Shown here: in pieces, positions 1 through 36,883 of the stretch
How the letters are laid out: every line of letters begins with the position of its first letter
How positions within the stretch are numbered: the first letter of the stretch is position 1
Assembly: GCA_019115125.1 (NCBI GenBank)
Contig: DXEG01000049.1
Span: forward strand, 1-36,883
Direction of reading: 5' to 3'
DNA from: Candidatus Blautia faecipullorum
GTDB lineage: Bacteria > Bacillota > Clostridia > Lachnospirales > Lachnospiraceae
DNA length: 36,883 nt
Position numbers and translations under genes: made by a program
Notes under the pieces: generated by a model
What the model saw: the letters and a program-made list of their open reading frames with translations, nothing else
Database searches by the model: none
What the model was told of the DNA's origin: nothing

Positions 1-97
1 GATGGGCCAGCTTATATTGCAGTTCCCTGATCTCCTCCTTGCAGCTCCGGTACCCCTCCAGCCGTGCCTTGGTCATTTCCACCGTTATCATCTCCAT
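1..97 (-). CDS. Phage protein, N-terminal part only (runs off the left edge)
   Basis: About 32 codons of an open frame are visible, and the rest lies left of the window. The start is the ATG at 97 (a second in-frame ATG is at 91). Both overlap the stop of the gene at 88-273, which suggests translational coupling. The visible part is hydrophilic and heptad-like, with MTKARLEGYRSCKEEIREL in its middle, so it may begin a coiled coil. This resembles the N-terminus of small phage proteins that follow the replication module and act as late transcription regulators (DUF1492/ArpU/RinA-like). That identity is an inference from position and flavour only; the family's C-terminal DNA-binding part is not in view. 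Confidence 0.5.
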   Translation of the reverse strand, partial: MEMITVEMTKARLEGYRSCKEEIRELQYKLAH

Positions 98-273
98 TCG
101 CGCTTTGTTTTCCTATCCCGCAGCGTTACCCGTCCTACAATCTCATATCCCATCAGGGAAGCAATCTCCTTAAATGTCTTGATCAGCCACGACACTACCT
201 CTGGCGGCTTATCTGCCGCACCGATTGCTTTTCCTGCCGTTGGATCCGAGTACCCCTCACTGTTTTTATGCAT
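88..273 (-). CDS. Small phage protein of unknown function, 61 aa
   Basis: A 61-residue hydrophilic protein with no membrane segment and no cysteines. It begins MHKNSEGYSDPTAGKAIG and ends in a basic stretch, KTKREWR. An excellent ribosome binding site (AGGAGGGCG) lies about six bases before the ATG. The start overlaps the end of the 59-residue gene upstream, and the stop overlaps the start of the partial gene downstream, so it is one link in a translationally coupled phage operon. Proteins with this N-terminal pattern are recurrent in Firmicutes phages between the replication genes and the late regulator, but I know of no demonstrated function. The gene call is secure; the role is unknown. 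Confidence 0.7.
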   Translation of the reverse strand: MHKNSEGYSDPTAGKAIGAADKPPEVVSWLIKTFKEIASLMGYEIVGRVTLRDRKTKREWR

Positions 274-445
274 GTACGCCCTCCTTTTCTACAAATAACA
301 GACAAGCTCTCCTATCGCAGCCTTTTGGTTCCATGTCCGCTTGGCAGATACCTGTCCCCATTCCATAAGTTCGTTCAATGCGGTCGTTATATTTCCATCT
401 TTTACACTGATGACATCTATCCTCTGCATCAATATTTTTTGTCAT
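266..445 (-). CDS. Small cysteine-containing phage protein, 59 aa
   Basis: A 59-codon gene just below common length cut-offs. It starts MTKNIDAEDRCHQCKRW and contains a CxxC pair (CHQC) followed by two further cysteines (GICQ, KGCDRRAC). This spacing could form a small zinc-binding knuckle, which is an inference. A good ribosome binding site (GGAGGAG) precedes the ATG at 445, and the final eight bases overlap the start of the next gene. Tight packing and a strong start signal support it as real. Alternatively it may be one of the many short cysteine-rich phage accessory proteins without known activity, like the one at 1577-1762. Confidence 0.7.
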   Translation of the reverse strand: MTKNIDAEDRCHQCKRWKYNDRIERTYGMGTGICQADMEPKGCDRRACLLFVEKEGVHA

Positions 446-549
446 GACACTCCTCCATTTTTCTCATATGTCCTCAGGGCCTCGTATACGGACGATACGG
501 CGACTCTATTACTTTCTTCAACAAATTGTTGCGTCCTTCCGCCGGTATT
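442..549 (-). pseudogene. Open frame without a visible start codon, possible gene remnant
   Basis: Thirty-five sense codons run from a stop codon at about 550 to a TGA that overlaps the ATG of the next gene in the ATGA arrangement used by coupled phage genes. The encoded peptide (ending YEALRTYEKNGGVS) looks protein-like, but the frame contains no ATG, GTG or TTG near its beginning. It may be the tail of a gene that lost its start, or chance. Low confidence. Confidence 0.25.
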
Positions 550-569
550 TCAGATACCTGGCTAAAGCG

Positions 570-968
570 TTATGCACTCACTTCCCTTCCATCCCAGCGG
601 ATTCTGAGATCCAGCCCTATCTGCTCTTTGATTGCGGCTATGTAATCCGGCCAGGTTGCCAGTTCATCTACAATGTACTCTGCCGCTTTGTTGATCCCAT
701 CCATATACCGCGGGCAGCGCTTCTCTCCGAAGCCAAATTCATCATGCAGTACTGCCACGCTCATCACCGTGAAGGTATCCAGTGTAATCTCTTTTATCTT
801 CTCTGCGGCCTTATCAAGGTCTTTTGATGCAAGAGAGGTATGCACCCCTGTTACATTTCGGAACCGTATCTCTTTTTCAAGAGCTTCTATCCCTCCCTCT
901 TTTGCGATCCGCAGCGCAAGGGAAAGACCGTCTTCCCTGCCGCGTTCATATTCCCGCATTTTGTTCAT
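570..968 (-). CDS. Phage protein of unknown function, 132 aa
   Basis: A soluble, mostly helical 132-residue protein starting MNKMREYERGREDGL. Residues about 60-95 contain the segment VAVLHDEFGFGEKR, which I recognise as a recurrent pattern in uncharacterised proteins of Firmicutes phages located near RusA. There is no membrane segment and no nuclease or helicase motif. The ATG at 968 overlaps the stop of the upstream gene (TAATG), so translation is probably coupled. Its place between the resolvase gene and the probable late regulator suggests an accessory role in replication or in the switch to late expression, but this is only context. Confidence 0.65.
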   Translation of the reverse strand: MNKMREYERGREDGLSLALRIAKEGGIEALEKEIRFRNVTGVHTSLASKDLDKAAEKIKEITLDTFTVMSVAVLHDEFGFGEKRCPRYMDGINKAAEYIVDELATWPDYIAAIKEQIGLDLRIRWDGREVSA

Positions 969-1195
969 TATCTTCCACTCTTTTTCTTCGCTATCCGCTC
1001 CAGCTCTGCTACCGTGTACAGAATAAGCTGCTGCTTGATCTCCGTACAGCCCGGCTCCTTTACCATAGCTTCTGCCCGTTCCGTGAGCTCCTCCCAGGAA
1101 GGATCGTCCTCAAGGAGGATCTGATTGTACTCCTCGAAGAGAAACCTGACTTCTGGATAAAGTTCCCACAGCCTTTTCGTCTCCTGCCCTGTCAT
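968..1195 (-). CDS. Small acidic phage protein of unknown function, 75 aa
   Basis: Begins MTGQETKRLWELYPEVRFLF and ends in a basic tail, AELERIAKKKSGR. The composition (many Glu, Leu and Lys) predicts a helical protein with no membrane segment or cysteine cluster. The ATG overlaps the end of the rusA-type gene by four bases, and the stop overlaps the start of the 132-residue gene, so it sits in a fully coupled gene string. No family was recognised. The gene is supported by packing and by its uninterrupted frame. Confidence 0.6.
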   Translation of the reverse strand: MTGQETKRLWELYPEVRFLFEEYNQILLEDDPSWEELTERAEAMVKEPGCTEIKQQLILYTVAELERIAKKKSGR

Positions 1196-1590
1196 AGTTC
1201 TTCAATCCTGACATATATCCCAGGAATCTCAGACCAGAACTTTTCCACGATCTCCGAGGCTACGAGTGCGTCATCTTCCCAGAAGCCCACATGTGTCATG
1301 CAGTCCTTTAAGAGCTTCTGAAGGTTGTCTGTGTCTGGCTTGGTGATCCGGTACTCTCCGTTTGCATGTTTCCCGTTTGAAGGAAAGCACCACTTTGTAA
1401 TCAGCCTTACACCTTTCCGGTATGGATCTTCCGGTACATATTTCCCCAAATGAGCCTCTAGCTTCTGTCTGGCCGTTTTTAATTCTGCCGGCTCATAAAA
1501 TACTGGTTTCCCATGTACCACAGCCACTTTCTTTTCCTGGTGCGTTACGGTCGGCGGGAACATAGGGATAAAAAATTCAGTTGCCATCAT
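1192..1590 (-). CDS. rusA: RusA-family Holliday junction resolvase
   Basis: RusA enzymes are small dimeric endonucleases that cut four-way DNA junctions made during phage recombination and replication. The protein is about 132 residues, the usual family length. The family signature KPDTDN lies at residues 84-89, with Asp96 and the EDD acidic pair at 105-107 (GFWEDD). These carboxylates are the known metal-binding site in RusA. The start chosen is the ATG at 1590 (a second ATG follows at once), seven bases after AAGGTGG; a TTG further upstream is less likely. It overlaps the small cysteine-rich gene upstream and the 75-residue gene downstream. It closes the replication/recombination module of this prophage, and all key residues are present. 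Confidence 0.9.
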   Translation of the reverse strand: MMATEFFIPMFPPTVTHQEKKVAVVHGKPVFYEPAELKTARQKLEAHLGKYVPEDPYRKGVRLITKWCFPSNGKHANGEYRITKPDTDNLQKLLKDCMTHVGFWEDDALVASEIVEKFWSEIPGIYVRIEEL

Positions 1591-1762
1591 AATCAACCAC
1601 CTTTACAGGAATAGGATCCAAATCCGATGTTCTATATTCTTTAGTTCTGGAAGCCATGATTTCAGACATCAATAAAAATGCACATTTTTCATTTCCCACA
1701 TTAAACAAGCCACAATTTTCTTCGCAACAAAAATCATTAGTAAACGGACAATTTTTTTGCAT
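1577..1762 (-). CDS. Small cysteine-rich phage protein, 61 aa
   Basis: The N-terminal half carries five cysteines (CPFTNDFCCEENCGLF, then EKCAF), a pattern that could bind zinc or an iron-sulfur cluster. The C-terminal half is plain and hydrophilic. An AGAGGAGA ribosome binding site lies seven bases before the ATG. Its 3' end overlaps the rusA-type start. Short proteins with a CPF...C...C start are common in Firmicutes phages beside RusA genes, with no known role. It is the first gene after the origin-like repeat region, so its transcript must cross that region or start within it. Confidence 0.6.
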   Translation of the reverse strand: MQKNCPFTNDFCCEENCGLFNVGNEKCAFLLMSEIMASRTKEYRTSDLDPIPVKVVDYDGN

Positions 1763-1796
1763 ACCAAATTCTCCTCTCTTTTCTCTTTGTACTCAA

Positions 1797-2067
1797 GGTA
1801 TGGTGCCCACCTGCGACGCGGGTGGGTGGTCGTCGTGCGTAAGCTGTCGCACGACTACCTACCCCTGCGTAGGTGGGGGTGCACACACCTTTATATATAC
1901 GTATGTATATATAGTCTTGCGCACCCCCTAGTGCGCATATGCTCATCACTATGGTTTTGCGCACATGCGCATGACTGTAACAAAGACGGTATTGTTCACC
2001 TGTGCGCACTGCTCATTATCAAAATTGTGCGCACTGCTCATCACTATGGTTTTGCGCACCTTGCGCA
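1797..2067. other. Putative phage replication origin: hairpins, AT-rich core and TGCGCA repeats
   Basis: Three adjacent hairpins occur: CCCACC/GGTGGG at 1806-1826, a perfect eight-base stem GTCGTGCG/CGCACGAC at 1832-1855, and ACCTAC/GTAGGT at 1857-1874. They are followed by an almost purely AT segment at 1890-1914 that is nearly palindromic, and then by eight copies of the palindromic hexamer TGCGCA between 1918 and 2067. A structured GC block, an easily melted AT block and iterated sites beside the replication gene are the usual parts of an origin. The function is inferred from layout. No convincing gene occupies the space between 1763 and 2018. Confidence 0.5.
1941..2059. repeat. 24-base direct repeat, two copies 95 bases apart, plus a nested 16-base repeat
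   Basis: The same 24 bases occur at 1941-1964 and 2036-2059 (starting GCTCATCACTATGG and ending with TGCGCAC). A second 16-base unit, TGTGCGCACTGCTCAT, occurs at 2001-2016 and 2026-2041. The second 24-base copy lies mostly inside the last codons of the primase gene. The copies appear to have arisen by duplication within the origin-like region. Confidence 0.85.
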
Positions 2068-4310
2068 CCCTTTCTTCTGATATACATTTTCCCATCTTCG
2101 CCAGTATACTTTTCAAATTTTTCTCTTAATTCCTTCTTTTGTCGCTTACCAGTTCCTAGCCATGAAAGCAGTTCTTTTTGTGTCGTTTCCAATGCTTCAG
2201 CAAGTTCCACGGGAGAGATTTCCCGTCCATCAAATTCAATGTTTTGAAAAGCGATTTCAAATTCATTCAATTTTCGTTCCCGGTTCTTTTTAGCATTTTC
2301 TTTCCTTTTTTCGGCTGCTTTTAAATAAAGAGGCTTTTCATCCTCGGGCTGAATATCACTGAGCGCCCCGGATTCATCCATCCTGTGTACCGGATAATCA
2401 AACCATAGATTTATTGGTTCAAACTTCGGGAATTCCCGAAGCGTTCCTTCGATCCGCCAGGCTGTTTTTTGCTTTACCTGGGCTTTTGCAGCGTCTATCT
2501 GCCGTTCCAGGGCTTTCATCTGCCATTTATCCAGGCGAGCTTTGCAGTAATCAAGCATCTGCACACTGCTCAGAAGATCGTCCTGGGAAAGGTCATCCTG
2601 CCACTTGTAATGGGCATCCAGATAGAGCTTACAGGCCATACAGACAGCCTTATTCTCTTCCTGTTTCATCAGTGCGTCAGTGGTCTCCAGCTCGATCAAG
2701 TCCAGAAGTGCATCAGGATCCCGGGCAAACACGCCGGAGCCGCTGGCACGGTCCATGGACTTCTTCCCGCCCTGGCTGCCTTTGCTGTGATGATGGCAAT
2801 AGATCACCGCACAGCCTAGCTCTGTGCAAACTTTATCAAATTGATTACAGAACTTCGCCATCTGATCAGCGCTGTTTTCATCCCCGGTAATCACCTTATA
2901 GATCGGATCAATGATAATAGCAACATAATCTTTCTTCGCCGCCCGGCGAATGAGCTTCGGCGCCAGCTTGTCCATTGGCACGGATTTTCCTCTTAAGTTC
3001 CAGATATCAATGTTTTGCAGGTTCGCTGGATGCAGTCCAAGGGATTTGTATACATCCTTAAAACGGTGCAGGCAGCTCGCCCGATCCAGCTCAAGGTTTA
3101 CATACAGCACACGCCCCTGGGCACATTTCCATCCCAGCCAGTTTTTTCCTTCTGCTATGGCGATACAAAGCTCGATCTGCAGGAAGGATTTCCCGGCCTT
3201 TGACGGGCCCGCGATCAGCATCTTATGCCCTTTTCGGAGCACTCCATCAATCAGACATGGGGACAGCTCCGGGAGATTATCCCAGACGCTTTCCAGCCCC
3301 TCAGGATCTGGAAGGTCATCGTTGATTCCCTCGATCCATTCCTGCCATTCGTTCCAGGATTCTTTTCCTATATTAGTGTCCACAAGGAACTGTTTCCTCT
3401 CCCCGCGCATAACACCAGGCATACGGGATAGACGGGACGGATTCCGGTTCTGGGTATCTACCTTGATCCCGTTTTTCTGACAGATATCATACAGATAATC
3501 TACACGCTTCCGGTATTCATGGTAGTCTGCAGCATCTATCTTTACGATCGCGTGCAGACTCTTCCTTCCACTGTGTACCAGACACGCAATAGGCAGCTCC
3601 AGCTCCCGCAGGATGGCGTTTTGCTTGTCAATCTCCATCCCGTCTGATTCCACCAACGCATACCGGAAATCCGTCACATTCTCATTTCTGACGCCTTTCC
3701 CGTCCAGCGGGTTGAACCGGATCCATGCGCCGCCTTCCGGGTCATAGTCTCCGAAAACGGCGCCGATATCCCCGTTACAATGCGATAGGGCTTCGATTAG
3801 CTGTCCGGCGGTACGGTCCCAATTCCCCTTATCCTGCGGCACATACTTTCCTTTTTCGTTTTTCCAGCTCCTGGTCACATATCCAACGTTTTCTCCCGCC
3901 TCAAACAGGGTTTCTAAATATTGAATCAACTGTTGTACAGGATCCCAATGCCGCGGCTCTTGGACCTCTTCTCCTTCGATCCAGTTCTTGTCAACTACAA
4001 TGCCATCTCTAGAGATTGTATCGTCCCATTCCAGCTCGTAGCCGCGTTCTGGTTCCCATCCCCGGTCCATAGCCATCTGCACGATGGTACCGCCTGTAAC
4101 TGGCGCGGAAGATCCATTGAAGCTTCTCCATTTTCTCTCACATTCACCCGCGTGGTACCGTCCTATATCGCTCTGACTCCAGGAATCCCAATCCCGGACA
4201 GAATACCCTTCCTGTTTTAGTGCCATACCAACATTCACCCAGTCCTGGTAGTCTAGTTCTGCCGGGTTTATGTATTTGATTATCTCTAAAAGGTCTGTCC
4301 TCTGTTCCAT
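2019..4310 (-). CDS. Phage primase-helicase (PriCT-2, AEP-type primase and RecA-like AAA_25 ATPase)
   Basis: A 763-residue replication protein. Residues about 10-80 match a PriCT-2-like module (YQDWVNVGMALKQ, then WDSWS). Residues about 165-310 look like an archaeo-eukaryotic primase core, with ESDG at 221-224, HSGRKSLH at 246-253 and RNPSRLSRMPG at 289-299. Residues about 345-600 form a RepA-like hexameric helicase/ATPase with Walker A GPSKAGKS at 368-375, Walker B IIIDPI at 465-470, and the later HHHSKGS motif. It is expected to prime and unwind the phage genome at its origin. The start follows AAAGGAGC. The last 17 codons are built from the TGCGCA repeat region, giving the odd tail GAQGAQNHSDEQCAQF. 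The SF2 helicase gene ends two bases upstream. Confidence 0.88.
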   Translation of the reverse strand: MEQRTDLLEIIKYINPAELDYQDWVNVGMALKQEGYSVRDWDSWSQSDIGRYHAGECERKWRSFNGSSAPVTGGTIVQMAMDRGWEPERGYELEWDDTISRDGIVVDKNWIEGEEVQEPRHWDPVQQLIQYLETLFEAGENVGYVTRSWKNEKGKYVPQDKGNWDRTAGQLIEALSHCNGDIGAVFGDYDPEGGAWIRFNPLDGKGVRNENVTDFRYALVESDGMEIDKQNAILRELELPIACLVHSGRKSLHAIVKIDAADYHEYRKRVDYLYDICQKNGIKVDTQNRNPSRLSRMPGVMRGERKQFLVDTNIGKESWNEWQEWIEGINDDLPDPEGLESVWDNLPELSPCLIDGVLRKGHKMLIAGPSKAGKSFLQIELCIAIAEGKNWLGWKCAQGRVLYVNLELDRASCLHRFKDVYKSLGLHPANLQNIDIWNLRGKSVPMDKLAPKLIRRAAKKDYVAIIIDPIYKVITGDENSADQMAKFCNQFDKVCTELGCAVIYCHHHSKGSQGGKKSMDRASGSGVFARDPDALLDLIELETTDALMKQEENKAVCMACKLYLDAHYKWQDDLSQDDLLSSVQMLDYCKARLDKWQMKALERQIDAAKAQVKQKTAWRIEGTLREFPKFEPINLWFDYPVHRMDESGALSDIQPEDEKPLYLKAAEKRKENAKKNRERKLNEFEIAFQNIEFDGREISPVELAEALETTQKELLSWLGTGKRQKKELREKFEKYTGEDGKMYIRRKGAQGAQNHSDEQCAQF

Positions 4311-4312
4311 TT

Positions 4313-5896
4313 TTATGCTCCTTTATATTCCTGCGGGATAATATCTGCCGGCACTTTCCAGCCATTTGCCGCGATCCGGTCGATCAGCCGCCGGGCTGTC
4401 TCAAACTGCCAGGTACCCACATGCTGGAACCCACGCCCCTCAAGGAAACGGATCTGTTTCGGCGTTGTAAGCCCGTCCTGCCTGCGTTTATCAAGCCTAT
4501 CTAACAATTTCGCCGCCTTACCTGCGTTTTCAATCTGATCAGGCAGGATGCCAAGCTTTTCGAGTGTCTGTTTTTGTTTGTCAGACGGCGGACTCATCTC
4601 CCAGCCAAAGGCAGGCACATAGCCGGAAAGGTCTTCCGCCTGTATACTCATTTCAAACTGCAATGGGTCTACAAGCTTTCTCTTTCTTCGTTTCATCTCT
4701 GCGAGCTGTTTTGCCAGCGCTTCCTCTCTCTGGGCCACTACATCCTCAGATGCCTTTTTCTCTGCTTCTTCAATGTCCACCGGACACCCCGCAGCCTCTT
4801 CGAGATTCGCCGTCATCTTCTGCGCTACCTCTTCATTATCACAGATCAAACTGGCCGGATGACAAAGCTCATGCCGCTCTGTGTGCCATAAAAAATCCAA
4901 TAACAACAGATGGTCTTTTCCAGGATATAGCCTGGTTCCGCGTCCTACCATCTGGCAATACAGGCTCCGCACCTTTGTCGGCCGAAGCACCACGATACAG
5001 TCTACCGATGGACAATCCCATCCCTCTGTGAGTAGCATACTGTTGCAGAGTACATTGTATTTTCCTGCTTCAAAATCCTTTAAGATCTCCGCGCGGTCCT
5101 GGCTTTCTCCGTTTACCTCAGCGGCATGGAATCCATGTGTATTTAGCAAATCCCGGAACTTCTGGCTGGTCTTTACCAATGGGAGGAATACTACTGTCTT
5201 CTTACCCATGCAGTATTTCTTCATTTCCCCCGCAATCCCTTCCAGATACGGGTCCAGCGCTGTTCCAATCTCCCCCGCCTTAAAATCTCCTGCCTGCACG
5301 CTGACACTGCTCATATCAATCTTTAATGGGATCGTCAAAGCCTTGATCGGGGACAAATATCCTTCCCGGATTGCCTTTGGAAGAGTATATTCATACGCCA
5401 GGGAATCAAAATACTGCCCCAGGTTTCGCATGTCCCCTCTGTCTGGTGTAGCTGTCACTCCAAGAACTTCTGCCTCCGGGAAATGCTGCAGCACACGCTG
5501 ATAACTGTCTGACAGGCAGTGATGGGCTTCGTCGATAATGATAGTGTTGAAATAATCATCCGGGAACTGTTTTAAGCGCTTCTCCCGCATTAGGGTCTGC
5601 ACAGAGCCAACCGTCACCCGGAACCAGCTCCCCCGGCAGGTTTCTTCCGCCTTCTCAACAGCACATCCAAGACCTGTCGCTTTACGCAGCTTATCCGCTG
5701 CCTGTTCCAGAAGCTCCCCGCGGTGAGCCAGGATCAGCACCCGTTCTCCGCGCCGCACGCAGTCTTCTGTTATCTTTGCAAAAACGATCGTCTTTCCACA
5801 GCCTGTCGGAAGGACAAGCAGCGTTTTCTTTACGCCGCTGTCCCATTGTTCAAATACAGCCGTCTTTGCTTCCTGCTGATATAGTCTCAATTCCAT
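4313..5896 (-). CDS. DEAD/DEAH-box SF2 helicase
   Basis: A 527-residue superfamily 2 helicase of the RadD/type III-like group seen in phage replication modules. Visible motifs are the Q-like start (LRLYQQEA), Walker A PTGCGKT at 30-36, DEAH at 122-125, motif III TATPDR at 148-153, and motif VI QMVGRGTR at 315-322. All key ATPase residues are present. The C-terminal 150 residues, after a charged helical linker, carry a poorly conserved domain that probably contacts DNA or partner proteins. The ribosome binding site is GGTGGAG. It sits between the DUF669 gene and the primase gene in one transcription unit and probably helps unwind or remodel replication forks or recombination intermediates. Confidence 0.9.
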   Translation of the reverse strand: MELRLYQQEAKTAVFEQWDSGVKKTLLVLPTGCGKTIVFAKITEDCVRRGERVLILAHRGELLEQAADKLRKATGLGCAVEKAEETCRGSWFRVTVGSVQTLMREKRLKQFPDDYFNTIIIDEAHHCLSDSYQRVLQHFPEAEVLGVTATPDRGDMRNLGQYFDSLAYEYTLPKAIREGYLSPIKALTIPLKIDMSSVSVQAGDFKAGEIGTALDPYLEGIAGEMKKYCMGKKTVVFLPLVKTSQKFRDLLNTHGFHAAEVNGESQDRAEILKDFEAGKYNVLCNSMLLTEGWDCPSVDCIVVLRPTKVRSLYCQMVGRGTRLYPGKDHLLLLDFLWHTERHELCHPASLICDNEEVAQKMTANLEEAAGCPVDIEEAEKKASEDVVAQREEALAKQLAEMKRRKRKLVDPLQFEMSIQAEDLSGYVPAFGWEMSPPSDKQKQTLEKLGILPDQIENAGKAAKLLDRLDKRRQDGLTTPKQIRFLEGRGFQHVGTWQFETARRLIDRIAANGWKVPADIIPQEYKGA

Positions 5897-5910
5897 ACTG
5901 CTCCACCGCC

Positions 5911-6354
5911 TTAAAAGGATCCGGTTTTAAACGCTGGCTTTGCGCTTTCTTTTGGATATAACTTCTCAATAGTGTTAAATTTCTTGTTCGGGTCCTTTAT
6001 TCCTGGTTTAAGTCCTACTTTAGCCCGCGCAGTAAGTCCCGGGAGTGCTCCCCAGTTCATGCGCAGCTCCTCTCCTTCTTTTTTAAGGCCAACACCGCGG
6101 AACAGTTCCGATAATTTCCATTCAAGCGAACTGTGCAGTACATAATTCTCGCGTACAGTAATCTCACGGTCTCCGCCATGAACAGTGAAGTACACAACTG
6201 CCATGTTACAAGCCGGAAGCTTTCCTTCTCCTTTGGAACGGCTCCGGTCAAATTTTTCAATCGTAACATTATAGTCTCCCTCTGGGAGCGGCTCAAAATC
6301 CTGTGCATCCTCCTTGATGGAATCTTCCCAGCCTAATTCTCTTCCTTCTGCCAT
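5911..6354 (-). CDS. DUF669 family phage protein, probable single-strand DNA-binding role
   Basis: A 147-residue protein with the DUF669 pattern: LPEGDYNVTIEKFDRSRS near residue 25, a central beta-rich part with VRENYVLHSSLEWKLSELF, and a C-terminal run GLKPGIKDPNKKFN. DUF669 proteins occur almost only in phages next to Sak4-like recombinases and helicases and are thought to bind single-stranded DNA. That role comes from genomic association and fold prediction, not from this sequence. A perfect AGGAGG site precedes the ATG. Its neighbours on both sides (Sak4-like ATPase upstream, SF2 helicase downstream) are those expected for the family. Confidence 0.85.
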   Translation of the reverse strand: MAEGRELGWEDSIKEDAQDFEPLPEGDYNVTIEKFDRSRSKGEGKLPACNMAVVYFTVHGGDREITVRENYVLHSSLEWKLSELFRGVGLKKEGEELRMNWGALPGLTARAKVGLKPGIKDPNKKFNTIEKLYPKESAKPAFKTGSF

Positions 6355-6367
6355 TTTTTATGTCCTC

Positions 6368-7474
6368 CTATTTTTTAAACGGTATTTCTTCTTTTTTCAT
6401 TTCCCGGACCATTGCGTAAACCTGGTCCCATGCCCCGATCAGGCACCCATTTATAAAATCCTCATCGTAATCCCGGATTGGAACGTCCGACGGGTAATAC
6501 CCTCTCGCAGCAACCACATTCTGCAGGTCCCATTCATCTACATGGTTTGCCTCCATCAGATCACGTAATGCCTTTGGTATCTGCGGATCCTGTGGCGGGA
6601 AATTTCCTTGAACATTCTCAGCCTTCTGGGCCTGTTTATTCAACGGAAGGGACATCTGCTCATTTTCTCCTGCGGGTTCCCTTTTCGTCTCAGGCTGATG
6701 GATCTCTGGTTTCGGTCTTTCTGGCTCCGGATCCTTCTGTACTGCCCTTCCTTCAATGACCTGCGCGATTTCGTTATAATCAAATGGAAGTTCTTCTGGA
6801 AGCCCATAGCGATTTTTCGCGTCCCAGCATGGATGATGTGCAGTATGCATGACGCGGCTCCCGCCCTGAGCCTTATGCTTTTTCCCTTTCTCATCCACGG
6901 CAATCGAATATGTCTTGTAATTCGCAAAGAGGAGCATATCCGCCCATTCTTTTACTAACGGAGAAGTCTGCGAGGAAGTCTTTTTCCCAAGCTTCAATTC
7001 CCAACGGTCATAGGCCCCCAGTTCATCGGGCTGCTCAAACTTCCGGATCTGGGCGTGTGCTGTAAGCACTACATTCACACCTTTATCTACCACATCGGAC
7101 AGTTTATTCAGGAACCGTCCGAACTCTTCTTTGACATAAACATATCCGTTTCCATACCCGAAATCTTCAATCCCCTTTTTCTGGTGTTTATCGCAGATAT
7201 GCTCGATGCACAGCATTTCCGCCCAGTCAATCGTATCAATGACAAGCGTCCTGCACACACCAGGGTTACTTTTTACATATTCGATCTCATCCAGGAGATA
7301 TTGCCAGGACGTAGGCTTGTCAAACCTTGCTACGTCCATGTCTTTTGTGCTTCCTTCTGTATCAATAAATACTGGATCCGGGAATCTGCTTGCAAACGTA
7401 GATTTCCCGATGCCCTCCGGCCCGTAGATCACTATTTTTTTTGCGCCCGGAAGCTTTCCTCTTGTAATGTTCAT
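6368..7474 (-). CDS. RecA-like ATPase of the Sak4/AAA_24 type
   Basis: A 368-residue phage ATPase. Walker A is GPEGIGKST at residues 18-26, a Walker B-like strand TLVIDTIDW follows near residue 80, and a sensor-like TAHAQI lies near 140. The N-terminal 230 residues form a RecA-like core. The remainder is a variable, proline- and charge-rich linker (EPERPKPE...) and a short C-terminal domain. Sak4 proteins are phage single-strand annealing or strand-exchange proteins working with a single-strand binding protein, which fits the DUF669 gene just downstream. The ATG directly follows the TAA of the upstream ATPase gene. Assignment to the family is firm; the exact recombination activity is inferred. 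Confidence 0.85.
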   Translation of the reverse strand: MNITRGKLPGAKKIVIYGPEGIGKSTFASRFPDPVFIDTEGSTKDMDVARFDKPTSWQYLLDEIEYVKSNPGVCRTLVIDTIDWAEMLCIEHICDKHQKKGIEDFGYGNGYVYVKEEFGRFLNKLSDVVDKGVNVVLTAHAQIRKFEQPDELGAYDRWELKLGKKTSSQTSPLVKEWADMLLFANYKTYSIAVDEKGKKHKAQGGSRVMHTAHHPCWDAKNRYGLPEELPFDYNEIAQVIEGRAVQKDPEPERPKPEIHQPETKREPAGENEQMSLPLNKQAQKAENVQGNFPPQDPQIPKALRDLMEANHVDEWDLQNVVAARGYYPSDVPIRDYDEDFINGCLIGAWDQVYAMVREMKKEEIPFKK

Positions 7475-8743
7475 TTAAAAAGCACCTGCCTTCCATGATT
7501 TTTTAGGCTCTGCCGGAGGTTCCTGTCCTGCAGTATAGCCATCCTCTATAATAATGCTGCATTCCCCACCCGTGCTGACACGGGTCGCAATCGCCTGCAG
7601 CCCTTCCGCTTCAAGCCAGTCACCGAATTCTTTCAGTGTATTCAGATCCATCTGCTCCAACTTATCAAGGAGAACAAAGCCGCATTTCGGATTCAGCTTC
7701 CGCACAATAGCCGTAGATACTTTCAGGCGGTCAGAACCAGACATGTTATCCCACTGCTGGCCTTTATAAACCAGTTCACCTTCCTTTACAGAAAGTTCCG
7801 GCAAAGGCAGATCGGCCGCATCCAGAAGCTTCACTTTTTGATCCCGAACCTCTTCTATTTTCTTTGTCAGTTGATCATACTGGCGCCGATACTCTCTGGC
7901 ATCGTCCTCAGCCTTATCCTTATCCAGGTTGGCCCGGACTTTCCGGTTGATCTCTTCGATATTGGAGATATTCTCTTCCAGTTCAGCAGTGGACTGGTCG
8001 TGTAGATCCTCAGCACTCTTTCTCGCAATCGAAAGCTCTTCCTCTACCTGCGTCTGCCGCTTTAAGAGCTCCGATAACTGCTCATTGACCTCCTGGTATT
8101 CCTGTTCCAGTTGGTGCAGACGCTCTCGCTTTCTCTGGTTTTCACCGTTTCTGGCAAGGATCTCCTGCTGCTGCCGGATCAGATCAGAAGGGGATACCAG
8201 CTCTTTCGGCGCTTCCGGGTAATATGGCTGTTCTTTCGCAAACTTCGCTTTCTGGTCTGCGATTCTGCCGATAGTAAGGCGCTCCTGGTACAACTCTTTT
8301 TCTTCTTTTTCGTATTCCGAGAGCTGGGCCCCTACTCCAATGATCTGTAGTAATGTCTGTGCTTTTTCTTTCCCGGAAGCTTCCATAAACTTCGGAAGAT
8401 CCAGGGCAAGCTGCTCTACAAACTCATTCAGGAGTTGCTGGCCGCCTTTCTTTCCTGCCGGATCCGTCACCTTTAAGGTACTGTTTTTCCCTTTACGTTC
8501 TACGATCAGCCCATTGTTCATGACGATATGTAAATTGGGCGGGATAGCAGAACCTTCCCTGACTGCCTGTGACGGCTTATATTTCTCACCACCAAGGGCC
8601 CACGCGATAGAATCCAGCACAGAGGTTTTCCCCTGGTTATTATTACCTCCGATGATCGTAAGCCCGTTTTCCTTGGGCTCCAACTTTACCGCCTTGATCC
8701 TTTTTACATTCTCGATCTCAAGCTTATTGATTTTTAATGCCAT
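7475..8743 (-). CDS. SMC/SbcC-like AAA ATPase with coiled coil (phage recombination module)
   Basis: About 422 residues. The N-terminus has the AAA_23 beta strand KLEIENVKRIKAV and Walker A GGNNNQGKT at 32-40. Residues about 185-300 form a coiled coil rich in Glu, Gln and Arg. The C-terminal ATPase lobe has an ABC-like signature MSGSDRLK and Walker B CGFVLLDK. The residue after the Walker B aspartate is Lys rather than the catalytic Glu of most SMC/Rad50 proteins, although a Glu follows two positions later. The start chosen is the ATG at 8743; an ATG three codons earlier sits only two bases from the GGGG of the ribosome binding site. It probably aids the Sak4-like protein in recombination-dependent replication. 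Confidence 0.82.
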   Translation of the reverse strand: MALKINKLEIENVKRIKAVKLEPKENGLTIIGGNNNQGKTSVLDSIAWALGGEKYKPSQAVREGSAIPPNLHIVMNNGLIVERKGKNSTLKVTDPAGKKGGQQLLNEFVEQLALDLPKFMEASGKEKAQTLLQIIGVGAQLSEYEKEEKELYQERLTIGRIADQKAKFAKEQPYYPEAPKELVSPSDLIRQQQEILARNGENQRKRERLHQLEQEYQEVNEQLSELLKRQTQVEEELSIARKSAEDLHDQSTAELEENISNIEEINRKVRANLDKDKAEDDAREYRRQYDQLTKKIEEVRDQKVKLLDAADLPLPELSVKEGELVYKGQQWDNMSGSDRLKVSTAIVRKLNPKCGFVLLDKLEQMDLNTLKEFGDWLEAEGLQAIATRVSTGGECSIIIEDGYTAGQEPPAEPKKSWKAGAF

Positions 8744-8804
8744 ACTTGACATTTCCCCTTTCTCTCATTACAATAAAAATGGTTTTATTTTGTTGGCCCC
8801 TGAA

Positions 8805-8975
8805 TCACTTTGCCGAGTGCCGGGGCCTGTTTTTATTTGTTGCGGTCAGCAGTGCAAGTGATATGAAAAAGAATATGCCTGCGGCCGAAATGATGTCTCC
8901 TGTTCCGTCCCATTTCCAAAAAGGGAGATAAGGTACGGACAGGCCGATGATGATAGAAATGATTAAGTTCCTCAT
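8805..8975 (-). CDS. Small membrane protein with two transmembrane segments, 56 aa
   Basis: A short gene starting at the ATG at 8975, which overlaps the stop of the upstream gene (ATGA). The upstream codons supply the ribosome binding site GGAGAAGAGG. The protein has two hydrophobic helices, LIISIIIGLSVPYLPFW and DIISAAGIFFFISLALL, joined by a short loop with charged residues (KWDGTG) and followed by a basic tail (NKNRPRHSAK). Topology is probably both ends on the same side of the membrane. No family was recognised. A role in superinfection exclusion is possible for small early phage membrane proteins but is speculation here. Confidence 0.6.
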   Translation of the reverse strand: MRNLIISIIIGLSVPYLPFWKWDGTGDIISAAGIFFFISLALLTATNKNRPRHSAK

Positions 8976-9160
8976 GCCTCTTCTCCTTCACTCAAATAGA
9001 CTTCCCCGCCTTCTGTGAGCTTCAGGACTGCTTTCCCGCCTTCCTGGTCCTCAATCACAGCTTCGCTTCTTCCTGTGAAGGATATCTTCACAGATCCGGG
9101 GACGAAATTGTACTCGATCCAGCGCAGGATTTTAAACTGTTCGATAGTCTTTGCTTTCAT
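8972..9160 (-). CDS. Small phage protein of unknown function, 62 aa
   Basis: Starts MKAKTIEQFKILRWIEYNF at the ATG at 9160, seven bases after AAAGGAGA. A longer frame reaches 9202 but lacks a comparable start signal. The protein is beta-rich with alternating charged and hydrophobic residues (SVKISFTGRSEAVIEDQEG) and a highly acidic end, EVYLSEGEEA. No membrane segment or known motif is visible. Its stop is coupled to the two-helix membrane protein. This is a typical early phage accessory gene with unknown role. Confidence 0.6.
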   Translation of the reverse strand: MKAKTIEQFKILRWIEYNFVPGSVKISFTGRSEAVIEDQEGGKAVLKLTEGGEVYLSEGEEA

Positions 9161-9173
9161 AATGTCTCCTTTC

Positions 9174-9410
9174 TCATAGCTTTGTCGCTTCCAGTATCTC
9201 ACTCTCTGGGAATCCCAGCCGCCGGAACACCCGGATCAGCTCTGGGTATGTAAACCTCTCTGGATGCAGCTTCTTCCTCCGGTATGTTTCTTTGCTCATT
9301 CCGGTAGCGGCCGCCATCTGCGCATCCGAAACCCGCTCCGCTTCCATGCGCTTTAAGATGTTTCCTTTCAGGAGCTTATAGCTCTTTTCTTCCGCGGTGT
9401 AACCTACCAT
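9174..9410 (-). CDS. Small helix-turn-helix phage regulator, 78 aa
   Basis: The N-terminal 60 residues fit a Cro/XRE-type helix-turn-helix: ILKRMEAERVSDAQMAAATGMSKETYRRKK reads as a first helix, turn and recognition helix. The protein starts at an ATG seven bases after GGAGGTGATC, a perfect ribosome binding site. It lies downstream of the antirepressor genes in the early leftward operon and is followed by small unknown genes. A second regulator here probably modulates the early operon or the following replication module. Its binding site was not found. Confidence 0.7.
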   Translation of the reverse strand: MVGYTAEEKSYKLLKGNILKRMEAERVSDAQMAAATGMSKETYRRKKLHPERFTYPELIRVFRRLGFPESEILEATKL

Positions 9411-9414
9411 GTGA

Positions 9415-9648
9415 TCACCTCCTATTTTTTATACCTTCTTCCAAAAACACCCGAAGATTCTCGTTATTCTCGCGTAGTCCCATTTGAATTTCATATAATG
9501 AAAAACCAACTGCGTTTTCTGCTGTTCCCCTGACTTCCACTAATTTATCTTTAGAAATAAGCAGCTGCAATATTCCAACAAGTGCTTCCAAACGCTCATT
9601 TTTAAATATCATGTCCTCTAAATCAAAGATATTGAACTCCTTCTCCAT
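9415..9648 (-). CDS. Small acidic phage protein, 77 aa, unknown function
   Basis: A helical, acidic protein beginning MEKEFNIFDLEDMIFKNERLE and ending EEGIKNRR, without a membrane segment or cysteines. Its ATG overlaps the stop of the upstream antirepressor gene (TAATG), and GGAGGTGAC lies in that gene's last codons, so translation is coupled. I recognise no family. The predicted all-helical composition could indicate a small protein-binding factor. Confidence 0.55.
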   Translation of the reverse strand: MEKEFNIFDLEDMIFKNERLEALVGILQLLISKDKLVEVRGTAENAVGFSLYEIQMGLRENNENLRVFLEEGIKNRR

Positions 9649-10238
9649 TACCTTGCGTCACCTCCATATCCAAAATTCAATTTCATATGCTCATACTCAG
9701 GAACTTTCACGAAATCCTCTGGAAGTTGGATTCCATATTGCTCTGAAACCATTTTGAGGGCTTCTGCAATTTTATAGGGGGCTATCCCTTCTTTTTCCAT
9801 ACGCCTATCTATGACTTTAAGATAATTTGCCACTTCTCCCGGATGCTCTGTGAGAGGCGCTTTTCTTACTAATTTTTTAGCGCCATTTTCTATCCCAACA
9901 AAATAGTTTCGTGCCGCTTCGCCTTTCTCATTTTTCTGCATCATAGAAAGTTTCTTAGCGAAGCCAGCGGTAAGTCTGGCATCTTGACGTTTCCCTACTG
10001 TATTTCCATGCTCGTACTGAAGTACGAACAGGAAATAATCAACCGTTTCCTCGGCAAACTGATTTTCAGTAATATTCTTTTTAAACCACTTAGAATAGTT
10101 ACTTGGATTTAATTCCAGGAACTCGTAAAGTCTTGTTGCCGTCGTCATTCCCTGTGCATCAACTCCTAAAGCAATTTCGATAGGTGTCTGTTTCTCTGTG
10201 TTTGGTGTACCAAACGTTTCTTTAAAAATATCGTTCAT
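9648..10238 (-). CDS. AntA/AntB-type antirepressor protein
   Basis: A 196-residue protein. Residues about 20-110 match the AntA/AntB antirepressor domain: PIEIALGVDAQGMTTATRLY, then a Trp-Phe turn (YSKWFKKNI), VDYFLFVLQYEH, and the helix DARLTAGFAKKLSMMQ. AntA-domain proteins are thought to release prophages by blocking the lysogeny repressor. The C-terminal 80 residues (EHPGEVANYLKVIDRRMEKEG...) are a separate helical domain without a family I recognise; no KilAC domain is present. The ribosome binding site is AGAGGAAG. It follows the larger antirepressor by 21 bases in the same operon, giving the phage two such proteins. Confidence 0.8.
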   Translation of the reverse strand: MNDIFKETFGTPNTEKQTPIEIALGVDAQGMTTATRLYEFLELNPSNYSKWFKKNITENQFAEETVDYFLFVLQYEHGNTVGKRQDARLTAGFAKKLSMMQKNEKGEAARNYFVGIENGAKKLVRKAPLTEHPGEVANYLKVIDRRMEKEGIAPYKIAEALKMVSEQYGIQLPEDFVKVPEYEHMKLNFGYGGDAR

Positions 10239-10259
10239 TTTCTTCCTCTTTTCGTTAAA

Positions 10260-11192
10260 TTATTTTGTTTCCCCTGCTGTGCCACCCAGAAACTTATTGA
10301 TAAAATACTGCTGCCCTTTTCCAGTAACCTTTGTAGTTTTGTTAATCCTGACAGAACCATCTGGATTATTTACGGTGGATTCTTTTACTTCGAAAAGTCC
10401 CATCTCCATAGATTTCTGAGTCGGCATGTTCCAGTCAGTACCTTTTCTTCTAATCAAGTACCCGTTTTCTCGCATCCAACTGAAAAGACGTTTCTGCCCT
10501 GTCTCTACACCGTTCTGTTTAAGAAGCTTGGCAAGATCACCGATAAGAATTGCTGTATGACTCGTTGCTACCGCATCAGCAAAAATGGCTTTCGGCTTCA
10601 TTCGTTCAATGATTTTACTTTGATCAGCAATCATTTGCTGCGCAGCCTTTAACCCTCTGGCCATTACAAGCTCTGGTGTATTCCATGCCTTTTCGAGATC
10701 AATGAAATACTGCCTATACATTCTCCCTTTTTCGGTACGCTGAATCATACAGGTTTGTTTGGCCATATCGATGGAAATTTGGTAATCTGAAAATTCTGTT
10801 AATGGATTCTTCGGATTATTGGTTTCTCTTTTTTGAGTAACCAATACGTAGTCAGCGTTCTCCTCAAACCCATAGGCTGCCATTCTCGGAAACCAATCAG
10901 CAAATCGTGTTCTAATTTCCAATCCCTCATACAAATCCCTTGCCGATACAGTTGGTTTCTCTGCGCTATAATTGATTTTTATTAATTCGCTCATGTCCTG
11001 CTTTCCGCCAGGGGTGTTACATTTCGCTACCCCCTTATCTTCTTCCTCCACATGTTTTGAAAGAGCATCCCTCTCATTGGTGTAGCCGAGAGCCTTTGCG
11101 ACATCTTTTCCTACAAACCACGGCTCGTTGTCAATAGTTGACGTTCGGATTTCTCTAAACTCTTCGTTTTTAAAAATCTGTAATTCCTGCAT
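10260..11192 (-). CDS. Composite antirepressor: partial BRO-N, AntA and KilAC domains
   Basis: A 310-residue phage antirepressor-type protein made of three recognisable parts. Residues 1 to about 66 resemble the first half of a BRO-N domain (IDNEPWFVGKDVAKALGY, HVEEEDKGV, TPGGKQ). Residues about 67-165 are an AntA/AntB domain that begins exactly as free-standing AntA proteins do, with MSELIKINYS. Residues about 195-300 are a KilAC domain (GQKRLFSWMRENGYL, then TGKGQQYFINKFL). The BRO-N part stops before its usual C-terminal half, so this looks like a recombinational fusion. A good AAAGGAGA site precedes the ATG at 11192. Just upstream (11211-11227) lies a near-perfect copy of the operator palindrome of the lysogeny switch, so expression is probably repressed in the lysogen. 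Confidence 0.87.
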   Translation of the reverse strand: MQELQIFKNEEFREIRTSTIDNEPWFVGKDVAKALGYTNERDALSKHVEEEDKGVAKCNTPGGKQDMSELIKINYSAEKPTVSARDLYEGLEIRTRFADWFPRMAAYGFEENADYVLVTQKRETNNPKNPLTEFSDYQISIDMAKQTCMIQRTEKGRMYRQYFIDLEKAWNTPELVMARGLKAAQQMIADQSKIIERMKPKAIFADAVATSHTAILIGDLAKLLKQNGVETGQKRLFSWMRENGYLIRRKGTDWNMPTQKSMEMGLFEVKESTVNNPDGSVRINKTTKVTGKGQQYFINKFLGGTAGETK

Positions 11193-11210
11193 TTAGTCTC
11201 CTTTCTTTTG

Positions 11211-11227
11211 GTATCTTTTAAAGTTAC
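11211..11227. promoter_or_regulatory. Second operator-like palindrome upstream of the antirepressor gene
   Basis: GTATCTTTTAAAGTTAC matches the switch operator GTAACTTTTAAAGTTAC at 16 of 17 positions. It overlaps the last codon and stop of the Cro-like gene and ends 19 bases before the antirepressor start. A repressor bound here could roadblock or separately control the antirepressor operon. The site is seen directly; binding is inferred. Confidence 0.6.
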
Positions 11228-11424
11228 TTCCTTGCAAAAAAAATTGCGATTGGGTCTTCGATGTGTAGATTGTCAATCATAATCTGTATTTCATCACTTC
11301 CAAAAACCCCACTCTTCATTTTTTCATAGAATGTTTTTGGTGTAATACCTATCATTTTTGCAACATCAGACTGGGAATATCCATTTTTTGCAATCACACC
11401 TCTAAGTTCATCTGTTTTTATCAC
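11224..11424 (-). CDS. Cro-like helix-turn-helix regulator, 66 aa
   Basis: A small XRE/Cro-type DNA-binding protein. The segment GYSQSDVAKMIGITPKTFYE forms the helix-turn-helix, with the recognition helix around TPKTFYEKM. It starts with GTG at 11424, preceded by an ideal GGAGGTGATATA; no ATG is suitably placed. It is divergent from the CI-like repressor gene, the standard layout of a temperate-phage switch, and is the first gene of the leftward lytic operon. A palindromic operator at 11437-11453 lies between its promoter and start. By analogy it should repress the repressor promoter to favour lytic growth. Confidence 0.82.
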   Translation of the reverse strand: MIKTDELRGVIAKNGYSQSDVAKMIGITPKTFYEKMKSGVFGSDEIQIMIDNLHIEDPIAIFFARK

Positions 11425-11436
11425 TATATCACCTCC

Positions 11437-11453
11437 GTAACTTTTAAAGTTAC
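11437..11453. promoter_or_regulatory. Operator palindrome GTAACTTTTAAAGTTAC in the lysogeny switch
   Basis: A perfect inverted repeat of GTAAC/GTTAC around TTTTAAA, placed at the predicted transcription start of the leftward Cro-like promoter. Related half-sites (GTAAC, AAGTTAC) occur at 11461-11465, 11474-11478 and 11527-11533, the last at the start of the rightward repressor transcript. This fits binding of the CI-like and Cro-like proteins to several sites. Confidence 0.7.
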
Positions 11454-11457
11454 TATT

Positions 11458-11485
11458 AGTGTAACACGTTTTCGTAACTTGTCAA
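11458..11485 (-). promoter_or_regulatory. Promoter of the Cro-like/antirepressor operon (leftward)
   Basis: Reading the minus strand, TTGACA (plus 11480-11485) is followed after 16 bases by TACACT (plus 11458-11463). GTAAC half-sites lie inside the spacer, and the palindromic operator begins just downstream, so repressor binding should block this promoter. Confidence 0.65.
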
Positions 11486-11496
11486 GATATTTTTTA

Positions 11497-11525
11497 TTGA
11501 TTTTGAAACGATTTTGTGCTATGCT
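11497..11525 (+). promoter_or_regulatory. Promoter of the CI-like repressor gene (rightward)
   Basis: TTGATT at 11497-11502 is followed after 17 bases by TATGCT at 11520-11525, with an extended TG element just before it. The half-operator AAGTTAC at 11527-11533 covers the transcription start, which is consistent with control by the Cro-like protein or by the repressor itself. Confidence 0.55.
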
Positions 11526-11559
11526 TAAGTTACTCCAAATAAAAAAGGGGGGATTATAC

Positions 11560-12321
11560 ATGACAGTTGGTGAACGTATAAAAGAAGTTCGTGAAAAAAC
11601 TGGTATGAGTCAAGTTGATTTTGCAGATAAAATAAATGTCTCTAAGCAGACATTATATAAATACGAAAATAATTTAATTACAAATATCCCATCTGATAAA
11701 ATTGAAGCTACTGCAAAAGTTGGAGGAGTATCTCCTGCTTATTTGATGGGATGGGGAGATTATGAAGACCCTCGTATTGCTGAACGCGATGCCATTTTTG
11801 AAGATATAGAACGTATTTTAAAAGCAAAAAAATGGTCTCTATTCTGCGAATCATACGATGATAATTATTTTACGATAAAAAACGTAAATGGACAGACACT
11901 AGCCGGACTTTATGATTACGAATTAATATCCAGATACCACTCTCTGAAGAAAAAGGGAAAAATAACTGCAGATTTACTTGTTTCTTCAGAATCAGTTTTT
12001 AAAAAATATCTAGAAAGTCTAGGATATTATATTGATCAAGACAATCTTGAACACAAACCTTTCATCCATTATGGAAATGAAGCTGTCCGAATATCTAACG
12101 ATATTTTAGATGATATTAGAAGCAAAATAGACACGTATGCAAAAGCAACTATTGATTCTGCTATTCTGAAATTAAATGAAAAAGAACTTCGTAAAGAACG
12201 GAAAGAAAAGGAACGTTTTGCGGCTTATTTGCTGAACGCCGCCCATGCCCGTACCGATATAGAAGTTACAGAAGAAGCCAACCAACACGATGATGATATT
12301 ATGAATGACGAAGACTTCTGA
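11560..12321 (+). CDS. CI-like XRE-family phage repressor
   Basis: A 253-residue protein that should maintain lysogeny. Residues about 4-65 form an XRE helix-turn-helix (RIKEVREKTGMSQVDFADKI, then VSKQTLYKYEN), ending in the conserved PAYLMGWGDYED. The rest is a helical, AT-rich-coded domain of no family I recognise; there is no LexA/CI Ser-Lys protease signature, so induction is unlikely to be by RecA-driven self-cleavage. The ATG at 11560 follows GGGGGGATTATAC; an open frame further upstream lacks a start signal and covers the promoter. An ImmA/IrrE-like gene follows directly, suggesting control by an ICEBs1 ImmR-ImmA-like mechanism. It is divergent from the Cro-like gene across shared operators. 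Confidence 0.85.
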   Translation: MTVGERIKEVREKTGMSQVDFADKINVSKQTLYKYENNLITNIPSDKIEATAKVGGVSPAYLMGWGDYEDPRIAERDAIFEDIERILKAKKWSLFCESYDDNYFTIKNVNGQTLAGLYDYELISRYHSLKKKGKITADLLVSSESVFKKYLESLGYYIDQDNLEHKPFIHYGNEAVRISNDILDDIRSKIDTYAKATIDSAILKLNEKELRKERKEKERFAAYLLNAAHARTDIEVTEEANQHDDDIMNDEDF

Positions 12322-12378
12322 TCCATTCCGTTTTATTGGACATCTTTTATGTTATCTTATTAGTGGGAGGTATAACAA

Positions 12379-12837
12379 ATGAATTATGAAGCGTTGCTCG
12401 CAAAAGCCGATTCCCACGGGCTTATTGTGAAAGAAAAAGACTTGTTTGCCAATGATGGACGCATCAAGGGAAATCGTATCGCCATTCGCAAAGGCATTGA
12501 AACGCAGGCAGAAAAATCCTGCGTACTGGCCGAAGAACTCGGCCACTACTACACCAGTGTCGGAAACATTCTTGATCAGACAGATATTGCCAATCGTAAA
12601 CAGGAATACCGCGCCAGATTTTACGGATACAATCTAAAAATCGGCCTTATGGGAATCGTTCAGGCATATACACATGGCTGCCGAAACTTATACGAAATGG
12701 CAGAATATCTGGAAGTAACAGAGGAATACTTAAAAGAAGCTATTGAATGTTATAAATCCAAATATGGTGAATATACCCGAATAGACAATTATGTGATTTA
12801 TTTTATTCCCTGTTTAGCTGTATTATCAATGACGTAA
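12379..12837 (+). CDS. ImmA/IrrE-like protein of the repressor operon
   Basis: A 152-residue protein of the ImmA/IrrE group. These are small zinc metalloproteases; ImmA of ICEBs1 cleaves the repressor ImmR. The active-site region reads AEELGHYYTS at residues 51-60, so the usual HExxH is EExxH here, with Glu52 in place of the first zinc-binding His. I believe this variant recurs in Firmicutes phage homologues, but catalysis cannot be assumed. A GGGAGG site lies nine bases before the ATG, 57 bases after the repressor gene, so the two are probably one transcript. The expected role is inactivation of the CI-like repressor on induction. Confidence 0.83.
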   Translation: MNYEALLAKADSHGLIVKEKDLFANDGRIKGNRIAIRKGIETQAEKSCVLAEELGHYYTSVGNILDQTDIANRKQEYRARFYGYNLKIGLMGIVQAYTHGCRNLYEMAEYLEVTEEYLKEAIECYKSKYGEYTRIDNYVIYFIPCLAVLSMT

Positions 12838-12839
12838 TT

Positions 12840-12863
12840 CCCAGCACTCTCCCGAGTGCTGGG
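12840..12863 (+). terminator. Stem-loop after the immA-like gene
   Basis: A perfect nine-base stem, CCCAGCACT/AGTGCTGGG, with a six-base loop lies three bases after the stop codon. It is followed by TCTAAAC rather than a T run, so it may be a weak terminator or a protective 3' structure. Confidence 0.45.
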
Positions 12864-12945
12864 TCTAAACAATAATATATTTACCCGGACAGCCGGGAGG
12901 GCGTGCATACCATCCGCCCTGAGTCTTGACAGGAGGATGATGCTT

Positions 12946-13026
12946 ATGACTACATATGAAGAAATGCAGATTTTACTAACATTCGCATTACTAGTTGTTG
13001 CAATTCTGAATTTGAAAAATAAGTAA
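12946..13026 (+). CDS. Holin-like toxin peptide (Hol-Tox type I toxin), 26 aa
   Basis: A 26-residue peptide starting MTTYEEMQ, with one hydrophobic helix (ILLTFALLVVAILNL) and a short basic end (KNK). This is the pattern of the putative holin-like toxin family, small membrane peptides considered toxins of type I toxin-antitoxin pairs, in which an antisense RNA blocks expression. AGGAGG lies nine bases before the ATG at 12946; an earlier in-frame ATG at 12940 is too close to it. The leader contains inverted repeats (CCCGG/CCGGG, AGGGCG/CGCCCT), typical of translationally buried type I toxin messages. A consensus promoter faces it from the right and should produce an overlapping antisense RNA (13015-13119). 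Family assignment is by sequence pattern; toxicity is untested. Confidence 0.8.
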   Translation: MTTYEEMQILLTFALLVVAILNLKNK

Positions 13027-13119
13027 GCCGCCCTGCTCCTTGGCCGGATGGGCGACTTACTAAGTTTGCTTTAATTCGCCGGGACGGATAGGTGTTCTCT
13101 ATCTTCCGGCTGTCTTGTT
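13015..13119 (-). ncRNA. Predicted antisense RNA antitoxin overlapping the toxin mRNA 3' end
   Basis: A promoter on the minus strand (13126-13153) should start an RNA near 13119 running left. It would fold a first hairpin (CCGG/CCGG plus GATAG/CTATC, 13079-13109). It would end at a second hairpin whose arms are 13024-13033 and 13050-13059 (nine of ten bases pair), followed on the minus strand by CTTATTTTT, an intrinsic terminator. The RNA is thus about 105 nucleotides and pairs with the last codons and 3' untranslated region of the toxin message, the geometry of TxpA/RatA-type pairs. Ends are predicted, not measured. Confidence 0.65.
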
Positions 13120-13125
13120 AAGTAT

Positions 13126-13153
13126 ATTATAGCAAATATACTGAAAATGTCAA
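13126..13153 (-). promoter_or_regulatory. Consensus promoter for the antisense RNA
   Basis: On the minus strand a perfect TTGACA (plus 13148-13153) and a perfect TATAAT (plus 13126-13131) are 16 bases apart. No open reading frame with a start signal follows leftwards before the toxin gene, so the product should be a short RNA. Confidence 0.75.
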
Positions 13154-13238
13154 ATGTAAAACAGTTTCCTGTATCAGCACAAGGGAGTATAAACAAATAC
13201 TACAGGTCAATAATCTTTTATGAAAGGATGTGTTATCT

Positions 13239-13784
13239 ATGCCATTACCAAAAGAACAGCTTTACACAGTTGAAGACATTTACAATCTTCCCGAAGGACA
13301 GCGCGCGGAGCTGATCGACGGCATGATCTTCGATATGGCTCCGCCAAGCCGGATCCACCAAAAAATCTCAGGGCAGTTACACAAATCCATTGCAAATTAC
13401 ATTGATAGGAATAACGGTTCCTGCGAAGTTTATGCTGCCCCATTTGCCGTTTTTCTTAATGCTGACGATAAAAACTATGTAGAGCCAGATATCTCTGTTG
13501 TTTGCGACAAGAACAAGCTCTCAGACCGAGGCTGTGAAGGTGCTCCCGACTGGATTATAGAGATCACGTCTCCCTCCAGCCAGCGTATGGATTATCTGAC
13601 TAAGCTATGGAAATACCGCTCTTCCGGCGTCCGGGAGTATTGGATCGTCAATCCCCTGAAAGAAACCGTACAGGTTTATTCTTTTGAGGGTTCCGAGGAT
13701 TCTGTCCAATATGTTTTTAACGATCAGATTCAAGTCCATATTTATAATGATCTGGAAATCTGTATCTCAGACCTATTGAAATAA
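13239..13784 (+). CDS. Uma2-family (DUF820) PD-(D/E)XK nuclease-like protein
   Basis: A 181-residue protein of the Uma2 family, which has a restriction-endonuclease-like fold. Visible elements are YTVEDIYNLPEGQRAELIDG, HQKISGQL, the acidic core YVEPDISVV and PDWIIEITSPSS, and TKLWKYRSSGVREYWIV with the active-site Lys region. The nuclease residues appear intact, but the biological substrate of the family is not known. It starts at the ATG at 13239, ten bases after GAAAGGA; a GTG three codons upstream is less likely. It lies between the toxin/antisense locus and the integrase, where temperate phages carry genes expressed in the lysogen, so a defence or accessory role is possible. That role is inference. 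Confidence 0.85.
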   Translation: MPLPKEQLYTVEDIYNLPEGQRAELIDGMIFDMAPPSRIHQKISGQLHKSIANYIDRNNGSCEVYAAPFAVFLNADDKNYVEPDISVVCDKNKLSDRGCEGAPDWIIEITSPSSQRMDYLTKLWKYRSSGVREYWIVNPLKETVQVYSFEGSEDSVQYVFNDQIQVHIYNDLEICISDLLK

Positions 13785-13790
13785 ACAAAA

Positions 13791-13818
13791 CCGCCCCGGT
13801 GCGCCAACACCAGAGCGG
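13791..13818 (+). terminator. Possible terminator after the Uma2 gene
   Basis: A stem built from CCGC/GCGG and GGTG/CACC lies six bases after the stop codon, without a clear T run. Between it and the integrase start a second imperfect hairpin is visible around 13829-13874 (CGAAGA arm paired with TCTTCG). Termination strength is uncertain. Confidence 0.35.
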
Positions 13819-13938
13819 CAAGTAACGCTCCGAAGAACGATACCCTAATCCAAACATATTGTATCATCTTCGGGGACAGCGGGCAATCAGAAAGTTTGTT
13901 TGCTGTTATTTTTGTACTCAAAAAAGGAGGATGATTAT

Positions 13939-15029
13939 ATGGCTACTGCAAAGAAACTGAACTCAGGAAGCTGGCGCTGCCAAGTGTACAGCCACACAGA
14001 GGATATTATTCAGCCGGATGGAACTATAAAGAAGAAAAGGATCTATAAATCCTTCACCTGCGACGTACCGGGGCCGAAGGGAAAGCGGATGTGTGAACGG
14101 ATGGCGGCGGATTGGGCGGAGAACAAGGATTACAAAAACCTAAAATCTGATTTGACTATGGGGGAAGCCACTGATCTCTATATCAAGAACCGAGAAGCTG
14201 TGTTATCGCCCTGCACGATCAGAGATTACAAAAGGATCCGCAAAAATGATTTGAAGCTGCTTGAGAATTTAAAGATAAGCAGAATCACCCAGGAGGACGT
14301 CCAGAAGGCAATCAACCTGGAATCACAAAATCATAGTCCAAAAACTGTGAGAAATACCCATGGCCTTATCTCCGCCGTATTGCGGCAATATCGGCCCGAT
14401 TTCGCTTTAAATACTTCCATGCCAAGAAAGTACGTCCGAACATCTACGTGCCGTCTGACGGCGATATACAGCGCCTGATCAGCTACGTAAAAGGCACTGA
14501 GCTGGAATTGCCTGTGCTGCTAGCAGCATTTGGCCCTATGCGGCGCGGAGAGATTTGTGCGTTGGACAGCAAAAATATATCCGGCAATGTTGTTCACGTC
14601 TGCTGCAACATGGTACGCACGGAAAAAGGTGACTGGATCATCCGGCAGCCAAAGAGCTATGCGGGGGATCGCTATATAGATTATCCAGATTTTGTTGCAG
14701 AGAAATGGGCCGGCATCCACGGCAGGATTGTCCACCTGAATCCAAATAACGTTACAGATAGATTTCACCGTGCTTTAGAATCTTCCGGTCTCCCTCGTTT
14801 CCGGTTCCACGACTTGAGACATTACTCAGCTTCCATTCAGCACGCTCTGGGGATCCCGGATAGCTACATCATGCAGCGCGGCGGATGGGGGAATGATGGG
14901 GTGCTTAAATCCGTGTATAGGCATACAATGGAGAGTAAGGCAAGAGAAATGAATGAGATTGTCAATGCTCATTTTTCTGAACTATGCAACACGAAATGCA
15001 ACACGAAAAAAAAAAGCGCCCATAAATAG
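13939..15029 (+). pseudogene. Tyrosine-type phage integrase, split by a one-base frameshift
   Basis: The element's integrase, which should recombine phage and tRNA attachment sites. The first frame (13939-14478) has an AP2-like N-terminal arm (SGSWRCQVYSH) and a SAM-like core-binding domain (LTMGEATDLYIKNRE). After about residue 163 it reads out of frame to a stop. The second frame resumes at about 14432 (RPNIYVPSDGDIQRL) and carries all the catalytic landmarks: Arg in PMRRGEICAL, HDLRH, GGWGND and the Tyr of VYRHTM. One added A in the run at 14422-14430 (CCAAGAAAG to CCAAAGAAAG) restores a continuous protein of about 362 residues. AAAGGAGG precedes the ATG at 13939. It is either a real inactivating mutation or a sequencing error. 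It ends 12 bases from the tRNA gene. Confidence 0.9.
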
Positions 15030-15037
15030 GCGCTTTT
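15006..15037. terminator. Bidirectional terminator between integrase and tRNA-Leu
   Basis: A GC stem, AGCGCC/GGCGCT-like, around CATAAATA is flanked by ten A on the left and four T on the right. It should end tRNA-Leu transcription (minus strand, long T run) and integrase transcription (plus strand). Confidence 0.85.
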
Positions 15038-15041
15038 CTAA

Positions 15042-15123
15042 TGCCGCTGGCCGGACTCGAACCGGCACGGTTTGATCCGCTTGATTTTGAGTCAAGTGCG
15101 TCTGCCAATTCCGCCACAGCGGC
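15042..15123 (-). tRNA. tRNA-Leu (anticodon CAA), probable prophage attachment site
   Basis: The minus strand folds as a class II tRNA of 82 bases. The acceptor arm is GCCGCTG/CAGCGGC with discriminator A. The anticodon stem is CTTGA/TCAAG around loop CTCAAAA, giving anticodon CAA, which reads UUG leucine codons. A long variable arm is present, and the T arm has GGTTCGAGTCC. The 3' CCA is not encoded. The integrase gene ends 12 bases beyond its 3' end, and phage genes occupy only that side, so the 3' part of this tRNA is the likely attachment site. The second copy should lie left of the window. Confidence 0.93.
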
Positions 15124-15138
15124 CTGGAACCGGAAATT

Positions 15139-15167
15139 ATAATACCATATTTCCCGGTTGACTGCAA
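15139..15167 (-). promoter_or_regulatory. Promoter of tRNA-Leu
   Basis: On the minus strand TTGCAG (plus 15162-15167) and TATTAT (plus 15139-15144) are 17 bases apart, and the tRNA begins 16 bases downstream. The rest of the gap up to 15354 holds no gene, only two stem-loops. Confidence 0.6.
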
Positions 15168-15316
15168 GTCCTTTTTTATTTTTGTCCGCGCTGCTGTCGA
15201 TCTCTTGTTACTGTTCAGACCTGACATTTTCACTTGCTGAAAATGCCAGGCCAGTATGAAAAACAGCCAAAGAATCCTGCCCCTCGCCGTAGGCGATTTA
15301 AAATGGGCTGGATTCC

Positions 15317-15348
15317 GCTGCAGTTCGCAGATACCTGTGAACTGCAGC
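15317..15348 (-). terminator. Stem-loop after lysA
   Basis: A perfect ten-base stem, GCTGCAGTTC/GAACTGCAGC, lies six bases beyond the lysA stop. There is no T run, so it may be a weak terminator or a 3' protective structure. A second imperfect hairpin lies around 15222-15252 (CCTGACATTTTC paired with GAAAATGCCAGG). Confidence 0.4.
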
Positions 15349-15354
15349 AATCTC

Positions 15355-16635
15355 TTACTCCGCGTCCTCCAAAAGCTTCTCATAGATGGGGAAGCAGTCG
15401 AAGGTGGCAAAATAATCCTTCGGGGTCTCCGCCCTTCTGATCTGCTCGAAGCTTCCGTCCTCATGAAGAAGGATTTCCGCTGACTTCAGCTTTCCGTTAT
15501 AGTTGTAGCCCATGGAAAAGCCGTGAGCTCCCGTATCATGGATAACGAGAAGATCTCCCATATCCACCTTCGGCAGATAGCGGTCGATAGCGAATTTATC
15601 ATTATTCTCACAGAGAGAGCCTGTAACATCATAAAGATGGCTGCAGGGCTGGTCTTCCTTGCCCATTACCGTAATATGATGATACGCGCCGTACATTGCC
15701 GGACGCATCAGGTTTACCGCGCACGCGTCCACGCCGATATATTCCTTGTGGGTATGCTTTTCATGAATAGCCTTTGTCACAAGGCAGCCGTAGGGTCCCA
15801 TCATGAAACGGCCAAGCTCTGTGTAAATGGCCACGTCGCCCATTCCTGCCGGAACAAGCACTTCCTCGTATACTCTGCGCACGCCCTCTCCGATCACACG
15901 GATATCGTTGGGCGTCTGATCCGGACTGTAGGGGATTCCGATCCCGCCGGAAAGATTAATAAAGCTTACATGTGCTCCTGTTTCCTGCTGAAGCTTCACA
16001 GCCAGCTCGAACATTACTTTTGCCAGCATAGGATAATATTCGTTTGTCACTGTATTGCTGGCAAGAAAAGCATGAATTCCAAACTCTTCCGCTCCCTTTG
16101 CCTTCAGGACACGGAAAGCCTCAAAGATCTGCTCCGTGGTCATGCCGTATTTTGCGTCTCCCGGATTATCCATGATATCATTACTGATCTTAAAGAGACC
16201 GCCCGGATTATAGCGGCAGCTAATGGTTTTGGGGATCCTTCCCACAGCCCGCTCCACAGACTCAATATGGGTGATATCGTCAAGATTGATGATCCCGCCG
16301 ATCTCGTCCGCGTAACGGAACTCCTCCTCCGGCGTATCATTGGAGGAGAACATAATATCTCCTTCCCTGCAGCCGATGGCCTTTGCCATCATCAGCTCCG
16401 TCATGGAGGAGCAGTCACAGCCGCAGCCATATTCCTGAAGTATCTGGATCAGAAAAGGATTCGGAGTGGCTTTTACCGCAAAAAACTCTTTAAAGCCCCT
16501 GTTCCAGGCAAACGCCTCCTTTAACGCCGCCGCGTTTTCCCGGATGCCTTTTTCATCATATAAATGAAAGGGCGTAGGATACTGCGCGGTAATCTCTTTC
16601 AGTTTTTCCAATGTCACAAAAGGCTTTTTTTTCAT
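15355..16635 (-). CDS. lysA: Diaminopimelate decarboxylase
   Basis: A 426-residue PLP enzyme of the alanine-racemase-fold (group IV) decarboxylases, catalysing the last step of lysine synthesis from meso-diaminopimelate in the cytosol. The N-terminal barrel shows FFAVKATPNP with the PLP-binding Lys55, followed by CDCSSMTEL. A glycine loop LSGGIGIPY and the PLP-phosphate region ELGRFMMGPYG come next. The C-terminal CENNDKFA contains the Cys-Glu pair that forms part of the active site in LysA. Ornithine/arginine decarboxylase paralogues cannot be fully excluded, but the C-terminal motif favours diaminopimelate. The ribosome binding site is GAGGAGA. It is the last gene of the corA / rhomboid-like / lysA transcription unit, 23 bases after its neighbour. 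Confidence 0.9.
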   Translation of the reverse strand: MKKKPFVTLEKLKEITAQYPTPFHLYDEKGIRENAAALKEAFAWNRGFKEFFAVKATPNPFLIQILQEYGCGCDCSSMTELMMAKAIGCREGDIMFSSNDTPEEEFRYADEIGGIINLDDITHIESVERAVGRIPKTISCRYNPGGLFKISNDIMDNPGDAKYGMTTEQIFEAFRVLKAKGAEEFGIHAFLASNTVTNEYYPMLAKVMFELAVKLQQETGAHVSFINLSGGIGIPYSPDQTPNDIRVIGEGVRRVYEEVLVPAGMGDVAIYTELGRFMMGPYGCLVTKAIHEKHTHKEYIGVDACAVNLMRPAMYGAYHHITVMGKEDQPCSHLYDVTGSLCENNDKFAIDRYLPKVDMGDLLVIHDTGAHGFSMGYNYNGKLKSAEILLHEDGSFEQIRRAETPKDYFATFDCFPIYEKLLEDAE

Positions 16636-16658
16636 AATCTGTATTCTCCTCGTACTTA

Positions 16659-17513
16659 TTAATTTACATGCTTATGTGTGAACAGATGATCCTGGCAGTA
16701 TTCATAATTTCCGTTGCATTTGGAACAGAATCTGAATTCCAGATTCGGATCATCCAGCTCCGTTCTCCCGCAGATAGCGCATTTATGCTTGGAAACGCCG
16801 CCTGTCTGCGGATTTACCCTGCTTTGGGCCACTGCCTTCTGGAAATCCCGTCTCCGCTTTACTTCCTTCGGGCGGTATCGCCGCATATTCCTTCCGCTCA
16901 GGAAAAACAGGATAAAATTCAGGAAGGAGGCACCGATGGGAACCGCCATGATCCAGGCCCCGCGCCTGATATAGCTTACCATATCATAAACAATGATAAT
17001 GCCGTATACCCAGGCCATCCATTTCATTTTAATGGGAATGACAAACCACAGAAGTATCTGCATATCCGGATAGCTGGCGGCATAGGCCAGAAACACGGAC
17101 ATGCTGACATAATAGGTGGTAAACACGCCGCCCACCAGATAAATCCGGCCTGTAAAAAAATAGGTCAGAAAAGCCGCGATCATCACAAACAGAAGGCCTG
17201 AAAAAATATACAGGTTGTAGCGGAAGGTTCCCCAGGTACGCTCCAGGGACATGCCCACCGGGTAATAAAAAAACAAAATAGAAATCGCAAAAAACAGGAA
17301 ATTTCCCGTACTTGGCGGGTAGATGACCCAGGTGACCAGTCTCCAGACCTGACCTCTGAGGATCATAGCCGGCTCCAGGCTCATCATACTCAAAAGACTG
17401 GGATTTATATACATCAGAAGATATCCCAACACATAGCAGATCACTATATAAAACGTCAGATTGGGAATCCCCCAGCGTCCGAACTTCCGCTCAAGCTTAT
17501 CGATCCAGCTCAT
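16659..17513 (-). CDS. Rhomboid-like membrane protein with C-terminal zinc-finger tail, probably not a protease
   Basis: A 284-residue integral membrane protein. Five or six hydrophobic segments fill residues about 18-205, including the rhomboid-like opening (NLTFYIVICYVLGYLL), the loop RGQVWRLVTWVIYPP and the following FFFAIS-type helices. The GxSx serine motif and the catalytic His of active rhomboids are not visible at the expected places, so it looks like a pseudoprotease. After a basic linker (RRYRPKEVKRRRDF) comes a cytosolic tail with CAICGRTELDD and CSKCNGNYEYCQDHLFTHKH, which can bind one or two zinc ions. The ribosome binding site is AAAGGAGA. It lies between corA and lysA with short gaps, so the three are probably co-transcribed. 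Its role is unknown. Confidence 0.75.
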   Translation of the reverse strand: MSWIDKLERKFGRWGIPNLTFYIVICYVLGYLLMYINPSLLSMMSLEPAMILRGQVWRLVTWVIYPPSTGNFLFFAISILFFYYPVGMSLERTWGTFRYNLYIFSGLLFVMIAAFLTYFFTGRIYLVGGVFTTYYVSMSVFLAYAASYPDMQILLWFVIPIKMKWMAWVYGIIIVYDMVSYIRRGAWIMAVPIGASFLNFILFFLSGRNMRRYRPKEVKRRRDFQKAVAQSRVNPQTGGVSKHKCAICGRTELDDPNLEFRFCSKCNGNYEYCQDHLFTHKHVN

Positions 17514-17548
17514 ATAATTTTTCTCTCCTTTTCATTCCGTAACGCCTG

Positions 17549-18490
17549 TCAGAAGAATTTCTTTTTTGACAGTACAATAGCTGCAATAATGCTGACTGCT
17601 ATGGATATCAGAATAACGATCAGAAATCCCCACTGTGTGCCTGAAAAAGGCATTCCCGAAGCGCTGAGATTCATTCCGTAGGCGCTGAATATGATCGTCG
17701 GAATACTCATTACAATGGTGATCACGGACAAAACCTTCATCACATCATTCAGATTATTAGATATAACAGAGGCAAAAATATCCACCATGCTTCTGAGGAT
17801 CCCGCTGTAGATATTGGCCATCTCAATAGCCTGGGTGTTCTCGATGATAACGTCCTCAAGAAGCTCTGTGTCCTCAGGATACTTCTTGATGCTGTCCACC
17901 TTGATCAGCTTCTCCAGCACCGCTTCATTGGAACGAAGGGAGGTAGTGAAGTATACCAGAGATTTCTCCAGCTCCAAAAGCTCTACCAGCTCCTGATTCC
18001 TTGGCGAAAAATGAAGTTTTTCTTCCACCTGCTCGCTCTTCTTATCTATAATACGCAGATAGCGAAGATACATACTTGCGTTTCTGTACAAAATCTGCAG
18101 GATAAAGCGTGTTTTCATGTAGGTAAAAAAATTCCTCACACGGCCTTCCATAAATCTTGTCAGAACCTGTGTGTCCTCCAGACAGATCGTAAATATCATC
18201 TTGTCTGTCACAATAATTCCCAGAGGGATTGTACCGTACCAGTCTTTGTCATTACGCTCTTCGATCATAGGTACGTCCACCAGGATCAGAGTATAGGTAT
18301 CTTCCACTTCAATACGTGAACGTTCCTCCTCATCCAGAGGCGCTCTCAGATCGTCCACCTCTATCTGGAAACGCTCGGAAATTTCAAATATCTCCGTTGC
18401 TGTCGGATTGGTCAGCGCAATCCAGCAGCCGTCCTGCGGCTCCTGAATCTCGCGGATAGCGCCCTCTGATGTCCGAAATATCCTTATCAT
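17549..18490 (-). CDS. corA: CorA-family magnesium/divalent cation channel
   Basis: A 313-residue CorA-type transporter for Mg2+ (or Co2+/Ni2+) uptake. The N-terminal 240 residues form the cytosolic funnel, with a long helix around LHFSPRNQELVELLELEKSL. The two C-terminal membrane helices are VITIVMSIPTIIFSAYGMN and WGFLIVILISIAVSIIAAI. The selectivity signature YGMN is at 271-274, followed by a periplasmic loop, LSASGMPFSG. The protein ends in a lysine-rich tail, as in CorA. The family's usual length is kept. A consensus promoter about 75 bases upstream drives it, with the rhomboid-like gene following 35 bases downstream. No M-box riboswitch fits in the short leader. Confidence 0.92.
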   Translation of the reverse strand: MIRIFRTSEGAIREIQEPQDGCWIALTNPTATEIFEISERFQIEVDDLRAPLDEEERSRIEVEDTYTLILVDVPMIEERNDKDWYGTIPLGIIVTDKMIFTICLEDTQVLTRFMEGRVRNFFTYMKTRFILQILYRNASMYLRYLRIIDKKSEQVEEKLHFSPRNQELVELLELEKSLVYFTTSLRSNEAVLEKLIKVDSIKKYPEDTELLEDVIIENTQAIEMANIYSGILRSMVDIFASVISNNLNDVMKVLSVITIVMSIPTIIFSAYGMNLSASGMPFSGTQWGFLIVILISIAVSIIAAIVLSKKKFF

Positions 18491-18564
18491 GCCAGCATCC
18501 CTCTCTTTAACTCTCTGTCTCTTGTTCTCCCCGGAGTTGCTCCGCTCCCAAAAATACAGCTTTC

Positions 18565-18593
18565 ATTATAAGTTGTGCCATGTTTTTTGTCAA
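18565..18593 (-). promoter_or_regulatory. Consensus SigA promoter for the corA operon
   Basis: On the minus strand, perfect TTGACA (plus 18588-18593) and perfect TATAAT (plus 18565-18570) are 17 bases apart. The leader to corA is about 70 bases. Confidence 0.8.
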
Positions 18594-18716
18594 TTCCAAT
18601 ATCCCGCATTTGCCGAACGAATATGTATTTATCACCGTGACATCGGGAACAACTATCATCATTTACAGGAATCTGACAAAGTATCTGAGAAAATACACTT
18701 CCCACCTATGGGAAAC

Positions 18717-18745
18717 TTGTTCTTAAAGATTCTTTATGTTATAAT
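18717..18745 (+). promoter_or_regulatory. Promoter of the lactonase-family gene
   Basis: TTGTTC at 18717-18722 and TATAAT at 18740-18745 are 17 bases apart. A small inverted repeat, TTCCC/GGGAA, at about 18699-18714 lies just upstream of the -35 element. The stretch between this promoter and that of corA shows nothing else. Confidence 0.65.
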
Positions 18746-18806
18746 GGCTACAGTAGCGAGCATCATGAAGTAAATCTGCATGTGCGAATTTTAGGAGGCA
18801 ATATTT

Positions 18807-19907
18807 ATGGGGAACAAGAAATATGTGGCTTATGTGGGAACCTACACCCACGGCAGCAGCAAAGGTATTCGAGTATATGATGTAGACGTAGAAAAAGGAC
18901 TCCTGACAGAACGCAGCGAGGTAAAGGTCAGCAACGCCTCGCACACAGCGGTTTCCAAAAACGGAAAGTTCCTATATTCCATTGAGGACGAAGGAGTGGC
19001 TGTATTTGAGCGCAACGCGGACGGAGATCTGAAGAGGATCAACAGCGTAAATATTGACGGAATGAGAGGCTGCTTCCTTGCTACGGACGTAGACGGAAAA
19101 TATCTGTATGTGGCAGGCTATCACGACGGAAAGGTTACCGTTGTCCACACCCACAAGGACGGCCGTCTGGGCAGTCTGATGGACGGTGTGTTCCACACAG
19201 GCCTGGGCAGCGTGGCGGAACGCAACTTCCGGCCTCATGTAAACTGTGTGCGTCCCACGCCGGACAATAAATATTTATGCGCCGTAGACAACGGAATCGA
19301 CCAGGTCAAAATTTACCGGATCAACAAAAGACGCCATAAGCTGGAGCTGGTGGATATTCTCCGCTGCCCCAGAGAAAGCGGTCCCAGGATCATCCGCTTC
19401 AGCGCTGACGGAAGATTCGCCTATCTTCTTTTTGAGCTGAGCAACGAAATCAAGGTTTACAGCTATGACGGAAGCGGAAACGTTCCTGAATTCGAGCTTC
19501 TTCAGAGTGTTTCCACTCTGGCCAAGGAGCATGATAAGGACGCCTTCCATAATGCCGCGTCCGGCCTCGCTTTGGCTCCCGACGGAAAGCATCTGTTCTG
19601 TACTACCGCGGGAGAAAATACGGTTTCCATGTACGAGATTGACCCGGAAACCGGTCTTCTGGATAAGAAATTCACTCTTCCCATCAGCGGGGACTATCCA
19701 AAGGATCTGGTGATCTTCCCGGACAATCAGCACATTGCCCTTGCAAATCACGCAAGCAATACCATTACTACTTTTACTGTAGACTATGAAAAAAATCTCA
19801 TCATAATGAATGGGAAGCCTCACAAGATCGAAACTCCCAACTGTATTCATATCTGGCCGGTTCCGGAGGATACTGAGACAGAAGAGACAGAGGAAACAGA
19901 GGAATAA
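18807..19907 (+). CDS. Lactonase-family seven-bladed beta-propeller protein
   Basis: A 366-residue protein of the YkgB/Pgl-type lactonase family. It begins KYVAYVGTYTHGSSKGI, then shows repeated beta-propeller blades with NASHTAVSKNGKFLYS, RPHVNCVRPTPDNKYLCAV and ASGLALAPDGKHLFC. In characterised members (E. coli Pgl) this fold hydrolyses 6-phosphogluconolactone in the pentose phosphate pathway; many family members have untested substrates. No signal peptide is seen, so it is cytosolic. The C-terminus carries an unusual acidic repeat, DTETEETEETEE, from a short tandem DNA repeat. AGGAGG lies eight bases before the ATG, and it has its own promoter. It is transcribed away from corA and towards aroC. 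Confidence 0.85.
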   Translation: MGNKKYVAYVGTYTHGSSKGIRVYDVDVEKGLLTERSEVKVSNASHTAVSKNGKFLYSIEDEGVAVFERNADGDLKRINSVNIDGMRGCFLATDVDGKYLYVAGYHDGKVTVVHTHKDGRLGSLMDGVFHTGLGSVAERNFRPHVNCVRPTPDNKYLCAVDNGIDQVKIYRINKRRHKLELVDILRCPRESGPRIIRFSADGRFAYLLFELSNEIKVYSYDGSGNVPEFELLQSVSTLAKEHDKDAFHNAASGLALAPDGKHLFCTTAGENTVSMYEIDPETGLLDKKFTLPISGDYPKDLVIFPDNQHIALANHASNTITTFTVDYEKNLIIMNGKPHKIETPNCIHIWPVPEDTETEETEETEE

Positions 19908-19920
19908 ACTCTGAAAAATA

Positions 19921-19977
19921 AAAAGGAAGGAACGCCATGCTGTACTCCATACTGTACTGCTGCCGTTCCTTCCTTTT
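19921..19977. terminator. Bidirectional terminator between the lactonase gene and aroC
   Basis: A 14-base perfect stem, AAAAGGAAGGAACG/CGTTCCTTCCTTTT, with A and T runs on both sides separates the convergent lactonase and aroC genes. The loop is about 29 bases. Confidence 0.88.
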
Positions 19978-21072
19978 TTATTTTCTGTAAAACTCCTGAA
20001 CACGTTCCAGACGGGCGCACATATTGGTAAACAGCGCGTCCGTCAATGCCATCGCGCACATAGCTTCCACGACTACCACCGCTCTTGGCACGATCACCGG
20101 GTCGTGACGTCCATGGATTTCCAGTGAAATATTTTCTCCTGTATCCGTCGCAGTATTCTGGGGACGGCTGATGGAGGGCGTAGGCTTCACCGCCGCCCGT
20201 AAAATGATCTCGCTCCCGTCGCTGATCCCGCCCATGATCCCGCCGGCATGGTTGGAGGTCTTTTTGATCTCACCGTCCTCGCTGTAAAATCCATCGTTAT
20301 CAGAGGAGCCCTTAAGCTCCGCTGCCTGAATTCCCTCTCCGATCTCCACCGCTTTTACAGCGCCGACAGACATCACCGCCTGGGCCAGAACAGCGTCCAG
20401 CTTTTCAAAGACAGGACTTCCAAGTCCCGCCGGAACTCCCTGGATGCGGCACTCGATCACGCCGCCCGCGCTGTCCTGCTCCTTCATACAGGCTTCCAGA
20501 TACGCCTCCGCCTTTTCTGCCGCCTGAGCGTCCGGCATATAAAGAGCGTTTCTGCCTATCTCCTCCCTGTCAAAGCTCTCTATAGCTATGGGGCCTATGG
20601 ATTTGGTGTAGGTGCAAAGAGAGATTCCCAGGGATTCCAGAATCTTTGCCGCTACGGCTCCCGCCGCAACGCGCCCGGCGGTCTCACGGCCGGAGGAACG
20701 TCCGCCTCCTCTGTAATCACGGAAGCCATATTTCTGATCAAAGGTAAAATCCGCATGTCCGGGACGGTAGGAACAGGCGATATTGCCATAATCCCGGGAT
20801 CGCTGGTCTGTATTTCTCACCATCAGAGAGATAGGCGTTCCGGTGGTCCTTCCCTCAAAAACACCTGAGAGAATCTCCACGGCGTCTCCTTCCCTGCGGG
20901 AAGTGGTATACCGGCTCTGTCCCGGCTTCCGCCTGTCCAGATATTTCTGGATATCCTCCTCACAGAGAGGAAGTCCCGCGGGGCAGCCGTCGATCACCGC
21001 TCCCAGCGCCTTTCCATGTGACTCTCCCCAGGTAGTAACTGTAAACTGCCTTCCGAAGGTTGATTTATTCAT
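19978..21072 (-). CDS. aroC: Chorismate synthase
   Basis: A 364-residue enzyme that makes chorismate from 5-enolpyruvylshikimate-3-phosphate using reduced FMN, the last shared step of aromatic amino acid synthesis. Family signatures are clear: TTWGESHGKALGAVIDGCPAG at the N-terminus, RPGHADFTFDQKYGFRDYRGGGRSSGRET, and later GGISDGSEI and RHDPVIVPRA. Its ATG overlaps the hemL stop (ATGA), so it is the last, translationally coupled member of the tetrapyrrole operon, an uncommon partnership because the two pathways share no intermediate. The stop lies at the bidirectional terminator. All hallmark residues appear present. Confidence 0.95.
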   Translation of the reverse strand: MNKSTFGRQFTVTTWGESHGKALGAVIDGCPAGLPLCEEDIQKYLDRRKPGQSRYTTSRREGDAVEILSGVFEGRTTGTPISLMVRNTDQRSRDYGNIACSYRPGHADFTFDQKYGFRDYRGGGRSSGRETAGRVAAGAVAAKILESLGISLCTYTKSIGPIAIESFDREEIGRNALYMPDAQAAEKAEAYLEACMKEQDSAGGVIECRIQGVPAGLGSPVFEKLDAVLAQAVMSVGAVKAVEIGEGIQAAELKGSSDNDGFYSEDGEIKKTSNHAGGIMGGISDGSEIILRAAVKPTPSISRPQNTATDTGENISLEIHGRHDPVIVPRAVVVVEAMCAMALTDALFTNMCARLERVQEFYRK

Positions 21073-22361
21073 GTATTTATCCTTTCATATGCAAAATACC
21101 GGTTCACAGCCTCCAGCGTCTCTTCCACCGCCTCGTCGCTGTGGGCTGCGGAGAGGAACATGGCCTCAAACTGGGAGGGCGCAAGATGGATTCCCTGTTT
21201 CAGCATCCCCAGGAAATATTTCGCAAAGGCTTCTGTGTCTGAAGCTTTCGCGGAAGCATAGTCACTGACCTTCCCCTCTGTAAAAAAGAGACTTCCCAGA
21301 GAAGAAATATGGTTGACCTGGTATCTGCAGCCATATTTCCGAAGGAGCTTTTCCATCCCGCCATACAGCTTTTCGCCCTTCTCCTCCAGACCCTTATATA
21401 TCTCCGGATGGCTGTACAGATATTTCAATTGGGTAAGTCCCGCCGTCATAGCCACCGGATTGCCGCTCAGGGTTCCTGCCTGGTAAACAGAACCCGCAGG
21501 GGAGATCATTTCCATGATCTCTTTTCTTCCTCCATAGGCGCCCACCGGCATACCTGCCCCAATGATCTTTCCATAAGTAACCATGTCCGGCTTCACATGA
21601 AAGTATTCCGCCGCACCTCCGAAGGAAAGCCGGAACCCGGTGATCACCTCGTCGAAGATCAAAAGCGCGCCATACTGATCGCAGAGTGCCCGCAGTCCCT
21701 CAAGGAATCCTTCTTCCGGAAGGACGACGCCCATATTTGCCCCGACAGGCTCCACAATAAGAGCAGCCACCTGATCTGGCGCCTGTTCAAAAAGCTTTTT
21801 CACGCTTTCCAGATCGTTATAGACGGCAGTCATGGTATCCTGAGTACAGCCCCGGGGAACTCCCGCGCTGTCCGGCACTCCGCTGGTCATCACACCGGAG
21901 CCGGCGCTTACCAGAAGGGCGTCGCTGTGTCCATGATAGCAGCCCGCGAATTTTATGATCTTATCTCTTCCGGTAAAGCCTCTTGCCCCGCGGATCGCGC
22001 TCATGACCGCCTCTGTCCCGGAATTTACCATACGGATCATTTCCACATGAGGGATGCGCTCGCAGATAAATTCCGCCATCTCCACCTCGATTTCCGTCGC
22101 GCAGCCGAAACTCAGGCCTTTCCCGCAGGCTCTGATCACCGCCTCACGGATCTCCGGGAAATTATGCCCCAGGATCATCGGTCCCCAGGAATCAATATAA
22201 TCAATATAGCGCTTTCCGTCCGCGTCATATATATAACATCCGTCCGCGTGATCAATAAATCTCGGGGCCTCTCCGATGGCGCCGTAGGCCCTCACCGGAC
22301 TGTTGACGCCTCCCGGGATCCGCTTTGACGCCCGCGCAAATAATTCCTCTGATCTTGTCAT
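21069..22361 (-). CDS. hemL: Glutamate-1-semialdehyde 2,1-aminomutase
   Basis: A 430-residue class III PLP aminotransferase that converts glutamate-1-semialdehyde to 5-aminolevulinate in the C5 pathway. Visible elements are the N-terminal IPGGVNSPVRAYGAIGEAPRF-like region typical of HemL, the PLP-binding GTEAVMSAIR, the segment IVEPVGANMGV, the Asp of FDEVITGFRL, and the PLP lysine in VTYGKIIGAGMPVGAYGG near residue 268. The start ATG shares one base with the hemB stop (TGATG) and the stop overlaps aroC. It works directly with HemA, encoded at the other end of the operon, which supplies its unstable substrate. Confidence 0.96.
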   Translation of the reverse strand: MTRSEELFARASKRIPGGVNSPVRAYGAIGEAPRFIDHADGCYIYDADGKRYIDYIDSWGPMILGHNFPEIREAVIRACGKGLSFGCATEIEVEMAEFICERIPHVEMIRMVNSGTEAVMSAIRGARGFTGRDKIIKFAGCYHGHSDALLVSAGSGVMTSGVPDSAGVPRGCTQDTMTAVYNDLESVKKLFEQAPDQVAALIVEPVGANMGVVLPEEGFLEGLRALCDQYGALLIFDEVITGFRLSFGGAAEYFHVKPDMVTYGKIIGAGMPVGAYGGRKEIMEMISPAGSVYQAGTLSGNPVAMTAGLTQLKYLYSHPEIYKGLEEKGEKLYGGMEKLLRKYGCRYQVNHISSLGSLFFTEGKVSDYASAKASDTEAFAKYFLGMLKQGIHLAPSQFEAMFLSAAHSDEAVEETLEAVNRYFAYERINT

Positions 22362-23344
22362 CAGCCAATTCTCCCTTCATCTATAAATCCGGCAAGCTCC
22401 TGAGCATAGTAAGTCAGATAGATCTGTACTCCCGCCCGGAACGCGCTGGCCGCCATCTCGCAGACAATTTTGTCCTCCTCGATCCAGCCCATCCTGGCGG
22501 CGGCTTTTACCATGGCGTACTCGCCGCTTACGCTGTATGCCGCCACCGGCACATGGACAGCCTTATGAACCTCCGATACCAGATCAAGATAAGACATGGC
22601 CGGCTTGATCATAATAATATCCGCGCCTTCTTCCACATCCGTAAGAGCTTCCTTCATTCCTTCCCGGCGGTTATGATAATCCATCTGATAGCTTCTGCGG
22701 TCGCCGAAGGCCGGGGCGGAATCCGCCGCTTCACGGAAGGGGCCGTAAAAAGCCGAGGCATATTTCACCGCGTAGGACATAATAGGAGTTTCCTTATGCC
22801 CTGCCCTGTCCAGACACTCCCGGATGGCGCGCACACGTCCGTCCATCATATCAGAGGGCGCCACCATATCGGCGCCTGCCTCCACATGTGAAAGCGCGGT
22901 TTTGGCCAGCAGCTCCAGAGTAGCGTCGTTGTCCACCTCATGACCGCAGAGCACGCCGCAGTGACCGTGGGATGTATATTCGCACATGCAGACGTCCGTC
23001 ACATAATAGAGATCCGGAAACTGCTTCCTGGCTTCCCTGAGGGCCTTCTGCACAATTCCGTTCTCCGCGTATGCCCCGCTTCCCACCTCGTCTTTATAAT
23101 CCGGAATACCGAACAGCATAACGCTTCCGACTCCCGCCTTTGAAAGCTCCTCCAGCTTATAGGGAAGCAGATCCACGCTGTAGCGGAACTGTCCCTCCAT
23201 AGAGGGAATCTCTTCCTTCAGATTCTTCCCCTCCTGTACAAAAAGAGGGTAGATCAGTGAGGACTTGTCTATCCTTGTCTCTCTCACCATTTTTCTCAGT
23301 GTTTCGTTTCCTCTCAGTCTCCTTGGTCTCTGGATCAAATCCAT
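22361..23344 (-). CDS. hemB: Delta-aminolevulinic acid dehydratase (porphobilinogen synthase)
   Basis: A protein of about 327 residues that condenses two 5-aminolevulinates into porphobilinogen. Signatures are RPRRLR at the start, DVCMCEYTSHGHCG near residue 120 with the cysteines of the zinc-dependent class, the Schiff-base lysines in MSYAVKYASAFYGPFREA and IMIKPAMSYLD, and the active-site lid following the latter. The zinc-type cysteine triad suggests a Zn enzyme. The ATG at 23344 is chosen; a GTG three codons upstream (23353) overlapping the cobA/hemD stop is the alternative. The stop is coupled to hemL. Confidence 0.95.
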   Translation of the reverse strand: MDLIQRPRRLRGNETLRKMVRETRIDKSSLIYPLFVQEGKNLKEEIPSMEGQFRYSVDLLPYKLEELSKAGVGSVMLFGIPDYKDEVGSGAYAENGIVQKALREARKQFPDLYYVTDVCMCEYTSHGHCGVLCGHEVDNDATLELLAKTALSHVEAGADMVAPSDMMDGRVRAIRECLDRAGHKETPIMSYAVKYASAFYGPFREAADSAPAFGDRRSYQMDYHNRREGMKEALTDVEEGADIIMIKPAMSYLDLVSEVHKAVHVPVAAYSVSGEYAMVKAAARMGWIEEDKIVCEMAASAFRAGVQIYLTYYAQELAGFIDEGRIG

Positions 23345-23349
23345 ATCTC

Positions 23350-24864
23350 TCACTCTCTTTCTTTTTGTGCTTTTATCTCCTCCACCAAAGCGATCAGATC
23401 GCTGATGGCTGCCTTTTCCGACATATAGGTTTCCATATGAAACTGATCAGCCGCGGCTTTTGTCTGTTTTCCGATACATGCCGCAATGAGACCGGAATAA
23501 TCTGCCTCTCCCACTGCTTCCGCAAAGCCTCTGACCGTAGAAGCGCTGGTAAAAACAGCGCAGTCGATGCTTCCGGACTGAAGCTCCTCCTTCAGATCGA
23601 TCAGAGCGCTTCTTTCATATACGGTCTCATAGGTGGGTACGTCGTCCACGAAGGCTCCATGCTCCCTAAGCACGCGCGCCAGATTCTCATTTCCCCTGCT
23701 GGCCCGGGGGATCAGGATACGTTCGCCGCCCTTCAGCTCTTTTGCAAGAGACGCCGCTAGGGAATCCCCGTCGTAAATCTCAGGGATCAGATCCACCAAA
23801 AGACCTTTTTCCTCAAGAGCCTTCGCGGTCCCCTGACCGATAGCCGCAAGCTTTACTCCGAAAAGGCTTCGGACATCCTTTTTGTATTTTTTCATTTCCT
23901 GAAAAAAGATTTCCGCGCCGGTAGGGCTCGTAAATACAGCCCACTGGTAAGTATGGATCCTGTCAAGAGCCTCGTACAGACGGCTCTGATCCTCAAGGGC
24001 TTCCGTCTTAATGGAGGGAAGCTCCAGAACCTCCGCCCCTCTTTCTCTCAAAAGCTCCGACGTGCGGGAGCTTCTGTTTTTTGGCCGCGTCACAAGAATC
24101 TTCCAGCCCTCCAGCGGGAGCATTTCGTACCAGGCAAAGGTATCCGCGAGAGCGCACACCTTACCCACCACAATGATCGCCGGGGTTTTTACTCCCTGAC
24201 GGGCCGCCTCCCCTGCCAGATTCTGTACGTCTGACACGATCCGCTTCTGCCCGGCTGTGGTTCCCTTCTGCAAAACCGCCGCAGGCATCGCGGGGTCGAT
24301 ACCTCCGTCAAGAAGTCCCTGGCAGATATCCCCGAGAGCGGCCACCCCCATGAGAAAAACCAGAGTTCCTTTTGCGCGGACAAGAGCTTCAAAATCAATA
24401 TCGTACTTCTGCCCTGCCCTCCTGTGTCCTGTGATGATATGCAGGGAGGAACAGAAATCCCGGTGCGTCACCGGAATTCCATTGTAGGCGGGAACCGCCA
24501 GAGGAGACGTCACTCCCGGAACCACCTCATAGGGAATCTGATTTTCTGTCAGAAGCTCCAGCTCCTCGCCGCCTCTGCCGAAAAGAAAGGGATCTCCTCC
24601 CTTGAGCCGCACCACACGGTATCCTTTTTTTGCCTCCTCAAGGAGGATCTCGTTGATCTGCTCCTGGGGCACGGTGTGTTTGTCCGCACGTTTTCCTACA
24701 TAAATCAGCCTGGCGGATTCCGGGATCTTTGTAAGAACTCCCTGTCCTACCAGACTGTCATATACGACTACCTCAGCCTTTTGAAGAACTTCCATTCCCT
24801 TCAGTGTAAACAGTCCCGCGTCGCCCGGTCCGGCGCCCACAAGCCATACCTTTCCGACTTTCAT
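23350..24864 (-). CDS. cobA-hemD: Fused uroporphyrinogen III methyltransferase / uroporphyrinogen III synthase
   Basis: A 504-residue two-domain fusion. Residues 1 to about 245 are the SAM-dependent methyltransferase CobA/SUMT: VGAGPGD at 9-15, DSLVGQGVL, VRLKGGDPFLFGRGGEE and the later VPGVTSPLAVPAYNGIPVTHR. It makes precorrin-2 from uroporphyrinogen III. Residues about 252-504 are HemD, which closes hydroxymethylbilane to uroporphyrinogen III: LVTRPKNRSSRTSELL, WAVFTSPTGAEIF and CAVFTSASTVRGF. Linking the enzyme that makes uroporphyrinogen III to the one that methylates it commits the intermediate to siroheme/cobalamin. Such fusions are common in Clostridia. The start overlaps the hemC stop (ATGA) with an AAAGGAGA site. 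Confidence 0.95.
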   Translation of the reverse strand: MKVGKVWLVGAGPGDAGLFTLKGMEVLQKAEVVVYDSLVGQGVLTKIPESARLIYVGKRADKHTVPQEQINEILLEEAKKGYRVVRLKGGDPFLFGRGGEELELLTENQIPYEVVPGVTSPLAVPAYNGIPVTHRDFCSSLHIITGHRRAGQKYDIDFEALVRAKGTLVFLMGVAALGDICQGLLDGGIDPAMPAAVLQKGTTAGQKRIVSDVQNLAGEAARQGVKTPAIIVVGKVCALADTFAWYEMLPLEGWKILVTRPKNRSSRTSELLRERGAEVLELPSIKTEALEDQSRLYEALDRIHTYQWAVFTSPTGAEIFFQEMKKYKKDVRSLFGVKLAAIGQGTAKALEEKGLLVDLIPEIYDGDSLAASLAKELKGGERILIPRASRGNENLARVLREHGAFVDDVPTYETVYERSALIDLKEELQSGSIDCAVFTSASTVRGFAEAVGEADYSGLIAACIGKQTKAAADQFHMETYMSEKAAISDLIALVEEIKAQKERE

Positions 24865-25760
24865 ATCTGTTCTCCTTTTTCCTTCGATTCTTTTAATCTC
24901 TCTGCCAGAGCCGCGCCAAGGGCTTCCGCCTCCTCTGCGTCCCCTGATATACTGCCCTTTATGTATGTTCCGTCCTCTTCCCTGTAATAAAGTCCCGTAA
25001 GAAACAGAGCGCCCTCGCGGATCTCTCCGTAAGCGGCCACCGGGGAAGAACAGCCGCCGTCAAGATATCTTACGAAGGCTCTCTCCGCCTGCCCCGCCGC
25101 CCAGGAATCTGGATCGCCATATTCTTCCAAAAAGCTGTAATCCATTCCCTCTCTGCCCTGAACGGCCAAAATCCCCTGTCCCGCTGCGGGAAGTATCTCT
25201 TCTGTTGTAAAATAGCGGCTGATCCTGTTTTCAAGCCCCAGGCGGATCAGTCCGGCCGCCGCCAGAACCAGGGCGGAATAACCTCCCTCGTCCAGCTTTC
25301 TGAGCCTTGTCTGCAGATTCCCGCGAATACTTTTCACCTCTGCGTCCGGAAATATTTTTTTCAACTGCAGGGTTCTCCTTAAACTGGAGCAGCCGATAGG
25401 CTTGCTTCTGTCCAGCTCTTTTACTCCTTCGGGGAGCACAAGGACGTCCCTTGGATCCTCTCTTTTGGAAAAGGCCAGAAGGGGAAGGCTTTCGGGAATC
25501 TCCATCGGCATATCCTTCAGGCTGTGTACGGACAGATCTGTCCTTCCATCCAGAAGCGCCCTGTCCAGCTCTTTTACAAACAGGCCTTTTCCCCCGATCT
25601 TATCAAGAGTACGGTCAAGGATCCTGTCTCCGGTGGTCTTCATAGTAAGAAGCTCCACCTGGATCTGGGGATTCGTATTTTTAATGTAGGTTTCCACTGT
25701 CCTGCTCTGGAGTACCGCCAGTCTGCTTTCTCTGCTGCCTATCACTATCTTAGTCGTCAT
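24861..25760 (-). CDS. hemC: Porphobilinogen deaminase (hydroxymethylbilane synthase)
   Basis: A 299-residue enzyme that joins four porphobilinogens into linear hydroxymethylbilane. Motifs are IGSRESRLAVLQSRTVE at the N-terminus, HSLKDMPMEIPESL, the Arg-rich GCSSLRRTLQLKK and RGNLQTRLRKLDEG, and the cofactor-binding cysteine, Cys237, in the GGCSSPV loop that carries the dipyrromethane. The ATG lies inside the last codons of the upstream dehydrogenase gene (11-base overlap) after a GGAG site. The enzyme hands its unstable product to HemD, encoded by the next gene. Confidence 0.95.
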   Translation of the reverse strand: MTTKIVIGSRESRLAVLQSRTVETYIKNTNPQIQVELLTMKTTGDRILDRTLDKIGGKGLFVKELDRALLDGRTDLSVHSLKDMPMEIPESLPLLAFSKREDPRDVLVLPEGVKELDRSKPIGCSSLRRTLQLKKIFPDAEVKSIRGNLQTRLRKLDEGGYSALVLAAAGLIRLGLENRISRYFTTEEILPAAGQGILAVQGREGMDYSFLEEYGDPDSWAAGQAERAFVRYLDGGCSSPVAAYGEIREGALFLTGLYYREEDGTYIKGSISGDAEEAEALGAALAERLKESKEKGEQI

Positions 25761-26226
25761 GCTCCGTTTTCTCCTCCATTGCTTCCTGGATAGCTATCCG
25801 CACCCTGCGGGCCCTTTTGTGGTTCAGTCCGCTGGCCGTGATGCCCACTACCACCTCGTCGTGCATATAAATTCCCGGAAAATAAAAATCACACTTGCTC
25901 TTATCATCCGCAACGTTTACATAAATTCCTTCTTCCTTGCAGACCCGGTAGATCTCGTCATTCAGCTTCCAGTCGTTGGTCGCCGCGATCACCATATAGG
26001 CATTCTGAAAATCAGAGCGTTTTACCGGCCTCATGATCAGATTCACATATCCTGTCTTTCCAAGCTCCTGAAGCTCCACGGTGGCCCTCGGCGCTACCGC
26101 GGTCACATTCCGGGTGAACTGCAGAAGCGTTTTTATCCTTCTGGTGGCAATATTGCCGCCGCCTACCACTACAATATTTTTATCCGACAGATCCACAAAC
26201 ATCGGAAAGTATCGTTTATTCTTCAT
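25750..26226 (-). CDS. sirC: Precorrin-2 dehydrogenase (SirC/Met8/CysG N-terminal type)
   Basis: A 158-residue NAD-dependent enzyme that oxidises precorrin-2 to sirohydrochlorin. The N-terminal Rossmann part shows the strand NIVVVGGGNIATRR at residues 17-30, followed by TLLQFTRNVTAVAP. The second part has VIAATNDWKLNDEIY, and then a dimerisation segment with NVADDKSKCDFYFPGI. The protein is shorter than full Met8 or CysG and lacks a clear chelatase extension, so metal insertion is probably done elsewhere, for example by CbiK. The start is the ATG at 26226, with GGAG inside the hemA 3' end; a longer frame upstream lacks its own site. Confidence 0.9.
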   Translation of the reverse strand: MKNKRYFPMFVDLSDKNIVVVGGGNIATRRIKTLLQFTRNVTAVAPRATVELQELGKTGYVNLIMRPVKRSDFQNAYMVIAATNDWKLNDEIYRVCKEEGIYVNVADDKSKCDFYFPGIYMHDEVVVGITASGLNHKRARRVRIAIQEAMEEKTEHDD

Positions 26227-27445
26227 AAAGTTTCTCCAGTCCGGCAACGCACTCCAGAAAGGCTTCCTGATTCAGACTGTCCCTCAGTCCGAAAATCAGC
26301 TTGTTTACCACTTTTCCCGCCGCTGTATCCACGGCCTGGAGAAGCTTCTCTCTGTCGCCCGGCTCCATGGGTGTATTTTTTAATATTTTATCGATACGGA
26401 GATTCAGATCCTGAACGGCGTCCTCCCTGATCTCCTGTATCCGGGGAATCAGATCTCTTCCGTTCAGCCACTGAAAAAACTCGTCCATCTGCGCTTTTAC
26501 GATGGCGTCCGCCTGCCGGATACTTTCCTCCGTTTCAGGGGAAAGACTGCCGCCGCGGAAGCTGTCCATATCATACAATGTAATTCCGTCTCTTGCGCCT
26601 ATACAGGGCTCTATATCACGTGGCACCGCCAGATCAAGAAGAACCAGCTCTTTTTCAAGAGATAACTCCTGAAACTGTTCTTCACGGAGCGTATAATTAG
26701 GACTTGCCGTAGCGCTGACTACCAGATCACACTGTGGAAGAAATTCCATACGTTCTCCGTAATTGATGCGGCTGCATCCGGATGGAATCTCCACCACCCC
26801 GCTTCTGTACTGACGTACAGTCACTGTCACTGAAGCCCCCGCCTCTCTCAGTGTCTGAGCGGCAACCTTTCCCATCTCGCCGTTTCCGATCACCATACAG
26901 GTCTTTCCGCATACATCATAGCCCTGCTCCTTCAGCGAAGTCAGCGCAAGGTGTATCACGGAAGGATTGCCGTGGGCGAGAGGAACCTCTGTCTTGATTT
27001 TTTTCCCCGCGGTGGCAGCCATCCTGAACAAAACCTCCAGCACTCCGTCCGAGGCATAGTGTTCTCTGGAAAGGCTCAGAGCGTCCTTGATCTGGGTAAG
27101 GATCTGATCCTCTCCGAGTATCTGGGACTTCAGGCCTCCGGCCAGATAAAAGAGATGTTTTACCGCCTCCTGGTCTTTTCTTACAATAAAATATTTTTCG
27201 TAGGAGCTGTCCTCTATTCCCTTCAGTCCACAGAGACACTGATAAAGAGAAAGCTCCTGATCTTCCTCATGACTCGCCCAGATTTCCAGCCGGTTGCAGG
27301 TAGAAAGGATCACACAGCCGTAGATCCCCGCCGTTTTTTTCATTTTTTCCATTGCCTCTCCCGCGTTTTTCTTAGTAAAGGCAAACAGGGCCCTGATATC
27401 CACCGGAGCTCTGTCATGGTCTATTCCAATCATGGAAATGGTCAT
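26216..27445 (-). CDS. hemA: Glutamyl-tRNA reductase
   Basis: A protein of about 409 residues that reduces glutamyl-tRNA(Glu) with NADPH to glutamate-1-semialdehyde, the first committed step of C5 tetrapyrrole synthesis. Motifs are MIGIDHDRAPVDIR, the nucleophile Cys50 in STCNRLEIWA, GEDQILTQIKDAL, the NADPH-binding VIGNGEMGKVAA, and the C-terminal dimerisation helices. The start chosen is the ATG at 27445 (MTISMIGID). The frame extends upstream to 27472, but those codons contain the AAGGAG site. It is first in the operon, behind a SigA-type promoter and a leader of about 110 bases in which I see no known riboswitch. Confidence 0.94.
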   Translation of the reverse strand: MTISMIGIDHDRAPVDIRALFAFTKKNAGEAMEKMKKTAGIYGCVILSTCNRLEIWASHEEDQELSLYQCLCGLKGIEDSSYEKYFIVRKDQEAVKHLFYLAGGLKSQILGEDQILTQIKDALSLSREHYASDGVLEVLFRMAATAGKKIKTEVPLAHGNPSVIHLALTSLKEQGYDVCGKTCMVIGNGEMGKVAAQTLREAGASVTVTVRQYRSGVVEIPSGCSRINYGERMEFLPQCDLVVSATASPNYTLREEQFQELSLEKELVLLDLAVPRDIEPCIGARDGITLYDMDSFRGGSLSPETEESIRQADAIVKAQMDEFFQWLNGRDLIPRIQEIREDAVQDLNLRIDKILKNTPMEPGDREKLLQAVDTAAGKVVNKLIFGLRDSLNQEAFLECVAGLEKLYEE

Positions 27446-27564
27446 AATTCTATGATTCTCCTTTGTGCTCACTCGACATTCCTTTTATACTGACAGCTTC
27501 AGACTCCTGTCTTTACGGAATGACGCCGGCCCCTCGGCGAATCCGCTGAAGGACACTATTATTA

Positions 27565-27593
27565 ATGATAAACACTGGAGCGGATAATGTCAA
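27565..27593 (-). promoter_or_regulatory. Promoter of the hem operon
   Basis: On the minus strand TTGACA (plus 27588-27593) and TATCAT (plus 27565-27570) are 17 bases apart, upstream of hemA. The gap between 27600 and 27664 holds only a weak stem, CCGCA/TGCGG, followed by TTTT (about 27645-27665) that may end the glp transcript. Confidence 0.7.
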
Positions 27594-27664
27594 TCCCGGC
27601 CATTTATTTTTTATTCATCTGCGCCATTCGCCATTCGTAAAACCGCACTGCGTGCTTACTGCGG

Positions 27665-28030
27665 CTAAACTGATTCTACATTTTTCGTTGCGATCACCGG
27701 TATCCCCGTTCCCGCAGTGTTGGAAAGGATCACGTCTCCTATGGCAACCGGAGCGGTAACTGTTACTTTTTTTAATTCCTCCATACATAAAAAAATCTTT
27801 TCTTTTGGGATTTCTTTTTCTGTTTTTACAGATACCATGGGAATCGTTCCCCCGGTCACCGGAACGGAAGACGTCACCGTACGCACCGGATGGGCAACCT
27901 CCTGCTCCGCGTAGATCTTTCCTTTTCTGCAGGTATTTCCGGTGATCTTCTTAATTTCCTTTCCAGCTCTGCTGACCTTTAATGTACAGCCCATGGGACA
28001 GCCGATACAGGTCAGATAAATCTCTTCCAT
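27665..28030 (-). CDS. DUF1667 protein, probable iron-sulfur partner of the glycerol-3-phosphate dehydrogenase
   Basis: A 121-residue protein with CIGCPMGC (Cys8, Cys11, Cys15) and Cys34 in GNTCRKG, a four-cysteine pattern suited to an iron-sulfur cluster or zinc. The rest is beta-rich (VPVTGGTIPMVSVKTEKEIPK). DUF1667 genes in Firmicutes typically follow GlpA-like and GlpB-like oxidoreductase genes, as here, and are thought to act as a small electron-transfer or assembly subunit. That function is inferred from context. The start is the ATG at 28030, nine bases after GAGG. It is the last gene of the operon, four bases after its neighbour. Confidence 0.85.
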   Translation of the reverse strand: MEEIYLTCIGCPMGCTLKVSRAGKEIKKITGNTCRKGKIYAEQEVAHPVRTVTSSVPVTGGTIPMVSVKTEKEIPKEKIFLCMEELKKVTVTAPVAIGDVILSNTAGTGIPVIATKNVESV

Positions 28031-28034
28031 AGGT

Positions 28035-29333
28035 TCAAGCCTCCTCAATCTTTACAGAAATCGCCTTCAGCTCCGGATATTTCAAAATCTGCTCTCTTGT
28101 GAACGTCAGAGTTTCCATTTCCCCGGGCACCATCACCTGCTTTTTCCGGTGAAGCACACGCTCCTGGTCAAAGTACACGCTGAGAAAACAGTTTTTGTAT
28201 ACATTGTCCGGACGGAAACGGAGAGACAGGCTTTCCTCCATCTGATCCGGCCTCAGACTGCCGGGAACAATATAGCGGATCCCCTCTGCCGCTTTGAGGA
28301 GAACATTTTTTTCAGACTCGCCATCCCTGCTTTCCGTTTGTCCTCCTTCTCCGGAGCTTTTTCCCTTCTGTATATAGACGGCCGCGTGTTTCCCGGCCAG
28401 CCCTGCCTCCTGCGACACAAAATCCACCAGATCATGGACATGCAGCACATTGCCGCAGGCGAACACTCCCTCGATGCTCGTCTCCAGGCTCTCGTTGACC
28501 CTGGGGCCGGAGGTGACGGGATCCATCTCCGCTCCCATATCCCGGGAAAGCTCATTTTCCGGAATCAGTCCCACGGAAAGAAGCAGGGTATCGCAGCGGT
28601 AATCTTCCTCCGTGCCGGGTATCGGAATTCCGTTTTTATCCACCCGGGCCAGGGTAACTCCCTCTACCCGTTTCTTTCCTTTAATGTCCACCACCGTGTG
28701 ACTGAGCTTCAGAGGAATCCCGTAGTCGTCCAGACACTGGACAATATTTCTTTTCAGGCCCCCGGAATAAGGCATCAGCTCCGCCACTGCCTTTACCTTC
28801 GCGCCCTCCAGCGTCAGGCGTCTAGCCATAATCAGACCGATATCTCCGGAACCAAGGATTACCACCTCGCGGCCCGGCATATAGCCTTCTATATTGATCA
28901 GTCTCTGAGCAGTTCCTGCGGAAAAAATACCGGCAGGGCGGAATCCCGGAAGATTCAGGGCGCCCCGGGGCCTCTCCCGGCAGCCCATGGCCAGGATCAC
29001 AGCTTTGGCGGAAATTTCAATCAGTCCTTCCTCCCGGTTCATGGCCGTCACCCGCTTTTGGGGACTGATTTCCAGAACCATTGTATTCAGTTTATATTCA
29101 ATCTTTCTTTCCTTCACAAGATCAATAAAACGCGCCGCATACTCCGGCCCTGTAAGCTCCTCCTGAAAGGTGTGCAGGCCGAATCCGTTGTGGATGCACT
29201 GATTCAGAATGCCTCCAAGCTCTTTGTCCCTTTCCAGAATAAGAACCCTTTCCGCTCCGTTGTCACGGGCTGACACAGCCGCCGCCAGTCCTGCGGGACC
29301 GCCTCCGATCACCGCCACATCATACTTTCTCAT
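28035..29333 (-). CDS. FAD/NAD-binding oxidoreductase, GlpB-like position (anaerobic glycerol-3-phosphate operon)
   Basis: A protein of about 432 residues of the pyridine nucleotide-disulfide oxidoreductase type. The FAD-binding GGGPAG is at 10-15 (VIGGGPAGLAAAVSARDNG). The central ATG-like motif is VILAMGCRERPRGA, and a second, NAD-binding Rossmann motif is VILGSGDIGLIMARRL. The FAD-contacting GVFACGNVLHVHDLVD follows, and then a C-terminal extension unlike classic reductases. It probably relays electrons between the GlpA-like dehydrogenase and an acceptor. The start is the ATG at 29333, directly after the glpA-like stop, preceded by GGGGGAAGAG; a longer frame overlaps the upstream gene. The substrate is inferred from the operon. 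Confidence 0.88.
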   Translation of the reverse strand: MRKYDVAVIGGGPAGLAAAVSARDNGAERVLILERDKELGGILNQCIHNGFGLHTFQEELTGPEYAARFIDLVKERKIEYKLNTMVLEISPQKRVTAMNREEGLIEISAKAVILAMGCRERPRGALNLPGFRPAGIFSAGTAQRLINIEGYMPGREVVILGSGDIGLIMARRLTLEGAKVKAVAELMPYSGGLKRNIVQCLDDYGIPLKLSHTVVDIKGKKRVEGVTLARVDKNGIPIPGTEEDYRCDTLLLSVGLIPENELSRDMGAEMDPVTSGPRVNESLETSIEGVFACGNVLHVHDLVDFVSQEAGLAGKHAAVYIQKGKSSGEGGQTESRDGESEKNVLLKAAEGIRYIVPGSLRPDQMEESLSLRFRPDNVYKNCFLSVYFDQERVLHRKKQVMVPGEMETLTFTREQILKYPELKAISVKIEEA

Positions 29334-29334
29334 A

Positions 29335-30789
29335 TCACTCTTCCCCCTTTGCTCCCGTATCTCTTGTCTTTCCAAGTACTATGGGCGAATTCCCCCCTGC
29401 TTTTGTAATCTCTTCCATGGGAATATCCAGCTCTGACGCAAGGATCTCCATCACCCTGGGGGAGCAGAAACCAGACTGGCAGCGCCCCATTCCGGCTCTT
29501 GTCCTGCGCTTGATCCCGTCCAGGGATCTGGCTCCCAGAGGTCTGCGGACAGCGTCCAGGATCTCTCCTTCTGTAATTTTCTCGCACCGGCAGACAATGT
29601 TTCCATAAGCGGGAGCTTTCCGTATCAGCTCCGCACGTTCCTCCCGGCTTAATGTCTCCGGATCCAGGATTCCTTTTCTGGAGGATATAAACTCTTTCTT
29701 TTTCTGCAAGTCATATTTTTTCCGGACCAGCTCCGTCACCAGCTCACCTATGGCAGGCGCGCTTGTAAGACCGGGAGATTCAATTCCCGCGCAGTCGATG
29801 AAGCCTTCCGCGTCCCGGGGCTCTCCGATCACAAAATCATCTCCGTCCTCATGGGCCCGGAGACCGGCAAACGAGGTAATGATCTGCCGGAAAGGAAGCT
29901 CCCGGACGCTTTTGCCCGCCTTTTCCAGAACCTCCCGGAGTCCCTCCGCCGTGGTATTGTTTCCTTCCCGGTCGTCTATATCCGCCGCCGTGGGCCCCAG
30001 CAGAAGGTTTCCATGAACAGTAGGCGCCACCAGCACGCCCTTTCCGTATTTTCCGGGAAGTGTAAAAACAGTTTTCGACACATGCTTCCCGGCGCTTTTG
30101 TCCAGCAGACAGTATTCTCCCTTCCTGGCCGTAATATGAATGGGATGACTGCTGACCATATTGTGGAAGCGGTCCGCGTAAACACCTGCCGCATTGATCA
30201 CGCATCTGGAGCGGAAGACGCCTTTATCTGTGCGAAGCTCCCATTCCCCTCCGTCCTTCGTGATATCCTTTACCTCCGTGTCAAACCGAAATTCCACGCC
30301 GTTTGCCGCCGCATTTTCCGCCAGGGCGATATTCAGTCCGAAGGGGCAGACGATCCCGGCCCCGGGAGCATACAGCGCCCCGCAGATCTCAGGCGAAAGG
30401 TTCGGCTCCATCTCCAGCGCCTCCTCCCGGTCAAGAAGCCGCAGTCCCTTCACATGATTCGCAAGGCCTTTTTCATAAAGCCGCTGCAGATCAGATAATC
30501 TGGCTTCCTCAAAGCAAAGCACCAGGGAGCCGTTTCTCTCAAAGGGAAAATCAAGCTCCCGGGAAAGCTCCTCCATAAGCTCGTTTCCTCTCACATTCAG
30601 CCGCGCTTTCAGGGAACCCTCCTCCGCGTCGTATCCGGCATGGACGATTCCGCTGTTGGCCTTTGAAGTGCCGCAGCAGACGTCCTCCTCCTTTTCCAGC
30701 ACACAGATCTCCGCCTGGTACCTCGACAGCTCTCTGGCGCAGGCGGAGCCGGATACTCCCGCTCCGATAATAATTACGTCATAAATCAT
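29335..30789 (-). CDS. glpA: GlpA-like FAD-dependent glycerol-3-phosphate dehydrogenase with BFD-like domain
   Basis: A 484-residue FAD oxidoreductase. The N-terminal DAO fold has IIIGAGVSGSACAREL (dinucleotide motif at 9-15), SGIVHAGY and the later LVAPTVHGNLLLGPTA. The C-terminal 60-70 residues are a BFD-like [2Fe-2S] domain with CRCEKITEGEI and GRCQSGFC. This layout is that of GlpA-type anaerobic sn-glycerol-3-phosphate dehydrogenases, which oxidise glycerol-3-phosphate to dihydroxyacetone phosphate; related L-2-hydroxyglutarate oxidases share the first domain. The ribosome binding site is AAGGAAAGGAAG. Upstream lies a strong terminator and then glpP, so expression is probably controlled by antitermination. 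Confidence 0.88.
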   Translation of the reverse strand: MIYDVIIIGAGVSGSACARELSRYQAEICVLEKEEDVCCGTSKANSGIVHAGYDAEEGSLKARLNVRGNELMEELSRELDFPFERNGSLVLCFEEARLSDLQRLYEKGLANHVKGLRLLDREEALEMEPNLSPEICGALYAPGAGIVCPFGLNIALAENAAANGVEFRFDTEVKDITKDGGEWELRTDKGVFRSRCVINAAGVYADRFHNMVSSHPIHITARKGEYCLLDKSAGKHVSKTVFTLPGKYGKGVLVAPTVHGNLLLGPTAADIDDREGNNTTAEGLREVLEKAGKSVRELPFRQIITSFAGLRAHEDGDDFVIGEPRDAEGFIDCAGIESPGLTSAPAIGELVTELVRKKYDLQKKKEFISSRKGILDPETLSREERAELIRKAPAYGNIVCRCEKITEGEILDAVRRPLGARSLDGIKRRTRAGMGRCQSGFCSPRVMEILASELDIPMEEITKAGGNSPIVLGKTRDTGAKGEE

Positions 30790-30827
30790 TGCGCTCTTCC
30801 TTTCCTTATATGATTTTTCAGTTTTTA

Positions 30828-30884
30828 TATCATAGGAAAATCAATATTTTCGCACATTTATACAGCAAAGCGTCTCCTATGATA
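30828..30884. repeat. Inverted repeat in the glp leader, TATCATAGGA / TCCTATGATA
   Basis: Perfect ten-base arms at 30828-30837 and 30875-30884 lie between the leader terminator and the glpA-like start. In RNA they would bring together the two ends of a stretch of about 57 bases just upstream of the ribosome binding site. The function is unknown. Confidence 0.6.
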
Positions 30885-30936
30885 CAAAAAAAGCCCGGCA
30901 AATAAACGCATATCCTTATGCGCTATCTGTCAGGCT
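30885..30936 (-). terminator. Intrinsic terminator/attenuator between glpP and the glpA-like gene, likely GlpP target
   Basis: On the minus strand a long hairpin (AGCC...GCGCATA / TATGCG...GGGCT, with some G-U pairs) is followed by seven T. It lies about 100 bases before the glpA-like start. In Bacillus the GlpP protein with glycerol-3-phosphate prevents termination in such leaders. GlpP is encoded just upstream here. Confidence 0.8.
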
Positions 30937-30987
30937 CTCTTTTCTCATGCCACTCTGTATTGATCTGTTTTCTGCTCCGCAGTTCTT

Positions 30988-31032
30988 ACCCTCTCTGCAC
31001 AAGAGGCGTGTATGCCCTTGTAAAGAGAGGGT
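30988..31032 (-). other. Stem-loop in the glpP-glpA interval
   Basis: A nine-base perfect stem, ACCCTCTCT/AGAGAGGGT, with an inner stem, ACAAG/CTTGT, lies 31 bases after the glpP stop. No T run follows, so it is more likely an RNA-processing or antitermination element than a terminator. Confidence 0.55.
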
Positions 31033-31062
31033 ACCCTCACTGTACAGAGACGTAAATTTCCG

Positions 31063-31632
31063 TCAGAGTCTCCACACCTGATGGTTCGTAGAGGAAATCG
31101 CGGCCGCGCCTGCGGAAAGGGCGTTCAGCACCGCTTCTCTGTCTGAGATCAGCCCGCCTGCGATCACCGGAACCTTCAGCTCCCTGCACAGACTTTTGAT
31201 GATCCCGGGCATCACTCCCGGAAGCACTTCAATAAAATCAGGTCTCACCACGGACTGCTGCTGAAGAATATTCTCATAAGCCATGGAATCCAGAAGAAAA
31301 TATCGGAGAACCGTATACAGAGAAAGCTCTCTTCCCCTTTTCACGAGGGATGGTTTCGTGGTGATGATCCCGTCCGCGTCCGTATTCTGCCGGATAAAAT
31401 CCACCGCCACCTCTCTGGTGCTCAATCCGCCGATCAGATCCACATGCACCATAGCAAGCTTCCCCGCAGCTTTGATCCTGCGGACGATCCCGCCAATGGA
31501 ACAGATATCCCCGAACAAAATAAAAACGATCCGGATATCCTCAAGACTGCAGCACTGCTCCAGGCCGTCCATATTTTTTACCGCGGCGATCACCGGATTC
31601 TCCTCCACCGCATCCATAAATCTCTGATTCAT
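31063..31632 (-). CDS. glpP: GlpP glycerol-3-phosphate-responsive antiterminator
   Basis: A 189-residue regulator of the GlpP family, an RNA-binding antiterminator that lets RNA polymerase pass leader terminators when glycerol-3-phosphate is present. Conserved parts are NPVIAAVKNMDGLEQC, the segment VFILFGDICSIGGIV, VHVDLIGGLSTREVAVDFI, DGIITTKPSLVKRGRE and the phosphate-binding C-terminal region IEVLPGVMPGIIK with PVIAGGLIS, as in TIM-barrel phosphate binders. Its length is usual. It has its own promoter and a GGGAGA site and is followed by the terminator expected to be its target. Cytosolic. Confidence 0.93.
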   Translation of the reverse strand: MNQRFMDAVEENPVIAAVKNMDGLEQCCSLEDIRIVFILFGDICSIGGIVRRIKAAGKLAMVHVDLIGGLSTREVAVDFIRQNTDADGIITTKPSLVKRGRELSLYTVLRYFLLDSMAYENILQQQSVVRPDFIEVLPGVMPGIIKSLCRELKVPVIAGGLISDREAVLNALSAGAAAISSTNHQVWRL

Positions 31633-31658
31633 ACTGTGTTCTCCCGCTTCCAGATGTT

Positions 31659-31688
31659 ATTATAGCATACTCACGGCGGCGATTGCAA
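31659..31688 (-). promoter_or_regulatory. Promoter of glpP
   Basis: On the minus strand TTGCAA (plus 31683-31688) and TATAAT (plus 31659-31664) are 18 bases apart, with an extended TG before the -10 element. Confidence 0.65.
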
Positions 31689-31692
31689 GAAA

Positions 31693-32598
31693 TCATCTCC
31701 CCGCCTGGTCGTAGGTTTCCAGGAAATGATGCTTTACACCGTCCTTTTTGTACGCGATCACCGTATTCAGATTCACGTTTTCCACACTCTTAAAAATATT
31801 GAACTCGATCACCGGGTCCCTGGACGCAAGCTGGCGTATCAGTTCTTTCACCTCCGCGCGCTTGGACCCCTTGTCCTCCTCCGGGGCAGCGGCGACCCGC
31901 TCCGTAAAGCGGCAGGCGCAGCGGATAAAGTGAAGCTGGTTATAATCCGCCCAGTGTATGATATCTTCCTCCCTTATCAGATACATGGGACGGATCAGCT
32001 CCATCCCCTCAAAGTTCGTGCTGTGGAGCTTGGGCATCATCGTCTGAACCTGGGCTCCGTATAACATTCCCATCAGGATTGTTTCGATAACATCGTCATA
32101 ATGATGTCCCAGGGCGATCTTATTGCAGCCCAGCTCCTTCGCCTTACTGTAGAGATGGCCCCTTCTCATCCTTGCGCAGAGGTAACAGGGCGAGCTTTCC
32201 TCGGAAGCCACGATATTAAAAATATCCGATTCGAATACCGTTATGGGAATATTCAAAAGCTTCGCGTTTTCCAGAATAAGCCGGTAGTTGCGTTCGTTAT
32301 ATCCCGGATTCATCACCAGGAATACAACCTCAAAATTCTTCTTTCCATGGCGGGCCAGCTCCTGGAAAAGCTTCGCCATAAGCATGGAATCCTTTCCTCC
32401 TGAAATACAGACGGCGATCCTGTCCCCATCCTTTACCAGCTCATAATCGTTCAGGGCCTTTGTAAAACGTCTCCAGACTGTTTTACGGAATTTCTTGATG
32501 ATACTCCGCTCAATCTCCCGGACACGCTTCTCCTCCTGCGTTTCTCCGGGGCCCTCCAAATTCTTTCCTTTTATATTATCCGCGTCTGTCTGATTCAT
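31693..32598 (-). CDS. ttcA: TtcA-family PP-loop ATPase (tRNA thiolation type)
   Basis: A 301-residue adenylating enzyme of the TtcA/TtuA group, which thiolates specific tRNA bases. The PP-loop SGGKDS is at 66-71 (IAVCISGGKDSMLM). A CxxC pair follows in SPCYLCARMRRGHLY, with a further cysteine in FIRCACRF; these cysteines bind the [4Fe-4S] cluster in TtcA. The segment NKIALGHHYDDVIET is the family hallmark. The target base is cytidine-32 in E. coli TtcA; Gram-positive homologues are less well known, so the exact target is open. A GGAGATAAAGACAG start region precedes the ATG at 32598. It is followed 60 bases later by the glpP promoter. Confidence 0.87.
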   Translation of the reverse strand: MNQTDADNIKGKNLEGPGETQEEKRVREIERSIIKKFRKTVWRRFTKALNDYELVKDGDRIAVCISGGKDSMLMAKLFQELARHGKKNFEVVFLVMNPGYNERNYRLILENAKLLNIPITVFESDIFNIVASEESSPCYLCARMRRGHLYSKAKELGCNKIALGHHYDDVIETILMGMLYGAQVQTMMPKLHSTNFEGMELIRPMYLIREEDIIHWADYNQLHFIRCACRFTERVAAAPEEDKGSKRAEVKELIRQLASRDPVIEFNIFKSVENVNLNTVIAYKKDGVKHHFLETYDQAGR

Positions 32599-32719
32599 CT
32601 GTCTTTATCTCCGTCCGTTTGTCTTTTATCATCCTGTCCGCCTCATATGCGGGCAGCCGTAAATATTCCTCCCTGAAAGAAAGCATTTTCTTTCTGACAA
32701 AGGAGGACTGTTTTTTACT

Positions 32720-33652
32720 TTATTCTGTAAACAGCGGCGTGGAATAATACCTGTCCCCGGAATCCGGAAGAAGAACTACAATATTCTTTCCCTGGTTCTC
32801 CGGGCGTTTCGCAAGCTCGATAGCCGCATGAAGAGCCGCTCCTGAGGAAATTCCCACAAGCACGCCCTCTCTTTTGGCCAGCAGCCCGGCGGCCCGGAAG
32901 GATTCCCCGCTTCCAACCTTCATCACTTCATCAATGATCTCTGTATTCAGAACCTCCGGCACAAATCCGGCCCCAATCCCCTGAATTGCATGAGGGCCTG
33001 CTTTTCCCCCTGACAAAACAGGAGAATCCTCCGGTTCTACCGCCACTACCTTTATATTTTTGTTTCTGCCCTTCAGATATTCGCCGACTCCGGTGATGGT
33101 TCCGCCTGTGCCGACCCCCGCTACAAAAATATCCGTCCTGCCCTCTGTATCTCTCCAGATTTCCGGCCCGGTGGTTTCTCTGTGGGCTTTTGGATTTGCA
33201 GGATTCACAAACTGTCCCGCGATCATGCTTCCCCGGATCTCGGCGGAAAGCTCCCGGGCTTTTTCAATAGCGCCTGCCATTCCCCGTGCGCCCTCTGTCA
33301 GAACGATCTCCGCGCCATAGGCCTTCAGGATGTTTCTCCGTTCCACACTCATGGTTTCCGGCATGGTGAGGATCAGACGGTAGCCCCTGACAGCCGCGAT
33401 AGCAGCCAGCCCGATCCCTGTGTTCCCGGAGGTGGGCTCTATGATCACAGAGCCTTTTTTCAGCAGTCCCTTTTCCTCCGCATCCTCAATGATATATTTC
33501 GCCGCTCTGTCCTTGACGCTTCCCGCCGGGTTCAGATATTCCAGCTTCGCCAGAACTGTCGCTTTCAGCCCCAGCTCTTTTTCAATCTGTACAATTTCCA
33601 TAAGCGGAGTGTTCCCGATAAGCTCCGCAGCGCCTTTTACAATCCTTGTCAT
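32720..33652 (-). CDS. cysK: Cysteine synthase A (O-acetylserine sulfhydrylase)
   Basis: A 310-residue PLP enzyme that makes cysteine from O-acetylserine and sulfide. The PLP lysine, Lys47, lies in NPAGSVKDRAAKYI. The substrate loop is EPTSGNTGIGLA, and the phosphate-binding glycine loop is GVGTGGTITGVGEYLKGRN. The C-terminal GISSGAALHAA and LLPDSGDRYYST are also typical. The start is the ATG at 33652 after AAAGGCGG; the frame continues upstream but without a site. It has its own promoter. The gap to the next gene (32599-32719) contains only an imperfect inverted repeat (GAAAGAAA/TTTCTTTC flanked by CCTCC/GGAGG). Confidence 0.95.
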   Translation of the reverse strand: MTRIVKGAAELIGNTPLMEIVQIEKELGLKATVLAKLEYLNPAGSVKDRAAKYIIEDAEEKGLLKKGSVIIEPTSGNTGIGLAAIAAVRGYRLILTMPETMSVERRNILKAYGAEIVLTEGARGMAGAIEKARELSAEIRGSMIAGQFVNPANPKAHRETTGPEIWRDTEGRTDIFVAGVGTGGTITGVGEYLKGRNKNIKVVAVEPEDSPVLSGGKAGPHAIQGIGAGFVPEVLNTEIIDEVMKVGSGESFRAAGLLAKREGVLVGISSGAALHAAIELAKRPENQGKNIVVLLPDSGDRYYSTPLFTE

Positions 33653-33711
33653 TCTGTATCCGCCTTTCTGTCTGGTCGTTTCCACAAACCTACTCTATTC
33701 ATATGCTTCAT

Positions 33712-33740
33712 ATCTTAGCTTTTGCCCGGAGAAATGTCAA
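33712..33740 (-). promoter_or_regulatory. Promoter of cysK
   Basis: On the minus strand TTGACA (plus 33735-33740) and TAAGAT (plus 33712-33717) are 17 bases apart, about 50 bases upstream of cysK. Confidence 0.6.
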
Positions 33741-33779
33741 TATAACAGCAAATTTTAAAACATTTTCACATTTTTCTTA

Positions 33780-33808
33780 TTCCCTGGCAAAGAGGTTTAT
33801 AGTATAAT
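33780..33808 (+). promoter_or_regulatory. Probable promoter of the cbiK transcript
   Basis: A perfect TATAAT at 33803-33808 has only a poor -35 match (TTCCCT at 33780-33785) at 17 bases, so it may need an activator. The leader to cbiK is about 90 bases and contains the short leader ORF. No cobalamin riboswitch motif is visible. Confidence 0.5.
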
Positions 33809-33858
33809 GGAAAAACGCGGATATCATGATTTCCATAGCGGAAAGCGGAGGACCGGAT

Positions 33859-33909
33859 ATGGAAAATATCAATTGGAAATCAAATATCAAAACGGAGGAT
33901 TTTAAATGA
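33859..33909 (+). CDS. Leader peptide ORF of 16 codons, coupled to cbiK
   Basis: The ATG at 33859 follows GGAGGACCGGAT, a good ribosome binding site, and the frame encodes MENINWKSNIKTEDFK. It ends with a TGA that overlaps the cbiK ATG (ATGA). The cbiK ribosome binding site, ACGGAGG, lies within this ORF. The arrangement suggests that translation of the short ORF affects initiation at cbiK, either simple coupling or control at its codons. It could also be a chance frame; the start signal makes that less likely. Confidence 0.5.
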   Translation: MENINWKSNIKTEDFK

Positions 33910-34703
33910 ACCACACAGCAGACAAAGCCATTCTCGCAGTCAGCTTCGGAACAAGCTATGAGACTGCCAGAAAAGCAACTATTGAAAAAATTGAAAATGA
34001 CATTGCCGCTGCTTTTCCCGATTACCGTGTTTACCGGGCCTGGACAAGCAAAAAAATCCTGGCTGTCCTGAAGAAGCGGGATAATCTATATATTCCCAAT
34101 GTAATGGAAGCCATGGCGCAGATGAAGTCAGACGGGATCACCGAGGTGATCGTCCAGCCCACCCATATTCTGGACGGAATTGAAAACAATATTATGAAGG
34201 AAGAAGCGCTCTCTTTCAGAGATGATTTTCGCTCTATCTCCTTCGGAACACCTCTGATTTCCAGTCAGGAGGACGCAGACGCGGTAATCGGCGCCGTGGC
34301 TGAGGAATTTAAAAATCACCGTGACGACACAGCCCTGGTGCTGATGGGACACGGCACTTCACATAAGGCTAATTCCATATACGCACAGCTTGACAGCATG
34401 TTTAAGGCCCACGGTCATTCCAATATTTTTCTCGGCACCGTAGAGGGGAATCCCACCATTCAGGATCTTGTAAAGGAGGTCTGTTCTTACTCTCCCAGGA
34501 AGGTGGTTCTCGCACCCTTTATGATCGTAGCCGGAGATCACGCTCACAACGATATGGCAGGCGACGAGCCGGATTCATGGGCATATCAGTTCCGGCAGAA
34601 AAACTATGAGGTACAGCCGGTTTTGAAGGGTCTTGGGGAATATCCCGGCATCCGCTCTCTTTTTATCGACCATGTGAAGCAGGCCATTGCCGGCCAGGCA
34701 TAA
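33906..34703 (+). CDS. cbiK: Anaerobic sirohydrochlorin cobaltochelatase
   Basis: A 265-residue CbiK-type chelatase that inserts cobalt into sirohydrochlorin in the anaerobic cobalamin pathway. The two-lobed chelatase fold is seen in AILAVSFGTSYETARKATI at the start and ALVLMGHGTSHKANSIYAQ in the second half. The metal/substrate histidines fall at about His149 (MGHGTSH) and His212/His214 (AGDHAHNDMAGDEPDSW). No signal peptide is present, so it is cytosolic, unlike periplasmic CbiK forms. Iron or nickel chelation by relatives is possible. GGAGG precedes the ATG within the leader ORF. It complements the hem/cobA/sirC operon located 7 kb away. Confidence 0.92.
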   Translation: MNHTADKAILAVSFGTSYETARKATIEKIENDIAAAFPDYRVYRAWTSKKILAVLKKRDNLYIPNVMEAMAQMKSDGITEVIVQPTHILDGIENNIMKEEALSFRDDFRSISFGTPLISSQEDADAVIGAVAEEFKNHRDDTALVLMGHGTSHKANSIYAQLDSMFKAHGHSNIFLGTVEGNPTIQDLVKEVCSYSPRKVVLAPFMIVAGDHAHNDMAGDEPDSWAYQFRQKNYEVQPVLKGLGEYPGIRSLFIDHVKQAIAGQA

Positions 34704-34708
34704 ATTAT

Positions 34709-34749
34709 ATGATATCAGCGGCAAATAAGAATTTGGCCCTTGATATCAT
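34709..34749. repeat. Inverted repeat ATGATATCA / TGATATCAT between cbiK and the FKBP gene
   Basis: Perfect nine-base arms at 34709-34717 and 34741-34749 enclose a 23-base loop, just after the cbiK stop and before the FKBP ribosome binding site. There is no T run, so a terminator is unlikely; a regulatory site or mRNA structure is possible. Confidence 0.5.
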
Positions 34750-34781
34750 CATTATATAAACCAAGCAAAGGAGACGTCTTC

Positions 34782-35309
34782 ATGAAAAAAGAAAACCGAA
34801 AAATGGCGCAGGAGCGCCGCGCAGCAGAAAGAAGGCGTATGGAAAAGAAAAAGAAACGGAACAGGATCCTTGCGGTCGCTGTTCCCATTGCTGTAATTCT
34901 TCTTTTGATCGCCGTACTGATCGCGGACAGCGTCCGGCGTTCCAATTCCGGAAATGACAATGAAACAGCCGGAAGCACTTCTTCAGAAGCCGCGGCAGTC
35001 ACCCCCACGGAGGCTCCCTCTCTTGAGACAGACGCTTCTCTCACTGTAGAAAACGGGGATACTGTTAATATTGACTATGTGGGAAGTGTCGACGGCACAG
35101 AATTTGACGGCGGAAGCACCGACGGCATGGGAACTACTCTTGTTATCGGCTCCGGCAGCTACATTGACGATTTTGAGGAACAGCTGATCGGTTCACATCC
35201 CGGAAATGAAGTAGAAGTAACCGTAACCTTTCCCGAGGATTACGGCGTGGACGATCTGAACGGCAGGGAAGCTGTGTTTGACGTAACCGTAAACGGGATT
35301 TATAAGTAA
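34782..35309 (+). CDS. Membrane-anchored FKBP-type peptidyl-prolyl isomerase-like protein
   Basis: A 175-residue protein with a strongly basic cytosolic start (ERRAAERRRMEKKKKRNR), one membrane helix at about 29-49 (ILAVAVPIAVILLLIAVLI), an extracellular Ser/Thr/Glu-rich linker (about 52-86) and an FKBP fold at about 88-175: VENGDTVNIDYVGSVDGTEFDGG, GSGSYIDDFEEQLIGSHPG and VTFPEDYGVDDLNG. It lacks the hydrophobic flap residues of some FKBPs and resembles the trigger-factor PPIase domain. The likely role is folding of secreted proteins outside the membrane. The start is the ATG at 34782 after AAAGGAGA; the upstream frame has no site. The gene ends at a strong bidirectional terminator. Confidence 0.85.
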   Translation: MKKENRKMAQERRAAERRRMEKKKKRNRILAVAVPIAVILLLIAVLIADSVRRSNSGNDNETAGSTSSEAAAVTPTEAPSLETDASLTVENGDTVNIDYVGSVDGTEFDGGSTDGMGTTLVIGSGSYIDDFEEQLIGSHPGNEVEVTVTFPEDYGVDDLNGREAVFDVTVNGIYK

Positions 35310-35314
35310 AACAG

Positions 35315-35351
35315 AGATAAAAAGCGCCTGCTCCCGCAGACGCTTTTTATC
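35315..35351. terminator. Bidirectional terminator between the FKBP and MFS genes
   Basis: A stem, GATAAAAAGCG-CTGC/GCAG-CGCTTTTTATC, with a four-base loop and A/T runs on both sides ends the convergent FKBP (plus) and MFS (minus) genes. Confidence 0.88.
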
Positions 35352-35365
35352 CTTTCCCGTTCCTC

Positions 35366-36559
35366 TCAGGACTTCACTCTCTTGCTGAGAGCCATTCCCA
35401 CCAGGAGCAGTACCGGGAAGGCGATCGCTGCCAGAATTCCTGCCTTAAGATTATTTCCAAAATGGCTGGATACAAAGCCCGCCAGAGTAGGGCCGGAGGA
35501 ACAGCCAAGATCCCCCGCCAGGGCAAAAAAGGCGAACATAGCGGTTCCGCCCCCTTTGATCGCCGCCGCTGCCTTGCTGAAGGTTCCCGGCCAGAGAATT
35601 CCTACAGAAAAACCGCAGACAGCGCAGCCCGCCAGACTCAGGACCGGAAGGGGCGCAAAGCAGATGCAAAGGTAGGAGATCACGCACAAAACAGCGCTTC
35701 CGCTCATAAAAGTGTCCAGGTTTATTTTGTCTCCGTATTTGCCGTAAAACAGTCTGGACAGTCCCATCATAAAGGCGAAGGACATCGGGCCCGCCAGATC
35801 CCCTATGGTCTTGCTGACTCCAAGCCCCTGCTCCGCGAAGGTGGAAGCCCACTGGCTTACCGCCTGCTCGCTGGCTCCGGCGCAGACCATCAAAAGGATC
35901 ATTACCCAGAAGATCCCCTTTGACAGGAGTTCCCGGATCGTCAGCCCCTTCTCTCCCTCTTCCTGAAGAGAATAAATGGGCGCTGTAAAAAACACAATAC
36001 AGTTTACCGCCGGGATCACCGCCCACAAAACAGCCATAATTTTCCAGTTAGAGATACCGAAAACGCTGAAAAAGGCTGTGGAAAGCAAAACCACTCCCAT
36101 ATGTCCCCAGCAGTAAAAGGAATGCAAAAGGCTCATGGCTTTTTCCTTATTCGGCGTAGGGCAGGCTTCCACGATAGGGCTGATCAGAACCTCCAGAAGG
36201 CCTCCGCCCACCGCATAAATCATGACGGACACGAGAATCCCTACGAATGGATCCGAAAAAATCTCCGGCAGTATCGTCAGGGCGACCAGCCCTACCGCTG
36301 CGCAGATATGCGCGATCATAATAGAGGCCTTATAACCAATCTTGTCTACAAATCCCGCTGAACCCATATCGATCACAAGCTGAAAAACAAAATTCACTGT
36401 GATCAGCAGGGTAATCTTGGAAAGTGGGATCTGGTAACTGTCCTGAAACATGACAAAAAGCAGAGGAACAAAATTATTCACCACCGCCTGAACCACATAT
36501 CCCACAAAGCAGGCATACATGGTCCTCTGAAAACTGACTCTTCTGTGTTTACTTCTCAT
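35366..36559 (-). CDS. Major facilitator superfamily transporter
   Basis: A 397-residue integral membrane protein with about twelve hydrophobic helices in two halves. It has the MFS loop motif DKIGYKAS between helices 2 and 3 and the matching FYGKYGDKINLD in the second half. Conserved helix features include GGGLLEVLISPIVEACP and HSFYCWGHMGVV, which resemble the FucP/sugar or metabolite:H+ symporter branch. The substrate cannot be told from the sequence. A GGAGAGAGCAT site precedes the ATG. Its promoter is straddled by a 12-base palindrome (36665-36699), suggesting specific regulation. No substrate-related enzyme gene lies beside it in the window. Confidence 0.88.
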   Translation of the reverse strand: MRSKHRRVSFQRTMYACFVGYVVQAVVNNFVPLLFVMFQDSYQIPLSKITLLITVNFVFQLVIDMGSAGFVDKIGYKASIMIAHICAAVGLVALTILPEIFSDPFVGILVSVMIYAVGGGLLEVLISPIVEACPTPNKEKAMSLLHSFYCWGHMGVVLLSTAFFSVFGISNWKIMAVLWAVIPAVNCIVFFTAPIYSLQEEGEKGLTIRELLSKGIFWVMILLMVCAGASEQAVSQWASTFAEQGLGVSKTIGDLAGPMSFAFMMGLSRLFYGKYGDKINLDTFMSGSAVLCVISYLCICFAPLPVLSLAGCAVCGFSVGILWPGTFSKAAAAIKGGGTAMFAFFALAGDLGCSSGPTLAGFVSSHFGNNLKAGILAAIAFPVLLLVGMALSKRVKS

Positions 36560-36652
36560 ATGCTCTCTCCTCGTAAATCAATAACTTCTGCTGTATCCCA
36601 GCACCCGTACAGGATCTCCGGATGGACGTTCTTCCTGTATCAGTGATTAGCA

Positions 36653-36681
36653 ATTTTAGCACATAAATATAGGGATGTCCA
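36653..36681 (-). promoter_or_regulatory. Promoter of the MFS gene
   Basis: On the minus strand TGGACA (plus 36676-36681) and TAAAAT (plus 36653-36658) are 17 bases apart, with an extended TG before the -10 element. Confidence 0.6.
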
Positions 36682-36699
36682 GAGGATATCCCTATATTT
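36665..36699. promoter_or_regulatory. Palindromic operator candidate spanning the MFS promoter -35 region
   Basis: Perfect 12-base arms, AAATATAGGGAT and ATCCCTATATTT, are separated by 11 bases, and the -35 hexamer of the MFS promoter begins at the inner edge of one arm. No T run follows on either strand, so an operator is a better reading than a terminator, although it could also end the ATPase transcript. Confidence 0.55.
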
Positions 36700-36737
36700 G
36701 ATGAGTTATTTTGTTTAAAAACACGCGGCCTGAATGG

Positions 36738-36883
36738 TTACATTTTTTCTGTCTTTCGCTGGACAGCCTTGACGATCTCCATAATAGGAATGATCAGTAC
36801 GGCCAGCCCCAGAGCGATCGCGTACTCCTTCAGATCGATAGGCGTAAACTTGAACGCGGCCGCCACAAACGGAACCTCTATCA
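36738..36883 (-). CDS. P-type cation-transporting ATPase, C-terminal end only
   Basis: Only the last 48 codons are in the window. They encode IEVPFVAAAFKFTPIDLKEY, then a hydrophobic helix, AIALGLAVLIIPIMEIVKAV, and a basic tail, QRKTEKM. This matches the end of the Cation_ATPase_C domain (helix 10) of calcium-type P-type ATPases. The catalytic DKTGT domain lies to the right and is not visible, so ion specificity cannot be judged. The stop is about 40 bases before the palindrome at the MFS promoter. Confidence 0.75.
   Translation of the reverse strand, partial: IEVPFVAAAFKFTPIDLKEYAIALGLAVLIIPIMEIVKAVQRKTEKM

Follow-up and report, generated by a model that had tools for sequence, protein, structure and literature searches.

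The analysis of the window, i.e. the entire stretch of 36,883 nucleotides from Candidatus Blautia faecipullorum (contig DXEG01000049.1), revealed a locus whose assignment as a type I toxin-antitoxin system of the TxpA/BsrG kind is well supported by sequence comparisons, and which exhibits an unusual, mirrored layout of the two predicted RNAs. Systems of this type are hard to find because their peptides are tiny; here, a single signature, comprising the antisense -10 hexamer and start, retrieves more than 100 sites, mostly from Lachnospiraceae, a major family of gut bacteria. New here are the predicted location of the Shine-Dalgarno (SD) sequence in a covarying hairpin, the predicted pairing of the 5' and 3' ends of the toxin mRNA, the putative toxin promoter devoid of a -35 element, and an antisense RNA whose predicted 5' end nearly repeats the toxin leader.

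The putative toxin gene and its genomic context

The original prediction of a gene for a 26-residue Hol-Tox peptide was confirmed: the ORF (12946–13026, plus strand, stop included) starts with ATG at 12946, ends with a stop codon at 13024–13026 and encodes MTTYEEMQILLTFALLVVAILNLKNK, which scores 24.7 bits against the Pfam Hol_Tox model (cut-off 23.3). As expected of a type I toxin, this member of the Hol_Tox family is short and hydrophobic, with a charged C-terminus. An SD sequence, GGAGG (12932–12936, plus strand), ends 9 nt upstream of the ATG, and the alignment with relatives placed the -10 hexamer of the toxin promoter, AATAAT, at 12871–12876 (plus strand), with no -35 element.

A prophage occupies the left part of the window and has genes for a primase, a helicase, a Sak4-like protein, antirepressors, a metalloprotease and an integrase, while chromosomal genes (CorA, chorismate synthase) are found to the right of tRNA-Leu. 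The locus lies at the prophage edge, flanked by an XRE/metalloprotease pair and a Uma2 gene. The integrase is split over two overlapping reading frames (13900–14478, N-terminal, and 14448–15029, catalytic) and is therefore probably broken; it adjoins the tRNA-Leu (15042–15123, minus strand), the likely attachment site. Two adjacent antirepressor genes (9648–11192) encode AntA and AntA plus KilAC.

The predicted antisense RNA

The claim of a perfect TTGACA-N16-TATAAT promoter on the opposite strand was also borne out: the -35 hexamer (13153–13148, minus strand, identified from sequence and conservation) and the -10 hexamer (13131–13126, minus strand) are separated by 16 nt and match the consensus at 12 of 12 positions, with TG preceding the -10. 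A promoter of this quality occurs in only 3 of 383 control windows (150 bases each) from related loci. The promoter, the fold and the conservation together predict an antitoxin RNA of about 105 nt (13015–13119, minus strand). It would end at a terminator hairpin (13022–13061, minus strand) evident from sequence, fold and covariation, in which a 12-bp stem (13061–13050 with 13033–13022) is followed by CTTATTTTT at 13023–13015, in agreement with the earlier suggestion of a hairpin and U-run closing a short minus-strand RNA. The U-run (13020–13015) overlaps the last toxin codons. An automatic terminator scan, limited to loops of 3–8, found no site in the window locus; the loop of the antisense terminator exceeds this limit. 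The folding energy of the RNA (13119–13014) is -37.6 kcal/mol (z -5.24), which none of 200 shuffled sequences equalled. A second hairpin identified by folding (13078–13110) would stand at the 5' end of the antisense RNA, and its plus-strand counterpart is likely to form the end of the toxin mRNA. Thus, sequence and conservation place a promoter and a terminator opposite the toxin gene, as in type I systems. The two predicted RNAs converge, and the promoter, start and hairpins are conserved, in keeping with the prediction of an RNA of about 105 nt covering the 3' end of the toxin message in the manner of TxpA/RatA.

Conservation of the antisense promoter

Public genome contigs were scanned with the antisense -10 and start motif only, and the antisense start was identified in 113 genome-contig stretches and 8 IMG/VR contigs. 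Among the 80 contig titles listed, 76 denote Clostridia, Lachnospiraceae included; the remaining four are two contigs of a single bin titled 'uncultured bacterium', one from an uncultured Firmicutes and one from a Candidatus Mailhella bin. A -35 hexamer that agrees with the consensus at five or more of its six positions, at a distance of 15–19 nt, is present at 112 of 123 sites (perfect in 82). The corresponding counts are 82 of 2420 for positions drawn at random and 91 of 1081 for the remaining TATAAT sites of the same loci. The promoter and hairpins, which the original prediction required to be conserved beside homologous peptides, proved to be so.

Removal of identical segments left 119 elements. 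The toxin pattern found a toxin in 90 of them, and 88 remained once two odd ones (L149, L154) had been dropped. The other 31 elements, sorted by eye and partly re-read by script, comprise one intact toxin of the window type (L089), 12 with another peptide, 14 whose toxin gene is broken or absent (L154 and L170 included, as judged by eye) and 4 cut by the locus end. The other peptide is a short membrane protein of the MYVTYSDLF type, seen facing the antisense start in L062, L065, L076, L079, L081, L090, L113, L125, L137, L140 and L142, with L149, possibly truncated, completing the 12. None of the nine such peptides searched reached the Hol_Tox cut-off, and four matched the model below it (E 1e-4 to 0.011). 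These loci look as if toxin cassettes had been exchanged between identical ends; a comparable toxin swap is described for bsrG/SR4 loci in the excerpts of PMC6562991 cited here. Orphan antisense ends, with promoter and start retained beside a truncated or lost toxin gene, were observed in L060, L075, L078, L083, L111, L118, L120, L146, L150, L151, L161 and L171, as well as in L003, L034 and L045.

A complementary search of a Lachnospiraceae sample used the leader and toxin alone as the query, which avoids selecting for the antisense RNA, and yielded matches in 38 of 299 genomes. Loci were obtained for 30 of the 50 listed places, the window among them; two of the 29 others (L218, L230) have no toxin ORF, and TATAAT with the antisense start motif is present beside 26 of the 27 intact toxins, L228 being the exception (24 toxins, 23 with the start, were found by script, and L216, L221 and L223 were added by reading). 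In the genus, 25 loci were chosen as a non-exhaustive set. They contain 26 ORFs that start with MxTYE or MxDYE, two of them broken (L042 by a C-terminal fusion, L033 by a frameshift). TATAAT plus a -35 element accompanies 21 of the 24 unbroken ORFs; in L189 only GATAAT stands in place of TATAAT, and the orthologues L038 and L191 exhibit an intact toxin ORF with neither the antisense -10 nor the -35. The two independent cases of an intact toxin with no antisense start (L228 and L038/L191) count against the toxin-antitoxin reading. It may be remarked post hoc that the toxin of L228 carries a lysine within the hydrophobic stretch and that the toxin -10 of L038/L191 has decayed.

Predicted structure of the toxin mRNA

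The toxin mRNA was analyzed in an alignment of the window and 71 relatives (less than 92% alike), drawn from 87 with the full leader, all fetched with the antisense pattern. In five helices comprising 27 pairs, 91.8% of cells are paired, and both sides have changed in 111 cells; shuffled alignments give 33.2 ± 6.1 such cells and slid controls no more than 36. The relatedness of the sequences inflates these counts. Folding and covariation predict a leader hairpin (12905–12943, plus strand) that closes the SD sequence; its cognate halves pair with a mean energy of -15.26 kcal/mol versus -11.9 kcal/mol for permuted ones, the best of 5000 permutations reaching -13.08. In having its ribosome-binding site (RBS) enclosed in a predicted helix, the toxin mRNA agrees with the TxpA/BsrG group.

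The same lines of evidence predict a panhandle, in which the 5' arm in the leader (12884–12899, plus strand) pairs with a 3' arm (13103–13117, plus strand) that is a target common to the leader and to the antisense 5' end. Cognate pairing of the leader 5' end with the mRNA 3' end scores -31.2 versus -29.1 ± 0.32 for permuted partners, and at least 6 long-range pairs are expected in each of the 72 sequences. All four Watson-Crick combinations are seen at the pair 12890/13112 (C-G in 41 sequences, G-C in 18, U-A in 3, A-U in 2, with 5 wobbles and 3 mismatches); most letters at the antisense start were predetermined by the search pattern, but not the one opposite 12890. The covarying pairing of the leader with the 3' end leads to direct predictions, accessible to mutagenesis, on how such toxin mRNAs stay silent and on whether the leader of the message faces competition from the antitoxin.

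The mean predicted exposure of the SD sequence is 0.29 in the full mRNA versus 0.26 with the 3' UTR blocked, and that of the AUG is 0.31 versus 0.43. We therefore do not claim that the antisense RNA switches the SD sequence between an open and a closed state, as the SD hairpin is closed with or without the 3' UTR blocked.

Mirrored ends of the locus

Comparison of the leader side with the antisense side of the window locus revealed a 28-base alignment with a score of 31 (shuffles: 16.9 ± 2.0, none of 300 as high). As the ends of the toxin mRNA are complementary, the antisense RNA is predicted to begin with a sequence closely matching the toxin leader, and consequently the leader and the antitoxin can compete for the same mRNA 3' end. 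The two promoters are unlike, the antisense one with and the toxin one without a -35. In the relatives, a toxin -10 was found in 81 of 86 cases, a count flattered by taking the best hexamer per 30-base stretch. A -35 matching at five or more positions is present in 2 of 86 (random expectation 3.3%), which led us to dismiss a strong toxin promoter.

The mirrored ends invite a tentative proposal, which we regard as possible but on balance doubtful: that the antitoxin RNA serves as a decoy for the leader, derived from an inverted duplication of the toxin promoter and 5' leader, that the copies would be kept matched by competition for the toxin mRNA 3' end, that a three-way competition would set the output within a mirrored unit of about 290 bp common to several Hol_Tox subfamilies, and that the surviving orphans of the antisense RNA might work in trans.

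Relationship to known systems

The Hol_Tox model that identifies the window toxin also matches bsrG of the B. subtilis prophage SPbeta, a 38-residue ORF between yokL and yolA (31.8 bits), and the Rfam search of that stretch identified BsrG with 210 bits. Within the TxpA/BsrG group, the toxin homology is to BsrG, one Pfam model covering the window toxin and SPbeta bsrG. Among 4227 Rfam families, BsrG obtained the best E-value for the 321 bases of the window locus (E 0.014, 19.0 bits). This is below the gathering score of RF01412 (55 bits), as are the scores of L205, L046 and L173 (22.5–34.4 bits; E 0.013, 0.0017 and 7.4e-5, respectively). In two Rfam searches, 2 of 3 and 7 of 9 loci gave no BsrG match at E ≤ 1; L046 was the sole one to give such a match among seven additional loci whose toxin is of the window's type.

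According to the cited excerpts of PMC6562991, bsrG/SR4 exhibits convergent RNAs overlapping at their 3' ends, an RBS in a short helix and duplex cleavage by RNase III. The leader of SPbeta bsrG is also complementary to its 3' UTR (shuffle P 0.013), so the pairing of the ends may be old. The window locus differs from bsrG in its 26-residue rather than 38-residue toxin, in its multiple copies and occurrence in Lachnospiraceae, and in its antisense start, which is predicted to lie inside the mirrored stretch, whereas the best promoter candidate of bsrG puts this stretch well inside the antisense RNA. As judged by the predicted ends, the RNAs overlap at 13015–13119, i.e. only at their 3' ends, as in the TxpA/BsrG group (about 75–140 nt). 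The txpA/RatA pair of the B. subtilis skin element is similar by its published description: the excerpts of PMC3531473 and PMC4147584 report convergent RNAs, a 3' overlap of 75–120 nt and RNase III-dependent decay, while TxpA has 59 residues and these excerpts mention no mirrored leader.

The par locus of pAD1 (Fst, RNA I/RNA II), as portrayed in the excerpts of PMC7472228, shares the small membrane toxin, convergent promoters, an SD hairpin and a sequestered 5' end, but its toxin belongs to another family. In par, complementarity between antisense RNA and leader stems from direct repeats, whereas the repeats of the window locus are inverted. The long-distance lock of the toxin mRNA and the local SD-closing hairpins resemble those of aapA/IsoA and hok/Sok (described in parts of PMC6733600), which are Gram-negative systems, while the window antisense RNA would pair with the mRNA 3' end instead. 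The relevant parts of a Clostridia review (PMC6563280) list only predicted TxpA-like and Fst-like sequences from the family (C. bolteae, C. asparagiforme), and among the papers listed by keyword searches of the open-licence literature, none deals, by title or abstract, with such a locus in Lachnospiraceae.

Proposed mechanism and alternative explanations

A type I toxin-antitoxin system with a silenced toxin mRNA and an antisense RNA is, in our judgement, very probably the best explanation of these sequence features. The weak toxin promoter without a -35 would produce an mRNA of about 235 nt (by its predicted ends), encoding a one-helix membrane peptide. Folding and covariation suggest that this mRNA is silent twice over, with the SD sequence in a local hairpin and the 5' end tied to its own 3' end. 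The strong promoter on the opposite strand would give rise to the RNA of about 105 nt, complementary to the whole 3' end of the mRNA. By analogy with txpA/RatA and bsrG/SR4, RNase III would cut the long duplex of the two RNAs and thereby remove the toxin message; in the excerpts of PMC6562991, PMC6563280, PMC3531473, PMC4147584, PMC7472228 and PMC6733600, the type I mechanism is described as a 3'-end duplex, decay by RNase III and an RBS closed by a few GC pairs. Upon loss of the locus or arrest of antisense transcription, the antisense RNA would decay first and the leftover mRNA might be translated. Should the antisense RNA release the leader from the 3' end and no decay ensue, translation would be favoured instead of blocked, a point against the mechanism.

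Alternatively, the peptide might be a small membrane protein that serves in housekeeping or, like a holin, in the phage; the antisense RNA would then only tune its level, and the two would not form a toxin-antitoxin pair. Its toxicity is putative, the Pfam name being merely 'putative holin-like toxin', and the intact peptide genes of L228 and L038/L191 have no antisense start. However, the peptide matches the same Pfam model as bsrG, the message appears to be silenced in layers (SD hairpin and panhandle), 14 of the 119 elements keep the antisense ends beside broken or missing toxin genes (by eye), and divergent copies occur several per genome; we therefore consider this explanation unlikely.

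Copies of the locus and its mobility

The genome of the window contains seven DNA matches to the locus, the window's own included, and five have a full toxin ORF; the four further full copies all reside on other contigs. In the genus, the locus was matched in 22 of 64 genomes, and Hol_Tox in 33 of 64 at E ≤ 0.01, over the cut-off in 24. Searches with tblastn revealed one weak match of the toxin (E = 1) among 50,697 phage records and one weak match among 72,556 plasmid records. The original suggestion that the locus may stabilise the prophage rests on the position of this one copy; four further full copies occur on other contigs, and the phage records gave a single weak match. Prophage maintenance as the role of the family found no support in the phage and plasmid searches. 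A Uma2 match was found within 700 bases in 7 of the 119 elements (two beside one gene), a count covering only matches to the window's Uma2; a partnership was discarded, and the proximity is taken as a coincidence of two multi-copy genes.

For the five full copies of this genome, the modelled duplexes of non-cognate RNAs have energies of -84 to -120 kcal/mol versus -199 to -235 kcal/mol for cognate ones, with perfect stretches of 9–22 nt versus 94–114 nt, which suggests that any cross-talk would be weak.

Inverted repeats at both ends of the unit, dispersed copies with unrelated flanks, and presence or absence among congeners would also befit a MITE-like mobile unit, in which the inverted ends are transposon ends and the peptide is incidental. 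The sites of L002 (G000:C59) and L005 (G000:C9) are shorter in congeners (G050 and G010), and the extra DNA of L002 includes a Uma2 remnant. In these two flank searches the filled and shorter sites measure 667 vs 35 and 888 vs 82 bases; as the extra DNA exceeds the unit size at both sites, the ends of the insertions do not lie at the repeats. Given also that the promoters and covarying RNA pairs reside in the repeats, we rejected MITE-like mobility, and the corresponding explanation of the locus seems very improbable. Still less credible is an accidental antisense overlap of a minus-strand promoter serving another transcript, which conflicts with a promoter directed at the toxin, a terminator within about 105 nt and a promoter position kept beside 26 of 27 toxins fetched without it.

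The type I toxin-antitoxin layout with mirrored ends may extend to other Hol_Tox subfamilies, as suggested by leader/3'-UTR complementarity with z-scores from +0.6 to -7.7 (crude shuffles), although several of their antisense promoters, taken alone, are no better than chance. Inspection by eye of L008, L014, L015, L016, L017, L018 and L020, further Hol_Tox or Hol_Tox-like genes from the genome of the window, suggested that they too have two RNAs with similar starts. In L025, L026, L035, L048 and L050, a CCGCCCC hairpin-like stretch followed by Ts was seen by eye on the antisense strand just upstream of the -35, and such a terminator-like element may insulate the antisense promoter.
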